Shown here piece after piece: positions 1 to 64,000 of a stretch of DNA of 64,000 nucleotides. How positions within the stretch are numbered: position 1 is the stretch's first letter; the number at the start of each line of letters is the position of its first letter. Made by a program: the position numbers and the translations under genes. The stretch comes from Nostoc sp. PCC 7107 (lineage in GTDB: Bacteria > Cyanobacteriota > Cyanobacteriia > Cyanobacteriales > Nostocaceae). The DNA lies in assembly GCF_000316625.1 (NCBI RefSeq), contig NC_019676.1:545001-609000 (forward strand), written 5' to 3'. The notes under the pieces are model-generated. The model worked only from the letters and a program-made list of their open reading frames with translations, was not told the DNA's origin and searched no databases.

Positions 1-1033
1 ATGATTTGGGGACCTTAGCTGGTGGTCTGGGCTGTTTCCCTCTTGACGATGAAGCTTATCCCCCACCGTCTCACTGGCAACGTGTTCTCTGGGTATTCTG
101 AGTTTGTCTCGATTTGGTACCGGTCTCCCAGCCCGCACCGAAACAGTGCTTTACCCCCCAGATTTAATCGTTACCGCTGCGCCTCAACACATTTCGGGGA
201 GAACCAGCTAGCTCCTGGTTCGATTGGCATTTCACCCCTAACCACAGCTCATCCGCCGATTTTTCAACATCGGTCGGTGCGGACCTCCACTTGGTGTTAC
301 CCAAGCTTCATCCTGGCCATGGTTAGATCACCAGGGTTCGGGTCTATAAACACTGATTATCGCCCTTTTCAGACTCGGTTTCCCTTTGGCTCCAGCATTC
401 TCGCCTTAACCTACCAGTGCCTATAAGTCGCCGGCTCATTCTTCAACAGGCACGCGGTCATCCGTTCAATCGGACTCCCACTGCTTGTAAGCTTATGGTT
501 TCATGTTCTATTTCACTCCCCTTCCGGGGTTCTTTTCACCTTTCCCTCGCGGTACTGGTTCACTATCGGTCACACAGTAGTATTTAGCCTTACGAGATGG
601 TCCTCGCTGATTCACATGGGATTCCTCGTGCCCCATGCTACTCGGGATTCAGCTACTATCCTTTGACTTTCGACTACAAGACTTTCACTTTCTTTGGTGC
701 AGTACTTAGCTGCTTCGTCTAGCCTCTAGATTCGATATTGCTGTCCCACAACCCCAGTCAGTAAACCAACTGGTTTAGGCTCTTCCCCTTCCGCTCACCA
801 CTACTCAGGGAATCTCTTTTGATTTCTCTTCCTCCAGCTACTAAGATGTTTCAGTTACGCTGGGTTGGCTCTTTCCTGTCTATATATTCAACAGGTAGTA
901 TACAGGGTTGCCCCATTCGGACATCTCCGGCTCATAGTTTGCTTCCAACTCCCCGGAGTATTTCGTCGGTAACCACGTCCTTCTTCGCCTCTGTGTGCCT
1001 AGGTATCCACCATTAGCTCTTATTCGCTTGACC
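1..1033 (-). rRNA. 23S ribosomal RNA, 5' portion (partial)
   Basis: The reverse complement reads as the 5' third of a bacterial 23S rRNA. The start is recognised around 1033 by the universal GGTCAAGCGAATAAGAGC and the following GGTGGATACC. The gene runs off the left edge, so only about 1.03 kb is present. It is the third rRNA-operon element after 16S and the two tRNAs. Several open frames read across it on both strands are meaningless. Confidence 0.97.
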
Positions 1034-1265
1034 ACTTTTCATTGGTACACATTCTGCAAACACTCTTTTCCATTCTGCCTACTTCGTCTGCTTACACTGA
1101 TTTTACTCAGCACTCAGCACTCAGTACTCAGTACTTCTTTTCTGCGTCTGCCTGCTTTCAATCGCGTTTCTATGCAGTTTTCAAGGTTCTGGCTAGGAAT
1201 TCTTCCCAGCAGTCTAACTACTTTTACGTTAGTTGCTGTTTTTCCTTCACTTTTTTCTTTCTAGG
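1034..1265 (-). other. Spacer between tRNA-Ala and 23S
   Basis: This 232-nt internal transcribed spacer lies between tRNA-Ala and the 23S 5' end. It should carry the box B/box A antitermination and processing stems usual in cyanobacterial operons, which I did not map individually. It contains four heptamer repeats and pyrimidine-rich stretches. There is no protein-coding content. Confidence 0.8.
1105..1132. repeat. Heptamer tandem repeat (STRR-type) in the rRNA spacer
   Basis: There are four tandem units of seven bases: ACTCAGC, ACTCAGC, ACTCAGT, ACTCAGT, then a degenerate partial unit. Short tandemly repeated heptamers are characteristic of heterocystous cyanobacterial genomes. The same family recurs inside cheA at 41507. 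Confidence 0.85.
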
Positions 1266-1338
1266 TGGAGGTTAGCGGACTCGAACCGCTGACATCCTGC
1301 TTGCAAAGCAGGCGCTCTACCAACTGAGCTAAACCCCC
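1266..1338 (-). tRNA. tRNA-Ala (anticodon TGC)
   Basis: The reverse complement starts GGGGGTTTAGCTCAG and folds as a 73-nt cloverleaf with a 7-bp acceptor stem (GGGGGTT with AACCTCC), anticodon TGC in CTTTGCAAG and a T-loop GGTTCGAGTCC. The genomic 3' sequence after the discriminator A is CCT, so CCA is not fully encoded. It occupies the standard position in the bacterial rRNA operon. Confidence 0.97.
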
Positions 1339-1431
1339 AGACTCAAGTTAAAATTTGAAAGTTAAAAGGCGAAAGAAAAATTTTTATTCTGTTTCTTTTT
1401 ACTTTTTACTTTGTTTTTTTACTTGTTCAGG

Positions 1432-1505
<74 letters not shown>

Positions 1506-1628
1506 CAATACGAACCAAACCATAGTTTGAAAGCTTCCACAATTTCCTGCGACCGACCTAGGTTTGACCATCTGTCTTCTGTTTACTTGCTTTTGGCAAT
1601 TGAGATGACAGTTGGGTAGGTCTCCCTA

Positions 1629-3117
<1,489 letters not shown>

Positions 3118-3282
3118 GAATTGTTTGTTTAGCTCTTTTGCTGTTCTTTTATAACCTCAGCCTGGTTACTTTATTTTCTTGACGCAGGCTACTTGTGTTA
3201 TTATTGCTTTCAAACTATAATTTTTTCATGGTTCGGTTCCCTCCGAGCTTCGCTTCGCAGCGCTCCTCTCAGGCACTTATCT

Positions 3283-3311
3283 AATCTATCTCACTCTCCT
3301 CTCTCTGTCAA
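3283..3311 (-). promoter_or_regulatory. Candidate rrn operon promoter
   Basis: On the minus strand a perfect -35 TTGACA (3306-3311) is followed by a 17-bp spacer and a -10 TAGATT (3283-3288). This predicts a start near 3276 and a leader of about 160 nt before the 16S 5' end. Position and spacing fit a sigma-70-type rRNA promoter; activity is inferred only. The rest of the 289-bp gap before glyQ holds a GC-rich GCTTCGCTTCGCAGCGC stretch and no gene. Confidence 0.6.
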
Positions 3312-3406
3312 CTACTTTTTCTAACTTCTTTTTCCTCTTCCTCCCCTCGTCCTTTCTCGTTCACAATAGTCTATGCACTTTGCATACTCTTTCAGGAAGG
3401 TATACC

Positions 3407-4285
3407 TTGAATTTTCAATCCGTCATCTCCTCTCTTCACCACTTTTGGCGCGATTTCGGTTGTTTGATTGGTCAACCATACGATATTGAGAAGGGAGCTG
3501 GTACTAAAAACCCCCATACATTTTTAAGAGCTTTGGGGCCAGAACCTTGGGCTGTAGCTTATGTTGAACCATGTCGCCGTCCTACAGATGGTCGTTACGG
3601 CGAAAACCCTAACCGTTTTCAGCATTACTATCAATACCAAGTTTTAATTAAGCCATCACCAGATAATATCCAAGAAATTTATCTTGATTCTTTGAGGGCT
3701 TTGGGTATTCGTCCTGAAGACCACGATATTCGGTTTGTGGAAGATAACTGGGAAGATGCAACAGTAGGCGCTTGGGGTACTGGTTGGGAAGTTTGGTTAG
3801 ATGGAATGGAAATTACTCAATTTACTTACTTTCAACAATGTGGCGGAATAGATTGCAGACCTGTGTCGATTGAAATTACGTACGGGTTAGAGCGACTAAC
3901 GATGTATCTCCAGCAAGTAGAAGCATTTACAAAGCTTCAGTGGACAGACAATATTACTTATGGAGATGTTTTTCTGCAAAATGAGATTGAGCAGAGTACT
4001 TACAACTTTGAAGCATCAAATCCTGAGATGCTACTAACACTGTTTAATTTATATGAGCAAGAAGCTAACCAGTTAACAGAGCGTGGTTTAGTCTTACCAA
4101 GCTTAGATTATGTAATGAAGTGTTCGCATACGTTCAATTTACTAGATGCTAGAGGAGTAATTTCTGTAACGGAAAGAACTCGTTATATTGCCAAAATTCG
4201 TCATTTGGCTAGAAAAGTAGCGCAACTATATGTAGAACAGCGAGAAAAGCTTGGCTATCCTTTGCTGAAGAAAACAGCAGTGTGA
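3407..4285 (+). CDS. glyQ: Glycyl-tRNA synthetase alpha subunit
   Basis: This is the catalytic alpha chain of the bacterial alpha2beta2 glycyl-tRNA synthetase, which activates glycine and charges tRNA-Gly with the beta subunit (glyS, not in this window). Recognisable segments include [36 protein letters not shown], and [11 protein letters not shown] near the active site. The 292-residue length is normal for GlyQ. I place the start at the TTG at 3407, because AGGAAGG lies at 3394-3400 with 6-nt spacing and the product then begins with the family N-terminus (NFQSVIS). An upstream TTG at 3380 would add nine unrelated residues. It is divergent from the rRNA operon. No clear terminator is visible in the 258 bp downstream. 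Confidence 0.95.
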
Positions 4286-4543
4286 GTTTGATAAACCTTG
4301 AAACTATTAAGGATCAGGAACTTTAGTTTTTAACAATTTTCGTTATTCCCTTCAGGGGACTGCATTGGGTGGCGATCGCTGCCAAATTTATAGCCGCGTA
4401 GGAATTATACACAGTTAAAACACATCAAACTACAGAGAACACAAAGGATATGGAGAAATAAAAGTTTGAGAGAGTTGCTGAGTAATTCCTAACGCGTTCT
4501 ATCGATCGCCAGTTCTTTTTCAGCATCGATAATAGCTGCTTAT

Positions 4544-5707
4544 CTATCTAAACTGTTCCATGAAGCGGCGGTCAATCCAATCTTTCCAGCGCCAAATTAG
4601 AGGATGGGCTGGTAAGGTGAACGCGCCTTTGGTGGCGATCGCTCTTTTGTCTCCTGTACCAATTAAACTTAAGTATTGTTGCTGTGGTAGATAAGGTTTG
4701 AGTGGTTTACCTAAGATAATTCGTCGCAAGTTCTCAAATAATGGCTTACCCTGACGTACCGCAAATACACCTGCTTTTGGACGGGGATAATTGACCATTG
4801 TAGCAATATCCCCTGCGGCAAATACTTGTGGGTGTGTTTGAGATTGCAAGGTGTCATTGACTAAAATAAAGCCTTGTTCATCAGTCCCTAGCCCTGTAGC
4901 TATTAACCAGTCTGGTGCTGATGCTTGTGTTACCCAGAAAACTTTTTGACATTCGACTGCTAACCCAGATTCACATTTGACTGCTAGTGATTCTTCATTT
5001 ATCTGTGCAATTTGGGACACAGATTCCCCTAGATGCAGGAAAATATCTCGGCTGGTTAATATTTGTTTTACCTGGCGCTGCACCAAGGAATGATGATAGG
5101 GTAGGATTTCTTGATGACGATTGAACAAGTGAATTTCTAGATTTTGAATTGGTTGTTGATTAGCGATCAAGATTCGCTGTATGTGTGTTTGCATTGAGAG
5201 TGCTAATTCTACGCCGCCAGCACCACCACCAACAATCACAATATTCCATTGCTGTTGAGGATTATTATTGATATTTTGCAGTAATTTATACCAGTTTTCT
5301 AGTAATTCTGCTACAGGTTTAGCTGGAATGGCATACTCTGCTGCACCAAGGACATCTTTTGTGGCGGGAGTACTGCCAATATCAATGGAGAGTACATCAA
5401 AATTTACAGCGGGGCGATTCGCACAAATTACCTTGTGATTGTCTAAATCGAGATTAACCATACTGTCTATATATAACTGTGCATGAGCAAAGCGAGTCAA
5501 TCTCGGCAAATTGATGTGGCATTGCTCATAACTATATAATCCAGCAATGTGTCCTGGTAACATTCCAGAATAAGGTGTATTCGGTGCAGGCGTAATTAAA
5601 GTTAAACGTACTCCTTGTAAGGGTTTCATGGCGAACATTCTTAGTACGATCGCATGACTGTGACCACCACCGACTAGCACTAAGTCTTTTAGTGAATCTT
5701 GTTGCAT
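4544..5707 (-). CDS. FAD/NAD(P)-dependent oxidoreductase, SelD-associated (TIGR03169-like) family
   Basis: This 387-residue flavoprotein of the pyridine nucleotide-disulfide oxidoreductase/NDH-2 type has an N-terminal FAD dinucleotide fold (LVGGGHSHAIVL, residues ~11-22), a second NAD-binding fold (VIVGGGAGGVELAL, near residue 155) and a C-terminal FAD motif (FAAGDIA). The HSH after the first glycine motif and the PYSGMLPG segment are typical of the family that in many cyanobacteria forms the N-terminal half of a longer selenide,water dikinase (SelD) fusion. Here it stops after RRFMEQFR, and the downstream 258 bp holds no kinase domain, so it stands alone. Substrate is unknown. It is transcribed divergently from the GNAT gene; a GTGATATCAC palindrome at 5753-5762 lies in the shared gap. 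Confidence 0.8.
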   Translation of the reverse strand: MQQDSLKDLVLVGGGHSHAIVLRMFAMKPLQGVRLTLITPAPNTPYSGMLPGHIAGLYSYEQCHINLPRLTRFAHAQLYIDSMVNLDLDNHKVICANRPAVNFDVLSIDIGSTPATKDVLGAAEYAIPAKPVAELLENWYKLLQNINNNPQQQWNIVIVGGGAGGVELALSMQTHIQRILIANQQPIQNLEIHLFNRHQEILPYHHSLVQRQVKQILTSRDIFLHLGESVSQIAQINEESLAVKCESGLAVECQKVFWVTQASAPDWLIATGLGTDEQGFILVNDTLQSQTHPQVFAAGDIATMVNYPRPKAGVFAVRQGKPLFENLRRIILGKPLKPYLPQQQYLSLIGTGDKRAIATKGAFTLPAHPLIWRWKDWIDRRFMEQFR

Positions 5708-5850
5708 TGATGCGCCGTCTTTACTCGCCTTGTGATAATAACATCAAATTTTGTGATATCACCGAAAGCCAAAGCAGACATAGAATTCTTTTGATGAACA
5801 CTGTATGATTTCTGAATATTTTGTACAATATTCTCTCCCACACGGCAGTG

Positions 5851-6357
5851 ATGACTATCCGCCATGCGACTGAAACTGATTTACCTGCGATCGTAGCTAT
5901 TTATAATACGGCAATTCCTAGCCGTCTCGCCACCGCTGATTTAAAACCTGTTTCTGTGGAAAGTCGCCGCTTATGGTTTCATGGGCGATCGCCTAATTTT
6001 CGTCCTCTTTGGGTAATTGAACAGGAGGGGGTAATTGCTGGTTGGCTCAGTTTCCAATCATTTTACGGTCGACCAGCTTACAATTCAACCGCCGAAATTA
6101 GCATTTATATTGCCCCAGCTTTTCATCATTGCGGTTTAGGACGACAACTTTTAACCCAAGCAATTAATGAAAGCCCAAATTTAGGGTTAAAAACACTGTT
6201 AGGGTTTATTTTCGCCCATAATCATCCCAGCCTGAAACTTTTTGAAACATTGGGTTTTCAACGTTGGGGACATTTACCTCAAGTTGCTGATTTAGATGGG
6301 GTAGAACGTGACCTAATAATTATGGGTTTACGGATTGGGGAAAAGCCCAAACCATAG
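5851..6357 (+). CDS. GNAT-family N-acetyltransferase (phosphinothricin acetyltransferase-like)
   Basis: This 168-residue single-domain acetyltransferase transfers acetyl from acetyl-CoA to an amine. The N-terminus (TIRHATETDLPAIVAIYN) and the acetyl-CoA pyrophosphate-binding segment HHCGLGRQLL (Q/R-x-x-G-x-G/A type), followed by FIFAHNHPSLKLFETLGF, match the pat/bar-like GNAT subfamily often annotated as phosphinothricin or L-amino-acid acetyltransferase. I use the ATG at 5851; a TTG at 5821 would add ten residues that do not resemble the family. The natural substrate cannot be told from the sequence. It is a monocistronic plus-strand gene. Confidence 0.85.
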   Translation: MTIRHATETDLPAIVAIYNTAIPSRLATADLKPVSVESRRLWFHGRSPNFRPLWVIEQEGVIAGWLSFQSFYGRPAYNSTAEISIYIAPAFHHCGLGRQLLTQAINESPNLGLKTLLGFIFAHNHPSLKLFETLGFQRWGHLPQVADLDGVERDLIIMGLRIGEKPKP

Positions 6358-6528
6358 ATATTAATCAATAGATAGTATTTATGAATCCAATCCATTGATA
6401 TATAAGAATTAATTAGACTAATTATCGTTGATTTATCTAATCAAGCAATTCCATTTTGCTTCAGATAAAGGTAAGCTTAATCTAACAAAATTAAGCAAAT
6501 ATAAACTTGCGTTTTTGAATAGTGAACA

Positions 6529-6560
6529 GTTGCGGGATCAAAGTTCTTTGATTCCGCAAC
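6529..6560. promoter_or_regulatory. 32-bp near-perfect palindrome upstream of the CO2-uptake operon
   Basis: GTTGCGGGATCAAAG (6529-6543) and CTTTGATTCCGCAAC (6546-6560) are complementary with one G-T mismatch, separated by TT. It ends 32 bp before the ndhF start codon. It could be an operator (the core ATCAAAG-TT-CTTTGAT is dyad symmetric, as for LysR-type regulators such as CcmR/NdhR) or an RNA hairpin in the leader. Which it is cannot be decided from sequence. Confidence 0.6.
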
Positions 6561-6592
6561 ACTAAGTTTTGTTTAAATCTAGAGGTAATTTC

Positions 6593-8452
6593 ATGGCTCA
6601 GTTTCTACTAGAGACTGTGTGGCTAGTTCCTTTATATGCTTTGATAGGCGGTCTTTTAGCCGTACCTTGGTCGCCAGGGATCATTCGTAAAACTGGGCCC
6701 AGACCCGCAGGTTATGTGAATTTAGTAATGACATTTTTGGCGTTTCTCCATAGTGCGATCGCCTTACAAGCAACTTGGAATCATCCACCCCAAGAAGTAT
6801 TTATTCATTGGCTGTCAACAGCAGGTTTAGACCTTACCATTGCTATCGAAATTTCTTCAATTAGTGTAGGTGCATTGGTAGTAATTGCAGGGTTAAATTT
6901 GCTGGCGCAGATTTTTGCCATTGGCTATATGGAAATGGATTGGGGTTGGGGACGCTTCTATTCTTTGTTGGGATTATTTGAAGCGGGATTATGCGCTTTA
7001 GCTTTATGTAATAACTTGTTCTTCAGTTATGTAATTCTTGAAGTCCTCACTTTAGGAACTTACCTGTTAGTTGGCTTATGGTTTAGTCAACCATTGGTAG
7101 TTAGCGGTGCGAGAGACGCTTTCTTGACCAAACGGGTAGGAGACTTGTTTTTGTTGATAGGGGTCTTAGGTTTATGGCCTCTGGCGGGAACCTGGGATTA
7201 TAACGAACTAGCTGTATGGGCGACAACTGCTGAAGTTGACCCCAATGTAATTACCTTAGTCGGTTTAGCGTTAATTGCCGGGCCAATGGGCAAATGCGCC
7301 CAGTTCCCCCTGCATTTGTGGTTAGATGAGGCGATGGAAGGCCCTGTTCCCAGTACAGTTTTGCGGAACTCGGTAGTAGTTGCGAGTGGCGCATGGGTGC
7401 TGATTAAATTGCAACCTGTGTTAACTCTGTCGCCTGTAGTGTCTGCTGCAATGGTAGCGATAGGTGCGGTAACAGCCATTGGTGCTTCGTTAATTGCGAT
7501 CGCCCAAATAGACGTTAAACGCTGCCAATCTTATTCTGTTAGTGCTTACATGGGCTTGGTGTTCATCGCTGTAGGTACACAACAAGATGAAGCTGCATTA
7601 TTATTAGTTCTTACCCATGCCTTATCTGCTGCATTGTTGGTGATGAGTACGGGGGGGATTATTTGGAACAGTATTAGCCAAGATGTCACCCAACTAGGTG
7701 GACTATGGTCACGTCGCCCAATCTCTGGTTTAGCTTTTATTGTTGGCACATTAGGATTAATTGGCTTCCCACCCCTAGGTAGCTTTTGGGCGTTGATGAA
7801 ATTAGCCGATGGGTTATGGGCTACTCAACCTTGGTTAGTTGGGATAGTTATAGGAGTTAACGCCTTAACCGCAGTCAGTTTAACCAGAGAATTCGGCTTA
7901 ATTTTTGGTGGTAAACCCAAGCAGATGAGTGAGCGATCGCCTGAAGTTCACTGGCCAATGGTACTACCGATGGTAATTTTATTCGGCTTTGTCCTCCATC
8001 TACCTTTAGTGTTGCAAAGCTTATCACTATTACCCAACTGGGCAACCATGAATAAAGATGTCGCCCTCTTGTTAATTTGGTCAAGCATCTTTGGTTTTAG
8101 TGTCTCTGGGGTAATTTATCTCGGCAATATTCCTAAACCAATTCGCCTACCTTGGAAAGGCTTGCAAGACTTGTTCGCTTACGACTTTTATACTCCCAAA
8201 CTCTACCGTATGACCATCATTTTCAGCGTTGCCCAACTTGCTAAATTCGCTGATATGATTGACCGCTTTGTAGTTGATGGCATAGTTAATTTTGTTGGTT
8301 TATTTTCACTCCTCGGTGGAGAAGGTTTGAAATACAGCACCTCCGGTCAAACCCAAACTTATGCCTTTACCGTCCTATTAGGAATCGGTCTTTTAGGTGC
8401 GTGGGTGACATGGCCATACTGGGGCGTGCAATTTTTAGAGTTGATGTTTTAG
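6593..8452 (+). CDS. ndhF: NDH-1 subunit NdhF, CO2-uptake type (NdhF3/NdhF4)
   Basis: This is a NuoL/NdhF-family antiporter-like membrane subunit of the specialised NDH-1MS/MS' complex, which couples electron flow and proton pumping to CO2 hydration at the thylakoid. The 619-residue protein is almost wholly hydrophobic helices. GPMGKCAQFPLHLWLDEAM and the preceding SGARDAFLTKRVGDL are the conserved lysine/acid elements of the proton-channel half, and the divergent C-terminus (YDFYTPKLYR) is typical of the CO2-uptake paralogues. The ATG at 6593 follows AGAGG at 6581 by 7 nt; an upstream TTG at 6569 is less likely. It is first in a four-gene operon. I cannot separate F3 from F4 by eye; the lack of cupS nearby slightly favours F4. 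Confidence 0.88.
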   Translation: MAQFLLETVWLVPLYALIGGLLAVPWSPGIIRKTGPRPAGYVNLVMTFLAFLHSAIALQATWNHPPQEVFIHWLSTAGLDLTIAIEISSISVGALVVIAGLNLLAQIFAIGYMEMDWGWGRFYSLLGLFEAGLCALALCNNLFFSYVILEVLTLGTYLLVGLWFSQPLVVSGARDAFLTKRVGDLFLLIGVLGLWPLAGTWDYNELAVWATTAEVDPNVITLVGLALIAGPMGKCAQFPLHLWLDEAMEGPVPSTVLRNSVVVASGAWVLIKLQPVLTLSPVVSAAMVAIGAVTAIGASLIAIAQIDVKRCQSYSVSAYMGLVFIAVGTQQDEAALLLVLTHALSAALLVMSTGGIIWNSISQDVTQLGGLWSRRPISGLAFIVGTLGLIGFPPLGSFWALMKLADGLWATQPWLVGIVIGVNALTAVSLTREFGLIFGGKPKQMSERSPEVHWPMVLPMVILFGFVLHLPLVLQSLSLLPNWATMNKDVALLLIWSSIFGFSVSGVIYLGNIPKPIRLPWKGLQDLFAYDFYTPKLYRMTIIFSVAQLAKFADMIDRFVVDGIVNFVGLFSLLGGEGLKYSTSGQTQTYAFTVLLGIGLLGAWVTWPYWGVQFLELMF

Positions 8453-8507
8453 TCATTTATTATTCGTCATTTGTACTTTTCCTGCGGTTATAAATCCCTA
8501 AACTACC

Positions 8508-10007
8508 ATGCTGAGTGTTTTAATTTGGGTACCAATCATCGCTGCGTTAATTATAGGGTTTTGGCCTAGTAATTCCATCCCACCCAATCGCGTGCGCTTG
8601 GTAGCCCTCACTATATCCGGTTTAATCCTGCTGTGGAATTTATTCATCCTCTTTAAATTCGATCTCAACACTCCTGGAATGCAGTTTCAAGAATATCTAC
8701 CTTGGAACGAAACCCTAGGTTTAAGCTATCAATTAGGCGTGGATGGTTTATCAATATTAATGTTGGTTTTAAATAGCCTCCTCACTTGGATTGCTATTTA
8801 CAGCAGTAGTCAAAATACTGAACGCCCCCGGCTATTTTACTCAATGATTTTGTTAGTAAGTGGTGGCGTTGCCGGGGCTTTTCTCGCCGAAAACTTACTT
8901 TTGTTTTTCTTGTTCTACGAGTTAGAATTAATCCCCTTCTATTTATTAATTTCTATTTGGGGCGGCGAAAAACGGGCTTATGCGGGAATCAAGTTTCTAA
9001 TTTACACTGCGGTTTCCGGCGCATTAATTTTAGCCACCTTCTTAGGTATGGTGTGGCTGACAGGTTCCACTAGCTTTGCCATTGATGCTGTCTCCACTCA
9101 AACCCTCTCCGCCGGACTCCAACTGCTTTTGCTATCAGGAATCATCCTGGGTTTTGGCATCAAAATTCCTTTAGTTCCCTTCCATACATGGCTACCTGAT
9201 GCTTATGTTGAAGCTTCCGCACCTATCGCCATTCTTTTAGGTGGTGTGTTAGCCAAGCTAGGAACCTATGGTTTATTGCGGTTTGGGATGGGAATGTTTC
9301 CCAATGCTTGGAGTGTTGTTGCCCCAACCTTAGCCATTTGGGGCGCAATTAGCGCGATTTATGGGGCAGTCGTGGCGATCGCGCAAAAAGATATTAAGCG
9401 CATGGTAGCATACAGTTCCATCGGTCACATGGGCTATGTGTTGCTTGCCAGTGCTGCTAGTACCTCCCTCGCGCTGGTCGGTGCAGTTTCCCAAATGTTT
9501 AGCCACGGTATTATCCTCGCAATTCTCTTCCATTTGGTAGGAGTCGTTGAAGCCAAAGTTGGCACAAGAGAATTAGATAAACTCAACGGTTTAATGAGTC
9601 CTATCCGTGGCATACCTTTAATTAGTGCCTTACTCGTATTAAGTGGCATGGCTAGTGCGGGTATTCCCGGTTTAACAGGATTTATCGCGGAATTTATCGT
9701 CTTTCAAGGTAGTTTCTCAGCCTTTCCCCTCTCAACAATATTATGTGTCGTCGCCAGTGGTTTAACTGCTGTATATTTCGTTATCCTCCTCAACCGCACC
9801 TGTTTTGGTAGACTCGACAATTTAGCCTACTATCCCAAAGTATTGTGGTCTGAGAAAATGCCAGCCCTAATTTTAGCAGCCTTAATCATCTTTTTAGGAG
9901 TCCAACCTACTTGGTTAGTGCGCTGGAGTGAAACCACAACTACGGCAATGGTAGCGGCAATTACCCCTGCGGAAAAAACCGTAATTTCTCAAGTTGTATT
10001 GAAGTAG
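8508..10007 (+). CDS. ndhD: NDH-1 subunit NdhD, CO2-uptake type (NdhD3/NdhD4)
   Basis: This 499-residue NuoM/NdhD-family proton-translocating subunit has about 14 predicted transmembrane helices. Diagnostic segments are FFLFYELELIPFYLLI (conserved membrane glutamate), KIPLVPFHTWLPDAYVEA and VAIAQKDIKRMVAYSSIGHMG. It starts 55 bp after ndhF and, with the downstream Cup protein, defines an NDH-1MS-type module rather than the respiratory NdhD1/D2 complex. The 3/4 paralogue assignment is not certain. Confidence 0.88.
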   Translation: MLSVLIWVPIIAALIIGFWPSNSIPPNRVRLVALTISGLILLWNLFILFKFDLNTPGMQFQEYLPWNETLGLSYQLGVDGLSILMLVLNSLLTWIAIYSSSQNTERPRLFYSMILLVSGGVAGAFLAENLLLFFLFYELELIPFYLLISIWGGEKRAYAGIKFLIYTAVSGALILATFLGMVWLTGSTSFAIDAVSTQTLSAGLQLLLLSGIILGFGIKIPLVPFHTWLPDAYVEASAPIAILLGGVLAKLGTYGLLRFGMGMFPNAWSVVAPTLAIWGAISAIYGAVVAIAQKDIKRMVAYSSIGHMGYVLLASAASTSLALVGAVSQMFSHGIILAILFHLVGVVEAKVGTRELDKLNGLMSPIRGIPLISALLVLSGMASAGIPGLTGFIAEFIVFQGSFSAFPLSTILCVVASGLTAVYFVILLNRTCFGRLDNLAYYPKVLWSEKMPALILAALIIFLGVQPTWLVRWSETTTTAMVAAITPAEKTVISQVVLK

Positions 10008-10042
10008 TAACAAGAGAATTACGCACCGATACAGGAGGAAAG

Positions 10043-10639
10043 ATGAATCTCAAATTAATTCCCAGTGGTCTTGTACTGTTCCGCTTTTTAATAGCACCCT
10101 TCCTCCTGTGGGATGCTTGGGATGGTGATACGAGTATTTGGTTTTTGGTGGGTTTTACTGCTTCTTTTCTTTCCGATATCTTTGATGGCATTATTGCCCG
10201 GCAGTTGGGTGTTAGCAATGCCCAATTGCGACAAGCTGATAGCTGGGCTGATACCTGCCTTTTTAGTTGTATATTCCTGAGTGCTTGGCTGGGATATCGA
10301 GATATTTTGATAGCTTATCAACTACCTTTATTGATGGTGATTTTTGCCCAAATAATGTGGTGGATAGTTAACTTAATCAAGTATGGTAAACCCGCCAGTT
10401 ATCACACTTATTCAGCCAAGTTTTGGGGCATTACATTATTTATTGCCATTGTGTCCCTATTTGGATTTAACTACGCTGGCATAGCTTTGTGGCTAACTTG
10501 TATTGCTGGAACTATTTACAGCCTTGAAGAAATTGCGATGACGTTAATCTTGCCAGTTTGGACACATGATGTTTTAAGTATTTTTCATGCTTTAAATATA
10601 CGTCAGCAATTACAAACAACCGATATTTCTACTGTCTAA
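10043..10639 (+). CDS. CDP-alcohol phosphatidyltransferase family protein
   Basis: This 198-residue membrane protein carries the CDP-alcohol phosphatidyltransferase signature: SDIFDGIIAR followed after eight residues by LRQADSWAD. All four motif aspartates are present, but the usual second glycine is leucine, giving the LRxADSxAD variant. Such enzymes exchange CMP of a CDP-lipid for an alcohol such as glycerol phosphate or inositol. There are about five or six hydrophobic segments. The start is well supported by AGGAGG at 10033-10038, 4 nt before the ATG. It sits 35 bp after ndhD and 27 bp before the cup gene, so it is co-transcribed with CO2-uptake genes. Its role there is unknown; the substrate is not identifiable. 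Confidence 0.8.
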   Translation: MNLKLIPSGLVLFRFLIAPFLLWDAWDGDTSIWFLVGFTASFLSDIFDGIIARQLGVSNAQLRQADSWADTCLFSCIFLSAWLGYRDILIAYQLPLLMVIFAQIMWWIVNLIKYGKPASYHTYSAKFWGITLFIAIVSLFGFNYAGIALWLTCIAGTIYSLEEIAMTLILPVWTHDVLSIFHALNIRQQLQTTDISTV

Positions 10640-10666
10640 AAATAGATTTAACATCCAGGAAATAAC

Positions 10667-11989
10667 ATGGTACAGACTCCAGAAAAACCTGTTACTAAAC
10701 TCCCACCTTCTCGACATGAATTTGCTGAAGTAATTCATCGTTTAGAAGCAGGCGGTTCAATGTTACCAGACACGCCAGAAAATTTGATGCAAATTATCGG
10801 GATTTATAAAGCTTATGCTGTCCCGATGGATTTTTACTGGCGTGACCTATTATATATAGCTGAACAGGTATTTTTAGAGCCATTTGCCTTTTCTAAATAC
10901 TTCTTACCTCAAGAGTATTTAGACCTCCATAATCATTATGCTGGCGATGATGCTGATTTAAGAATTTGGCGTGGTGTTGCAACAGCCCATCCTGAATTGT
11001 TGGCATTTATGGAAAAGGGTGAAACCATCAAAATGTCCAAGTTATTGCATCACTTATTCCACGATCGCATAAATATGGAATTTGCGGAAGCTTGTATGCG
11101 GGCAATGCTTTGGCATCGGCAGATGTATGCACCAGTCAATCAATTTGACGCTTATCTCGACTCGGAAGAATACAAAGCCAACGCCGACAGGGCAATTAAA
11201 GCTTACTTCCAAGGCAACCCAGTAATGTTAGGACTGTACAAACTGTTTCCTGATATGTTCTTGGAACAGTGCCGCCAGATGTCATACTACTCTAACCTCG
11301 GCTTGTTCTGGGAAGTCATGGCCCCAGTGTTCTTTGAAATGTCCGACATCTACGACGAAGGCGGGTTTAAGGGCGTACCCGATGCGATGAACTTTTTGGT
11401 GAATGGAATATTTGCGATCGCAGGCCGTCCCATTTACCATCATGTTTATATCCGTGGCGAATGCTACGAAATTATCCCCAAATCAAAAGGCTTCACTTGG
11501 CTATACGAAGCAGCATTACCCTACGTTGAAGCTGTATTTTACCGCACAGCCCCCTTTAGAGGTACAAAATCATACAACGCCCAAGCAGGACAAGTGCCAG
11601 ATGACCAAAAAGATTTCCACTACGGCATTCTCTACGCCGATGTCTTTCCTGTAGGTACTGCTGGTATTCCACCCACATTATTAATGCAAGATATGTTGCA
11701 TTTCTTACCACAATATCTTGTTGATTACTACAAACAACATTGCCGTGGTGAAGATGATACGTTGATTCAGTTGGGTATTAGTTTCCAACGCTCAATGTAT
11801 AACGTTACTTCTGCGGTAATTCAAGCATTAAGAACTGCGCTTTTATATCCCTTAGATGACCCGAATCCTAAACATTTGCAAGCCAATCGTGAGTTTTTTG
11901 AACAGCAATTAAATCGCTTTACTCGCGCTGATTATGGTATGCGTGATGCTGCCCGTCTGCGGAATATTCAAAACTCAGATTATCGATAA
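10667..11989 (+). CDS. CO2 hydration protein CupA/CupB (ChpY/ChpX)
   Basis: This 440-residue soluble protein of the Cup/Chp family is the NDH-1MS/MS' subunit that converts CO2 to bicarbonate on the thylakoid surface. Characteristic segments include RLEAGGSMLPDTPENLMQII near residue 25, HHLFHDRINMEF, GAx-free stretches rich in His/Cys/Asp (candidate zinc ligands) and FRGTKSYNAQAGQVPDDQ. AGGAA precedes the ATG. It is last in the ndhF-ndhD-CDPPT-cup operon and is followed by a strong terminator at 12140. No cupS lies downstream, which slightly favours CupB, but I do not assign A versus B. Confidence 0.9.
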   Translation: MVQTPEKPVTKLPPSRHEFAEVIHRLEAGGSMLPDTPENLMQIIGIYKAYAVPMDFYWRDLLYIAEQVFLEPFAFSKYFLPQEYLDLHNHYAGDDADLRIWRGVATAHPELLAFMEKGETIKMSKLLHHLFHDRINMEFAEACMRAMLWHRQMYAPVNQFDAYLDSEEYKANADRAIKAYFQGNPVMLGLYKLFPDMFLEQCRQMSYYSNLGLFWEVMAPVFFEMSDIYDEGGFKGVPDAMNFLVNGIFAIAGRPIYHHVYIRGECYEIIPKSKGFTWLYEAALPYVEAVFYRTAPFRGTKSYNAQAGQVPDDQKDFHYGILYADVFPVGTAGIPPTLLMQDMLHFLPQYLVDYYKQHCRGEDDTLIQLGISFQRSMYNVTSAVIQALRTALLYPLDDPNPKHLQANREFFEQQLNRFTRADYGMRDAARLRNIQNSDYR

Positions 11990-12139
11990 TTAAACAGCGA
12001 AGAGCTTTACTTAATAGAGGAACGTAAGTTGAGTTGCAAAATAATTCTTTCGTTTTTGGTTGAGTAATTATTTGTTGGTTTTGCTGTGATTTAGTTTTCT
12101 TATCTGAACCGTATTGGAATTTAGATAAAAATATCATTT

Positions 12140-12177
12140 GATAGGTCTTGTTGAGGATACCTGACCTATCTTTTTTT
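12140..12177 (+). terminator. Rho-independent terminator of the CO2-uptake operon
   Basis: GATAGGTC (12140-12147) pairs with GACCTATC (12163-12170) and is followed directly by seven T. It lies 150 bp after the cup stop codon on the same strand. Confidence 0.85.
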
Positions 12178-12217
12178 ACCCCAAAATTACTCCAAAACGG
12201 TGAATCAATTTTGGATT

Positions 12218-12248
12218 GGCGTTAGCGAAGCGTACGCAGCGCAGCGAG
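12218..12248. repeat. Dispersed GC-rich cyanobacterial repeat in the cup-txlA gap
   Basis: GGCGTTAGCGAAGCGTACGC followed by AGCGCAGCGAG is a dispersed, partly palindromic element of a type common in Nostoc-like genomes. The surrounding convergent gap (11990-12420, 431 bp) otherwise contains only the terminator and low-complexity pyrimidine-rich DNA; I see no gene in it. Confidence 0.6.
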
Positions 12249-12420
12249 TATTTTGAATTAATTCAGCCATGAAGGGGTGGGGCTTGTACCGAAAATTCCC
12301 CATCCAAAATCTCAAATTTTTCGGTCACACCCTTCTATTTCCTCCGCTTCAGTCCCTTTGTCACCCCTTCAGTTGAATTTGCTAATCTCACAGTATTTTT
12401 CAAAATTTAGATGAACAAAA

Positions 12421-13023
12421 CTAATTAACTACTTGATTACCATGACTGCGAGGATCATCTTGGCTTTTTGGTGCAATTGGTGTGGAAACTTTAGAAGTTT
12501 TACCACTTGCTTGGGCATAAGGTAAAGGTGTACCAGCTACCAATGCTTCGATATTATTGCCCATGATAGTACGGGGTATATCACCGATCGCCTGGGCTAT
12601 GCTTTCTCCACCTTTAGTTAAGAAGACAAAATGGGGAATGCCATCTACGCGATATTTCAACATTTCTGGCAACCACTTGTTATTATCTACATTCAGCATG
12701 ACAAAATTAGCTTGGTTGGCATACTGCTGTTCTAGTTGTGCCATGTCTGGTGCCATCTTCTGGCAGACAGTACACCAGTCAGCGTAAAACTCAACTATGG
12801 ATGGTTTACCGTTACTCAATGCAACATCTAGAGGGGTAGAGTTTTTACCCAACTCGGAGACGGAAATGGAATTACTTTCAGTTCGTAATCCTAAGACGAG
12901 GGCAACGCTGAGGGCGATCGCTACTATTACAATTAAGAAGTTTCTCAAACGCGCCCCAAATTTAGATTCCGGCTTGGCGGGAGAATTAACGGGTGCTTCG
13001 GTAGTCATAGCAAATTTATTCAT
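12421..13023 (-). CDS. txlA: Membrane-anchored thioredoxin-like protein (TxlA/HCF164 type)
   Basis: This 200-residue protein has an uncleaved N-terminal membrane anchor (FLIVIVAIALSVALVLGL, residues ~29-46) and a thioredoxin domain exposed on the lumenal side. The active site is YADWCTVCQKM (CxxC), with the cis-proline segment DGIPHFVFL later in the fold. Its plant homologue HCF164 supplies reductant across the thylakoid for cytochrome b6f assembly, and TxlA is the cyanobacterial counterpart; that role is inferred by homology. The C-terminal 40 residues are low-complexity. It is divergent from the NIL-ferredoxin gene, sharing a 72-bp promoter gap. Confidence 0.85.
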   Translation of the reverse strand: MNKFAMTTEAPVNSPAKPESKFGARLRNFLIVIVAIALSVALVLGLRTESNSISVSELGKNSTPLDVALSNGKPSIVEFYADWCTVCQKMAPDMAQLEQQYANQANFVMLNVDNNKWLPEMLKYRVDGIPHFVFLTKGGESIAQAIGDIPRTIMGNNIEALVAGTPLPYAQASGKTSKVSTPIAPKSQDDPRSHGNQVVN

Positions 13024-13095
13024 ACTTATTAACTATTGCCACTATGTTAGTTTATCGCTTTCTTTTTATCTGTCCGCCTCTACCTGCTTAAACCT

Positions 13096-13500
13096 GTGAA
13101 AAAACGAGTTACTCTGACATTTCCCAAGCGTGCCATTCAAATGCCTGTGACTTATGTACTGGCAAAAGATTTTAATGTAGCTGCTAATATTATCCGCGCC
13201 CAAGTGGCCCCCAATCAAATCGGCAAACTGGTGGTAGAACTCTCAGGAGACATCGATCAGCTAGATGCAGCAATTGAGTGGATGAGATCGCGCCATATTG
13301 GTGTGTCTTCAAGTTTAGGAGAAATTGCCATTGATGAAGATGTCTGTGTTGACTGTGGCTTGTGTACTGGGGTATGTCCAACAGAAGCACTGAGTCTGCA
13401 CCCAGAAACATATAAATTAACATTCACGCGATCGCGCTGCATTGTCTGTGAACAGTGTATTCCGACTTGTCCTGTACAAGCGATTTCTACCAACCTTTAA
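13096..13500 (+). CDS. NIL-domain 2[4Fe-4S] ferredoxin
   Basis: This 134-residue protein has an N-terminal NIL ligand-binding domain (residues ~1-75, as in the C-terminus of methionine ABC transporter ATPases) followed by a bacterial-type ferredoxin domain with two cluster motifs, CVDCGLCTGVCP and CIVCEQCIPTCP. The start codon is GTG. NIL-ferredoxins are widespread in cyanobacteria and in some bacteria are tied to sulphur or homocysteine metabolism; the specific role here is not evident. Its stop codon overlaps that of the convergent DUF3616 gene by 4 bp (TTAA), so the two transcripts run into one another. Confidence 0.88.
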   Translation: MKKRVTLTFPKRAIQMPVTYVLAKDFNVAANIIRAQVAPNQIGKLVVELSGDIDQLDAAIEWMRSRHIGVSSSLGEIAIDEDVCVDCGLCTGVCPTEALSLHPETYKLTFTRSRCIVCEQCIPTCPVQAISTNL

Positions 13501-14564
13501 CTTAAGGGGAATATATCTGCTGTAACGCTGCGATCATCAATTAACCTCCCATCAGCAGGAGAATCATAAACTACTAATAGCGAAGGCACTCCTAATATAT
13601 CTTTAAATAAAGTCATTCCCTCAGCATGATCATTGCGATTTCCATAAGGAATTTCTTGCACAAGCTGTGGATAGTTGAGCATATTTTCTGAAGGGTTAAC
13701 ACCATTTTGCCAACGATAAATTTGCACTGGGCCATCTAAATCCATTGTTGGCCCAGCTAAGATTAATAAATCTTCTCCATCAAGACACAAATCACGAATT
13801 CCTAACCCATTCAGCCAGAGAAAATATTTTTTGTATTCTTTATTTCCTTCACCCATCGGAATTAGTTTCATCAACCCTGGACTATGGTTTTGTAGTTCAA
13901 TTTCTAAAACTATTGCCCAACCTCTTAATACAGGGCCACGCAAGCCTAAAAAAATCCTATTTTGATAAATGGCTAAACCTTCAATATCAAAACCATTATC
14001 TTTGCCAGGAATTGCAGCTTGAATAAATCCACCCAAATGAGGGTCACTTACTAAAGCAGACATCAATAAATTGCCTTGTTTTGTTATTTCTAATTTAGCA
14101 GATGTTAACTGTAAATTTGCATCTTTTGGATGTTGACAAGATGCAACTAAATGTCCATCAATCAAAGGAATTCTGCCTAAGATATAACGGTTAGATTCGA
14201 TTTCAACTTTTGCCAGCCTAGAAACATTTTTTTGATCAGACTTGTCGGGTTTTGGTTTTTTGCGTTTGTAGCTATGCGAACCAACCAGCCATAAATAATA
14301 ATCTGTATACGCCAGTCCTTCAATATCAATTTCTTCGTTTTCTGAGGCTGGTAAATTTAAAAAATCTGCGACTTTATATTGTTGGTGTTCGGCAAATTTA
14401 TTTTCCTCAATCAAAGTTAGTCTTTCTAATGATGCAGTTTCATCTGAACCCAACCATAAATAACGGTCAGGTGTTAATATTACTCCCGAAATATCTGTTC
14501 TGTATTCTCGAAAGCTTTCAGTAAATGAGAGAATAATTTGCTTGATTATCTGTGAATTGTGCAT
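13497..14564 (-). CDS. DUF3616 domain-containing protein
   Basis: This 355-residue protein is of the DUF3616 family, probably a beta-propeller. Recognisable features are the repeated D-I-E-G-L-A segments (EEIDIEGLAYTDYYLWLVGSH and GFDIEGLAIYQNRIFLGLRG) and the closing GNRNDHAEGMTLF. There is no signal peptide, so it is probably cytoplasmic. The biochemical function of the family is unknown. I choose the ATG at 14564 over an upstream TTG at 14576. The gene is convergent with the NIL-ferredoxin with overlapping stops and divergent from the CHAD gene. Confidence 0.75.
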   Translation of the reverse strand: MHNSQIIKQIILSFTESFREYRTDISGVILTPDRYLWLGSDETASLERLTLIEENKFAEHQQYKVADFLNLPASENEEIDIEGLAYTDYYLWLVGSHSYKRKKPKPDKSDQKNVSRLAKVEIESNRYILGRIPLIDGHLVASCQHPKDANLQLTSAKLEITKQGNLLMSALVSDPHLGGFIQAAIPGKDNGFDIEGLAIYQNRIFLGLRGPVLRGWAIVLEIELQNHSPGLMKLIPMGEGNKEYKKYFLWLNGLGIRDLCLDGEDLLILAGPTMDLDGPVQIYRWQNGVNPSENMLNYPQLVQEIPYGNRNDHAEGMTLFKDILGVPSLLVVYDSPADGRLIDDRSVTADIFPLS

Positions 14565-14686
14565 GGTTTTGAGCAAGGTTTTAATTTGTATTTCTCATGA
14601 ATATTTAAAAGCTATGACAACTATTTTATTCATAACTTAATAAATACATATCTAAAAATAATTCTTTTTTATGTGTATATTTTACT

Positions 14687-14720
14687 CATAATGATGATAA
14701 TATTAACACTCATCATTATG
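14687..14720. promoter_or_regulatory. Inverted repeat upstream of the CHAD gene
   Basis: CATAATGATGA (14687-14697) and TCATCATTATG (14710-14720) form a perfect 11-bp dyad with a 12-bp spacer in the AT-rich divergent gap between the DUF3616 and CHAD genes. It is a candidate operator; no known regulator is recognised. Confidence 0.4.
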
Positions 14721-14816
14721 ATTATCAAGTTAAAAAAAGCTATCTTTAGATAGATGGAAATTTTTAATTAATGCTAGTATGCAGCAAACCCAATAAGTAA
14801 CTAGTTGTTATTAATT

Positions 14817-15785
14817 ATGAAATTAGCAACCAAAACCACAGTCAAAACTCTAGGCGAATATGCTTACCAAGCAATTCAAAAGCATTTTAATAAAACTTTA
14901 AAGTACGAAAAAACTGTTAAAAAAGATGAAGATCCAGAAGCGCTACATCAAATGCGTGTAGGGATGCGCCGTCTCCGCACCGCAGTTAGTCGGTTTGATG
15001 TCGTACTAAATTTGCCAAAGCCAGCAAGCGATAAAAATATCGGTAAACTTGCTCGTCGCCTGGGTAGCCTCAGAGATTTAGATGTACTCAAAGAAAATTT
15101 AGAACAGCTTTACCAACCAAAACTACCACATAAGGAACAGAAATCTTTACATAAAGCTTTTCAGGCTTTAGCAAAACAGCGCGAAGCCGCGTTAGCCGAT
15201 GTGTTGAATACACTCAAGGATGAGCCATATAAATCTTTTAAACAAACATTAGAAGAATGGTTAAAACAACCTCACTATCAATCTCTAGCTGCTCTCTCAA
15301 TTCAGCAAGTATTACCAGATTTACTTTTACCAGAAGTCAGTATTTTCTTTCTCCATCCAGGGTGGTTAGTGGGAACTCAAGTTGCCGAGTCTGAAGTCAA
15401 GATTCGTATTGATTGGCAAGCTGAAAAAATAGAACAACATCTAACGAATAAAGGTGAAACGATTCATGATTTACGCAAACAAGCAAAACGTTTGCGTTAT
15501 CAAATGGAATTATTTACTGACTTATATCCTGAATCTTCCGCAACTTATATTGCAGACATCAAAAGCATACAAGACATTTTGGGGAGTATTCAAGACAGCG
15601 TAGTTATGAGTGAGTGGCTGACAGATGTTTTTAAGTCAGAATTTAACACTCATCTGCCTACCCTGGCAAATTTATTAGCAGAAAACCGGTACCAATTATG
15701 GCAGCAGTGGCAACCATTACAAGAAAAATATTTGATGGTGGAAAACCGACATAATTTTCGTTTAGCTATCTTGCAATCAGTTTAG
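14817..15785 (+). CDS. CHAD domain-containing protein
   Basis: This 322-residue helical protein has conserved positively charged and histidine-rich segments EALHQMRVGMRRLRTAVSRF and IHDLRKQAKRLRYQMELF, the two halves of the CHAD domain. CHAD domains bind inorganic polyphosphate and are found on polyphosphate granules or next to CYTH domains; no CYTH domain is present here. The ATG at 14817 is preferred to a TTG at 14805. It appears monocistronic. Confidence 0.85.
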   Translation: MKLATKTTVKTLGEYAYQAIQKHFNKTLKYEKTVKKDEDPEALHQMRVGMRRLRTAVSRFDVVLNLPKPASDKNIGKLARRLGSLRDLDVLKENLEQLYQPKLPHKEQKSLHKAFQALAKQREAALADVLNTLKDEPYKSFKQTLEEWLKQPHYQSLAALSIQQVLPDLLLPEVSIFFLHPGWLVGTQVAESEVKIRIDWQAEKIEQHLTNKGETIHDLRKQAKRLRYQMELFTDLYPESSATYIADIKSIQDILGSIQDSVVMSEWLTDVFKSEFNTHLPTLANLLAENRYQLWQQWQPLQEKYLMVENRHNFRLAILQSV

Positions 15786-15820
15786 ATTTTTGGAGCTATT
15801 TTATCTGATTTTTTCTGCTA

Positions 15821-16462
15821 CTAACGAGGAGTTAAACTAATAGGTGCCTCAAGGGATAAGATATAAACACTGCTTTGAGGAATTTGTACAATCCGGGTGT
15901 TTTCTGCGGAACGCAAGCCTGTCAGCAATCCCACAGCACTTCCTAACATAGCTCCTCGATCAAATTGCTCAGGATCTCCTTGGCTTAAAAAACCTAAAGT
16001 GCTGCCACCAATTCGCCCCCAAACAGAACCATTTTCAACTGCTTTATCATTAGCGCGTACATGGGTAATGGTAGTACCAGGAATAATTTGACTAGAGGCT
16101 TTAATTGCGATAATCCGTCCGTTAATTACTAAAGACTGTGCCACAATTTTTGCGCCTCCTTCCTTTGGTTGCAAAACTATACTTACAGGAGTATTTTCAG
16201 GCGCAACAATATTACCTTGAGCATCTTTAATTGCACTAGCTAAAGGAAGGGTTAGAGGATAATCTTTCTTTTGCCCAATATCTACGGTAACAGGTGCAGG
16301 AAAAGCAACAATAATTGCTGTATCTTGAGGAATGGTGATTGCAGAACTAACTGCTTGCGCTTGAGGTTGTACAGTCGGGGCTTGTTGAGCATAAGCAGAT
16401 GATATGACTGCGCCAAACAAAGACAGAGAACAAGCAAGGCTCAATAAAATATGTGTTTTCAT
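15821..16462 (-). CDS. Secreted protein of unknown function
   Basis: This 213-residue protein has a clear Sec signal peptide (KTHILLSLACSLSLFGAVISSAYA, cleavage after AYA-Q). The mature part begins with a Gln/Pro-rich linker, followed by a beta-rich domain (ITIPQDTAIIVAFPAPVTVD...) and a glycine-rich hydrophobic segment (LGSAVGLLTGLRSA), reminiscent of TrbI/VirB10-like beta folds, though I would not assign that family. AAAGGAAAA precedes the ATG. It is likely periplasmic or envelope-associated. It converges on the CHAD gene with a 35-bp gap. Confidence 0.6.
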   Translation of the reverse strand: MKTHILLSLACSLSLFGAVISSAYAQQAPTVQPQAQAVSSAITIPQDTAIIVAFPAPVTVDIGQKKDYPLTLPLASAIKDAQGNIVAPENTPVSIVLQPKEGGAKIVAQSLVINGRIIAIKASSQIIPGTTITHVRANDKAVENGSVWGRIGGSTLGFLSQGDPEQFDRGAMLGSAVGLLTGLRSAENTRIVQIPQSSVYILSLEAPISLTPR

Positions 16463-16667
16463 AACCGTTTTCCTTTTGGTGTGAGTGTTTCATCCCTTCA
16501 CTCAATCAATAGGTGTGAGGTTATGAGTTTATGCACCCTCTCAGACTTAGTATTAAGCATCATAGCTTTTAGCGATCGCATCTCGACATCATCGCTTTCC
16601 CTGATTTGACTCTCGCCTACGCAACTTTACCAAAATTCGGACTCGCCGCTTAAATATACAAAAAATT

Positions 16668-17099
16668 TTAAATTTGCTGAGAATCTGCGTATTTCTTTTG
16701 CAATTCTGCTGGGATGGGAATAGGACGATTATTTTGTAAACTGACAAAAGCACCTTTTTGTGTAGCTATTGCTGCCAACTCATTATTAGATAAAATTTCA
16801 GCTTGTACAGTCCATTTTAGTCGTCCTAAATCACTTAACCATAGATGTCCTATGACTTTATCTATGAGTTTGATAGAACGCTTATAACTGATTTCAGTTC
16901 CTAGCATGATTGGTGCGTATCCTTGTTGGATTTGTTTATCAAGTTGCCAGTGTTCATCTAAGAACTTCAAGCGTAAGTCTTCTAGCCATCTGATATAAAC
17001 TATGTTGCTGACAATTCCAGCAAAGTCAATGTCATAAGTTCTTACAGGAATTGTTAGTTTCACTTCTAATGCTCTGTGCAAACTTTGAGTTAATGCCAT
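16668..17099 (-). CDS. 4HBT-family acyl-CoA thioesterase
   Basis: This 143-residue hot-dog-fold thioesterase of the YbgC/4-hydroxybenzoyl-CoA thioesterase type has the signature VRTYDIDFAGIVSNIVYIRW: an Asp near the N-terminal strand followed by G-x-V-x-N and a helix starting at Y-x-x-W. It hydrolyses an acyl-CoA; the acyl group is unknown. The ATG at 17099 is favoured by AGGAG five bases upstream; a GTG at 17105 would abut the SD. It is on the same strand as the tautomerase-like gene, 111 bp upstream, so it may belong to the TetR-controlled group. Confidence 0.8.
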   Translation of the reverse strand: MALTQSLHRALEVKLTIPVRTYDIDFAGIVSNIVYIRWLEDLRLKFLDEHWQLDKQIQQGYAPIMLGTEISYKRSIKLIDKVIGHLWLSDLGRLKWTVQAEILSNNELAAIATQKGAFVSLQNNRPIPIPAELQKKYADSQQI

Positions 17100-17210
17100 A
17101 ATCACTCCTAAAACTAATTTTTAAGACCAAAAGGTTTGTTTTATGTAGCACCTATCTAATGTAGATAATTATTTGGAAATTCAAGCTTTATTTATCACTT
17201 AAGAATAAAT

Positions 17211-17600
17211 TTAAACTTCTATTTTGTAATTCAAATTTAATTCGTCTCCGGTTGTACCTCTAATGCCCCAGTGAGATTTTGGAGTTTCAAAAAGGGTGAT
17301 TTCAATATCGTTAACAGAAATACCAAAGGTTTCATAAATATCCTTAATTAACTTCCGAATTAGCTCTTTTTTTGTTTCCATTGAGCGTCCTTCAAACATG
17401 ATAATTTCGATGACTAGATAATTATCCGACCTATCGTTAGGATAGTAGAAGTTTTCTGGTTCTAAGGGAAAAAATCGCTGAAACCTTTTTTCAGGAGCAA
17501 CTTTGATAATTTCAATCAGGCAGGTATGAATAATATTAGATAACTCGGATTTAATTGGATTTAGTTTATCCGCTAAACCATATACTTTAACTTGTACCAT
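17211..17600 (-). CDS. Tautomerase-superfamily protein lacking Pro-1
   Basis: This 129-residue protein resembles the malonate semialdehyde decarboxylase/4-oxalocrotonate tautomerase superfamily: two beta-alpha-beta units, with FEGRSMETKKELIRKLIKDI matching the conserved E-G-R-S-x-E-x-K-x-x-L helix and a closing DIEITLFETPKSHWGIRG. The superfamily's catalytic N-terminal proline is absent; the protein begins M-V-Q-V. No alternative start exposes a proline, so it is either a Pro-1-independent subfamily or non-tautomerase. Its start overlaps the tetR stop by 14 bp, implying translational coupling. Confidence 0.7.
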   Translation of the reverse strand: MVQVKVYGLADKLNPIKSELSNIIHTCLIEIIKVAPEKRFQRFFPLEPENFYYPNDRSDNYLVIEIIMFEGRSMETKKELIRKLIKDIYETFGISVNDIEITLFETPKSHWGIRGTTGDELNLNYKIEV

Positions 17601-18192
17601 TGCTTTTAAGATTAGTGGTTATATACTGTTTCAAGTGAGTAATTATTCTTTGGATGTGAATTACATCGTCGCATAACTTGCTCATCATGATTGCGCCTTC
17701 TAAAGTAGCAATCATAATAGTTGCAACTTCATCAGCATTCACTCCAGGGCGAATTTCACCTCTATCAATTCCCTTAGTAATAATTTGAGAAATCAAGTTT
17801 AGCCAAGAGTTCATTGCTTGTCGCGCCCGATCGCGCAATGCTGGATGAGTATCATCACTCTCAATCGCTGTATTCAACAGTGGACAACCACCTTTAATTG
17901 GTGGATGCTCAACAAAGCTGCTAAATACTTCCATAATCGCTTCTAGGCGTTCAACTGCATCATTTTTACTGCGAATCGCGGCTTTTGTCCGCTGACTGAT
18001 AAGGGCGATCGCAAAATCAAATGCTTGAAGTGCTAATTCATCTTTGCTGGAGAAGTGATTGTAAATTCCTCCTTTCTGCAATCCGGTAACACGCATAATA
18101 TCTGAAATAGACGAACCCGCGTATCCCTGTTGGTTAAACAGTTCCGCCGCTTGTTGGAGAATTCGAGTTTTTGTTTCTTTACCTTTAGACAT
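17587..18192 (-). CDS. TetR/AcrR-family transcriptional regulator
   Basis: This 201-residue repressor-type protein has an N-terminal TetR helix-turn-helix (TRILQQAAELFNQQGYAG then DIMRVTGLQKGGIYNHF, residues ~9-52). The C-terminal ligand domain contains KGGCPLLNTAIE, typical of the AcrR/TetR_C group whose members sense small hydrophobic or electrophilic compounds. The ATG at 18192 is the likely start: an upstream TTG at 18210 lies inside the operator-like palindrome. It overlaps the downstream tautomerase-like gene by 14 bp and is divergent from the MpaB gene. Autoregulation and control of both directions are inferred from operator position. Confidence 0.88.
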   Translation of the reverse strand: MSKGKETKTRILQQAAELFNQQGYAGSSISDIMRVTGLQKGGIYNHFSSKDELALQAFDFAIALISQRTKAAIRSKNDAVERLEAIMEVFSSFVEHPPIKGGCPLLNTAIESDDTHPALRDRARQAMNSWLNLISQIITKGIDRGEIRPGVNADEVATIMIATLEGAIMMSKLCDDVIHIQRIITHLKQYITTNLKSNGTS

Positions 18193-18204
18193 AAAAGTTT
18201 TACC

Positions 18205-18216
18205 GACCAATTGGTC
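18205..18216. promoter_or_regulatory. TetR-type operator palindrome
   Basis: GACCAATTGGTC is a perfect 12-bp palindrome 13 bp before the tetR start codon and within the 109-bp gap shared with the divergent MpaB gene. Its form matches known TetR-family half-sites (GACC/GGTC), so it is the probable binding site of the adjacent regulator. Confidence 0.7.
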
Positions 18217-18301
18217 TGATTAAAAATAACATGATAAATAGTGACAAATCAATCCCGACCGAGATGATTCACAATAAATAAAGTTATCGTAATTGATCAA
18301 G

Positions 18302-19156
18302 ATGCTTCCCAACCGCTATCAAAACCTGAATTTGATTCAGCAACTTGACCCAGTACAAGACCATAGTCAGATATATCATCTGATGTCGGGTTATGAATTT
18401 TCCTGGGAAATGCAGCGATCGCTCGAATTAGCCTTAATGCGAACTTACTGCGTTCCCAATATTTCTAAATTACTAGATAAGACAAAAGAATTTTACCAGC
18501 GTCCGCAAAAACGCTATGACGACACCTCTATTCTGCTGGTAGAAATTGTCAAGTGGGGTTATGAGAGCGATCGCGGTAAACAAGCATTACAACGCATGAA
18601 TGCTATCCACGGACGCTTTAAGATTGACAACGCAGATTTTTTATATGTACTTTCGACCTTTATTTACGATCCTATCGACTGGAATGCGAATTTTGGTTGG
18701 CGGTTGATGTGCGAACAAGAAAAATTAGCTTGCTTTTACTTTTGGCAAGAAGTCGGTAAGAGGATGCACATTGAAAATATTCCCGAAACCTACGCAGAGT
18801 TTGAACGTTATAAACTAGACTACGAACGAGAAAACTTTCGCTATTCTCACACAAACCGCCGCGTTGGCGAAGCAACCCTCGCTTTATTTTTGAGTTGGTT
18901 TCCTGGTTGGATGCGACAACCATTAAAACCGATTATCTATGCTTTAGTTGATGAGACAATGCTTGATGCTTTTGGTTTTGAACACCCTTCACCATTGTTG
19001 CGTTTTACTATGGTAAGAATACTGAAATTCCGCGCCAGATTAATGCACTTGTTCCCACCGCGGACTCAGACTAATTTTTATATTGATTCTCCTATCCGCA
19101 GTTATCCCAATGGTTATGAGATAGCCAAGGTGGGGCCAGATGACAGAGGTAAGTGA
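18302..19156 (+). CDS. MpaB-type oxygenase (DUF2236, rubber-oxygenase-like)
   Basis: This 284-residue protein is of the ER-bound oxygenase MpaB/latex-clearing-protein (DUF2236) family. Members carry b-type heme and oxygenate lipophilic substrates. The family segment is MNAIHGRFKIDNADFLYVLS with its conserved histidine, followed by NFGWRLMCEQEKLACFYFW. Near the C-terminus is a hydrophobic stretch (FLSWFPGWMRQPL). Start ATG 18302; a TTG at 18293 adds three residues. It is divergent from tetR across the operator, so probably regulated by it. The substrate is unknown. Confidence 0.75.
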   Translation: MLPNRYQNLNLIQQLDPVQDHSQIYHLMSGYEFSWEMQRSLELALMRTYCVPNISKLLDKTKEFYQRPQKRYDDTSILLVEIVKWGYESDRGKQALQRMNAIHGRFKIDNADFLYVLSTFIYDPIDWNANFGWRLMCEQEKLACFYFWQEVGKRMHIENIPETYAEFERYKLDYERENFRYSHTNRRVGEATLALFLSWFPGWMRQPLKPIIYALVDETMLDAFGFEHPSPLLRFTMVRILKFRARLMHLFPPRTQTNFYIDSPIRSYPNGYEIAKVGPDDRGK

Positions 19157-19173
19157 GGTTTATGGTTTAACAG

Positions 19174-19375
19174 GCGATCGCTGGGCGGTAAAACTGTAAA
19201 AATTAAGCATTGGTGATGCAATTTCTCAGACCTGATATTAACTATGACTCAACTTCCTGATACTCTTGAAGATGCGATCGCTCAAGCCAGTGAAGCCACA
19301 AAAACCGCTTTAGCAGATGATTACAGTCGTAACAGAGGTAGCAAGGAACTAATTTTCTTTGCTACCTCTGTGTAG
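19174..19375 (+). pseudogene. Truncated duplicate of the DUF1995 gene 5' end and leader
   Basis: Bases 19174 to about 19325 are roughly 95% identical, without indels, to 21078-21229, covering 70 bp of upstream DNA, the ATG (19244) and about 27 codons of the DUF1995 gene. After codon 27 the sequence departs completely and ends at a TAG (19373-19375), leaving a 43-codon frame whose tail is encoded by a hairpin. This is a partial gene copy, not a functional DUF1995 protein. Confidence 0.85.
19332..19371. repeat. 13-bp inverted repeat at the duplication breakpoint
   Basis: ACAGAGGTAGCAA (19332-19344) and TTGCTACCTCTGT (19359-19371) form a perfect stem with a 14-nt loop exactly where the truncated DUF1995 copy stops matching the intact one. 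No T-run follows, so it is not a good intrinsic terminator. It may be a mobile-element scar. Confidence 0.7.
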
Positions 19376-19481
19376 TGTGTCGATGATAAATAAGCTGCTT
19401 ATTAGCGATTTGGAGTAATCATAAATCTGCTCCTTACGTAATTCAATTAATAGAAAAATCAAGACTCTAGCTCATAACTTA

Positions 19482-19850
19482 TCAAGTTGCATCAGCCTGA
19501 TTATCTACTGTTTTCTCAACTAAGGAACGTAATGAATCTGCATCTTTGTTTACCCGTTCTTGCTGATACCAGAATGTAATTTCACGATCAGAAGCGTTAG
19601 CTAATACGGCTAGTCTTTTACAGTGAGGGCATTCGTAAACTTGGGGAAATTCTGGTTTTGGTCTTGTAGGAATTAACAGTTTATAGACCTGTCTTTCAAA
19701 ATCTTCATCAGATTCAGCTTGTTGATGTGCTGCAACCAAATTATCAGCTAATTTTTCAATTAGTGGTTCCCACAGCAACTTAAAACCTTGCCGATTGGGT
19801 ATTGGAGATAGGTTAATGATTTCACCGCATATACAACTAATTTTGGGCAT
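19482..19850 (-). CDS. Small Cys-motif protein, tandem copy 1
   Basis: This is a 122-residue protein of unknown family. It has an N-terminal CxC (ISCICGE, residues 6-8) and a central CxxC (YECPHCKR, near residue 74), which together look like a zinc ribbon. The middle is helical (EPLIEKLADNLVAAHQQAESD) and the C-terminus is acidic/helical (DSLRSLVEKTVDNQ). TTAGGAG precedes the ATG. It is the 3'-most of three tandem paralogues spaced exactly 444 bp apart. I recognise no function. Confidence 0.7.
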   Translation of the reverse strand: MPKISCICGEIINLSPIPNRQGFKLLWEPLIEKLADNLVAAHQQAESDEDFERQVYKLLIPTRPKPEFPQVYECPHCKRLAVLANASDREITFWYQQERVNKDADSLRSLVEKTVDNQADAT

Positions 19851-19925
19851 AATAATCTCCTAACGATTGGGAGCATCCCAGTTTTATTTCACATCAAAAG
19901 AATCAAGAATTTAGCTCATAGCTTA

Positions 19926-20294
19926 TCAAGCTTCATCAGTCTGATTATCTATTGTTTTCTCAACCAAGGAACGTAATGAATCTGTCTCTGTGTTTGCCAG
20001 TTCTTGCTGATACCAGAATGTGATTTCACGATCAGAAGCACGGGCTAATACAGCTAGTCTTTTACAGTGAAAGCATTCGTAAACTTGAGGATTCGCTGGC
20101 TCCCAACTCCTTGGATATAAAAGTTCATAAACTTTATTTTCAAAATCGTCATCAGATTCAGCTTGTTGATGTGCAGCAACTAAATTATCAGCTAATTTTT
20201 CAATTAGCGGTTCCCATAGCAACTTAAAACCTTGCCGATTTGGTATTGGGGATAGGTTGATAATTCCACCGCATATACAACTAATTTTGGGCAT
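19926..20294 (-). CDS. Small Cys-motif protein, tandem copy 2
   Basis: This 122-residue paralogue has an N-terminal two-thirds nearly identical to copy 1 (MPKISCICGGIINLSPIPNR...). The central motif is CFHC rather than CPHC, and the C-terminus (ELANTETDSLRSLVEKT) matches copy 3 rather than copy 1. The mixed affinity suggests gene conversion between units. Flanking spacer DNA with TTAGGAG and the TTGGGAGCATC block is also duplicated, so each copy has its own ribosome-binding site. Function unknown. Confidence 0.7.
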   Translation of the reverse strand: MPKISCICGGIINLSPIPNRQGFKLLWEPLIEKLADNLVAAHQQAESDDDFENKVYELLYPRSWEPANPQVYECFHCKRLAVLARASDREITFWYQQELANTETDSLRSLVEKTIDNQTDEA

Positions 20295-20369
20295 AACAAT
20301 CTCCTAACGATTGGGAGCATCTCAGTTTTATTTCATATCAAAAGAATCAAGAATTTAGCTAATGGCTTA

Positions 20370-20732
20370 TCAAGCTTCATCAGCCTGATTATCTACTGTT
20401 TTCTCAACCAAGGAACGTAATGAATCTGTCTCTGTGTTTGCCAATTCTTGCTGATACCAGAATGCAGGCACTTTATCAGCAGCACTGGCAAACACAATCA
20501 GTCGCTTACAATTTGGACATTCATAAACTTGAGGAAATTTTGGCTTCTTGAGATAAAAAAGGTCATAGGCTTGCTTTTCAAAATCTTCATTAGATGCTGC
20601 TTGTTGATGTGCATTGACTAAAGAATCGATAATTTGTTCAATTTTGGGTTCCCAAATAAGCTTAAACTCTTGGCGATTTGGAATCACAGATAAATTGATA
20701 ACTTCATCACACAAACATCTGATTTTGGGCAT
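20370..20732 (-). CDS. Small Cys-motif protein, tandem copy 3
   Basis: This 120-residue paralogue is the most diverged in its N-terminal two-thirds (MPKIRCLCDEVINLSVIPNR) yet nearly identical to copy 2 over the last 30 residues. It keeps CxC and CxxC (YECPNCKR). I set the start at the ATG 20732, aligned with the other copies and preceded by AAAGGAAAAG; an upstream ATG (20753) would include that SD in the coding region. It is the first gene of the array in transcription order, with a 415-bp upstream gap containing AT-rich DNA and the leader of the DUF1995 gene. Function unknown. Confidence 0.7.
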   Translation of the reverse strand: MPKIRCLCDEVINLSVIPNRQEFKLIWEPKIEQIIDSLVNAHQQAASNEDFEKQAYDLFYLKKPKFPQVYECPNCKRLIVFASAADKVPAFWYQQELANTETDSLRSLVEKTVDNQADEA

Positions 20733-21077
20733 AAGAACTTTTCCTTTTTGCATTTGAGCGTAACATTGTTACTCCTCACAACTTACTTTTGTAAGTTTTA
20801 ATATTTGCTGTATCTAGTTTCTTTGAGAAAAATAAATAATAATTGAGTGCAATTACGGTTATTTTTTAAAGTTATTAAAAAGCTAAATAATGTTCTCTAA
20901 ATATACGTAATTTTAGTATAATCACGAAGGCATAGACTTTGTATCTTTCGATTAATTTAATATAAATTATTGATGAAGACGCATAGAAAAAACTCTACCA
21001 GTCTTGAAGATGTTGGCTTGATGTACGAAATCTAAGCTATGTCAGGTTAATTTTTAGCAATCAAAAGATGACGAGGC

Positions 21078-21229
21078 GCGATCGCTGGGCGGTAAAACTG
21101 TAAAAATTAAGCATTGGTGATGCAAGTTCTCAAACTCGATATTAACTATGACTCAACTTCCTGATACTCTTGAAGATGCGATCGCTCAAGCTCGTGAAGC
21201 CACAAAAGCCGCTTTAGCAGATGGTTACA
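21078..21229. repeat. Direct repeat partner of 19174-19325
   Basis: About 152 bp covering the leader and first 27 codons of the intact DUF1995 gene is repeated 1904 bp upstream with roughly eight mismatches and no indels. The pair brackets the three-gene array. Confidence 0.85.
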
Positions 21230-21882
21230 CCCGTGTGCAAGTTGATTTGCTGTTCCCGGAACTCAAACAAATGCCTGTAGCGGAACAATTTCTGCCATTA
21301 TTTGCTGAATATGAGTCGCGGTTGAAAGTGTTCTTTGCTGATGCTGGTGGTGCAGCCTTAGCACGTCGTGATTGGGTAGATGCAGCATTTCAAATTTTGG
21401 ATATTGGGACAGGTAGGGCTGCCTCTATTCAGTCTAAAATCAAACCAGAAGACGAAATTTTCTTATTTGTTTCCCCAAGTGCGGTGGAAATACCCCAACT
21501 GGAAAAAGTTTGTGAAATTATTGGCGATCGCCCTTTGGTTATGTTAAACCCACGCCTAGAAGATTCTGGTACTGTAGGGATTGGTTACGCTGCTAGACAA
21601 ATTCGTGAGCGTTTTCTCAATACCATTGAATCTTGCTATTATTTGCGTCCAGTTGATGAAAACACCGCTGTCTTTCGCTGCTATCCCGGACAGTGGGAAG
21701 TTTTGGTACAAAAAGGCGAAACCTGGGAAAAAATAGCTGAACTACCCAAAAAACCATCGGGCGATGATATTGACTATCTGCTGATGCAAGGGCAAGGGCA
21801 AACATCAACTGAAGGTACACCTATGAAAAAACCCAGTATGTTAAAAAGCTTACAACGATTTATTAAGGCTTTGAGTAGCTAG
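21148..21882 (+). CDS. DUF1995 family protein (LPA3-like)
   Basis: This 244-residue soluble protein of the DUF1995 family is common to cyanobacteria and plastids; the plant member LPA3 assists photosystem II assembly. The N-terminus (LPDTLEDAIAQAREATKAAL) and the core VQVDLLFPELKQMPVAEQFL are typical, as is the later DENTAVFRCYPGQWEVL. The C-terminal 35 residues are a linker with a basic tail. The role in this organism is inferred only. The upstream 70 bp is duplicated at 19174, so the two share any promoter element located there. Confidence 0.8.
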   Translation: MTQLPDTLEDAIAQAREATKAALADGYTRVQVDLLFPELKQMPVAEQFLPLFAEYESRLKVFFADAGGAALARRDWVDAAFQILDIGTGRAASIQSKIKPEDEIFLFVSPSAVEIPQLEKVCEIIGDRPLVMLNPRLEDSGTVGIGYAARQIRERFLNTIESCYYLRPVDENTAVFRCYPGQWEVLVQKGETWEKIAELPKKPSGDDIDYLLMQGQGQTSTEGTPMKKPSMLKSLQRFIKALSS

Positions 21883-21921
21883 TTAAGACTTATGCAAGAA
21901 AACGAAAAACTAAGATTTTAG

Positions 21922-21978
21922 ATGAGGGTGTCAGGGTTTAGGTGTTAAAAGCCCTGACACTCTTATATACACCCTCAT
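21922..21978. terminator. Overlapping alternative hairpins after the DUF1995 gene
   Basis: GTGTCAGGG (21928-21936) pairs with CCCTGACAC (21952-21960); alternatively ATGAGGGTGT (21922-21931) pairs with ACACCCTCAT (21969-21978). It lies in the 143-bp convergent gap, 40 bp after the DUF1995 stop. It may act as a terminator, but the T-run is weak. Similar wording recurs near 26060-26130, so it is also a dispersed repeat. Confidence 0.45.
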
Positions 21979-22025
21979 ACCCTTACACCCATTCTTGACA
22001 TAAAATATTGGTGCATAATTCCTGT

Positions 22026-23747
22026 TTATCTCAACTTAAATTCATCAAATTTCATAACTTCTGAATCTGGTTTGCGCGTATCAAAAAGGTAGCTGCTAAC
22101 CTTACCTGTAGACGTATCGAAGATACTAAAAACAGTAATATTATTACTAGCAAGATAAGGCATTGGTTTACCATCATCACCTAATAGTGGTGCAATGCTT
22201 GGTACTACTGGTTCCAAATCATTAGGATCGCCCAGGATAACATATTTTTCTTGATAACCTGTGGGAACTTCTCGCTTTCTGTCACCCCAAGCTGCACCAT
22301 AAGTATTACCAACATTTGAGGTTTCTAAAAACTGCATTCCCTGAGAACTAATAAAACGATTCCATAAATGAGAATGACCATAAAATACTAACTGCACATT
22401 AGCTGCTTCTAGTAACGGGACAACATCACGAATAATATAGTCAGCATTGTGAGGATATTCGTAACGCACAGATGTAATTTTATCTTGTTGATTGCGATCG
22501 ATAATTTGCACTGGGTCAGTGTAGGCAGGGACAATATTATCACCGAGGGTATGGGGCGGATGATGGAACATCACCACTTTATATTTTGCTTGTTGAAATT
22601 CTGGGCTGTTGAGTTCTGCTGTTAACCAATTGTACTGTGTACTACCTTGGGAAATTGGCTCATAAATTATCTGTCCATAACCCCAATTTTCAGGATTATC
22701 TAAATCTTTCTCTGCTTCCCGATACCTACCTGGATATTTTTCATCTAACTTGGGAGTGCGCCACATATTTGTGATGTATAAAACTATTAAACGCACGTCA
22801 CCAAAACTAACTGCATAATATTTTTTCCCACCTATTTTACTTTGAGGTAAGCTCAAAATTTCTTCGTAGGTGGTCGTATTAAAAGAATTATCAATAAGCG
22901 ATTTGCCACTATAGAGTTTTTGAGCAACAGCACGGGGAAATGTATCATCAAATTCATTGTTTAAATTGTTTGTTCTGGCAAAGCGTCCCATGACTTCATG
23001 ATTACCAATGCAGCTATACATAGGTGCGTGTTGAATGATTTGCCCGCCAGTATAAGTAACTTTTACACCATCATGCTGCATTTCATATTTAGCACGACCT
23101 TGCAAACCTGGAAATAACGCATTGCCCCGATTATCATCAAACCATTCTGAGGCGCGATCGCTCACATTAATTAAATCACCAGCAAACCACACAGCATCTA
23201 CTCGCCCCACTGTTTCTACTACTTTTTGTAGATTTGCGGCGGTCATTGGCTTGAGTTGATGGTCGGAAGTTAAGAGAATTTTTAGTGGTGTACCCGGTTC
23301 AGGTTTAGCAGCCAGAGTAAAAACATCACTGCTAACAGATACGCCGTCTTCTCTCTCACTGGTAACGCGATAATTCACCCGCACCCCTGACGTTAACCCT
23401 GCTACCTCAGCTTCGTGTCGCCAAATATCCCGTTTAGTCGGTTGTTGATAAACTTGTCCGTCTTGAGTTTGGTTCCCAACACGTGATTTTCGGTCTTCTC
23501 TGGTGCGGCTGAGTTTGGTAGTAGTAGCTTTGGCAGTTTGCTGCAAATTTTCACCGTAAACAACTGTATGTTTATTGCCGACAAACTCAGTAAACCATAC
23601 TACTCTGACTGAGGTTGCAGTTGGCAGTTGCAAAAATGGATCTGTCAACAGTTGAGGGGCTGCGGTCATAATGGTTTGCCCAAATGAATGCACGCTTACC
23701 AAGGTAAAGCATAGAATAAACAGAAGTACAGGTATAAGCAATTTCAT
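22026..23747 (-). CDS. Secreted metallophosphoesterase (purple acid phosphatase-like)
   Basis: This 573-residue exported protein has a signal peptide (residues ~1-23, ending SFG-Q), a fibronectin-III-like N-terminal domain (TSVRVVWFTEFVGNKHTVVY, ~40-150) and a calcineurin-type phosphoesterase domain. Visible metal motifs are LLTSDHQ (first Asp), WFAGDLIN (GD), GNHE, MFHHPPH and YGHSHLW (GHxH). It probably hydrolyses phosphomonoesters or diesters in the periplasm or outside the cell, possibly to scavenge phosphate; the substrate is unproven. It is divergent from ntcB, sharing a gap that contains the NtcA site. Confidence 0.85.
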   Translation of the reverse strand: MKLLIPVLLFILCFTLVSVHSFGQTIMTAAPQLLTDPFLQLPTATSVRVVWFTEFVGNKHTVVYGENLQQTAKATTTKLSRTREDRKSRVGNQTQDGQVYQQPTKRDIWRHEAEVAGLTSGVRVNYRVTSEREDGVSVSSDVFTLAAKPEPGTPLKILLTSDHQLKPMTAANLQKVVETVGRVDAVWFAGDLINVSDRASEWFDDNRGNALFPGLQGRAKYEMQHDGVKVTYTGGQIIQHAPMYSCIGNHEVMGRFARTNNLNNEFDDTFPRAVAQKLYSGKSLIDNSFNTTTYEEILSLPQSKIGGKKYYAVSFGDVRLIVLYITNMWRTPKLDEKYPGRYREAEKDLDNPENWGYGQIIYEPISQGSTQYNWLTAELNSPEFQQAKYKVVMFHHPPHTLGDNIVPAYTDPVQIIDRNQQDKITSVRYEYPHNADYIIRDVVPLLEAANVQLVFYGHSHLWNRFISSQGMQFLETSNVGNTYGAAWGDRKREVPTGYQEKYVILGDPNDLEPVVPSIAPLLGDDGKPMPYLASNNITVFSIFDTSTGKVSSYLFDTRKPDSEVMKFDEFKLR

Positions 23748-23834
23748 GATTTGTTCCGTTTGGGATGGTGATCAAATTCATGAATAACAAGAAAAAGTTA
23801 AATTTCTATTAAAATATTTCAATTATCAGCAGAT

Positions 23835-23876
23835 GTAACAAACTCTACTAAATTTTGGAGGGAAAACCGTTAACTT
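23835..23876 (+). promoter_or_regulatory. NtcA-activated promoter of ntcB
   Basis: GTA-ACAAACTC-TAC (23835-23848) is an exact GTAN8TAC NtcA box. It is followed after 22 bp by TAACTT (23871-23876), an exact TAN3T -10. This is the canonical class-II NtcA-dependent architecture. The start codon of ntcB is 36 bp downstream of the -10. Nitrogen-responsive expression is the expected consequence. Confidence 0.85.
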
Positions 23877-23912
23877 AATGAGAGCCATAAATGTAATTCA
23901 GGCTACATTAAT

Positions 23913-24848
23913 ATGCGACTAGAGCAGTTGCAAGCTTTTTTAGCGATCGCCGATAGTGGTAGCTTTCAACAAGCAGCCAGACAATGTGGTGTCACCCAAT
24001 CAACTATCAGTCGCCAGATTCAAGCCTTAGAAGCAGATTTGGGTGTGGAACTGTTTCACAGAAACACTCATGCTAAATTAACCTTGGGCGGAGAACGTTT
24101 ATTGCCCCGTGTCCGCAAAATTTGCCAGGAGTGGCAAGTTGCTACACAAGAGTTAACAGATTTAATGGCAGGAAAACAGCCAGAATTGTGCATTGCCTCA
24201 ATTCATTCCCTGTGCGCTTCTTACTTACCGCCAGTATTACAAAAATTCTGCCGTGATTATCCTGAAGTGCAATTGCGGGTCACATCTTTGGGCAGCGATC
24301 GCGCCTTAAAAGTTCTCAAAGATGGTTTAGTAGATTTAGCGATCGTCATGAATAATCGCTTTTTAACCACCGGCAGAGAAATGGTGGTGGAAGTTTTATA
24401 TGATGAACCAATAGAAGTCCTCACCGCCGCAAATCATCCTCTAGCCCAATATGAACGCATCCCTTGGGCAGAATTGGTGCGTTATCCCCAAGTCGTATTT
24501 AAAGATGGTTATGGAATGCAGCGGTTAGTCCAAGATAAATTTGAACGTTTAGAAGCCACACTTCATGCAGCTTTAGAAGTTAATACCCTCGATGCTTTCC
24601 GGGGAGTTGTACGTCAAGGGGAATTAATAGCCTTACTTCCTACCTCCGCTTTGGTCGAAGCCCGGCAAGACCTAACTTTAGCCGTGCGCCCTTTAGCTAA
24701 TAATCCCTTAGATAATTCTGGGTTAACTCGCCGTGTAGTCATGGTAACAACTCAAGACCGCCTGCATATTCCCCCAATTAAACACTTTTGGGAACTAGTC
24801 TTAGAAAATATTCCGCTGCAATCTCAAGAACAGCGATCGGCTTCCTGA
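23913..24848 (+). CDS. ntcB: LysR-type regulator NtcB (nitrate assimilation activator)
   Basis: This 311-residue LysR-family activator has an N-terminal winged helix (FLAIADSGSFQQAARQCGVT then QSTISRQIQALEADLGVELF) and a two-lobed effector domain. In Anabaena NtcB activates the nir-nrt-narB operon with NtcA. Identification rests on the combination of an NtcA-type promoter immediately upstream and cnaT immediately downstream, the known ntcB-cnaT order; LysR sequence alone would not be decisive. The nitrate genes themselves are not in this window. Confidence 0.82.
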   Translation: MRLEQLQAFLAIADSGSFQQAARQCGVTQSTISRQIQALEADLGVELFHRNTHAKLTLGGERLLPRVRKICQEWQVATQELTDLMAGKQPELCIASIHSLCASYLPPVLQKFCRDYPEVQLRVTSLGSDRALKVLKDGLVDLAIVMNNRFLTTGREMVVEVLYDEPIEVLTAANHPLAQYERIPWAELVRYPQVVFKDGYGMQRLVQDKFERLEATLHAALEVNTLDAFRGVVRQGELIALLPTSALVEARQDLTLAVRPLANNPLDNSGLTRRVVMVTTQDRLHIPPIKHFWELVLENIPLQSQEQRSAS

Positions 24849-24929
24849 AGTATGATGAGTCAACAGTCCATAGTCAATGGTCAACTGAAGTATGAAGTAT
24901 AAAATTTTATCCTTCAGCCTCTTGCCTTT

Positions 24930-24957
24930 TGACTAATGACAAATGACTAATGACAAA
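24930..24957. repeat. Two tandem 14-bp repeats at the cnaT start
   Basis: TGACTAATGACAAA occurs twice in a row (24930-24943, 24944-24957), ending just before the ATG at 24959. The repeat contains its own ATG (24950) in frame, which makes the annotated start ambiguous by three codons. Confidence 0.7.
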
Positions 24958-24958
24958 T

Positions 24959-26026
24959 ATGAGTAACATCTTCAGGGAATTACTAAAAAAAGTAGGTGGT
25001 GGCAATCACACAGGCGAAAACTTAACTCGTGCGGAAGCTGCGATCGCTACTAAAATGATGTTGCTGGGGGAAGCAACACCAGCCCAAATTGGGGCATTTT
25101 TAATTGCCCACCGCATCAAACGACCAACGGGCGAAGAATTGGCAGGGATGTTAGATACATACAATGAACTAGGGGCAAAACTCCCAGCAATTCTATCTGC
25201 ATCTCCAGTTATTGTACTGGGTATACCCTATGATGGCAGAACTCGCACTGCACCCATGAGCCATATCATAGCTTTACTCCTTGCTGCGGCTGGACAACCT
25301 GTGATCATGCACGGCGGCGATCGCTTGCCGACAAAATATGGTTTACCCTTAATAGAAGTTTGGCAAGGTTTAGGTGTTGATTGGACTGCTTTATCGTTAC
25401 CTCAAACCCAGCAAGTCTTTGCACAAACGGGAATTGGCTTTATCTACACACCTAATCATTTTCCATTAACCAAAAGTCTTTGGGAATACCGCGACCAACT
25501 TGGTAAACGTCCACCCTTTGCCACAATGGAATTAATTTGGTGTCCTTACGCTGGTGATGCTCACGTAATTGCCGGGTTTGTCCATCCTCCCACAGAAGCA
25601 ATGTTTCAATCTGCATTAGAACTCAGGGGAGTCAAAAAATATACCTTAATTAAAGGTTTAGAAGGGAGTTGTGACCTACCACGCGATCGCACCGCAATTA
25701 TCGCTTTATCCGCATCCCCAGATTTAGAAAGGTTATTTCTTTCACCTCATGATTATGGGTTCACTACCAAAAATGTACCTTTAGGAACTACTAAAGAACT
25801 AATCACGCAAATTCAAGATGTTCTAACCGGAAAACCAGGGGAATTAATGCAAACAGCCCTGTGGAATGGAGGATTTTATCTGTGGCACAGTGGTATTTGT
25901 TCAGATATGCGATCGGGTATTGCCCAAGCAGAAAAACTCTTAACTAATGGTGCAGTCGCCACCAAACTCCAAGAACTGATTCAGGTAACTAATTCCGCCT
26001 ACCATAATACCTTTCAGCATATTTGA
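24959..26026 (+). CDS. cnaT: CnaT, anthranilate phosphoribosyltransferase-like nitrate-assimilation protein
   Basis: This 355-residue protein is of the glycosyltransferase/phosphoribosyltransferase (TrpD-like) fold. The N-terminal helical domain (LTRAEAAIATKMMLLGEATP, IGAFLIAHRIKRPTGEELAG) and the HGGDRLPTKYGLPL segment resemble the HG-x-R-x-x-(S/T)-S loop of TrpD, but with changes that suggest a different substrate. In Anabaena cnaT is required for expression of the nir operon although its reaction is unknown. I favour the ATG at 24959 over 24950, because the latter lies in a tandem repeat. It follows ntcB by 110 bp on the same strand. Confidence 0.82.
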   Translation: MSNIFRELLKKVGGGNHTGENLTRAEAAIATKMMLLGEATPAQIGAFLIAHRIKRPTGEELAGMLDTYNELGAKLPAILSASPVIVLGIPYDGRTRTAPMSHIIALLLAAAGQPVIMHGGDRLPTKYGLPLIEVWQGLGVDWTALSLPQTQQVFAQTGIGFIYTPNHFPLTKSLWEYRDQLGKRPPFATMELIWCPYAGDAHVIAGFVHPPTEAMFQSALELRGVKKYTLIKGLEGSCDLPRDRTAIIALSASPDLERLFLSPHDYGFTTKNVPLGTTKELITQIQDVLTGKPGELMQTALWNGGFYLWHSGICSDMRSGIAQAEKLLTNGAVATKLQELIQVTNSAYHNTFQHI

Positions 26027-26276
26027 TTCGCATTGTCGCAGTAAAAGGCACAATCAAGAGTTTGGGAAAGGATGTGAGGTGTTAAGGTTTATTTGTTCCA
26101 ACCCCTAACCCTATACCCTCATATCTAACAGTGTCGGATAAAAAATTTATACAATCTTGATATCTTCTTTGTAAAAATTGATAAACTATCTATTTGATTA
26201 CCTCAGTTAGCCACCTCAGCTAAATCCGAACATTGAGTAATACTTGCATTTCCTTTAGAACAAGATATTAAAATTC

Positions 26277-27032
26277 ATGAAAAAACTAAGTAGTTTTTCT
26301 AGTGTTAAATTTTTAACTTCTAGTATGGCTACGTTGGCTATTAGCTTGATCTCAAGTCAAAGTGCTACAGCAGCAACAATAGCTCTTGGTTTTACCAAGT
26401 TAACAGGTTTAGCTGGTGGTTCTCCGGCAACTACCGCTGTTTATCGTGCCGAAATTCCGGTTTTAAGCTTTGGTGAGATTGCTGCCATTGTCATTAAAGA
26501 TATTAGCAATGGTACTGGTGGATCTCCTGGTAATGTCAGTGGCTTTGATTTAGATGCAGTCAAACTTAGTTATGTTTCTGTTGACAGCGCAGCGGCAGCG
26601 AAAAACATCCCCATTTCAGATTTAGTAGACGTTTTTGATTTTAGCCCTACAGGAACTATTTTGACTCCAGGAAGCCAACGTCCTCCTATGTCTCCGCCAT
26701 TGTTTGGTACTACAGGCGGTAATGTCAATAATGCTGTAGCCACCCTGGGAAATTTTGATGCCAATTCTACTACTGACCCCAGCAAAATTTTCGGATTTTT
26801 CAGCTTGGGAGACAATGGTCAAGTAGAATTCAAACTCAAAAGTCCTGTTTCTACAAATAGTCCGTTATATCTTTACATTGGGGAAGTCGGAAATAATGGT
26901 GAAGTGGCAGCCGGAGAAGTGATTATCTCACAGCCAGCAAGTCCCGTTCCAGAACCTAGTGGTTTAGCTGTATTATCTTTGGCGGGGATATATTTGGCAG
27001 TTCGCCACCGCAAAAAAAACAAGTCTCAATAA
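26277..27032 (+). CDS. PEP-CTERM sorting-domain exported protein
   Basis: This 251-residue secreted protein has a Sec signal peptide (MATLAISLISSQSATAA), a low-complexity beta-rich Gly/Ser/Thr body, and a C-terminal PEP-CTERM tripartite signal: VPEPSG, a hydrophobic span (LAVLSLAGIYLAV) and a basic tail (RHRKKNKSQ). PEP-CTERM proteins are processed by exosortase and often anchored to the outer surface or matrix. The specific function is unknown. It is a monocistronic gene with a 250-bp AT-rich upstream gap. Confidence 0.88.
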   Translation: MKKLSSFSSVKFLTSSMATLAISLISSQSATAATIALGFTKLTGLAGGSPATTAVYRAEIPVLSFGEIAAIVIKDISNGTGGSPGNVSGFDLDAVKLSYVSVDSAAAAKNIPISDLVDVFDFSPTGTILTPGSQRPPMSPPLFGTTGGNVNNAVATLGNFDANSTTDPSKIFGFFSLGDNGQVEFKLKSPVSTNSPLYLYIGEVGNNGEVAAGEVIISQPASPVPEPSGLAVLSLAGIYLAVRHRKKNKSQ

Positions 27033-27234
27033 TTTTCCATAGAGTTATATCTAAGAAGAGACTGTAAGCCTCTGAAGCATCAACCGAATAATCAAACAAA
27101 GATTACATCAGCTAGATTTCTCTCAAAGATGAGATTGCTACATCTTTCTTCCTTGCAATGACATGCTTTCTAGAGCATTCCAACGGCTCATACTAATTCA
27201 CCAAAATCTGGATATGTGTTTGTATGAAAATACT

Positions 27235-27263
27235 CAGCCCCTCTCCGCATCGAAGAGGGGCTG
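27235..27263. repeat. Palindromic repeat in the 307-bp convergent gap
   Basis: CAGCCCCTCT (27235-27244) and AGAGGGGCTG (27254-27263) form a perfect 10-bp GC-rich stem between the PEP-CTERM gene and the convergent DUF4912 protein. The same family (CCCCTCT...AGAGGGG) is commonly dispersed in cyanobacteria. It may end both transcripts. No gene is visible in the rest of the gap. Confidence 0.6.
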
Positions 27264-27339
27264 GAGGAGAGGTTATTCCAGGATGCCTGAATTGGTGTTC
27301 TAGAGAATCAGGAACAGACTTATTCCCTGTTCTTAACAA

Positions 27340-30300
27340 CTATGCTTCTGGCACTTCTTGGGAGAACTTTTTATGAATTGTTTTGGATTTTTCCCCATCA
27401 GCAGCAACCGCAGTCATCAAATAGTCAATCAAGTTTTCTGAGAAGGGAACGCGGAGGTGAAATGTGCCATCTGGTTTAAGAGCGATGGGATTACCCGCAA
27501 TATTGACAGTTGCATTGGGTTCGGTTGCACCGTGGATGATTAACTCTGCATCAGCGACAAACCAGAAATCGCGTTGGGGGCGGCTGAAGATGCGAACCGC
27601 AGTGGAACGGGCAATTGTCACCCAAGCATCACCTTCTGTAGCATAGCCGAGTTCAATCATATAGTCGCGATCGCTTGTCGGAATTGCCACATAGCGGTCA
27701 TGGGTGATTTCTTCGCATTCATACTGCTGAATCAATTGGGGCTGCTGATAACTCATGTCGATATCAGTAGGATCATAAAGCCGCAATGCTAATTGCAGGA
27801 TTCCCGCATTTTGCAGCATTTGTTTGCGGGTATCAGAAAGCTCCCAAGAAGCATAAGCCCATTTGGGTGTACGTGGTGTCAGGGTAATACTGCTATTATC
27901 TGCTGGTGAGGGCGATGACTGATCTAACGTTGGTAGATGCTCATCTTCTGTATAGAGAGGGCTGAAGACACGGACAATGGGAGAACGGGCTATACTGACC
28001 CAGCGATCGCCAACGATGAGGTAGCCAATTTCGGCAATGTAATCATGATCGGCTATGGGAATACCCACAGAGCTTGCAGATGTAGCGAAATCAAATTCGT
28101 ACTGCTGGACGAATTGCGGCTGCTGATAACTCATATCAATGTTGGTGACATCATAAAGCCGCAAAGCCAATTGGAAGATTCCCGCATTTTGCAGCATTTG
28201 CTTGCTAGTGTCGGAAATATGCCAAGAGATATCAGCTAATTGATGGGTGCTAGGTGTCAGAGTGACAGTGCTGGTTTCATCAACTAACACTAAATTTGCT
28301 GCTTTAGTATTGGTATAAGCACTACCAAAGACACGCGCAATTTGGGAGTGAGCCAGCGTTACCCAGCCATTACCTTCAGTTGCATAACCAATTGCGGCAA
28401 TGTAATCGCGTTCAGTTTGAGGAATAGCCACCGAGCCGCCCGATGTGGTGAGTTCACATTCATATTGCTGCACCAAGTGGGGCTGTTGATAACTCATGTC
28501 AATATCGGTGACATCATAAAGCCGCAAAACAAATTGGGATAGCCCAGCATTGTGAAGTATTTGCTGGCCATTTGCCGAAATTTCCCAAGTTACATCAGCT
28601 AAATCATGCGTTTTCGGTGTGAGAGTGACATTGCTCTGGGGGTCAGCGATCGCTAAAATTTCCGTTGTGGTAGCACTTGGTATTTGCCCTGTTGACTCTG
28701 GCGGATTCATCCCAGACCAGTCTCCTATCCCTGCACCTGGTAAGCTTTCTGAATTATTCACAATCAACTCCTCTGTTTGTTCTAACTCAGGTTCTGCTGC
28801 ATCTGCAACGAAATTCAATTTCTCTATTTCCGGGTCTAACTGCGAGTCTTGTTCTGTGACATCTTCAGTCAGTGCAAAACCCCAATCATCCTCATCTATT
28901 GAGTTGTCAGGAATTTCTGGCAAGTCGAGAGTTGCGTTTGTCTCTGTCTCAGTCTGATTAACTGCTGCTACTGGCGTAATTGGTTCTGGGGGAACTTCGA
29001 CTGTCGCGGATGTTTCTTCTGGCTCGTCAGATATTGTTGATGATTCTGAATTCGCGGTGGTTTTCGACCTATCTATAATGGGTGGATAGGACGTGTTGAC
29101 CACTGAGGCTGGTGCTTCCATATCCCACGGCGATATGCCAAGATCGTAACCATTGTCTTCAGTTTGATGGTTTGCGGAGTCTTTGCCGACAATGATTGAC
29201 CCAATCACGGCTCCTGTGCCAACAGCGAAAGCTGCATCGGCTGTTGAAGCTGGGATAGTACCTTCCAGCACATTAGCACCATTGTAAGAGCCATTGCCAT
29301 TAGCCCAATTAGTCGGAGAAACTTCCGTTACCGGTTCGCTGATAGCAGTGGTTTCCATTGCTGCTGCTATTTCTGGTGCAGGTGGCTGAGGATTTGCTGG
29401 TGGGATGTCTTCTGCGATGGGAGAACTCGATGGACTCGTTCTAATCATCCACAACAGTAATCCAGCAATGACACCTACAGGTAATAGCAACCACCACAGC
29501 GGTATTTGTCCTTGAGCAATGGGATTATTCGCCGAGGGAGGTACTGGTTGCTGTCCGCCTGTTGCATCTGGGGCGATAGAAGCAGGTGGTTGCTGTTCGC
29601 TTGTTGCAGTCGGGGCGGTAGTTGCGACTGGTACTGCTGTTGTAAAGGGAGAAACACTAGCTTGGGGTGTGGTTTCTGGAGAAGATGGGGGATTGACAGC
29701 TAACAGTAGGGTAGGAGATTCACCTTTGGCGATCGCATCTGCTTCTTCTGTTCTAGCTGTTTCTATAGCTTGTTTTCCTGGTTTTGCTAAAGCAAAGCCG
29801 AGAAAACCTGCGACAGCGGGGCTAGGATTTTTTTTATAAACGTAAACTAAAGGTTGAGAGAAAGGATATTTCGGATCATTGGGTAAGGCTTGATGTAATT
29901 GCAATACCCGCACCCCAGGTAACTTGCTGATTTGATTGACTCTGGCGTAACTAATGCCATCTTTGCCGAGTTGTTTGACAATTTCGGCAGTGTTATCTTC
30001 TGTTAATTTGGTAGCAGTATCACCTGTAGCAAATTTTGCAGCCTTAAATACTGGGTAGTTGTTGAGGGCTTGGCGGGTATCGCTAGTATCTGGGCGATCA
30101 ATCACCCGAATTTTGCCTGCTGGCCCTCCCAATTGTGACCAATCAGTCACACTTTTACCTCGAAAAATTCTGGCAAATTGTTTATCAGTCAAACTGCCTT
30201 TAAAAGGATTTTCTTCACCAACAATGATGGCAATTTTCTCGCGGTGCAAACGGACTTGTTCTAAACCTTGGGCTTTTTCTTCGGGAGTTAAACCACGCCC

Positions 30301-30630
30301 AATGGCCGCTATATCAGTTTTTCCCTCAAGTACAGCGTTAATTGCCGCATCTGTACCGTTGTTGGCAACGTCTATTTTTGTACCAGCAAACTGTTTTTCA
30401 AAACCTGCTTTGAGGTTTTGGTTGATCAGCGCCAAACTACTGGAACCATCAACACGCACCGTAGATCCATTCTCCACTGTTTGCGGCAGTGAGAAAGAGG
30501 GAGTGTCAGTGGCAGATTGTGCCAACACTGATGTTGACACAAACAGAGTGGCTGCCATAGGGGTGGTAGCTAAAGCTAACGTTAATGCCAGGTTGACGAT
30601 CGCACTATCTTTTTTTTGTTGTTGCCCCAT
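27340..30630 (-). CDS. PstS-like substrate-binding / membrane-span / triple-DUF4912 protein
   Basis: This is a 1096-residue multidomain protein. Residues 1-38 are a signal or anchor segment. Residues ~50-290 are a PstS-like periplasmic phosphate-binding domain (ENGSTVRVDGSSSLALINQN, GTDAAINAVLEGKTDIAAIG, KIAIIVGEENPF). Then follow a Pro/Thr/Gln-rich linker, one transmembrane helix (~373-396, IPLWWLLLPVGVIAGLLLWM), an acidic disordered stretch (~400-660), three DUF4912 repeats starting near 667, 789 and 915 (each with LRLYDVTDIDMSYQQP-like core and a closing GWVTIARS-type strand), and a final beta domain. The layout predicts an outside sensor and an inside DUF4912 effector, or a double-anchored protein. 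No pst transporter genes adjoin. TTAGGAG precedes the ATG. Function unknown. Confidence 0.85.
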   Translation of the reverse strand: MGQQQKKDSAIVNLALTLALATTPMAATLFVSTSVLAQSATDTPSFSLPQTVENGSTVRVDGSSSLALINQNLKAGFEKQFAGTKIDVANNGTDAAINAVLEGKTDIAAIGRGLTPEEKAQGLEQVRLHREKIAIIVGEENPFKGSLTDKQFARIFRGKSVTDWSQLGGPAGKIRVIDRPDTSDTRQALNNYPVFKAAKFATGDTATKLTEDNTAEIVKQLGKDGISYARVNQISKLPGVRVLQLHQALPNDPKYPFSQPLVYVYKKNPSPAVAGFLGFALAKPGKQAIETARTEEADAIAKGESPTLLLAVNPPSSPETTPQASVSPFTTAVPVATTAPTATSEQQPPASIAPDATGGQQPVPPSANNPIAQGQIPLWWLLLPVGVIAGLLLWMIRTSPSSSPIAEDIPPANPQPPAPEIAAAMETTAISEPVTEVSPTNWANGNGSYNGANVLEGTIPASTADAAFAVGTGAVIGSIIVGKDSANHQTEDNGYDLGISPWDMEAPASVVNTSYPPIIDRSKTTANSESSTISDEPEETSATVEVPPEPITPVAAVNQTETETNATLDLPEIPDNSIDEDDWGFALTEDVTEQDSQLDPEIEKLNFVADAAEPELEQTEELIVNNSESLPGAGIGDWSGMNPPESTGQIPSATTTEILAIADPQSNVTLTPKTHDLADVTWEISANGQQILHNAGLSQFVLRLYDVTDIDMSYQQPHLVQQYECELTTSGGSVAIPQTERDYIAAIGYATEGNGWVTLAHSQIARVFGSAYTNTKAANLVLVDETSTVTLTPSTHQLADISWHISDTSKQMLQNAGIFQLALRLYDVTNIDMSYQQPQFVQQYEFDFATSASSVGIPIADHDYIAEIGYLIVGDRWVSIARSPIVRVFSPLYTEDEHLPTLDQSSPSPADNSSITLTPRTPKWAYASWELSDTRKQMLQNAGILQLALRLYDPTDIDMSYQQPQLIQQYECEEITHDRYVAIPTSDRDYMIELGYATEGDAWVTIARSTAVRIFSRPQRDFWFVADAELIIHGATEPNATVNIAGNPIALKPDGTFHLRVPFSENLIDYLMTAVAADGEKSKTIHKKFSQEVPEA

Positions 30631-31002
30631 ATACTCCTAATCCAAGGTACAGAAAACAGCGAACCGGCCAGTCCTCAATGTGATTTTGTTATCCAGGAGG
30701 AGACGCGCTAATTATACATCTGGTGTCAAGTTTCTTTGAAAATTTGGGTAATCTACGTATCCGAATCTATACTGTGTTTTACTTTATCTTGACTTTTGCC
30801 ATTATTCATGGTCTGTTTAGTTTCTTTAAACCATTTAATAGCTTACATACTTTAAAATCTAAGTTATTTCTTGTTGTCGATGTCGATGTAGTTAACACAT
30901 TTATTACCAATTAGCCCAGGATTATTTCACAAAAATATACACGCCAATGAGAAAATAGGCGAGGGAAAAAATTAAATATTATTACCGTTAATTTCTCAGT
31001 AC
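30631..31002. other. Gap between the DUF4912 protein and coaR
   Basis: This 372-bp stretch is AT-rich. It holds the promoter region of the 27340-30630 gene (SD AGGAG directly before its ATG) and the 3' flank of coaR. A 63-codon plus-strand frame at 30723 lacks a ribosome-binding site and homology, so I do not call it. I see no terminator or repeat. Confidence 0.6.
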
Positions 31003-32112
31003 TTACTCACCACTCTCTGATAAATAACAATGGCAATCTGGCTTTTCAATTAAAGACTCAACCAAGGCATTGAGGGTAGTTGCAGCCAGCAAACCACCGC
31101 CTAAAGTCCCTTCTACGGTAATCGCCGGCATTTTTTGTTGCAGAAGTTGGCGTTTGGCGGCGGGAGCGTGACTAAAGCCGATAGGCATTCCAATTACTAG
31201 GGCGGGTTGAATTTTTTGCTCTTTGATGGCGTTACAGGCGGCGAGGAGAACAGAAGGTGCATAACCAATCACTAAAATGCCGCCATTGGCAACTTGCTGT
31301 AATTTTTCTTGCCATTCTTGATGTTGCCAAAATTCCTGTTCGGCCTCTGTGGCGGTGGTGATGTGGGGGTTATTAATTAAAGTCGTGATGCGACAGCCTA
31401 AATGAGCTAATCTGGTTTGATCTAAAGCCGCTGCAACGGTGGGAATATCAACAAAAATCTCACAACTGGCAGATAAGGCTTGACGACTAGCCGCGATCGC
31501 ACCGCCTCGCACTCTGACAAAGGATGCTAAACTCACATCACCACAGGCTAAAACCAACTGGGAAATCAGGTGTTGTTCAATTTCTGAACGGTGAGATAAA
31601 TCAGGTAGCAAACGTTGTAACGATTCAGCAAATGCTTCTGAGTGAGTATGCACCTCTGCATCTAAACCACTCCAAAGTTGTTCTAGTCCACCTAAGCCAA
31701 CTTGGGTTTCAACTTCTAACAATTTCATTTGGGCGAGGACTTCCGCCTGCATAATTTGACAATGGCGATCGCGTCCTAATAATCCTTCTAAGGCTGAGGC
31801 TGTTTGTCGCAGTTGGGCAATTTGCTGCATAATCGCCCAATACTGTTGTTGTAATTGGGCGGTGAGATTATCGGTTTCTGGTTCCGTCTCCAAAATATTG
31901 CGGATGTGGTTGAGTTGGAACCCTTGCTGCTTCAGCGCCACAATTCTTTGCAGCCGAATCACATCCTGTTCAGTGTAGAGACGATAGTTACTGGGCGATC
32001 GCACTGGTTGCGGCAACAGCCCCAATTGATGATAATGTCGTACCATCCGGGGAGTTATCCCACCTCCAACTGCTTCTGTGAGTTCTTTAATTGTTAAGTC
32101 ACAAGTTTTCAT
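31003..32112 (-). CDS. coaR: CoaR-type cobalt/tetrapyrrole-responsive regulator (MerR-CbiC fusion)
   Basis: This 369-residue fusion has an N-terminal MerR helix-turn-helix (TIKELTEAVGGGITPRMVRHYHQLGLL and SNYRLYTEQDVIRLQRIV), a coiled-coil dimerisation helix, and a C-terminal precorrin-8X methylmutase-like (CbiC/CobH) domain (DVSLASFVRVRGGAIAASRQ, LVIGMPIGFSHAPAAKRQLL). The tail contains Cys-His-Cys (PDCHCYL), the metal motif of CoaR, which in Synechocystis activates the cobalt-efflux gene coaT. I use the ATG at 32112. No coaT is adjacent; a cobalt importer lies 17 kb away. Confidence 0.85.
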   Translation of the reverse strand: MKTCDLTIKELTEAVGGGITPRMVRHYHQLGLLPQPVRSPSNYRLYTEQDVIRLQRIVALKQQGFQLNHIRNILETEPETDNLTAQLQQQYWAIMQQIAQLRQTASALEGLLGRDRHCQIMQAEVLAQMKLLEVETQVGLGGLEQLWSGLDAEVHTHSEAFAESLQRLLPDLSHRSEIEQHLISQLVLACGDVSLASFVRVRGGAIAASRQALSASCEIFVDIPTVAAALDQTRLAHLGCRITTLINNPHITTATEAEQEFWQHQEWQEKLQQVANGGILVIGYAPSVLLAACNAIKEQKIQPALVIGMPIGFSHAPAAKRQLLQQKMPAITVEGTLGGGLLAATTLNALVESLIEKPDCHCYLSESGE

Positions 32113-32175
32113 GTGAGTGCAATACAACCTTTCTCTTGTAGGATAAACTTTCTAGTCCACCCCCAGAGAACTTAC

Positions 32176-32195
32176 TTAACCTCAGTTCGGGTTAA
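32176..32195. promoter_or_regulatory. Dyad TTAACC-N8-GGTTAA upstream of coaR
   Basis: TTAACC (32176-32181) and GGTTAA (32190-32195) form a 20-bp dyad 64 bp upstream of coaR. MerR-family operators are dyads of about this size within over-long promoter spacers, so this is a candidate CoaR site. It is proposed on form and position only. Confidence 0.4.
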
Positions 32196-32374
32196 AAAGA
32201 TTTAATCGAACCACAGAGGCACAGAGACCACAGAGTTATGAGAATTTGAGAGATATTTTGCATAAGTTTGAGGATTTTGGGCTAACGATAGAATCATGTT
32301 TTGGGCTTATTCCGAACTCATGTTACTTAGGCCGTGATGGGCAAAATTAAGGGCGGGTAGCCCCACCCAATTAG

Positions 32375-33763
32375 TTAAAATCCTTGCAACTGTTTTTCAG
32401 TTACCCACGCAGCATGAAACCCATAAGGGACACGTTGGGGAATTAAAACACGTGCCACAGGTTCAGCGGTAATATCTTGAGCATTCAACACCAATAATTC
32501 AGAAGTATTGGCTGTCTCATCGTGAACAAAGGTCATCAACCAACCATCATCTTCAGCGGTAGCCTGGGGACGTGGTGCAAATACAGACTCACCGCCATAA
32601 CGTCCTTGCCCAAATAGATTAATTTGGGATGTACCATTGTGAAAATCGTATTTCATTACGCCTTCAAACAAGGGTACAGGAGTAGGTGCGCTTTTGTTAA
32701 CGTAACCATAGCGAGTTTGTCGCCCTAAGAAATTCTCGTTAACGCGAGGAAATTCCCCGGCGTGATCATCTAACCTAGACTCAGACATAGCCCCAGTATT
32801 CAAGTTAAACCGCCATTGATGTAGTCGGGGAATATTGGCATCTGGATCATCAATACCACTAAAACCCAACACCGAAGTTGAACTCATCCGACAGGCTATG
32901 AGTACAACTTCATCACCTTGTTCGTAGGCGTTTAGGGTATGAAACACATAGCAAGCCGGACTCTCAAACCAGCGAATATTGCTGTTATCGCCGTGACGTG
33001 GGAGAATGCCAAAACGACTTGGGCGATCGCTCTCAAACATGATCATTGGTTTTCCCTGCTGCATCCGTTCTGGGCGGATAGTTACGGGTAAATCCATGAA
33101 AATTGTATAGTTTTCTGTGATGGCGAAATCGTGCATCATCACAGGTGCGGGAATTTCAATGGGTACAGTCGATAACAACTCACCTGCGGCGGAAACTATG
33201 CCGTATTGCAAATATGGCGGCATAAACGAATAGCCAAAAAATACCATTTCACCAGTAATTGGGTCTACTTTGGGATGGGCAGTGAAAGCAGACTTTAGTT
33301 TGCCATTATATGTGTGTTCGCCAATTGTCTTTAACTCAGGCATCTGAATTGTATGAGGCGCACCAGCTTCCCACACGGCTAATAACTGCCCGCCATGCCA
33401 AACTAAGGCAGTATTGGCAGCATTTCTCGATATGTGAGGATGATCAGCCTGTGGTGGTTCTAGCAGCCCAGTTAAAATTGCCTTACCTGCGTCATGTTCT
33501 GCTTGCCATTTTTGCGTCTGCACATAGCGGTTGCGATAAACTGCTTTACCCTCGCTAATTCTCACACCATGCAGCATTCCATCGCCATCAAACCAGTGAT
33601 ACTCACCAATGGGGGAGTATTGAGGGTTAGGGCCATTGCGGACAAACATCCCTGAGAGTTCAGGCGGTAGTTCACCAATTACTTGCAGGTTTTCTGCTGT
33701 AATTTCTTTTTGAACGGGTGCAAAGTTGCCATCAAGATATGGATTCACCAATGTTTGGCTCAT
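32375..33763 (-). CDS. Carotenoid oxygenase (carotenoid cleavage dioxygenase family)
   Basis: This 462-residue non-heme Fe(II) enzyme cleaves conjugated double bonds in carotenoids or apocarotenoids. The seven-bladed propeller hallmarks are GMFVRNGPNPQYSP, HWFDGDGMLHGV, and the four iron-binding histidines in FTAHPK, MMHDFA, YVFHTLN and YGFHAAW. Length and the N-terminal NPYLDGNFAPV match the cyanobacterial CCD/apocarotenoid oxygenase group (as in Nostoc). Which bond or substrate is used cannot be read from the sequence. It is a single gene upstream of coaR on the same strand, 262 bp apart. Confidence 0.88.
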   Translation of the reverse strand: MSQTLVNPYLDGNFAPVQKEITAENLQVIGELPPELSGMFVRNGPNPQYSPIGEYHWFDGDGMLHGVRISEGKAVYRNRYVQTQKWQAEHDAGKAILTGLLEPPQADHPHISRNAANTALVWHGGQLLAVWEAGAPHTIQMPELKTIGEHTYNGKLKSAFTAHPKVDPITGEMVFFGYSFMPPYLQYGIVSAAGELLSTVPIEIPAPVMMHDFAITENYTIFMDLPVTIRPERMQQGKPMIMFESDRPSRFGILPRHGDNSNIRWFESPACYVFHTLNAYEQGDEVVLIACRMSSTSVLGFSGIDDPDANIPRLHQWRFNLNTGAMSESRLDDHAGEFPRVNENFLGRQTRYGYVNKSAPTPVPLFEGVMKYDFHNGTSQINLFGQGRYGGESVFAPRPQATAEDDGWLMTFVHDETANTSELLVLNAQDITAEPVARVLIPQRVPYGFHAAWVTEKQLQGF

Positions 33764-33890
33764 AATGTCGTTTATGAAATTCTGTAAATTTGCCAGAGTA
33801 CTTAATCTAATGATGACAATATAGCGTTTCTCGTTTTATTGAGGTAGGACAAGGTGTTCAGTTGGGTTAGATCAGCATTACTAAGTAAAT

Positions 33891-33919
33891 AGGGTGCGCT
33901 AACAGTGTTAGCGCACCCT
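33891..33919. repeat. Perfect 29-bp GC-rich palindrome
   Basis: AGGGTGCGCTAACA (33891-33904) and TGTTAGCGCACCCT (33906-33919) are exact complements around a single G. It stands in an AT-rich, otherwise empty stretch of the 880-bp gap upstream of the carotenoid oxygenase. It is a dispersed palindromic repeat or cruciform element rather than a terminator, as no T-run follows. Confidence 0.75.
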
Positions 33920-34061
33920 CCAAAAATTAATAAATTGTTGACAAAAGTAGATATATCTCAATAAAACCTACAGATGCAAACCTATGAAATATTGATAATT
34001 TCCCCAGCATTGATACTTTTAGTAAATAGCTACGCTGCGAATATATACGTATTATTTAAAT

Positions 34062-34241
34062 TTATGATTGTTGATGCCCCTTGGCATCGCATTCTTTATG
34101 CCAACACCTTTTGAGCAATCCAATCCGCCAGCTATGGGCGAATCGATGGGGGTTTAATTCTAATTTAGAATCACGGCTAAATAAGGGTTGGTTAAGATAC
34201 TGCCAAAAGGGAAATTTAATTTTGGTGTGTTTTTCTGCCAT
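34062..34241 (-). CDS. Putative 59-residue basic protein
   Basis: A short minus-strand frame with ATG at 34241 and TAA at 34062 encodes 59 residues rich in W, F, H, K and R (KIKFPFWQYLNQPLFSRD; FAHSWRIGLLKRCWHKE). The composition looks protein-like: aromatic residues are spaced and there is no low complexity. There is no Shine-Dalgarno sequence, and I recognise no family. It lies alone in the 33764-34647 gap. It could be a real small protein or chance; codon content and lack of stops favour the former modestly. Confidence 0.45.
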   Translation of the reverse strand: MAEKHTKIKFPFWQYLNQPLFSRDSKLELNPHRFAHSWRIGLLKRCWHKECDAKGHQQS

Positions 34242-34647
34242 AGTATGAGGAACAAATGAAATATATATAAGCGATCGCGTTATAGCAGTAGTGGAAATTT
34301 TTACTAGAAACCGCCACGTACTGATTTTCTAGTTAAAGATGACATGATAACTATTCAATTGTCCTGGTGACAATTGCGGAATTTTACGTAAAGTTTTCTG
34401 TCCATTTCGTTAGACTCAAAATGATCCTCAAAGTTCCTAAAGCTGAATACTGCGTGGTTATAACTGCCATATTTAGCATTTGTACTGAGTTCGTTCCTCA
34501 TATAATGCCCTGCGGGAAAAGAATAGTAACAAAAACTTCCCAAATATTTCGGTTTCTCCAACTACTTACACTCTAAAGCCAACACTTGAGTTACTATTTC
34601 TGCTATTGCTTTTGTGGATTTTGCGTGGGGAGTAGTCAAAAATAAAT
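34242..34647. other. Upstream region of the kinase-DOMON operon
   Basis: About 400 bp without a convincing gene. It contains one HIP1-like GCGATCGC, AT-rich DNA and two opposed 68-69-codon frames (34355-34576) that overlap each other and resemble nothing. The promoter for the 34648 gene should lie here but no clear box was identified. Confidence 0.5.
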
Positions 34648-35766
34648 ATGGCAACAGTTATCAGTCAGCAGAGCTTGGAGCATATAGTTGTTACTGCCGA
34701 GCAATTTGTCATTCAGGGTAAGGTTAAGAGTGTGGCTGCGTTTGGCAGTGGTAATATTAATGACACTTTTCTCGTCACCCTTGATTCTGCGCCATTACAG
34801 CATTTTGTCTTGCAACGCATCAATACCCAAGTATTTCGCCAGCCGCAACTGATTATGCAGAATATGCGGATTTTTAGCGATCATGTTTATCAGCGGTTGC
34901 AACATACACCCCTCAATCGTCGCTGGGAATTACCACGGGTATTGTCAACACAGGATGCTCAAGATTATTGCATTGATGCTGATGGCTCTTTTTGGCGGGC
35001 AATTAGTTTTATTCAAAACTCCCAGTCTTTTGATACGATGCCAAATATTGGCTATGCCACAGAAATTGGCTATGCCTTGGGGATGTTTCACAATTTAATT
35101 AGTGATTTACCACCAGAAAAATTTGCCGATACCCTTGCAGGTTTCCACATTACACCGCTTTACCTGCATGATTATCAAAAAGTTTTGGCAAACACCACCC
35201 CGCAATCATCGCCTGAAGTTAATTATTGCTTGCAGTTTGTCAGCGATCGCACCACTTTTGCACATATCCTGGAAAATGCCAAAGCTCAAGGCCAATTACC
35301 ATTACGCTTGATGCACGGCGACCCCAAAATTAACAATGTACTGTTTGATACGGCAACTCAAAAGGCTGTCAGTGTAATTGATCTAGATACTGTGAAGCCA
35401 GGATTGGTACATTACGACATTGGTGACTGTTTACGTTCTGGTTGCAATCCCCTGGGTGAAGAAACTGAGCATTGGGATAGTGTTTATTTTGATACAGATT
35501 TGTGTCAGGGAATTTTACAAGGTTATCTGGCGGTTGCTAAGGCGTTTTTGACGGAGAATGATTATGCCTATATGTACGATGGCATTCGTTTGATTGCTTT
35601 TGAATTAGGACTGCGATTTTTTACTGATTACTTAGCCGGAAACGTCTATTTTAAAGTCAAGCACCCAGAACACAATTTAGCAAGGGCGATCGTTCAGTTT
35701 AAGCTCACCGAAAGTATCGAAGCTCAAGCCAGCCAAATTCGCAAGATTATTCAGGATATGCAATGA
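34648..35766 (+). CDS. APH/choline-kinase-like small-molecule phosphotransferase
   Basis: This 372-residue aminoglycoside-phosphotransferase-fold kinase has the catalytic loop LMHGDPKINNVLFD (H-G-D-x4-N), the metal-binding VIDLDTVKPG (D-x-D), and an N-terminal FGSGNINDTFLV nucleotide loop. The pattern resembles the N-acetylhexosamine 1-kinase (NahK)-like branch, which phosphorylates sugars, but choline, homoserine or other substrates cannot be excluded. Its stop overlaps the start of the DOMON-like gene (ATGA), implying coupled translation and a shared pathway, possibly carbohydrate use. Confidence 0.75.
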   Translation: MATVISQQSLEHIVVTAEQFVIQGKVKSVAAFGSGNINDTFLVTLDSAPLQHFVLQRINTQVFRQPQLIMQNMRIFSDHVYQRLQHTPLNRRWELPRVLSTQDAQDYCIDADGSFWRAISFIQNSQSFDTMPNIGYATEIGYALGMFHNLISDLPPEKFADTLAGFHITPLYLHDYQKVLANTTPQSSPEVNYCLQFVSDRTTFAHILENAKAQGQLPLRLMHGDPKINNVLFDTATQKAVSVIDLDTVKPGLVHYDIGDCLRSGCNPLGEETEHWDSVYFDTDLCQGILQGYLAVAKAFLTENDYAYMYDGIRLIAFELGLRFFTDYLAGNVYFKVKHPEHNLARAIVQFKLTESIEAQASQIRKIIQDMQ

Positions 35767-36302
35767 ACGAGCAGAAATTCAGTTTGCAACCCTTTAAATC
35801 TGGTAATTTGCTCCCGAATGTGCAAATTACAGGTAATATCGCCCGAAATGATCATCAACTGACGATTACTTACAACCTCCGCGGCGATTTAACAGAAATT
35901 ATCATTGCTTCACCATCTGATACACCAACCCGCAAAGATGAACTGTGGCAAGATACCTGCTTTGAGTTTTTTGTGGGGCTGAAAGACTCTCAACGTTATT
36001 GGGAATTTAACCTCTCTCCTGCTGGACACTGGAATCTCTATCGTTTTGCTGGCTATCGTCAAGGAATGCAAGTAGAAACAGCTTTTACTTTTCTGCCATT
36101 CTCAGTGGAACATCAGGCTGAGATTTTAACCCTGAATTTAGATGTGGATTTGGCTAAAATTGTGCCTTCAGAGCAAGCTATTGATGTCGCAATTACGACT
36201 GTGGTAAAACAAAAAAACCATCAAGTGTCTTACTGGGCATTAGCTCATACAGGTGCTGAAGCTGACTTTCATTTGCGGGATAGTTTTTTCATTCGGTTGT
36301 GA
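35763..36302 (+). CDS. DOMON-like domain protein
   Basis: This 179-residue beta-sandwich protein is of the DOMON-like (carbohydrate-binding module 9-related) type. Recognisable parts are RKDELWQDTCFEFFVGLKDS and WEFNLSPAGHWNLYRFAGYR. There is no signal peptide, so it is predicted cytoplasmic, unusual for a sugar-binding fold. It is coupled to the upstream kinase by a 4-bp overlap. It may bind a sugar or heme-like ligand; the function is not known. Confidence 0.75.
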   Translation: MNEQKFSLQPFKSGNLLPNVQITGNIARNDHQLTITYNLRGDLTEIIIASPSDTPTRKDELWQDTCFEFFVGLKDSQRYWEFNLSPAGHWNLYRFAGYRQGMQVETAFTFLPFSVEHQAEILTLNLDVDLAKIVPSEQAIDVAITTVVKQKNHQVSYWALAHTGAEADFHLRDSFFIRL

Positions 36303-36322
36303 ATTATCGCAAGGGGCAAATT

Positions 36323-36425
36323 ATACCATTTCACCAAATAAATGATACAAATAATTTCTCCCCTGCTCCCCTGCCCCCCTGCCCCCCTGCGGCCTATTTG
36401 TATCAAACTTAAAGTGAAACGGTAT
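36323..36425. mobile_element. Nested inverted-repeat (MITE-like) element
   Basis: Outer arms ATACCATTTCAC (36323-36334) and GTGAAACGGTAT (36414-36425) match at 11 of 12 positions. Inner arms TGATACAAATA (36343-36353) and TATTTGTATCA (36395-36405) are perfect. Between them lies a CCCCTGC-type tandem run. The total is about 103 bp with no coding capacity. Similar sequences are widely dispersed in Nostoc-like genomes. Confidence 0.65.
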
Positions 36426-36641
36426 TAGAGGTGACAGAGTTAAAAGTCTTTTATTGTCTAAGTTTTATCGCTTACCGATGCCCTAACTACCTTGGCTAAA
36501 GCTATAGATACAGAAAGCAAATCCCAAATAGTATGAGGGGTCAAACCCATCAGGGGGTTAACCCCGCAGTCAAAATGAAACTAGCAAAAATACAATTTTA
36601 GTAATCGATTACTTTGTTCAGGGTTTTATAGGCTATAAATT

Positions 36642-36675
36642 AAAGCGATCGCTACCACGGAACTGCGATCGCTTT
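36642..36675. terminator. Bidirectional terminator built from HIP1 sites
   Basis: AAAGCGATCGC (36642-36652) pairs with GCGATCGCTTT (36665-36675) around a 12-nt loop, followed by TTATTTTT on the plus strand and AATTTA on the minus strand. It abuts the stop codon of the hybrid kinase and sits between convergent genes. Two HIP1 octamers form the stem. The rest of the 373-bp gap holds the MITE-like element. Confidence 0.7.
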
Positions 36676-38286
36676 TTATTTTTGAATGAGTCCAGCAATG
36701 GCAGCAATTAATTTTACCGGATCAGCGGGTTTGGCAATATGCAGTTGAAATCCGGCGGCGAAAACTAGCTGTTGTGTTGCCTCTGCGGCGTAAGCTGTGA
36801 GGGCGATAGCGGGAATTTTGCCACCTTGATTAGTAGGTTGCGATCGCAGTTTGCGAATTAAAGCATAACCATCGACATCTGGCATACCCAAATCACTTAA
36901 CAGTAAATCTGGCAGGGACTGTGCGATGGATTCAAGGGCTGCTTGGGCGGATTGTGCGGCGGTGACAATTGCTCCCTGTTGTTCCAAAAAAAATGCCAGA
37001 AACTCTCGTGTATCCGCATCATCATCTACTACTAATACCTTGATGCCTTCTAGAGGCAGAGAAAGCATAGCTAATGGATAGGAAGGTACTTTGGTTTCTT
37101 CCGTGACTAACTCTCGATTTTGTGGCTGGGCTGGTAAGCAAACTGTAAATGTTGCGCCTTGCTCTTCTCCAGGACTTTCTGCCCAAACTCTACCACCATG
37201 TAACTCGACTAGCTGGCGAACAATGGCTAAACCCAGTCCTAATCCGCCTGCTCTCCTGGTGATGCTACTATCTGCTTGACGAAAATACTCAAAAACGTAA
37301 GGCAAAAACTCAGGACTAATACCTTTACCTGTATCCTGAATCTGGATTTGCACTTGCGAATCGATCTGTTTTAAATTAACAGTCACCTGTCCACCATCGG
37401 GGGTAAATTTGACGGCGTTCGATAGCAAATTCCACACAACTTGTTGTAGACGGCTACTATCACCTTTTACTTGCCCAATTGTAGAATCAAGATGCAGTTG
37501 AATTTGAATTGATTTCGCTTCTGCTGCCAATTGCACTGTTTCTAAGGCAGATTCAATGGTGGTAGTGAGATTAACATTTTCTAAATTCAGTGATAACTTA
37601 CCGCGCAGAATCCGAGAGATATCTAATAGATCATCAATCAATTGCACCTGTAACTCTGCATTCCGTTCAATTGTCTCTAAGGCGCGATCAGTGGCGGCTT
37701 CGTTTAAGTTGCGTTTCCGTAATAGCTTCGCCCAGCCCAAAATCGGATGCAGGGGCGATCGCAGTTCATGAGACACTATCGCCAAAAATTCATCTTTAAT
37801 ACGGTTTGCAGCTTCGGCGGCTTCTTTAGCTTGTTGGCGTTCTTCCGCTACAGCTAAGGCTTGATCCCGTAAGTTCTTATATTCTTGCACTCGAAAGGTT
37901 AAATCTGTCACATCTTGAATGGAAAACAGTGCATAAAATCCATCTCCATCTAATGACGGTACAGCAGTAACTGTTGTGTGTTGAATGCGGTATTTATCTT
38001 GTGGTAGTGCTACAGGAATGACATATTTATGCAACTGTGAAGAAAAGATGGAAGGTGGCCCGCCTTCAAAAATTTGCTTTAACCGGATAGTATAGCGGGG
38101 TTGATGCAGATGAGGAAAATACTCGTCAATCGAGCTTCCTAGAATATTATGTCTGGGAATTTTTGTCCATTCTTCCAAACAGCAGTTCCAAAATAAAACG
38201 GTGTAGTCTGAATGTAGAACAAAAGCTCCCAAAGGAATTTGGTCTAACAAGCTAAATTTTTCCTGGGCTTGCTCAATTCTGCTCAT
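36676..38286 (-). CDS. Hybrid sensor histidine kinase (PAS-HisKA-HATPase-REC)
   Basis: This 536-residue soluble hybrid kinase has an N-terminal PAS domain (~10-130, LGAFVLHSDYTVLFWNC), a coiled coil, HisKA with VSHELRSPLHPILGW (phospho-His), HATPase_c with N-box NLLSNAVKF and G-boxes DTGKGIS and GLGLGLAI, and a C-terminal receiver (VLVVDDDADTREF, LLLSDLGMPD, KPAD). No membrane segments. It lies 164 bp after cheC on the same strand, so it may be part of the chemosensory locus, feeding into or from the CheY/CheC branch. The partner and signal are unknown. Confidence 0.88.
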   Translation of the reverse strand: MSRIEQAQEKFSLLDQIPLGAFVLHSDYTVLFWNCCLEEWTKIPRHNILGSSIDEYFPHLHQPRYTIRLKQIFEGGPPSIFSSQLHKYVIPVALPQDKYRIQHTTVTAVPSLDGDGFYALFSIQDVTDLTFRVQEYKNLRDQALAVAEERQQAKEAAEAANRIKDEFLAIVSHELRSPLHPILGWAKLLRKRNLNEAATDRALETIERNAELQVQLIDDLLDISRILRGKLSLNLENVNLTTTIESALETVQLAAEAKSIQIQLHLDSTIGQVKGDSSRLQQVVWNLLSNAVKFTPDGGQVTVNLKQIDSQVQIQIQDTGKGISPEFLPYVFEYFRQADSSITRRAGGLGLGLAIVRQLVELHGGRVWAESPGEEQGATFTVCLPAQPQNRELVTEETKVPSYPLAMLSLPLEGIKVLVVDDDADTREFLAFFLEQQGAIVTAAQSAQAALESIAQSLPDLLLSDLGMPDVDGYALIRKLRSQPTNQGGKIPAIALTAYAAEATQQLVFAAGFQLHIAKPADPVKLIAAIAGLIQK

Positions 38287-38450
38287 CTTCTCACACTGTT
38301 TTTAATTGATGCTGTTCAAACTAATTGAAATTTTCCCATAATATAGCCATCCTAAATGAGTTATGAAATTACTCGTTGAGGTAGGGAACAGGGAACATAA
38401 AATAAAGAATTACAAATTTACTTTGCTTCTGCACGCATAATTTAGGAATG

Positions 38451-39056
38451 CTATCCGGACATTTCTTCGTTAATCGCTTTAATTAACGCATCAAATGTCC
38501 CCACCTCAAAGATTAAAATAATATCCCCAATTAGTTCCAATTGTTCAATTGCAAACCTTGCTTGTGCCAGTAATATTTTAGTTTGATCATTATCATTATC
38601 AAATAATAATAAATTATCAATTTTGTCTTCTAAATAAATAGGTATTGTGTAATTCATGCGTTGCTTTAATACATTGCTAATTGAACCCATTACTCCATTA
38701 ATCACAATATTGCCTATTTCGCTTAGAGTACCAATTTTTACCTCATCTAAATCTGCTGAATTTGCTTCTTCTCCAGTCAAAACTGCCACTAATGTTGATG
38801 CACTTTCTGTCGGGAAAATTAACCCCGCAGTCCCATAAAAGGAGCCTGTAAAACTCAGCTTGACAGATGCTAAATTAGCATCATGAAATCGGGTTGCTAA
38901 TTCTTGATAAGCTTGTATAGCAGTCAAGACTTTGACAAAGGGAATTTCCAAACTAATGTGAGAATCTACCATTTCATTCAGTAGACTTGCGGCTCGACCA
39001 ACTCCAATATTAATTAATTCTTGTAAAGCATCTAGTTGATCTACTGTCACATTCAT
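38451..39056 (-). CDS. cheC: CheC-type CheY-P phosphatase
   Basis: This 201-residue CheC/FliY-family phosphatase dephosphorylates phospho-CheY. The first active-site motif is exact: D-ALQ-E-LI-N followed by 22 residues and P (DALQELINIG...IPF). The second site keeps E-x2-N-x22-P (SEIGNIVING...IPIY), but the first position is Gly instead of Asp/Ser. It is translated 7 bp after cheY, its likely substrate. CheC is rarely described in cyanobacterial chemosensory clusters. Confidence 0.85.
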   Translation of the reverse strand: MNVTVDQLDALQELINIGVGRAASLLNEMVDSHISLEIPFVKVLTAIQAYQELATRFHDANLASVKLSFTGSFYGTAGLIFPTESASTLVAVLTGEEANSADLDEVKIGTLSEIGNIVINGVMGSISNVLKQRMNYTIPIYLEDKIDNLLLFDNDNDQTKILLAQARFAIEQLELIGDIILIFEVGTFDALIKAINEEMSG

Positions 39057-39063
39057 AGGATGT

Positions 39064-39429
39064 TTATTCCTTTGTATTTATAGCTTGCTGAACCACTTCG
39101 CGTAATTGTTGTTCTTTTGGTGGTTTATTGATAAAGTTAACTGCTCCTAAGTTATAGCTTTGATTACGTGCGCCTTCTTGAATATCTGCCGAAATGATAA
39201 TTGTGGGAATTTTTAACCCTTCATCTTGTAAAGCTTGGAGAAATTCAAATCCATTCATATCTGGCATAAGTAAATCAGCCAATACACAATTAGGCTGATG
39301 TTTGTGAACTATTTCTAATCCTTCACGCCCATTAGTTGCTTCTAATATTTCATAACCATCGGCTTGCAGAAACTTGCGAATCATTCTCCGCGAAAAGGCT
39401 GCATCGTCAATAATTAACACTAAGCTCAT
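39064..39429 (-). CDS. CheY-like single-domain response regulator
   Basis: This 121-residue receiver has the acidic pair (LIIDDAAFSRRMIRKFL), phospho-acceptor VLADLLMPDMNG, the switch Ser in IIISAD, and the lysine KPP. It has no output domain, so it acts by protein contact. It forms a probable operon with cheC (7-bp gap) and is divergent from cheA with the InsA-like gene between. It is the probable phosphoacceptor of this locus's CheA. Confidence 0.88.
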   Translation of the reverse strand: MSLVLIIDDAAFSRRMIRKFLQADGYEILEATNGREGLEIVHKHQPNCVLADLLMPDMNGFEFLQALQDEGLKIPTIIISADIQEGARNQSYNLGAVNFINKPPKEQQLREVVQQAINTKE

Positions 39430-39642
39430 CAGGTTGATCCTAAAAATTCATTGGGTTATGTTTACTCATTTTATATTGGTAATTCCGCCGATAAATGTTG
39501 TTGAATAAAACTCAGAATGTCGAAATAAAATTTAATTTATCTATAATTTAATTTTATATTTTTCAGCAAAAGCAACATTTTTTCAAAATACATATACTGC
39601 TGAAACTATAATGCTACTTTTGGGAGAGTTTTGTCAAATTAA

Positions 39643-39912
39643 TTAGGTTTTGGCAATCTCATCTCTTGGCTGGGCTTGCCGTAGCCAGTGTAAGATGGTG
39701 GTGTGGTGAATGTCTGTAACGCGTTCAATTTCCCGTAGGCTCATACCTTTGCAATACATTTTTAAGCAAAGTTGCTTGATATCATTTGAATAAGTCCAAG
39801 AATGGTAAGATTCAAGAAACTGACGGCCACACTGTTTACATTTGTAGCATTGTCTGTTTTTGCGACGACCATTCTTATAAGTTTGAGTTGAGTGGCAACG
39901 AGGACATTGCAT
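39643..39912 (-). CDS. Orphan IS1-InsA-like protein (zinc finger + HTH)
   Basis: This 89-residue protein matches the InsA half of IS1-family elements: MQCPRCHSTQTYKNGRR and CYKCKQCGRQF (two CxxC zinc knuckles), then a helix-turn-helix (GMSLREIERVTDIHHTTILHWL). No InsB transposase gene follows in the 213 bp downstream, and I see no terminal inverted repeats. It is therefore either an IS1 remnant or a domesticated DNA-binding protein. Start ATG 39912; a TTG at 39939 adds nine residues. It lies in the divergent gap between cheY and cheA. Confidence 0.75.
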   Translation of the reverse strand: MQCPRCHSTQTYKNGRRKNRQCYKCKQCGRQFLESYHSWTYSNDIKQLCLKMYCKGMSLREIERVTDIHHTTILHWLRQAQPRDEIAKT

Positions 39913-40053
39913 TGCTCTCAGTTGAATTATTAAGGACAATCATTATCTTTTCAGCATTACCTACTGTGAACATCTTTCTAGGGAAATATATCTATTGATT
40001 TAAAAAATATTAAAATTAAGACGAAAGATATAAATTTATCGCCGATCAATCTA

Positions 40054-42258
40054 ATGGAGTTAACAGAAATTGACAACGATGATATGGAAGCATTTCTCTT
40101 GGAAAGCAATGAGAGTTTGTCCGAAATTGAAAGAGACATCATTGAGCTTGAGAAAGCATCTGTTAATCGAGAAGCTTTAGAGCGGATTTATCGCTCGCTC
40201 CATACACTCAAAGGAAACTGTGGATTTTTGCCATTTCCCAAGTTAGAGTCACTGGCTCATGCGGGAGAAAGTTTAATTTCATGTTTGCGTGAGAGTGCAA
40301 AGCAATCATTAGTTAACAGCGATCGCAACTTTGCTGTTACACAACCAATCATCAGCACCTTATTACAAACAGTAGATAGCATCCGTCAGCTGTTATCGCA
40401 GATTAAAACTACCACACAAGAAGGCAGTGATGATTATTCTACACTTATTCGTGATTTAGCGAAATTAGAACAAACTCAACAGGTAGTTACCATCTTACAA
40501 TCATCTCCAGCGACCGAACCGATTGAAACAGCAACTACAATCACAGGCTCAGAATCAGCTTATATCCGCGTGAATGTGAGTTTGCTAGATCAGATGATGA
40601 ATCTAGTCGGTGAACTGGTTTTAAACCGGAATCAAGTGATGGGATTTTCCCAGAAATATCAAGATAGTAGCTTTAGTGCGACTTGTCAGCGGCTCAACTT
40701 GATTACATCCCAGTTGCAAGAAGGAGTGATGAAAACTCGACTGCAACCAATTAGTACTATTTGGCAAAAATTCCCGCGAGTAATTCGAGATTTAGCGATC
40801 GCACATGGTAAACAAGTTGTAGTAGAAATGCAAGGTGCAGAGACAGAAGTCGATAAAAGTATTATTGAAGCTATCAAAGATCCCTTAACTCATTTAGTCC
40901 GCAACTGTATTGATCATGGCATTGAATTGCCAACCGAGCGCAGTGCTGCTGGGAAACAAACCACAGGAAAGATTTTTTTGCAAGCCTTTTATGAAAACAG
41001 CAAAGTTAACATTGAAATCGGTGACGATGGACGCGGTTTATTTCCAGCACAACTCAAAATGCGGGCGCAGCAACTAGGTTTAGTAAGTCCTGCACAAGCA
41101 AAGACAATGAATGATGCAGAAGCTATAAATTTAATTTTTTTACCAGAATTTTCCACCTCCCAACAAGTGACAAGCCTCTCTGGGCGAGGGGTAGGGATGG
41201 ATATTGTCAAAAGTAATATTGATAAAATTAACGGCAGCATTGAAATTGATAGTCAGCCGGGAATAGGAACCACCTTTAAACTAAAAATTCCCCTGACATT
41301 AACAATTATCCCCGCATTAATTGTGAACAGTCATGGCGATCGCTATGCTATCCCCCAAGCCAGCCTGGAAGAATTAGTTTACTTAGAACCAGAGCAAGCA
41401 CTCAAACAAATTGAAACATTCTACGACGTACCCGTATATCCCCTGCGAGGAAATCTCATCCCCTTAGTTTACCTCAATCAAGTCCTACACCCATCAAGCC
41501 CTCCCCACTCAGTACTCAGCACTCAGCAAGCTGCTCAACCCTCCCTACAGCCAACAGCACTAGTCTTAGTAGTTATCCAATCCGACTACTACCAATTTGG
41601 GCTAATTTTAGACGCAGTTGAAGACATTCAAGATATCGTTGTCAAACCTTTAGGAAAGCAATTAAAAGCCCTATCTCTGTTTACGGGAGCTACAATTATG
41701 GGCGATGGCAGAGTAGCATTAATTCTTGATGCGGTAAATTTGGCAAAACAAGCGGGAATACATGAAAAAAAACAACTATTGGCGAGTATTTTCGGTGCAA
41801 ACATCCCAACAGAAGTAGAGGAACGTCAATTAATTTTACTGTTTCAAGGAACTCAAAGTGCATTGATGGGGATTCCGGTGGCGATCGCTTTTCGGTTAGA
41901 AGAAATTCAGCGTCATGCTGTCGAAAAAGTGGGGAATCAAGATGTTGTCCGGTCTTCTGGCAGAATTTTGCCTATAATCGACCTGAAAAACATCTTTCCT
42001 GACGATACAAAGCCTAGTCAAGAAACCGAGACACTGCAATTAGTGATTGTCTCTCCCAATGCCGAACTGAGTGTGGGCTTAGTAGTTGAACGCATTCTTG
42101 ATATTGTAGAAGAACCACTGACAATTCAAGGTATCCCTAGTAGACCTGGAGTTTTGTTTTGTGCTGTCATTCAAGGGCAAATCACAGAAATATTAGATGT
42201 TGAGGCTGTGATTAAGATTGCTAACCCCTATTTGTTGCAAGTGAGCGATCGTGGCTGA
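40054..42258 (+). CDS. cheA: Chemotaxis histidine kinase CheA with tandem CheW-like domains
   Basis: This 734-residue kinase has an N-terminal HPt domain (phospho-His50 in RSLHTLKGNCGF), no separate P2, a dimerisation domain (LLDQMMNLVGELVLNRNQ), HATPase_c (RNCIDHGIELP, GDDGRGLF, SGRGVGMDIV), a CheW-like domain (~425-560) and a second CheW-like domain (~590-730). The double CheW tail without a receiver distinguishes it from many cyanobacterial CheA proteins. An insert from three heptamer repeats lies in the first CheW domain (HPSSPPHSVLSTQQAAQ). It overlaps cheW by 8 bp. Confidence 0.92.
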   Translation: MELTEIDNDDMEAFLLESNESLSEIERDIIELEKASVNREALERIYRSLHTLKGNCGFLPFPKLESLAHAGESLISCLRESAKQSLVNSDRNFAVTQPIISTLLQTVDSIRQLLSQIKTTTQEGSDDYSTLIRDLAKLEQTQQVVTILQSSPATEPIETATTITGSESAYIRVNVSLLDQMMNLVGELVLNRNQVMGFSQKYQDSSFSATCQRLNLITSQLQEGVMKTRLQPISTIWQKFPRVIRDLAIAHGKQVVVEMQGAETEVDKSIIEAIKDPLTHLVRNCIDHGIELPTERSAAGKQTTGKIFLQAFYENSKVNIEIGDDGRGLFPAQLKMRAQQLGLVSPAQAKTMNDAEAINLIFLPEFSTSQQVTSLSGRGVGMDIVKSNIDKINGSIEIDSQPGIGTTFKLKIPLTLTIIPALIVNSHGDRYAIPQASLEELVYLEPEQALKQIETFYDVPVYPLRGNLIPLVYLNQVLHPSSPPHSVLSTQQAAQPSLQPTALVLVVIQSDYYQFGLILDAVEDIQDIVVKPLGKQLKALSLFTGATIMGDGRVALILDAVNLAKQAGIHEKKQLLASIFGANIPTEVEERQLILLFQGTQSALMGIPVAIAFRLEEIQRHAVEKVGNQDVVRSSGRILPIIDLKNIFPDDTKPSQETETLQLVIVSPNAELSVGLVVERILDIVEEPLTIQGIPSRPGVLFCAVIQGQITEILDVEAVIKIANPYLLQVSDRG
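41507..41527. repeat. Heptamer repeats inside cheA
   Basis: Three in-frame units ACTCAGT, ACTCAGC, ACTCAGC (21 bp, encoding about seven residues) interrupt a surface loop of the first CheW-like domain. They are the same family as in the rRNA spacer at 1105. The length is a multiple of three, so the reading frame survives. Confidence 0.8.
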
Positions 42259-42700
42259 ACAACAACTCTGCACTTTTTGGTTAAATAAAATTTACTTTGG
42301 CATTGATGTGCGGCATGTTCAAGAAGTGATTCGTCCCCAAGTTCTAACTCGTGTACCTTTAACACCGCCAGATATTTGTGGATTAATTAACTTGCGCGGC
42401 CAAATTATTACTGTCATCGATTTACAGCAGCGATTAGATATGGGTGAGTCAGCCAGGCGGAACACTCAGCTAGAAGCACCCCTGGGGTTTAATATCGTTG
42501 TATGTTCTGATCATGAAGTAGTCAGTTTACTTGTTGATGATGTTGGAGATGTTTTAGAATTTCCCGAAAACACCTTTCAATCTCCACCCGCAACCCTAAA
42601 AGGTAGAATGCGTCAGATACTGGCGGGAGCTTACCCAATTGCAGAAGGATTTTTGTTAGTTGTTGACACTGAAAAAATTCTCAACGTTAAAGTCATTTAG
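42251..42700 (+). CDS. cheW: Chemotaxis coupling protein CheW
   Basis: This 149-residue single-domain CheW links receptors to CheA. It has the typical first strand QLCTFWLNKIYFGIDVRHVQ, the ICGLINLRGQIITVIDL core and a conserved LVDDVGDV. The start is GTG at 42251, overlapping the cheA end by 8 bp. The stop codon (TAG) is shared with the SD AGGAG of the next gene. Confidence 0.92.
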   Translation: MAEQQLCTFWLNKIYFGIDVRHVQEVIRPQVLTRVPLTPPDICGLINLRGQIITVIDLQQRLDMGESARRNTQLEAPLGFNIVVCSDHEVVSLLVDDVGDVLEFPENTFQSPPATLKGRMRQILAGAYPIAEGFLLVVDTEKILNVKVI

Positions 42701-42712
42701 GAGTTATTGGCA

Positions 42713-44017
42713 ATGGCTACAAATCGGTCTGGGAAAACAGCTAACTCTAAATCTCCCACAGAAAATGGTGCGGAACCAATACAAACCAACCAAAATCCAA
42801 CAGACATCCAACTACAACCTTTATTAGCAGCATTAAAAGCCGCCAAAAATGGTGATTTCACCGTTCGTCTAGCAGTTGAGGACAATGGTTTAAGTGAAAT
42901 TGCCACAGTTTTTAACGAATGGGTGAGTTTGAACCAAAATGTCAACAACGAAGTGGCTCGTATCGCTTCGGAGATTGGTACAGAGGGAAATTTAGGTTCT
43001 CAAGCCGTAGTCAAAGGTGCTAAAGGTTCTTGGCAAGAATTACTCAACAACGTCAATCAAATGTCTGCAAATATCTCCGAGCAGATTAAAAGTATTCGAG
43101 AAGTTACCCTAGTCGTTGCTCAAGGAAATTTATCTCAGCACATCGAAGCCGACAACGCCGGAGAATTTAAACAACTGACTGATAATGCCAATCAGATGAT
43201 TAGCCGTCTGCGATCTTCTATCAGACAAATGGCAGATGTCGCCACAGCAGTTGCATCTTCCGCCGAAGAACTCACCGCAGTCAGCAAAGAAATGACAGAA
43301 AATGCCAAACAAACTTCCGAACAGGCAAATTCCGCCTCAGCTTCAGCCGAACAAGTCAATCAAAATAGCATCACCGTGGTGACAGCAGTCGAAGAAATGA
43401 ACGCCAGCATTCGAGAAATTGCCAAAACTGTTGCAGAAGGGGCGAAAGTCGCAAATCAGGCAGTTAAAACTGCCGATCGCACCAATGAGACAATAGATAA
43501 ACTTGGTCAAAGTAGCTCGGAAATTGGCAAAGTCATTAAAGTTATTACATCCATAGCCCAACAAACAAACTTACTCGCACTCAACGCCACCATCGAAGCC
43601 GCTAGAGCCGGTGACGCAGGGAGAGGATTTGCCGTCGTCGCCAATGAAGTCAAAGAATTAGCCAAGCAAACAGCCAACGCCACAGAAGATATTAGTCAAC
43701 GTATTGAAGCGATTCAATCTGATACTCAAGGTGCGATGGCCGCCATCAGCCAAATTACTGACATCATCAACCAAATTCACGACCTACAAAGCACCATCGC
43801 CAGCGCTGTCGAAGAGCAAACGGCAACCACAAATGAAATTGCCCGGAATATCGCCGAAGCCGCCCAAGGTACAACAGATATTGCCAAAAGTATCGGCATT
43901 GTCGCCCTGAATGCTCAAACTACCACCATTGGAGCCAGTAATACTTCAGCCGCCGCCACTGAATTAGCCCGAATGGCTGTAGATTTGCAAAGGGTTGTCA
44001 CTCAGTTTAAGTATTGA
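42713..44017 (+). CDS. Soluble methyl-accepting chemotaxis protein with HAMP-like repeats
   Basis: This 434-residue receptor has no transmembrane segment. The N-terminal half carries two HAMP-like units ([20 protein letters not shown]..., and [20 protein letters not shown]...) joined by [19 protein letters not shown], as in poly-HAMP osmosensor kinases. The C-terminal half is the MCP signalling coiled coil with the hairpin tip [20 protein letters not shown] and a closing [12 protein letters not shown] methylation-type helix. It probably forms a cytoplasmic array with CheA/CheW. AGGAG (42699-42703) precedes ATG 42713. The ligand is unknown. Confidence 0.9.
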
Positions 44018-44151
44018 TAGGCACTTGGGCTTTGCCCAAGACCGTACTTCTCTCCTTGTGGGCGGAACAAATTTAAAATCCCCAAGCTGTAACCCAAAAG
44101 TGGGTACAGTCAATCTAAAATCGCAAATCTAAAATCCAAAATGGATTGACC

Positions 44152-45219
44152 ATGCCAAAAATTCGGGTATTAGTTGTGGATGATGCGGTGTTGGTTCGCA
44201 GTCGCGTCAGTAAGATTTTATCCAGCGATCCGCAACTGGAGGTAGTTGGAGTTGCCGCCAATGGTCGCATTGCCTTAGCCAAGATTCCGCAAGTCAATCC
44301 TGATGTTGTCCTCTTAGATGTGGAAATGCCAGAAATGAACGGTTTGGAAACTTTGGCCGCCCTCAGACCCATTTATCCACACCTCGCAGTAATTATGTTC
44401 AGCACCTCTACCCGCGCTGGCGCAACTGCTACCATAGAAGCTCTCTCTTTAGGTGCTTCAGATTACGCCACAAAACCGAGTAATCTAGGTAGTGTGGAGG
44501 CTGCTAACCAACATATCCGCCAAGAATTAATTCCCAAAATTAAACTATTTGGTGCAGGAATCCCGGCGGTTTCGCCCTTAAAGGCGATCGCCAATGCTGT
44601 TGTTCTTCCTATCCCGAAAAAAACAGCACCAGTGGATGTGGTCGCCATTGGGGTATCTACTGGGGGGCCAAACGCTCTTGCTACACTGCTGTGTAATATA
44701 CCTGCTGATTTCTCTGTTCCTATTCTGATTGTGCAACACATGCCGCCGATGTTTACAAAGCTACTCGCCGAAAGATTATCTTCTAAGTGTCAAATTTCTG
44801 TAAAGGAAGCAGTTACAGGAGTTACCTTAAAAGCTGGACAAGTGTGGTTAGCACCGGGAGATTTTCATCTGATTGTGCAGCGTGAAGGAAATCAGGTGTG
44901 TCTAGCTGTTCATCAAGCACCTCCAGAAAATTCTTGTCGCCCTTCCGTGGATGTACTGTTGCGTTCAGTAGCCCAAGTTTATGGTGCAAGGGCGATCGCA
45001 GTGATTCTTACAGGTATGGGTCAAGATGGTCTGCACGGCTGTCAATGTATTCGAGAAGTTGGCGGACAAGTGTTAGCACAAGACGAAGCTAGTAGTGTAG
45101 TCTGGGGAATGCCTGGTTTTGTCGTCAATGCCGGATTAGCAGATCAGATTGTTCCCCTTGAGAAAATGGCGGGTGAAATTATGCAGCGCATCCATCCTGT
45201 TCAAAGGTCAGGTCTGTAA
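44152..45219 (+). CDS. cheB: Chemotaxis methylesterase CheB
   Basis: This 355-residue protein has an N-terminal receiver (VLVVDDAVLVRSRV, VLLDVEMPEMNG, KPS) and a C-terminal methylesterase domain with catalytic Ser in GVSTGGPNAL, His in IVQHMPPMFT and Asp in LTGMGQDGLHG. It removes receptor methyl groups, with CheR. I use the ATG at 44152 rather than the TTG at 44146. It is 134 bp after the MCP; this gap holds repeats of AATCTAAAATC. Confidence 0.92.
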   Translation: MPKIRVLVVDDAVLVRSRVSKILSSDPQLEVVGVAANGRIALAKIPQVNPDVVLLDVEMPEMNGLETLAALRPIYPHLAVIMFSTSTRAGATATIEALSLGASDYATKPSNLGSVEAANQHIRQELIPKIKLFGAGIPAVSPLKAIANAVVLPIPKKTAPVDVVAIGVSTGGPNALATLLCNIPADFSVPILIVQHMPPMFTKLLAERLSSKCQISVKEAVTGVTLKAGQVWLAPGDFHLIVQREGNQVCLAVHQAPPENSCRPSVDVLLRSVAQVYGARAIAVILTGMGQDGLHGCQCIREVGGQVLAQDEASSVVWGMPGFVVNAGLADQIVPLEKMAGEIMQRIHPVQRSGL

Positions 45220-45230
45220 TGAAATAGGCA

Positions 45231-46079
45231 ATGGATATTAATACTTCGGATTTTGATTATTTACGGCAATTAGTTTATCAGCATTCAGCAGTGGTGTTAG
45301 ATGGTGATAAAACTTATTTGGCGGAGTTATATTTGCAGCCCATTGCTGAAGCAGCAGGATTTACCACAATTACAAATTTAATTACTTACCTGCGACATCA
45401 ACCATTGAATGATTTGCATATTCAGACAATTGAGGCATTAGTTACTAACGAAACGTCATTTTTTCGGGATACATATCCTTTTGAAGCATTGAAACAACTG
45501 GTTCTGCCAGATTTGATAAAAAAACGGTGCATTGAGCGATCACTCAATATCTGGTGTGCTGCCTGTTCTCATGGACAAGAACCTTATAGCGTCGCTATAC
45601 TGATTCGTGAGCATTTTCCTTTATTAGCCAATTGGTCTTTAAACATCATTGCTAGTGACTTTTCTGGCAAAGTTTTAGCCCGTGCCAAGGAAGGGCGTTA
45701 TAACCAATTAGAAATTAGGCGTGGTCTACCTAACAATTTGCGAGAAAGATATTTTAAATTATTAGATAATGAATGGCAAATTCATGATGAAATCCGCAAA
45801 ATAATAAACTTTCGTCAAATAAATCTTATTGATTCTTGGTCAATTTTACCTAATATTGATATTATCTTTCTTCGCAATGTTTTAATTTATTTTGATATAG
45901 CTACTAAGAAAGATTTACTCACCAAGGTGAGACAGCAATTAAACCCAGATGGTTATTTATTTCTGGGTAGCGGGGAAACTACAATCAATCTCCATGAATC
46001 ATTTGAGCGAGTGCAATTTGACAAGAGTATTTTCTATCGATTGCGTCCAGTCGCTTCAGATATCACACCGAGAAAGTAA
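45231..46079 (+). CDS. cheR: Chemotaxis methyltransferase CheR
   Basis: This 282-residue SAM-dependent glutamate O-methyltransferase has an N-terminal helical domain and a Rossmann-type domain with NIWCAACSHGQEPYS (SAM-binding glycine loop region) and DIIFLRNVLIYFD (family motif). With CheB, it gives reversible methylation of the adjacent soluble MCP. It starts 11 bp after cheB and is the last gene of the plus-strand operon. Confidence 0.92.
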   Translation: MDINTSDFDYLRQLVYQHSAVVLDGDKTYLAELYLQPIAEAAGFTTITNLITYLRHQPLNDLHIQTIEALVTNETSFFRDTYPFEALKQLVLPDLIKKRCIERSLNIWCAACSHGQEPYSVAILIREHFPLLANWSLNIIASDFSGKVLARAKEGRYNQLEIRRGLPNNLRERYFKLLDNEWQIHDEIRKIINFRQINLIDSWSILPNIDIIFLRNVLIYFDIATKKDLLTKVRQQLNPDGYLFLGSGETTINLHESFERVQFDKSIFYRLRPVASDITPRK

Positions 46080-46214
46080 GCGTTAATTTTTTAGGCTTAT
46101 TTGCCCACTATTGATGGTTTTTATTGACTAAAGACAATTGCTAATGACGGATGAATAAATATTCTGATATCGCTAAAATCATTGGCAAGTCAATATTTTA
46201 GCTAGGTGTTGAAT

Positions 46215-46469
46215 ATGAGACGTGTGTCTGATTTTGTGTTCATGGCTTTCTGCACTACAGTTTGGTATTTACTAGGAATCATCTCAGCGATCGCCACACC
46301 CAGGATGCAGGTTAGAGAACCAAATCAAAGCCGTAACAGTCATAATTTTTTAGAAAAAAGTGATTGCTTATTTAATGCGCGATCGCCCTATATTCAATGT
46401 GCTGTGAATCCGACCGAAGTGTGTAATCAATGTATTTATTTTGCAGAATATAAGGAATGGGAATATTAA
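46215..46469 (+). CDS. DUF6464-like small protein
   Basis: This 84-residue protein has an N-terminal hydrophobic helix (FVFMAFCTTVWYLLGIISA) and a Cys-containing C-terminus (SPYIQCAVNPTEVCNQCIYF) that resembles the cyanobacterial DUF6464 tail. It is possibly membrane anchored with a small redox or metal motif. A GTG at 46206 gives three extra residues; ATG 46215 is used. Function unknown. Confidence 0.6.
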   Translation: MRRVSDFVFMAFCTTVWYLLGIISAIATPRMQVREPNQSRNSHNFLEKSDCLFNARSPYIQCAVNPTEVCNQCIYFAEYKEWEY

Positions 46470-46515
46470 TTCATACTTGCTAATGTCAAATTATTAGTTG
46501 ATTGATGGTTGCTAT

Positions 46516-46548
46516 AGATACCCGATGGCTTAAAGCAATCGGGTATCT
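46516..46548. terminator. Hairpin terminator between convergent genes
   Basis: AGATACCCGAT (46516-46526) and ATCGGGTATCT (46538-46548) form a perfect 11-bp stem, 11-nt loop, followed by GAGTTTT. It sits in the 117-bp gap after the DUF6464-like gene and before the convergent 46587 gene. Confidence 0.65.
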
Positions 46549-46586
46549 GAGTTTTCAGCAGTATAGTGCAGTGCGTAACCGTAGAA

Positions 46587-47183
46587 TTAATCAGTAACTA
46601 ATCCAGATTTTAAGGTGAAATAAGCAGCGCAAAACCGACCACCATCAGGATATTTGAGTACTGCTTTTCCTAGATAAAAATCCTCATCAATCTGGACTAA
46701 TTGGTCTACCAAGTCACGAATTAAGAATTGGGGATTATCAGGTAAATCAAAATTCAAGCGCAAAACTTCAATATCTGGCTCTAATAAACACTTGTCCCGC
46801 GATGTTTGAAATTTGAAAGCTAGTGTTCGACCTCTACTATCTGCAACATAGCCATTATAGAAAGGCCAGATAATGCGTCCCAATAATAAGCCATCATTGG
46901 TAAAAATATTGTCTCCCGTATTGGTATTCGCATCAAAGGTTTTACCTTCCCAAGGTAGCCACATTTTAGTGATGATATCTAACCAACTGTCTAAAACCGG
47001 GTGGAAATTAGCGGTCAGAAACTCACCCCAGTAGCGACCATTTAAAGTAGGATTTGGGACTCTACCTTGACGGTAAATCTGATCTAAGGCCGCAATTCCA
47101 CCTTTTTGGTCATATTTTAACTGTCTTCTAGCTACTTCAAGTTCTTCGCGTAAATTAATGTTAAGTTGCTGATCAGTATTCAT
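46587..47183 (-). CDS. Conserved hypothetical protein (no family recognised)
   Basis: This 198-residue soluble protein has an N-terminal charged helix, then GRYWGEFLTANFHPVLDSWL and WLPWEGKTFDA, and a beta-rich end (DEDFYLGKAVLKYPDGGRFC). There is no signal peptide. The tryptophan-rich motifs recall lipocalin-like or GXWXG-type sheets, but I would not claim a family. The start is taken at ATG 47183, behind GAGG; an upstream alternative start at 47195 is possible. Confidence 0.6.
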   Translation of the reverse strand: MNTDQQLNINLREELEVARRQLKYDQKGGIAALDQIYRQGRVPNPTLNGRYWGEFLTANFHPVLDSWLDIITKMWLPWEGKTFDANTNTGDNIFTNDGLLLGRIIWPFYNGYVADSRGRTLAFKFQTSRDKCLLEPDIEVLRLNFDLPDNPQFLIRDLVDQLVQIDEDFYLGKAVLKYPDGGRFCAAYFTLKSGLVTD

Positions 47184-47195
47184 GGGTAGCCTCAC

Positions 47196-47961
47196 TGAGT
47201 TTAGTTTATTTCTGAGAGCTAGGACTTACGCAATGAAGTAAAGTTAACTATTTAAAAGCAATCAAGTAACTGCTTCTATTATGACAATTAGCAACGCAAG
47301 ATTCAGCCATCAGGAGGAGACAGTCGCGTGTGCGTGCTGGCTTGAGGGAAATTCGGGTAAAATTAAGAACCCAATAATTATCAGGGTCAGACGCACTTAC
47401 GCACTACATTTTTAATTTTTGCCAATTTGGCAAACAAACTGTGGTGAATACTGATATTGTTTGTATTGTGCAAGGGGTGTACCAGAAGTTGTCCTGACTT
47501 AATTGTTAGGACAACTTCTCCAAGAAAAATCATCAGTCGGAAATGCTGTGGAGAATCAACTGATAATTCAGACAGTAGGAAACAGGAAACAAGGAAGAAC
47601 CTTGTCAACAGTTACAATCAAAAACTTTCACAGCCAAGCATTAAGCAGGGGTTTTGAGTCTAGAGATTCAAATTAGTACATATAAACTTGCTACACAACC
47701 CAACCAGAAAATCCTTAGTCCTTGATATTTGGTGCAGATTTTTAAGTAAGGTTAACAAATGATAAAAATTGGATTAAAAATTTAGCATACACATACATTA
47801 TTTGCTATGAAATCTGGCTGCTGAGGGAAAATTGATTGTTTTTAGAAAGTTTTAAGAGTTATTATCGATCGCAAGGAATAAATTAACAACTTGTAAAAAA
47901 CCGAATCAATGTAGTGAACTACCCCAGCGTTGAAATTTCGGAACAAAGGAGTCCCATAAAT
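47196..47961. other. 766-bp non-coding region with hairpins
   Basis: This long gap has no convincing gene; frames at 47387 (minus) and 47457 (plus) lack ribosome-binding sites and overlap hairpins. It contains a 15-bp palindrome TTGCCAA-T-TTGGCAA (47419-47433), a strong 12-bp hairpin (47484-47519) and two GACTTACGCA / CACTTACGCA motifs about 175 bp apart (near 47221 and 47393) that resemble ends of small insertion elements. The region looks like degenerate mobile DNA plus the promoter of the downstream gene. Confidence 0.55.
47484..47519. repeat. Strong 12-bp hairpin, possible small-RNA terminator
   Basis: AGAAGTTGTCCT (47484-47495) and AGGACAACTTCT (47508-47519) pair perfectly around a 12-nt loop (GACTTAATTGTT). 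No T-run follows on either strand strongly enough to prove a terminator. Confidence 0.6.
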
Positions 47962-48468
47962 TTGGTTGGTGATATGGGACAAGCGGTGCAAATTTCCATT
48001 CATGCACCTAGCCAATATATCTGTGCCAACTGCGAACACATATTACCAGATTGGAAACAACAACCTTTGTTTTGGGTGGTAATTGTTTTGCAGCGATCGC
48101 AATATCATTTAGTCAAAAGCACAACAGAAGTTGAGTCAGAGAAACAACGCTTACGACAAAAATTTATGCGGTTCGGCTGTGACGTGGCTTTTGATCTGCG
48201 CGATCGCGGTTATCTCGCAGATTTAATTGATCCGCGGACTGGTTATCCGTTACTTTCCCGTCCTGGTGCTATGCCCCATAATGATACAGCTGTAGTCAAA
48301 GCGTTACTTGGCTATCCAGTTATTAAAAATAAATGCTGTATGCTAGTTCATCCTATTTGGGGTACAGCAGTTTATCCTAGTGTTTTAATCTCAACCGCAC
48401 CCCCAAGACTCATCGAAATTGTCACAAAAGAAGTCGGCAGTCAGCATGGGTGGGAAGAGAAAGTGTGA
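47962..48468 (+). CDS. MMADHC-like (methylmalonic aciduria and homocystinuria type D) protein
   Basis: This 168-residue protein is related to the human cobalamin-trafficking protein MMADHC. Family segments are GQAVQISIHAPSQYI, LIDPRTGYPLLSRPGAMPHN and NKCCMLVHPIWGTAVYPSV; the DPRTGYPLL and KALLGYP stretches match the nitroreductase-like fold of the family. In animals it delivers B12 to its enzymes; the role in cyanobacteria is unknown. The TTG at 47962 is preferred because AAAGGAG (47945-47951) lies 10 nt upstream; a GTG at 47914 would add 16 residues. It is 0.7 kb from an AdoCbl riboswitch. Confidence 0.78.
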   Translation: MVGDMGQAVQISIHAPSQYICANCEHILPDWKQQPLFWVVIVLQRSQYHLVKSTTEVESEKQRLRQKFMRFGCDVAFDLRDRGYLADLIDPRTGYPLLSRPGAMPHNDTAVVKALLGYPVIKNKCCMLVHPIWGTAVYPSVLISTAPPRLIEIVTKEVGSQHGWEEKV

Positions 48469-48491
48469 AGTATGAAGTGTGAAGATCAAGG

Positions 48492-49061
48492 TTAATTTTT
48501 CTTGTTAATACTGCGAAACTCCCAAGGATTGGTAAACTTAGTATCACTCCAAACCCCTCGTTTTTGCTGTTGTGCCTGTGCTTCAGCTTGTTGAACTAAA
48601 TCTTTACTGGGACATTTATTTAAATAAGGACGATATACCTTAGCTAAACCTTCTCTTAATAATACTTCTTGAACAAAAGTAGCATCTTTTAAACGCACTT
48701 CAGCCACCTTTCTTTGATAGCGATCAGTATCTGTGATGTTGAGAATAACGCGATCGCCTGATTGTTTTACTAGTTGCTGTAAGCGTGCTTGTGCTTTTTC
48801 ACCCCAGTTAAATTGATTGCGATCGCTGGCGCGGCTACTGTTCCTTTCTTTTTGCGAATGGGGAACTTCTGGCGCATCCATGCAAGCAAAGCGCACGTTA
48901 AATTTATTACCTTTCGCATCTTTGACAGCTAAAGTATCCCCATCGCTAACTCGTTCAACCAAGTCTCCAGAAGCACTAAAAAATTTATCACAACTGGCTA
49001 AACCCAAAACGATGATACTTGCACTCAGCCAAAGTACTACTTGTTTTGTTAATTTCTGCAT
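48492..49061 (-). CDS. Lipoprotein staphylococcal-nuclease-like (SNase) protein
   Basis: This 189-residue predicted lipoprotein (signal with lipobox LGLASC, Cys24) has a thermonuclease domain. The SNase pattern is visible: VSDGDTLAV, VRFACMDAPEVPH (catalytic Arg and the DAPE loop), and RYQRKVAEV with the second catalytic arginine. It cleaves DNA or RNA at the cell surface with Ca2+ in characterised members. It is convergent with the MMADHC-like gene. Confidence 0.85.
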   Translation of the reverse strand: MQKLTKQVVLWLSASIIVLGLASCDKFFSASGDLVERVSDGDTLAVKDAKGNKFNVRFACMDAPEVPHSQKERNSSRASDRNQFNWGEKAQARLQQLVKQSGDRVILNITDTDRYQRKVAEVRLKDATFVQEVLLREGLAKVYRPYLNKCPSKDLVQQAEAQAQQQKRGVWSDTKFTNPWEFRSINKKN

Positions 49062-49162
49062 TCAACCTTACCTAACTCTGATGGATGATACTATATTTGA
49101 TTTTTGAAATAGATGCGGCTCCGATTGAAGTTTCAACATTAAAAATAGTGATATAGTGACTG

Positions 49163-49276
49163 AAATCGGTTCTGATGGGGAGCAGCCATCAGATGTAAGG
49201 GGGAAAGTCTGGTGTAAATCCGGCACTGTACCGCAACTGTGAACCGAAATTAGGTGAGTCAGGATGCCCGCCGATA
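49163..49276 (+). promoter_or_regulatory. Adenosylcobalamin riboswitch upstream of cbiM
   Basis: The leader carries the cobalamin-riboswitch core: GGGGAGCAGCCATCAG, GGGAAAGTCTGGTGTAAATC, the B12 box region GCACTGTACCGCAACTGTGA, and a terminal AGTCAGGATGCCCGCCGAT that closes P1 with ATCGGT at 49165. It ends about 40 nt before the cbiM start and is expected to shut off cobalt uptake when B12 is plentiful. Confidence 0.93.
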
Positions 49277-49315
49277 TAACTGAATATACTTACATAAATC
49301 TGCGAGGTACAGATT

Positions 49316-50095
49316 ATGAACAGAAAAAAGCAGGCTTTAGCTAGTCTCAGCCTGATGGCAGTAATTAGTTTTTATCTAGTAGTTGGTTTACCCAAACCCG
49401 CCTACGCTATGCACATTATGGAAGGTTTTTTACCAGTGCAGTGGGCAATTTTTTGGTGGATTGTAGCATTACCATTTTTTTTATTAGGTTTGCGGAGTTT
49501 AACGCGCATTACCCAAGCTAACCCCCAACTTAAACTATTACTCGGCTTGGCGGGTGCGTTTACTTTCGTACTTTCCGCATTGAAAATCCCTTCGGTTACA
49601 GGTAGCTGTTCTCATCCTACCGGCACAGGGTTAGGTGCGGTGCTGTTTGGCCCCTTAACTATGTCGGTTTTGGGTAGCTTAGTATTGTTATTTCAAGCTT
49701 TATTACTAGCACATGGCGGCTTGACAACCTTGGGTGCAAATGCTTTTTCGATGGCGATCGCTGGGCCTTTTGCTGCTTACTGGATATATAATCTGACAAT
49801 TAAGCTGGGTGGTAAAGCAAAAATCGCCATATTTCTCGCTGCCGCCATCTCAGATTTACTCACCTACATTATTACTTCTATCCAACTCGCCTTAGCTTTT
49901 CCTGCGCCCGTTGGTGGCTTTATTGCTTCATTCACCAAGTTCGCAGGCATTTTCGCCCTAACTCAAATCCCTCTCGCAATTAGTGAAGGATTGCTAACTG
50001 TATTGGTGTGGAACTGGTTGCAATCTTATAATCCTCAAGAATTAGAATTGCTGAAATTAATCAAACGGGAACCCCAAGGAAATGAATCAGTCTAA
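49316..50095 (+). CDS. cbiM: CbiM, cobalt ECF transporter substrate-capture subunit
   Basis: This 259-residue membrane protein is the S component of the cobalt transporter. After a cleavable-looking signal ([21 protein letters not shown]) the mature N-terminus is MHIMEGFLP, whose His participates in Co2+ binding in CbiM. Five to six transmembrane helices follow, with SGCSHPTG-type segment ([19 protein letters not shown]). It is directly under the AdoCbl riboswitch. The stop overlaps cbiN by 14 bp. Confidence 0.95.
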
Positions 50096-50384
50096 AAAAG
50101 GGTCGAGTAACTGGCTATTAATATTAGCTGTATTAATTTTAGCTGTTGCACCATTAATCTTTGTCCGTGGTGCAGAATTTGGCGGTGCTGATGGCAAAGC
50201 ACAAGAAGCTATAAGTGAGATACAACCAGAATATAAACCTTGGTTTAAATCAATTTTTGAACCAGCTAGTGGTGAAATAGCAAGCTTATTATTTGCTTCG
50301 CAAGCAGCTTTGGGTGCAGGATTCGTTGGTTATGCTATTGGTTTATATAAAGGACGTTCTCAACAACGAAAACGTGAAGAATGA
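50082..50384 (+). CDS. cbiN: CbiN, cobalt transporter auxiliary subunit
   Basis: This 100-residue protein with two transmembrane helices ([18 protein letters not shown] and [20 protein letters not shown]) has the characteristic [15 protein letters not shown] extracytoplasmic segment and the [14 protein letters not shown] motif. It assists metal loading of CbiM. It overlaps cbiM by 14 bp and cbiQ by 4 bp. Confidence 0.93.
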
Positions 50385-51193
50385 GCCTACAAATAGACAC
50401 TTTAGCTTACACTAATCAACTACGAAATTTACCACCAGAGCATAAACTAATTTTTGCATTTACTACTCTTACTATTTCCTTGGCTACCCATCCACTAGCA
50501 CAGATTTTGATAACACTTTGGATGGTTATCTGGACAATTGTTTATGCCAAGATTCCGGCTGGTATTTATTTCCGCTTGTTATCATTTACTATAGTTTTTT
50601 GTTTGACTAGTTTACCAGCTTTGATAGTAAATGGGGTGACAATTAGTGATTTGCCAAAGGTGCAATTAGATGCTTTGTATGGGCTAACTGTTGGACAATT
50701 CTATATTTATGTTAGTCATCACGGCAGTCTGCAAGCCTGGGCAATTTTTACTAGAGCTTTAGCCTCAGTTTCTTGCTTATATTTTCTCATGTTAACTGTT
50801 CCGTTTACGGAAATATTACAAACTCTGCGTTACTTGCGATTTCCTGTGCTGTTAACTGATTTGTTATTACTGATGTATCGGTTTATTTTCATTTTACTGA
50901 ATACAGTCAATGAACTTTTGACAGCACAAAATTCTCGCGGTGGCTATCGCACTTGGCGACGAGGAATGAAAAGTTTAGCCATATTAATTGGACAACTTTT
51001 ACAGCGCACATTACAAAGATATAGTCAGTTTTCTCTGGGTTTAGAAGCGCGAGGGTTTGTTGGTGAATTGCGAGTTTGGCATCCTCGCCGCTATCATCCC
51101 CAAACCAGATATATCATCGAAGCAGTTTGTGGCTGTATTGGTTTAATCGGATTGGAATTTTGGCGGAATGCAGGAATATTTACTAGAATTTGA
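50381..51193 (+). CDS. cbiQ: CbiQ, ECF transporter transmembrane (T) component
   Basis: This 270-residue integral membrane protein is the energy-coupling T component. It contains the cytoplasmic coupling helices with A-x-x-x-R-G/A type signatures (AQNSRGGYRTWRRG and GLEARGFVGELR) that contact CbiO. The overlap with cbiN is ATGA, and the last 26 bp overlap cbiO. Confidence 0.93.
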   Translation: MSLQIDTLAYTNQLRNLPPEHKLIFAFTTLTISLATHPLAQILITLWMVIWTIVYAKIPAGIYFRLLSFTIVFCLTSLPALIVNGVTISDLPKVQLDALYGLTVGQFYIYVSHHGSLQAWAIFTRALASVSCLYFLMLTVPFTEILQTLRYLRFPVLLTDLLLLMYRFIFILLNTVNELLTAQNSRGGYRTWRRGMKSLAILIGQLLQRTLQRYSQFSLGLEARGFVGELRVWHPRRYHPQTRYIIEAVCGCIGLIGLEFWRNAGIFTRI

Positions 51194-52004
51194 GCAAGTA
51201 TTTTATACTTATTCTGGCGCACAGCAATCAGCTTTAAATGGACTTAACTTAAAAGTTCCATTGAATCAAAAATGTGCGCTAATTGGACAAAATGGTTGTG
51301 GTAAAACCACATTATTTTTACTAGCTAATGGTTTATATAAACCTGATGCTGGCGTTGTGCGGTGGCGCGGAGAACCGTTAACTTATAATCGCAATTATTT
51401 AGGTAAATTGCGTCAACAAGTCGGGCTAATATTTCAAGATCCCGAACAACAATTAGTTGCTTCTACAGTTGAAGAAGATATATCTTATGGCTTGTGTAAT
51501 TTAGACTTGCCAGTTGCAGAAATTCAAGCACGAGTAGAACAAGTGTTAGTGGAATTTGGGTTGACAACTTTAGCAGAAAGACCAGTACATCATTTAAGTT
51601 TAGGACAAAAAAAACGAGTTTCTATAGCAGATGTGATGGTATTGAATCCTGAATTATTATTGTTAGATGAACCTACTGCCTATTTAGATATTAAGCATAC
51701 GCGAAATTTGATAGCAACTCTGCAAAAAATTCATCAAAATGGTACAACTTTAATTATGGCAACCCACGATTTAGATTTGGTTTATCGTTGGGCAGATTGG
51801 GTTTTTGTGATGGATAAAGGACAATTGATACTAGAAGGTGAACCACAAGATGTATTTAGTCAGCGTTCTTTATTAGAAGAATTAGAGTTAGGCGTACCAT
51901 TAATATACGAAATGTTATTTGATGGGTTAGCGGGTGAGGATGAAGCAGTTAGAGAACGGGTACGGCAAAGAATACTAAAATTGTTTCATGATTTTGCATC
52001 CTGA
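51168..52004 (+). CDS. cbiO: CbiO, cobalt transporter ATPase
   Basis: This 278-residue ABC ATPase has Walker A GQNGCGKTT, Q-loop FQDPEQQLVA, signature LSLGQKKR, Walker B LLLLDEPT and H-loop MATHDLD. It powers the CbiMNQ complex. It starts inside cbiQ. No terminator is obvious in the 312-bp downstream gap, which is full of dispersed repeats. Confidence 0.94.
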   Translation: MQEYLLEFEQVFYTYSGAQQSALNGLNLKVPLNQKCALIGQNGCGKTTLFLLANGLYKPDAGVVRWRGEPLTYNRNYLGKLRQQVGLIFQDPEQQLVASTVEEDISYGLCNLDLPVAEIQARVEQVLVEFGLTTLAERPVHHLSLGQKKRVSIADVMVLNPELLLLDEPTAYLDIKHTRNLIATLQKIHQNGTTLIMATHDLDLVYRWADWVFVMDKGQLILEGEPQDVFSQRSLLEELELGVPLIYEMLFDGLAGEDEAVRERVRQRILKLFHDFAS

Positions 52005-52316
52005 TATGGTTCAGATTTGTCAATAACTTTTTTTGGCGTTGCTGATTGAGGGGATGATTTTTGTCTCACGCAAAGGCAAGGCAGCGCGTTGGGCGGGTTT
52101 CCCGACTTGTTCGCGTAGCGTCTCCGATTAGGAGAAGCGACTGCCGCGCAAAGGCGCAAAGAGCAAGAGTTGGAAAATTAGAATTTTATGATTTCATCCC
52201 GCATTTATGCAACGCCCTTTTTTTTAACGTAGACCGAGAAGCGGCTTCTCGAAGGGTACCACAGAGACACAGAGAACGCAGAGAGAAGAAAAACTCCGCG
52301 TAAATTTGCGTTTACC
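52005..52316. repeat. Repeat-rich 312-bp gap
   Basis: The gap between cbiO and the A2M-like gene holds pieces of dispersed repeats (GTTCGCGTAGCGTCTCC with AGGAGAAGCGACTGC; CGAGAAGCGGCTTCTCG; CACAGAGACACAGAGAACGC) and no gene. An 80-codon frame across it is an artefact of repeats. Its right end is one arm of the 5.7-kb inverted-repeat pair. Confidence 0.7.
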
Positions 52317-52334
52317 TCAGCGTACCTCTGCGTT
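52303..52334. repeat. Left arm of inverted-repeat pair flanking the A2M-like gene
   Basis: ACCTCAGCGTACCTCTGCGTT (read in two parts ACCTCAGCGTACC / TCTGCGTT; 52314-52334) is exactly complementary to 58070-58090. The homology extends to about 32 bp with two mismatches (52303-52334 versus 58070-58101). This arm supplies the last codons and the stop codon of the A2M-like gene. Confidence 0.85.
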
Positions 52335-55300
52335 AAGCACAATTGTAGACTCAGCAGAACGCCCAAATTCTTCAGGTGCATACTGCAAATGCGCTTCCGC
52401 ACCAGGCCATGTATATGTACCGGGAGTTACAGAACGAACTAAGTAATGTAGACTATAAACTCCTGGTTCGAGGTGTTCAGCGTAGGCGATAATGCGATCG
52501 CGGTAAATATTGCGATAACCAAGTTGCCAACTATCGGCTTTAGCTTGCAGTGCGGCTGTCGCAGTCTGAAAACTCTGGTCTACGGCTTCAAATCCTGCTG
52601 GTAATGGGTCTTTAATTACTATATGGTCTATAGGATGATCTGCGATTATTTCTAAACCAATATCAAATACTTGCCCACTATCTACAGTCAACGGTTTATC
52701 AACAGCGTACATCCCGGTTTTTTGCAGAACTTTTTCTTCACCAACTTTACTAATTTCTCTGGTGACTCGTAACCCATTAAACCTTCCTGGTTGGTTGCCT
52801 TGCAAGCGATAATTATAGGCAACTAAATAGTGCAATTTGCCCCTACCTGATTTTTGCAATATCACATCATGACGACCGCGAGGTAATTTATCCATTGCGA
52901 CATTTAGCTGCAAGTTAGGATTTTTATAACCATCAAAGTGATTTTCACCCAACTTTTTACCAGCAAGTTTTACTATCGTGGCAAAGTTTGGTGGTGTGGG
53001 TTGAAGTTGACTATATTCTACTAAAGCTGTTAAAGCTTGAGCATTATTATAGTTAGTTTGCCATGTGCCATTTCGCCGCAAGCCTAAAAGACTTTGGAAT
53101 AGTTTATCAATAACTTCTGGTTTACTTTGTTTGGCAATAAATAACCTTAAAGCCTGTGATTGGGCGGTGGTAGATGAATTCATCCATCCCCAACTTTGGG
53201 GTAAACTAATTACGGCTGTGCGTCCAGTTTCATAGATATTTTGTTGTAATTGGTTCAACATTTGTTGAGATTCATCTTGCCATTCTGAAAATTGCGATAA
53301 GTATCGCGCTAGTTTGATTTGGGTGACGATATCAAAGTTATTCCGTTGTTGATAAATATCACCTAAGAAACTATTGCTTTTATCACCTAATTCTGCTAGG
53401 GCGATTAAGGCGTTTAATTGCAGTTGATGTTTACAAATTTGCTGTTTACAAAAATCGTATTGTCCAGGGTTAGCTAAAACTTTTTGCAGATAAGTTTTCA
53501 AACGCGAAAGTGTTGCAGTGTCTACAGAATTAGGAAATGCTTGATTAGCTTTTACTAACGATTCTGCCGAGTATGCTGAAACCCAAGGATCTGATTTTTC
53601 TTGTCCGGGATAAGCAGCAAAACCACCGTCAGCTACCTGTAGTTTTTGTAGTTGGGTAATGGCTTGATTTGCCTTTTGACTAGGATTAAATTCAGCAAAG
53701 GATTGACTATATTTTTGTCCTAAAGTTTGCAGGTTAGCAGCAATGATTAATTGACTGGCGGCTGGTTCTGCAAAGGGTAAATCATCATCGTCTAAAACTT
53801 GTTTGGCTGGTACTTTAATTTCGGGTATTAATGTACTCGCCAATTGAATATCTAAACCGCCAGCTTCGGGGTAGATATTTTTATCAACATTCAGTGGAAT
53901 TTTCACTTGCTTTTCTGTTACGCCAGCTTCCACAACTTGTTCAGTAATTTCTAGCGGCTTGACTTCCAAGGGTAATTCAAAAGCATCGGCTGTATTATTT
54001 AGTTGGGTGGTAAATCTGACTTTACTTTCGCCAACGCCACCTGCAATCATCGGGAAACGATAAGCTTTGGTGGCTGGTTCTGCGTTGGTTTGTAAGGAAG
54101 TCGTGGTGGGGTTATTTTCCGCAAATTTGACTGTACCGCTAAGTTCGCCGTTAATTGAGAGGTTTCCGTTATTCCCGGTGGTGTTGGTGACAGATAAACC
54201 AGCGAAGATGCGATCGCCTGGACGGGCAAATTGTGGCAAAATGGCATTAGTTAGCAGTGGTTTGGTGGTGATAAACGTCGCGTCAGTGTTACCAAAGCGT
54301 AAGTTTCCATCAGTAGCAACAACCATCACCCGCCATGTAGTGAAATCATCAGGTAATTTAAAGGTTATCTGCGCTTTACCACTCGCATCAGCTAACACCG
54401 AACCGTTGTAGTAAGCTAACGCCTGAAAATCTGTACGGACGCGGGTATTTGCTGCACCTGTGGAAAAACCACCGCCATAACCCCAACCTTTGGGTTTCGC
54501 CACCTCTTGGGGTTGTATCACCACATCAGGACGATTATCGCTGAAACGAGTAGATATTTGCTGTTCTGCATAGACTGTATCTACTAAGTTTGGCGGACGA
54601 TAACCAGATAGTTGCAACACCGCTTCATTCACCACCATGACGGTAAATTGTCCTGGAGTGGGGTTGTTTTGGTTGTCTTTGAGTTCTAGTTGTATTGTTT
54701 GTTCTGCACCGGGTTCTAAAGATGCTTGCAAAGGTGTAACTTGCACTTTTAAATATTTATCTTGCAAGTTGACTTTAAAAGGTGTAAAACCGATTTTTAC
54801 TAATTTATCTAAACTTCCAGGTTCGACTTGATTCAGAGGTGCGCCTTGTCTAACTAATACAGCTTCAACTGCTGCATTGGGTAACATTTCTGGTATGACT
54901 TGAAACTGAATTTGGGGTGCGCCTCCCTTGATTTTAGTGACTTGTTGATAGAGAGGTTTGTCTTTAATGACTGCAAAATATAATTCTGCTTCTGGGTAGG
55001 GAGATTGAATTAAGGCTGTAGCAGTTTCCCCAGGTTTATACTCTTTTTTATCTAGTTTAACCTCTAGGCGATCGTCATCTTCCGAACTCCAGGAAACTGA
55101 AGTTTCTCCTGTTGCCCAAATTTGCAAATCTGTCGCAGTTAATTCCTCTTTTGTATCGCTAAAATTAGCCCTAATTCTGTATGAGCCTGATTCGCGTGGT
55201 GTTAAAGTCAATATCTGGGAACTATCAGCAGATGTAATCTCTGCTTGTGCAACTGTTTTATATTCAATTTGATTTTTAGCGGTGCGACTACCTTCAACTA

Positions 55301-58055
55301 ACTGAGTCACACTAATATATTTCATCTGTTGTAATTCTAGGCGCACCCGTTGACCAGTGATTGCTTTTCCTGTCGGTTCAGTTACAATAACTTCAATGGG
55401 TAAGGCCTTACCTGCATCAGCAATAAAGTTACTTTTTAATCCAATTAGTCGGTTACTAGGTAAAGCCGTAAACTTTTGAGAAGTAGCCACAGATAAATTA
55501 GAAACATCTGCAACTTGCACATCTACTTGGTAAGTCATGGGGTAAGGTAAATCTTTAGCAACTGTCACAGTTTGACTAGTTTTACCACCTGCATCTAACT
55601 TATCACTAGTTTGCAAAACCTCACTTGTTAACGATGGACTTTCTTCCGGCCAAAACCATTGTCTACCAAAACTAAATTCTTCCCAACCTTTAGGGATAAA
55701 ATTAGTTTGTTGACGCGTGACAAAATATTTTGCTTCCCCAGCTTCCACGGGCGCACCGAATAAATAATTACTAGTGGCTTTCGCTTCAATTTTGTCATTG
55801 GCTAAGGCAAATTCCTTATCTAAATTGAGTTCAACTTTAAAATTAGGCGGTTTAAACTCAGCCACCCGAAACTCGCCAGAAATTTCTTGTCCTTCTTTAC
55901 CTTTACCTTGAATTGTATAGTAGCCCAAAGCTTGAGCTTTTTGAATTGGTAACTCTAAAGAAAATGTCCCAAACTCATTGGTAGTTTTGCCACCTAATTG
56001 AGTTTTTTGTCCATTAGGATTAATCAAAGTTAATTGATAAATTGCGTTTTTATTTTGTTGAATAGTCCCATTTTGTAAATAGTCAGCAAAACCAGTAAAC
56101 CAAGCTTTTTCTCCTGGTTGATATAAATCTCTATCAGAAAAAATTACACCCCGTGATTCTGCTTTTGCTTCTTGCCAACCTGCATCAATACCATAACCAA
56201 AAGCACCGCTATATTCTTCAGTTCTGGCAAAAGCCCAATCTTGATTTTCTCGCGCAATTACTAATAGCTGTGGTGATTTAGTAAATCTTTGATTCCCAGC
56301 AAAACACTGCTTTAAATTATCAACTTGCAGTCTTAAAGTGCCATTCTCATCAGTTTTACCCGTCGCGCAAGGTAGAACGTTACTGGGATATTTTTCTTCT
56401 AGCTTTGATTGATAAACTTCAATAGCTGCATTCTTAGCTGGTGAACCATCACTCAAATGATGGACACGAATTAAACCAGAGTCAGGGAACCATTGACTAA
56501 ATACACCCAAATTTGTCAATTGAACTAAACCATAAGTGACAGGTTCTCGCCACAGTTCCTTACCATTATCTTGATATTTATTTGTGCGGGCTTGGACTCC
56601 ATAAGCTAACATCCCTGTTGGACTATCCAGTTTTTGTCTTAATGGGACATTGATATCAACAAGTTGATTTTTTTTGGCGTTGATTTTAAAGCTTGCCCAT
56701 GAATTTAACTGTGGTAATAACTCGTTATCATTGCCTTTAGGACTAGCATTATTAAAATAAACTAAATCACTAGGTTGAACTACACGATAAGCTGCTTTAT
56801 ATTTAGCCTCTGGCAGATTAACTGTACTAATATTTAATTGTAAGTTCTGACCGGAAGGAAAAATATGTAAATCCCCAGGAACCCAAATATCCCCCGCTAA
56901 ATCGCCAGTATTATATTGTAGGGTGACAGGTTTATTTAAAGTCTGCCCAAATTTATCTTTAATATTTGTCCCGATAGTAATTTTATAATTAGTCGTAGGT
57001 TCTAAAGCGTAGGGATTAAGCGTCACCACATTAGATTCCTCTGGAACTTGTAATAGTCGAGAGATATCTTTTGGTGTTGGTTCGATTTTGATATTATCTT
57101 TAACTGAATCTGCCAGTAATATATTGTTAAATTCTAACTGCGGACTACCTTTAATAAATCTGCCGTAGGTTCCGTTAACATCAGGTTGTCCGTAAAAATT
57201 GATTGTTTTAAATTCTAAAGATGAATAAGTCGCCAACTTACTCACAGACTCTTTATCTGTAGGTAAGTTACCGTAATCTGGTAATATGCCGGGAGAAAAT
57301 ACCAGACGATAATTAGTCGCTTTTTCTAAACTTTTCTGGGGTATGAGATTATAAACCCAGTTACGCATTGAAGGGTCAAACTTTGCTAACGGATCTTCAC
57401 CTTCTGTTGGTTTTTCTTCTTTCGCCAACTCTACATTAAAAGTGATATCTTTGTTTTTACCTTCCGGCACAAGTTTGATATGCTCTTGTAAGGAAGCTAA
57501 GTTTAATTCAACATTAGATGTAAATTGTAGTTTTTGTTTTAAATCGATAGGTTGAATCTCGGCTTTTTCTACAGGATTCACACCAGGTAAATCGGTGAGC
57601 TTGATAGGTTCAGTATTAAAAGTCCAAGCTAAATCTTGATTTAATTTGTGATTTTTTAAATCTCCTAACCCAGATTTCAGCGTAACTTGAAATCTTGTTG
57701 CTTGCGGGAGTGCTTTATCTGCTTGAAAACCTACCATTCGTGGCGTTAAAAAACGAAATTGACCGGGTAAAGGCGGCCATAAGGCAAATTTTTGTAATAA
57801 ATTTTGCTGTTCTGGGCTGTCAAGCTTTTCGATAGGAATTAAAGCTTCTTTAAAGCGAATGCGAATTTGATTTAAAGGTGTAGTATCACCAACGGGGCTA
57901 ATTTGTTCAATCCAGTCTGGTAACTTTGGTGGGGTGAGTGGTGAGACAATTGGTAATGGTTCTTTATTGGTGGTTATACCTAATAAACTACATCCGCTAA
58001 TGCTTAATATAAATGTGAGAGTAATAAATAATTGGAGGATAATTTTTATAATCAT
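52317..58055 (-). CDS. Alpha-2-macroglobulin-like lipoprotein (YfhM type, thioester-less)
   Basis: This 1912-residue periplasmic lipoprotein (lipobox LSISGC, Cys22) has the bacterial alpha-2-macroglobulin layout: N-terminal Ig-like/MG domains, a bait region, a complement-like core (DFTTWRVMVVATDG, ANAILPQFARPGDRI type segment), a toroid, and a receptor-like C-terminus. Such proteins trap proteases that reach the periplasm and are paired with PBP1C. The position of the reactive CxEQ thioester reads LPFAEPAASQL, so the thioester Cys and Glu are lost. It is divergent from pbpC, the standard genomic partner. Confidence 0.88.
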   Translation of the reverse strand: MIIKIILQLFITLTFILSISGCSLLGITTNKEPLPIVSPLTPPKLPDWIEQISPVGDTTPLNQIRIRFKEALIPIEKLDSPEQQNLLQKFALWPPLPGQFRFLTPRMVGFQADKALPQATRFQVTLKSGLGDLKNHKLNQDLAWTFNTEPIKLTDLPGVNPVEKAEIQPIDLKQKLQFTSNVELNLASLQEHIKLVPEGKNKDITFNVELAKEEKPTEGEDPLAKFDPSMRNWVYNLIPQKSLEKATNYRLVFSPGILPDYGNLPTDKESVSKLATYSSLEFKTINFYGQPDVNGTYGRFIKGSPQLEFNNILLADSVKDNIKIEPTPKDISRLLQVPEESNVVTLNPYALEPTTNYKITIGTNIKDKFGQTLNKPVTLQYNTGDLAGDIWVPGDLHIFPSGQNLQLNISTVNLPEAKYKAAYRVVQPSDLVYFNNASPKGNDNELLPQLNSWASFKINAKKNQLVDINVPLRQKLDSPTGMLAYGVQARTNKYQDNGKELWREPVTYGLVQLTNLGVFSQWFPDSGLIRVHHLSDGSPAKNAAIEVYQSKLEEKYPSNVLPCATGKTDENGTLRLQVDNLKQCFAGNQRFTKSPQLLVIARENQDWAFARTEEYSGAFGYGIDAGWQEAKAESRGVIFSDRDLYQPGEKAWFTGFADYLQNGTIQQNKNAIYQLTLINPNGQKTQLGGKTTNEFGTFSLELPIQKAQALGYYTIQGKGKEGQEISGEFRVAEFKPPNFKVELNLDKEFALANDKIEAKATSNYLFGAPVEAGEAKYFVTRQQTNFIPKGWEEFSFGRQWFWPEESPSLTSEVLQTSDKLDAGGKTSQTVTVAKDLPYPMTYQVDVQVADVSNLSVATSQKFTALPSNRLIGLKSNFIADAGKALPIEVIVTEPTGKAITGQRVRLELQQMKYISVTQLVEGSRTAKNQIEYKTVAQAEITSADSSQILTLTPRESGSYRIRANFSDTKEELTATDLQIWATGETSVSWSSEDDDRLEVKLDKKEYKPGETATALIQSPYPEAELYFAVIKDKPLYQQVTKIKGGAPQIQFQVIPEMLPNAAVEAVLVRQGAPLNQVEPGSLDKLVKIGFTPFKVNLQDKYLKVQVTPLQASLEPGAEQTIQLELKDNQNNPTPGQFTVMVVNEAVLQLSGYRPPNLVDTVYAEQQISTRFSDNRPDVVIQPQEVAKPKGWGYGGGFSTGAANTRVRTDFQALAYYNGSVLADASGKAQITFKLPDDFTTWRVMVVATDGNLRFGNTDATFITTKPLLTNAILPQFARPGDRIFAGLSVTNTTGNNGNLSINGELSGTVKFAENNPTTTSLQTNAEPATKAYRFPMIAGGVGESKVRFTTQLNNTADAFELPLEVKPLEITEQVVEAGVTEKQVKIPLNVDKNIYPEAGGLDIQLASTLIPEIKVPAKQVLDDDDLPFAEPAASQLIIAANLQTLGQKYSQSFAEFNPSQKANQAITQLQKLQVADGGFAAYPGQEKSDPWVSAYSAESLVKANQAFPNSVDTATLSRLKTYLQKVLANPGQYDFCKQQICKHQLQLNALIALAELGDKSNSFLGDIYQQRNNFDIVTQIKLARYLSQFSEWQDESQQMLNQLQQNIYETGRTAVISLPQSWGWMNSSTTAQSQALRLFIAKQSKPEVIDKLFQSLLGLRRNGTWQTNYNNAQALTALVEYSQLQPTPPNFATIVKLAGKKLGENHFDGYKNPNLQLNVAMDKLPRGRHDVILQKSGRGKLHYLVAYNYRLQGNQPGRFNGLRVTREISKVGEEKVLQKTGMYAVDKPLTVDSGQVFDIGLEIIADHPIDHIVIKDPLPAGFEAVDQSFQTATAALQAKADSWQLGYRNIYRDRIIAYAEHLEPGVYSLHYLVRSVTPGTYTWPGAEAHLQYAPEEFGRSAESTIVLNAEVR

Positions 58056-58069
58056 GTTTTATAAATATA

Positions 58070-58101
58070 AACGCAGAGGTACGCTGAGGTGAACGCAAAG
58101 T
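58070..58101. repeat. Right arm of inverted-repeat pair
   Basis: AACGCAGAGGTACGC then TGAGGT (58070-58090), followed by GAACGCAAAGTT, is the inverted match to 52303-52334. It lies 15 bp upstream of the A2M-like start codon, in the divergent 236-bp gap shared with pbpC. Confidence 0.85.
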
Positions 58102-58291
58102 TACACAGAGAAAAAAATAAAGAGGAACTCGGTATACAATGGATAGCTAATTTAGTGTAGTTATTGCCAAAAATCACTACAATTCTTAATTTAAATTGGT
58201 ATAAATTGTTAAGTCTTGGAAATAATCACTGATAAATAAATAACCACCGCGCCAGAATTGAAGTAAGTTTTACTATACAGGGGAGTCCCCG

Positions 58292-60607
58292 ATGAGACTA
58301 ATTAGGCGGCTCATCCGAAAGTCAAAATTTTTCTTAGCTATTGTATTTGTATGCCTAGTAGTGCGGCTACTGCCCTATTTTGCGCCTATACACACCGCAG
58401 ATATCGTCCAAAATCAACTGGCTTTGGAATTTAGCGATCGCAATGGGCTACCATTAGGCACAATCCTCACCCGCGACCAAGAACATACTGCCGTCGTTCT
58501 CTTAAATCAAGTCTCTCCCCAATTTATCAAGGCAATTATCGCCGCCGAAGATAGCAATTTTTACCATCATGGCGCGTTGGATATGAAAGCTATTATCCGC
58601 GCTATCAACCAAGCCATTCAAGCTAAACAAATTGTTTCTGGTGCTTCCACAATTACTATGCAGTTGGCGCGGATGTTAGAACCATCGCCTCGTAAATTAT
58701 CAGGTAAAGTGCGGGAAATTTGGTTAGCTTGGCGGTTAGCGGCGGGAATGAATAAAAATGAAATTCTGGCTGCATATATCAATAGATTGCCAATGGGCGG
58801 TAATATATATGGTGTAGAAGCCGCATCTCGAACTTACTTTTCTACTCCAGCCAGTGAGTTAAATCTTGCCCAAGCGAGTCTTCTTGCTGCTATCCCCAAT
58901 AATCCCACCTACTTTGACCCTCTACAACATTGGGATAGGTTGAAACAGCGTCAGAAATACGTCCTCAACCGGATGGTACAGGATGGCTATATCACTCAAC
59001 AAATAGCCGAGAAAACCCAAACGGAAAAAGTCGTTTTTAAGTCTCGTCAACGGGGAATTATTGCTGCACCTCATTTCTTGTTTTGGTTAGCCAAGCAAAT
59101 ACAGATCCCCCCAACCCCCCTTAGTAAGAGAGGAACATCGCCCTTACTAAGGGGGGAACAATCCATCCAGACCACTATAGACAGGCCTTTACAACAATTC
59201 GCCGAAGCCCAAGCGCAGCAAGTAATCTCTACCCTCGCTGCTAACAACGTCCATGATGCAGCAGCTTTAGTCATTGACAACCACACTGGCGAAGTTTTAG
59301 CTTATGTCGGTTCACCTGACTATTTCAACGAAGCTAAACTTGGACGTAACGACGGAGTACAAGCCCTACGTCAACCAGGTTCTACCCTCAAACCCTTTGT
59401 CTATGAGTTGGCGTTAGAAAAAAAACTGATTCGCCCAAACACCATTTTGGCTGATGTCCCCGCCCACTACGCTATTCCTGGGGCGAAACTCTATAGCCCT
59501 ACAGATTATACTCAACGTTTTCTCGGCCCGGTGCGGGTGCGGATAGCTTTAGCAAATTCTTTAAATGTGCCGGCGGTGCGAGTTTTAGAAAAAATTGGCG
59601 TACCAAATTTTTTAGCACGTCTGCATGAATTAGGCTTTACTCACCTCAAACAAACCCCAGAATATTATGGTTTGGGTTTAACTCTCGGTAGTGGTGAAGT
59701 TACTTTATGGGAACTTGCTCAAGCTTACGTCACAATGTCTCAACAAGGACAAGCTGTACCGCTAATCACGACCATTAATAATACTCCACTCCCTACTCTC
59801 AACTCGCCCAAGCAGACAACATGGCAATTAATTACTGATATGTTGAGCGATCGCCACGCCCGCGCTACAGCTTTTGGTGTAGACTCAGTTCTAAACTTGC
59901 CCTTCCCCGCAGCTGTCAAAACTGGTACTTCTTCTAACTTCCGCGATACTTGGACTGTTGGCTTTACCACCGACTACACCGTTGCAACTTGGGTAGGAAA
60001 TTTCAACGGCGAACCGATGCGCCAAGTGTCAGGAGTTATGGGTGCAGCACCTTTGTGGAACCGCATTATGTTGCACCTGCACGAAAACCAAGAACCCGCA
60101 CCGTTTACAGTTCCCCAAGGCCTAATTCAACTCCCTATCTGTGCAAACTCCGGTTTACGCCCCACGGCAGATTGTAATTCTATTGTGCAAGAGTATTTTT
60201 ACCCAGAAGATAAAATTGCTTACGCAACTCAAGACAAGTTTAATTTACCACCCGAATATAATGATTGGTTAGCCAAGCAGCCATCAAATTTGGTATCTAG
60301 TAATTTACGAATTGTTTCGCCCCAAAATGGTGATTTGTACTTACTATATCCAGGTACAGAAGGACAGCAAAAATTAGAATTTAAACTAGCAGGAAATTCA
60401 TCATCGGTTGAGTGGTGGTTGAATGGTGAAAAACTCGATACACAATCAACTAATTTATTTTGGTATCTGCGCCCTGGAAATTGGAATTTAGAAGCACGAA
60501 GTGAGCAAACCAGCGATAAAGTGAGTTTTCAAGTTGAGTTAGCCAAGGTTAAACCAACACGCCGGGGTTTTTCGATTGTTAATTCTCAGCAGATGTTCGG
60601 CAAATAG
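58292..60607 (+). CDS. pbpC: Penicillin-binding protein 1C (class A PBP)
   Basis: This 771-residue bifunctional peptidoglycan synthase has one membrane anchor (FFLAIVFVCLVVRLLPYF), a GT51 glycosyltransferase (AAEDSNFYHHGALD with catalytic Glu; SGASTITMQLARM), a transpeptidase with GSTLKPF (active Ser near residue 363), SLN and KTGTSSNFRD, and a C-terminal BiPBP_C domain. Between the two enzymatic domains there is an unusual insertion encoded by a palindromic repeat. The start follows GGGGAG. It forms a divergent pair with the A2M-like lipoprotein. Confidence 0.93.
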   Translation: MRLIRRLIRKSKFFLAIVFVCLVVRLLPYFAPIHTADIVQNQLALEFSDRNGLPLGTILTRDQEHTAVVLLNQVSPQFIKAIIAAEDSNFYHHGALDMKAIIRAINQAIQAKQIVSGASTITMQLARMLEPSPRKLSGKVREIWLAWRLAAGMNKNEILAAYINRLPMGGNIYGVEAASRTYFSTPASELNLAQASLLAAIPNNPTYFDPLQHWDRLKQRQKYVLNRMVQDGYITQQIAEKTQTEKVVFKSRQRGIIAAPHFLFWLAKQIQIPPTPLSKRGTSPLLRGEQSIQTTIDRPLQQFAEAQAQQVISTLAANNVHDAAALVIDNHTGEVLAYVGSPDYFNEAKLGRNDGVQALRQPGSTLKPFVYELALEKKLIRPNTILADVPAHYAIPGAKLYSPTDYTQRFLGPVRVRIALANSLNVPAVRVLEKIGVPNFLARLHELGFTHLKQTPEYYGLGLTLGSGEVTLWELAQAYVTMSQQGQAVPLITTINNTPLPTLNSPKQTTWQLITDMLSDRHARATAFGVDSVLNLPFPAAVKTGTSSNFRDTWTVGFTTDYTVATWVGNFNGEPMRQVSGVMGAAPLWNRIMLHLHENQEPAPFTVPQGLIQLPICANSGLRPTADCNSIVQEYFYPEDKIAYATQDKFNLPPEYNDWLAKQPSNLVSSNLRIVSPQNGDLYLLYPGTEGQQKLEFKLAGNSSSVEWWLNGEKLDTQSTNLFWYLRPGNWNLEARSEQTSDKVSFQVELAKVKPTRRGFSIVNSQQMFGK
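59115..59156. repeat. Palindromic repeat inserted in frame in pbpC
   Basis: CCCCCCTTAGTAAG (59115-59128) and CTTACTAAGGGGGG (59143-59156) are perfectly complementary around a 14-nt loop. This dispersed cyanobacterial repeat is translated as part of PTPLSKRGTSPLLRGEQ between the GT51 and transpeptidase domains. The frame is kept. Confidence 0.9.
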
Positions 60608-60880
60608 ACGCAGCGTTCACTCATGCTAGACGATTATTTTGAATAGTATTGGGCTAATAAAATTAGCTACCACACTGGCTAAGTATAGCTACGTATAATA
60701 ACAAGAAAATTAAAGTTTTTTCACCTGCTTAGATGGAATTTGGCTGTGTAGTCACGACTTCTAGTTTTTCAGGTAAGAGTAACAAATCAGACAGATTACT
60801 TGAAAATGTAAGTTCAGCTTTCGTAACAATTTGGGAATAATAAACTTGCACAGTCAACTACAAATCCAGCGAGCTAGAGC

Positions 60881-62770
60881 ATGGTTTTGACATTTTTCAA
60901 CTATTTTTTCTACCCAACCGCTTTTATTCCCCACGGACATTGTTATCTCTGGAAACCAGAACTAGTGTGGCTCCACATTATTGCTGATGGTGCGATCGCT
61001 CTTGCATATTATTCTATTCCTGTTTTATTGATTTATTTTATTTCCCAACGCAAAGATGTTCCTTTTAATGGAGTTTTTCTGTTATTTGGAGCTTTTATTC
61101 TGGCCTGCGGGACTGGACACTTAATGGACATTTGGACGCTTTGGCACCCCGATTACTGGATTTCTGGTGCTTTAAAAGCTTTTACGGCAATTATTTCTAT
61201 ATATACAGCATTTGCCTTAATTGTTCTCATCCCTCAAGCTCTCACAATACCCAGTCCTGCCCAATTAGAAGCCGTTAATAGAGTGCTTTCAACTGAAATT
61301 ATTGAGCGTAAACGCATCGAAACAGAGCTACGCCTAGCTGAAGAAATAGCTAAAGACTCTAGCCAAGCCAAAAGTGAATTCCTTGCCAATATGAGCCATG
61401 AATTACGTACACCACTTAATGGCATTCTTGGCTATGCACAAATCCTCCAACGCACAGAACCTTTAAGTGAAAAAGGCAGCAAAGGCATCGGTATTATTTA
61501 TCAATGCGGTACTCATTTATTAACGCTGATTAACGATATTTTGGATTTATCCAAAATTGAAGCACGAAAGCTGGACTTAAATCCCATTGATTTTTACTTA
61601 CCTGCTTTTCTAGACAGTGTTAGTGAAATTTGTCGCATTCGCGCTCAACAAAAAGTAATTGGGTTTAATCTGCAACTTGACCCGGATTTACCAACTGGGA
61701 TTCGTGCTGATGAAAAACGCTTGCGGCAAGTATTAATTAACTTGCTTGGTAATGCGATTAAATTTACACAGCAAGGTAGTGTCACTTTCAATGTTAAAGT
61801 TATTAACCAAGTACCAGATAACAAAGGACAAATTATATATAAAATTCGCTTTGAAATCATCGATACAGGTGCAGGTATCACCTCTGAGCAAGTCGAGAAA
61901 ATATTTGTGCCTTTTGAACAAGTAGGCAGTCAAAAACGTCAAACTGAAGGTACAGGTTTAGGATTAGCTATTAGCCAAAAAATTCTATCTTTGATGAATA
62001 GTCAAATTCAAGTAGAAAGTGAGTTTGGCAAAGGGAGCAACTTTTGGTTTGAGGTGGAACTACCAGAATCTAAAGATTGGGCAAAAGTTTCTAGAGTAGT
62101 TGAACAGGGAACTATTATTGGTTATCAAGGGCAAAAACGGAGCATTTTAATTGTTGATGATAAATGGGAAAATCGCTCAGTGATTGTCAATTTACTAGAA
62201 CCAGTAGGATTTACTGTCATAGAAGCAAGTCATGGTAAAGAAGGATGGGAACAGGTAAATGCCTACAAACTAGACTTGATTATCACAGATTTAGTTATGC
62301 CTGTGATGGATGGATTTGAGTTTATTAAAACTTTACGCCAATCTGGTCAATCTGAAGGGATGCCTGTGATTGCTTCATCTGCCAGTGTGTTTGCAATTGA
62401 CGAATATAAAAGTATTGATATGGGTGCTAATGCTTTTTTGCCCAAGCCGATAGAAGCAGAAACACTTCTGGAACTACTGCGGCAATTTTTGCATCTAGAA
62501 TGGTTATATGACAATCAAAAAAATACTATTAACAAACCAAAAATAGATAATTCAGATACTTTAGTTGATGTAATTCCTCCTGATAAAGAGGTTTTACAAA
62601 AATTTTTAGAACTGGCACAAGACGGCGATATTCAAAAAATTTTAGAAATAGCTGAACAACTTGCAGCATCCGATCAGAAATTTAGCAATTTTACTAGGCA
62701 TATCATTCAGTTAGCCAGCAATTTCCAACTCAAACGTTTGGAAACTTTTATTCAACAACAAATTCATTAA
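60881..62770 (+). CDS. Ethylene-receptor-like hybrid histidine kinase
   Basis: This 629-residue kinase has an N-terminal three-helix membrane domain of the ETR1 type: [20 protein letters not shown] with Asp36, and [18 protein letters not shown] with Cys76 and His80. The spacing D-x39-C-x3-H equals Asp25/Cys65/His69 of plant ETR1, the Cu(I)/ethylene ligands. Then follow a coiled coil, HisKA ([11 protein letters not shown], His173), HATPase_c ([24 protein letters not shown]), a receiver ([27 protein letters not shown]) and a C-terminal helical tail. No GAF domain is present. A downstream kinase follows after 31 bp. Confidence 0.92.
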
Positions 62771-62801
62771 TTCAGCCTAAATTTAATTTTTAAATTGCAT
62801 C

Positions 62802-64000
62802 ATGAATAAGGTTTCAACTAACGGATTTATTTTGATTGTCGATGATAATCCGACCAATTTATCTGTCTTGTCGGAAGCGCTGGCTAGTGAGGGTTGGCGT
62901 TTTAGAGTAGCAGTTGATGGCGAAAGTGCGATCGCTCAAGCCGAACGCAATCAACCAGAATTAATTTTACTTGATGTGCAAATGCCGGGCATTGACGGAT
63001 TTGAAACTTGTCGCCGCCTGAAAGCTAATCCCACAACACAAAATGTGCCGATTATTTTCACTACAGCTTTAGCTGATACGGAAAGCAAAATCAAAGGATT
63101 TTTTCTTGGTGCAGTAGATTATATCCCTAAACCCTTTGCCCAAGAGGAAGTGATTGCTAGAGTGCGCGTGCATTTACAACTCCAGCAATTGAATCAATCT
63201 TTAGAACAACAAGTGCGCGATCGCACCAATGCGTTGCAAAAAGCGCAAGTGCAACTGGTACAGCAAGAAAAACTCTCAACTTTAGGTGAGTTAATCGCCG
63301 GTATTGCCCATGAGATGAACAATCCTATCAGTTTTATCACCAACAATATCCCACCTTTACAGGAATACATCGACGCACTCACCGAGCTTCTCCAACTTTA
63401 TGAACAAGCGTATCCAACCCCAACAGCCAAAATCACTAGTTTTATTAAAAACCTGGATCTGAAATTTGTTCTGGAAGATATTGTCAAAATTTTAGGTTCA
63501 CTCCAGGTAGGCTCTGAACGCATTCAGCACCTTTCGACTTCACTCCGCAGCTTTTCGCGCTCGGATAGTGATACCAAATTAGCTGCTGATTTGCATTTAG
63601 GACTGGATAGTACACTGATGATTTTACAACACCGTTTGAAAGCTAATGGCGATCGCCCAGGGATTGAAGTTATGCGGTGTTATAGCAAATTACCTCATGT
63701 CAATTGCTATGTGGGAGAGATGAATCAAGTATTTATGAATCTTCTGGCTAACGCCATTGACGCTCTTGATGAAGCGATTATCCAAGGCAAAATGTGCGAT
63801 CGCATTCCTCAAATTAAGATTACAACAGAGGTCAATTCTCAACAAATGGCGGTAATTAAAATTGCTGACAATGGAATTGGCATTCCTGAACGACTCAAGC
63901 AACGCTTATTTGAACCTTTATTTACGACAAAGCCTGTAGGTAAAGGTACTGGACTTGGCTTATCCATCGCCCATCAGATTATTGTCGAAAAACACAACGG
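62802..64000 (+). CDS. Response regulator / histidine kinase (partial, runs off window)
   Basis: An open frame from ATG 62802 continues to the end of the window (399 complete codons, no stop). It encodes an N-terminal receiver (ILIVDDNPTNLSVLSEAL, LILLDVQMPGIDGF, YIPKPF), a coiled coil (LQLQQLNQSLEQQVRDRTNA), a HisKA-like helix (GELIAGIAHEMNNPISFI) and a HATPase_c domain (NLLANAIDAL, DNGIGIPERL, GTGLGLSI). It starts 31 bp after the ethylene-receptor-like kinase on the same strand and is its likely partner. The C-terminal end is not visible. Confidence 0.9.
   Translation, partial: MNKVSTNGFILIVDDNPTNLSVLSEALASEGWRFRVAVDGESAIAQAERNQPELILLDVQMPGIDGFETCRRLKANPTTQNVPIIFTTALADTESKIKGFFLGAVDYIPKPFAQEEVIARVRVHLQLQQLNQSLEQQVRDRTNALQKAQVQLVQQEKLSTLGELIAGIAHEMNNPISFITNNIPPLQEYIDALTELLQLYEQAYPTPTAKITSFIKNLDLKFVLEDIVKILGSLQVGSERIQHLSTSLRSFSRSDSDTKLAADLHLGLDSTLMILQHRLKANGDRPGIEVMRCYSKLPHVNCYVGEMNQVFMNLLANAIDALDEAIIQGKMCDRIPQIKITTEVNSQQMAVIKIADNGIGIPERLKQRLFEPLFTTKPVGKGTGLGLSIAHQIIVEKHN

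Follow-up and report, generated by a model that had tools for sequence, protein, structure and literature searches.

The chemosensory locus described here, lying in a window of 64,000 nucleotides (the whole stretch of the Nostoc sp. PCC 7107 chromosome that was analysed), appears to join two once-separate modules, with a domesticated IS1 autorepression circuit controlling their junction, a reading to which we give a probability of roughly 60%. Module A (cheA-cheW-MCP-cheB-cheR) would form a chemosensory array capable of adaptation, its receptor a soluble HAMP protein, and module B a CheY-CheC-PAS unit in which phosphate on CheY, cleared by CheC, would set the activity of a PAS-bearing effector, in Nostoc a hybrid histidine kinase. 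The signal would likely pass from receptor to CheA, phosphorylated CheY, PAS-kinase and then another response regulator; CheC would end it, and CheB and CheR would adapt the receptor. An IS1 remnant that lost insB and retained both the InsA repressor and the two end sites may hold the junction; these sites would now carry promoters of the cheY-cheC-kinase arm and be repressed by InsA, as the IS1 promoter is in E. coli.

Gene content and the soluble receptor

On the forward strand, cheA (40054-42258; Hpt, dimerisation, HATPase and two CheW domains) is followed by cheW (42251-42700), a gene for a soluble MCP with an N-terminal HAMP array (42707-44017), cheB (44146-45219; receiver and methylesterase) and cheR (45231-46079), while the reverse strand carries divergent genes for CheY, a single-domain receiver (39064-39429), and CheC (38451-39056). 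Domains were assigned with Pfam, and CheC (Pfam CheC/CheX) additionally matched Thermotoga CheC in the PDB (2f9z, E 1e-11). These results bear out the sequence-only reading, which had described the same seven genes and a receiver-free CheA bearing two CheW stretches; a CheA that combines Hpt, dimerisation, ATPase and CheW domains, accompanied by CheW and an MCP, marks a chemosensory system. Two features go beyond that reading. An insA-like ORF lies between cheY and cheA, and the third gene of the cheY-cheC arm, behind cheC, encodes a PAS-HisKA-HATPase-receiver hybrid kinase (36676-38286, reverse strand; Pfam), whose PAS, at the N terminus, is what the CheY-CheC-PAS unit conserves besides CheY and CheC.

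Divergence of cheY-cheC from cheA was seen in 37 other loci, and the full set of cheA, cheW, MCP, cheB, cheR, cheY, cheC and kinase was matched at 32 of the best 80 of 108 confirmed CheC loci, whose flanks extended up to 10 kb and often ended at contig ends; given this recurrence, the arrangement is more than chance. The receptor had been read as a soluble poly-HAMP protein lacking any transmembrane-like stretch, and both points held: its largest 19-residue mean hydropathy is 0.98, and a poly-HAMP histidine-kinase structure (9trk, E 4e-47) aligns with residues 31-170 in three segments, Pfam itself assigning one HAMP unit. Methylation-based adaptation is predicted from the CheB and CheR domains (Pfam) and one methylation-consensus stretch in the MCP (residues 365-375).

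A constant CheY-CheC-PAS unit with swapped effectors

CheC is a predicted phosphatase, with both E-x2-N sites present in the Nostoc protein (residues 13 and 113) and in 80 of 80 loci (the best 80 of 108). Within that sample, a PAS protein occupies the position of the Nostoc kinase in 75 of 80, and what stays constant is CheY, CheC and one distinctive PAS domain. PAS identity is at least 42% over these 75 loci and 54-65% over most sampled loci, across three effector types (43% in locus L085), with 35 residues at least 95% conserved in 76 proteins. The effector behind the PAS varies, being a histidine kinase in 46 and a diguanylate cyclase (GGDEF) in 28 of the best 80 of 108 loci, and the kinase core of the Nitrospirota loci and of L042 is just 26-30% identical, against 54-65% for the PAS in most sampled loci. 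Cyanobacterial kinase-type loci adjoin cheA in 35 of 36 cases, whereas cheA lies beside 0 of 28 GGDEF-type and 0 of 10 Nitrospirota loci (all among the best 80 of 108; flanks up to 10 kb, often contig-limited). CheC is one member of a three-gene control unit that can be reused and that occurs in two bacterial phyla. Cluster L094 carries a receiver-HATPase protein, not GGDEF, which speaks against taking it as Wsp-like.

A kinase adjoining its receiver is a common two-component layout, and the signal may therefore run the other way, with the PAS kinase acting as a second sensor that phosphorylates CheY, and CheY integrating input from PAS-kinase and CheA on behalf of a target encoded elsewhere, for instance the type IV pilus. 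The Nitrospirota unit, which has the kinase and no linked cheA within flanks of up to 10 kb, also fits such a flow. We nevertheless regard it as rather unlikely, because 28 loci among the best 80 of 108 have this PAS joined to a diguanylate cyclase instead of a kinase; CheY and CheC therefore do not always have a kinase with them.

The sequence-only reading had also suggested that the output may not be motility and, more speculatively, that the receptor may sense turgor or redox. Effectors that swap between kinase and diguanylate cyclase point towards an enzyme-type, non-flagellar output, though they leave some room for pilus control. Muff and Ordal reportedly proposed that class II CheC proteins serve non-chemotaxis pathways; the Nostoc CheC resembles that class in having a receiver and a sensor protein for neighbours and no flagella, and differs from it in the constant PAS with a swappable effector and in the full che operon adjoining cyanobacterial kinase-type loci. 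If our reading is true, the role of CheC away from flagella would be the tuning of a PAS effector, not of a motor.

CheA ancestry in a genome lacking FliG

All 40 CheC-locus CheAs form one clade (40/40, UFBoot 89; L042 was excluded by the length filter), separate from the three PatA-type CheAs of the same genome and from its other CheB/CheR-bearing system. This outcome agrees with the separation from the hmp, ptx and pix clusters anticipated for such a tree, with the PatA-type clusters of this genome standing in for the named sequences. The idea of a separate CheC-bearing system thus survives in its own CheA clade and in the lack of a PatA-type regulator, but not in cheB and cheR as distinguishing genes, since a second cluster in the genome carries both. 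Pfam found no PATAN-receiver regulator among the locus proteins, and 2 of the genome's 3 other clusters carry one, as DUF4388. Relative to PatA-linked type IV pilus systems (hmp, pix/ptx type), the locus is alike in its clustered CheA, CheW, MCP and CheY genes and unlike in having CheC, CheB and CheR and a CheA from another clade (compared with the own-genome stand-ins).

Known cyanobacterial chemosensory systems act on type IV pili, according to PMC12288463, and the other chemosensory clusters of this strain are of the pilus sort. An ordinary motility system, in which CheY acts on pili like its counterparts, accordingly deserves consideration, yet the locus holds neither a PatA-type regulator nor a pilus gene and its CheA falls outside the PatA-type groups, and we think this explanation improbable, at about one chance in a few.

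The nearest CheAs in the tree are instead those of flagellated basal relatives: a 47-tip group including genomes G001, G007, G013 and G004 has UFBoot 100, FliG is present in all four, and in G001 and G007 CheA, CheC and FliG sit together on one contig. This grouping, along with CheA, CheW, MCP, CheB, CheR, CheY and a CheC with two E-x2-N sites, likens the locus to flagellar-class systems with CheC (Bacillus/Thermotoga type). It differs from them in the two CheW domains of CheA, which PMC10782961 places mostly in F5 and in some F1 systems, and in the lack of FliG, with FliG_C detected in neither the Nostoc genome nor any of the 5 CheC-locus genomes tested. Nostoc CheC is at least 50% identical to CheCs of the CheY-CheC-PAS type, versus 28-29% to the flagellar CheCs of G001, G007 and G013. 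This setting makes it testable what use cyanobacteria without flagella make of a CheA of flagellar type.

The insA-like gene and its flanking sites

The interval between cheY and cheA holds a solitary insA of IS1 type (39643-39912, reverse strand; 89 aa, zinc ribbon and helix-turn-helix), with no insB downstream and an inverted IS1-end-like site on either side. Site 1, TGCTGAAAAGATAATG (39941-39956, reverse strand), is IS1 left-end-like and lies 28 nt ahead of the insA start codon; site 2, TGCTGAAACTATAATG (39598-39613, forward strand), is the inverted, right-end-like copy, identified from the whole-genome pattern count, an 11-locus Nostocales alignment and a promoter scan. In E. coli, InsA binds both IS1 ends via its zinc finger and helix-turn-helix and represses a promoter that overlaps the left one (PMC12428005). 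The Nostoc element is alike in its protein domains, inverted end sites and predicted promoters at the ends, but it is fixed between cheY and cheA, under purifying selection and without insB, which lies behind none of the che-linked insA genes and is present at 20 of 29 other InsA loci. Foldseek with the InsA model gave no match at E ≤ 0.001.

At 36 of the 38 divergent loci an insA-type piece sits in this same place; 19 have the gene intact and 17 in decay, and in the remaining 2 none was detected, so it is dispensable. In L015, L020 and L024 the frame is open from the real start. Among 136 pairs, dN/dS is given solely for those with dS of 0-2.2, where values of 0.05-0.33 indicate purifying selection. 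Che-linked InsA proteins split from the remaining InsA with UFBoot 98 in a tree lacking L134, L126 and L145, which were dropped after an earlier tree had placed the long branch L134 among the che-linked side; L015 was excluded from these trees for a stop within the matched stretch. Random transposon debris was rejected because the ORF turns up repeatedly at this position, has no insB and changes slowly. An insA with both ends is also how a deleted IS1 would be expected to look, and a non-autonomous mini-IS1, still mobile in trans and here by chance, would fit that appearance. We consider it very improbable: the position is constant in 36 of 38 loci, the genome holds one full copy, one 40-residue partial match and no further exact end site, and the che-linked copies form one group in the InsA tree.

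The exact site pattern occurs twice in the 6.33-Mb genome, at sites 1 and 2 only. Site 1 is the best-conserved 16-column window upstream of insA (95% versus 62%), with its core at -36 to -46 in 17 of 17 tested loci. Just 10 of the 19 intact loci have a second site at threshold, and deep lineages lack it; the deep loci L045, L049, L051, L055 and L059 do not match the strict pattern, TGCTGAAANNATAATG, and a one-base-shorter variant for these lineages was set after inspecting those loci. A de novo inverted-repeat search around insA gave a best score of 16/20, equal to the maximum of 30 shuffles and not significant alone, so the evidence for the sites is their conservation and the whole-genome count. 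Each copy contains the -10 of a promoter predicted to read towards cheY: TTCACA-17-GATAAT with its -10 in site 1, and TTGACA-18-CATTAT on the minus strand with its -10 in site 2 and its -35 at 39632-39637. The scan found 9 promoter-like sites in the window where 3.4 were expected, which makes these calls weak.

We hold at even odds the larger proposal that an IS1 autorepression circuit was captured whole as a dedicated chemosensory-locus switch, its repressor kept and both ends serving as promoter-operators, and that CheY-CheC-PAS is a general plug-in unit driving unrelated effectors (two kinase types and a diguanylate cyclase) in two phyla with no need of flagella. We found neither an insA cassette of this kind nor the unit described in the searched open-licence literature, which takes in few subscription papers. 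If true, this would be a clear case of an insertion sequence turned host regulatory switch with repressor and operators both retained, and lineages that lost insA would serve as natural controls.

The gene could instead be only an old IS1 remnant, with selection keeping a promoter in the IS1 ends and InsA regulating nothing now. Such a reading would explain why, in the 17 of 38 loci with broken insA, at least one site is kept in 16 of 17, and why L028, L029 and L031 have an exact forward site with insA almost gone. It seems to us doubtful, since 19 of the 38 loci, from several cyanobacterial groups, keep an open frame, with the forward site in all 19 versus 7 of 17 decayed loci (Fisher 8e-5, the loci being related and so not independent), and dN/dS stays at 0.05-0.33 even at dS above 1.

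The chemosensory genes and the placement of CheA

ORF calling and Pfam recovered, in place, all the chemosensory genes that a sequence-only reading had named, with cheC and cheY divergent from cheA-cheW-MCP-cheB-cheR. As that reading held, CheA has two CheW stretches and no receiver (Pfam adds one Hpt, dimerisation and ATPase domains) and the MCP lacks any transmembrane-like stretch; calling the receptor poly-HAMP was also right, because its residues 1-170 match the HAMP array in two histidine-kinase structures, 9trk and 9trj. The same searches added two genes absent from the reading, a PAS hybrid kinase behind cheC (36676-38286) and an IS1-type insA ORF between cheY and cheA (39643-39912). 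The window CheC retains both E-x2-N sites and matches Thermotoga CheC; class II CheC is the category in the literature taken as comparison.

The genome is a single contig of 6.33 Mb (window at C1:545001-609000), in which the window CheC is the one CheX/CheC-family match, FliG has no match, and CheA and MCP searches found four further chemosensory clusters. Three of these have the order PatA-CheY-CheW-MCP-CheA, and Pfam detects a PATAN domain in the regulators of two of them; the fourth encodes CheB, CheR, a CheA with a receiver and a receiver-HATPase protein. Given this second cluster with CheB and CheR and the single CheC match, it is CheC that is unique to the window locus, not CheB or CheR. 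Among 291 genomes sampled from the phylum, 24 had a CheC match of some kind, 12 had one of at least 50% by the listed identities and six had CheA at E <= 1e-100; within the genus, CheC was present in 10 of 11 genomes. By named species, the best 80 of 108 confirmed CheC loci are cyanobacterial except for ten Nitrospirota records. Two loci (L014, L027) have cheA, cheW, MCP and the cheY arm, with cheB and cheR not found beside MCP within the retrieved stretch.

A midpoint-rooted tree built on 389 columns from 72 CheA cores placed the 40 CheAs from CheC loci in one clade (UFBoot 89), joined by that of genome G004 (88); the CheAs of G001, G007 and G013 lay next to them (whole group 100). The PatA-type and CheB/CheR-type CheAs of the same genome fell elsewhere. 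FliG occurs in all four of these basal relatives and was found in none of five CheC-locus genomes searched. Because this CheA groups with FliG-bearing relatives and FliG was not found in its own genome, it is a flagellated-lineage kind of CheA in an organism without FliG. CheAs with two CheW domains have been described mostly in class F5, with some in F1 (PMC10782961). The FliG-bearing G004 has a related che cluster with a CheX-type phosphatase gene (L143:3528-4016; Pfam CheX E 2e-18) and two additional CheY-like genes beside CheA, and G035 encodes a second, longer CheC/CheX-like protein (337 aa; L142:15785-16798) next to CheB.

A CheY-CheC-PAS unit with exchangeable effectors

In 75 of the best 80 CheC loci the gene behind cheC starts with the same PAS domain (none in the other five), followed by a histidine kinase core in 46, GGDEF in 28 (Pfam-confirmed in L085 and L047) and an incomplete record in one. 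A probe detected a receiver in 35 of the 46 kinases and not in 11, in one of which (L052) Pfam found it. Both CheC active sites are kept in 80/80, and 35 positions of the PAS show conservation of 95% or more across 76 proteins. Compared with the window, PAS identity is 54-65% in most sampled loci of the three effector kinds (43% in L085), and kinase-core identity is 62-64% in L051 and L059 and 26-30% in L042 and four sampled Nitrospirota loci; the PAS domains are alike but some cores this distant, and thus different kinase families stand behind one PAS. Our inference is that the PAS effector is the target or the partner of CheY and CheC.

All ten Nitrospirota units group in a single clade (UFBoot 100). 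Within the retrieved stretches, cheA adjoins the unit in 35 of the 36 kinase-type loci of cyanobacteria (in the remaining one, L022, available DNA ends about 1 kb from CheC), in 0/28 GGDEF-type, 0/10 Nitrospirota and 2/6 remaining loci. The che operon would accordingly read, from gene order, as an addition to the kinase version of the unit.

An insA gene and paired sites at the junction

The insA-like gene keeps a constant position, the cheA/cheY junction: of 38 divergent loci, 19 have an open frame there and 17 a decayed remnant (36 in all), and in 2 none was detected. No insB lies behind any che-linked insA, whereas 20 of 29 other InsA loci have it. With a dN/dS of 0.05-0.33 (17 copies; pairs with dS < 2.2) the gene is under selection, and a tree from which three long branches were left out separated che-linked InsA from IS1 and other lone InsA (UFBoot 98; 18 versus 21 tips). 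AlphaFold2 models the protein as a zinc ribbon with three helices (mean pLDDT 86, pTM 0.52). In L049, L055 and L059 insA lies about 20-31 nt before cheY, like a first operon gene; in the window, cheA starts 141 nt from insA. Besides its decayed che-linked insA at 9188, locus L031 has a true IS1 with insA and insB matches at 5591-6279, in the gap between cheW and cheA.

On its two sides insA carries inverted copies of a site, TGCTGAAA-NN-ATAATG. Both are exact in the window, where chance expectation is 0.06; the genome holds no further exact copy and two more at one mismatch, and a control pattern has two matches at up to one mismatch. A similar core occurs in the IS1 ends of cyanobacteria: 7/14 IS1 loci have TGCTGAA, exact, at one end or at both. 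The forward core, on the upstream side of insA, lies 36-46 nt before its start in 17/17 loci tested and is so placed in 1/6 other lone InsA genes; among 16-column windows upstream of insA, the forward site ranks first in conservation (95% versus 62%, 13 loci). It is kept in 19/19 loci with open insA versus 7/17 with decayed insA (Fisher 8e-5, treating related loci as independent), and the reverse site, towards cheY, in 10/19 and 10/17. At least one site survives in 16 of the 17 decayed loci, and both in only one. The two best minus-strand promoter-like matches point to cheY, each with its -10 inside one of the sites (9 promoter-like matches in the region versus 3.4 expected). In L042, L045, L049, L051 and L055 the forward site is preceded, at about 20 nt, by a palindrome-like stretch close to ATCTATCTTAAGATAGAGGTT, a possible second operator that is weaker in Nostocales.

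A proposed origin, and lone InsA elsewhere

We favor, at a probability of roughly 60%, a composite explanation in which two modules, the che array and the CheY-CheC-PAS arm, joined and acquired an IS1-derived insA with its ends at their junction. IS1 would have inserted once the modules had joined. One locus (L141) has the junction without insA, and insA-bearing loci fall within a CheA clade of 36 tips (UFBoot 100) whose member L025 lacks detectable insA, for which one gain and several losses of insA would be the simplest account. Loss of insB would have left the IS1 ends as predicted promoters of the cheY arm and InsA as a putative DNA-binding repressor, which could also affect cheA; lineages losing insA would have retained one end as promoter. 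In E. coli, InsA acts through zinc finger and HTH, repressing the IS1 promoter at its overlap with the left end and competing at both ends (PMC12428005).

Signal would pass from the soluble HAMP receptor through CheA and CheY, by predicted phosphotransfer, to the PAS effector, with CheC as probable phosphatase and CheB/CheR serving adaptation. What the data establish of this are sequence features; phosphotransfer, DNA binding and output are predicted. Reviews treat cyanobacterial chemotaxis-like systems as type IV pilus controllers (PMC12288463) and report no known CheY phosphatase homologue in Synechocystis (PMC5812497). The chemosensory side is a variation on known chemosensory systems; the retained cassette of IS1 repressor and ends is the most unusual part of the locus.

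In cyanobacteria, lone InsA may recur as a type of regulator. A lone InsA-like gene without insB occurs in two genomes from a single genus (L136:4102-4476, L137:4145-4531), near what, judged by eye, is a putative triosephosphate isomerase gene. Genome G163, whose che locus is the insA-free L141, has a lone InsA elsewhere (L135:4124-4435), 63% identical and preceded, at 51 nt, by a site of the TGCTGAA type.
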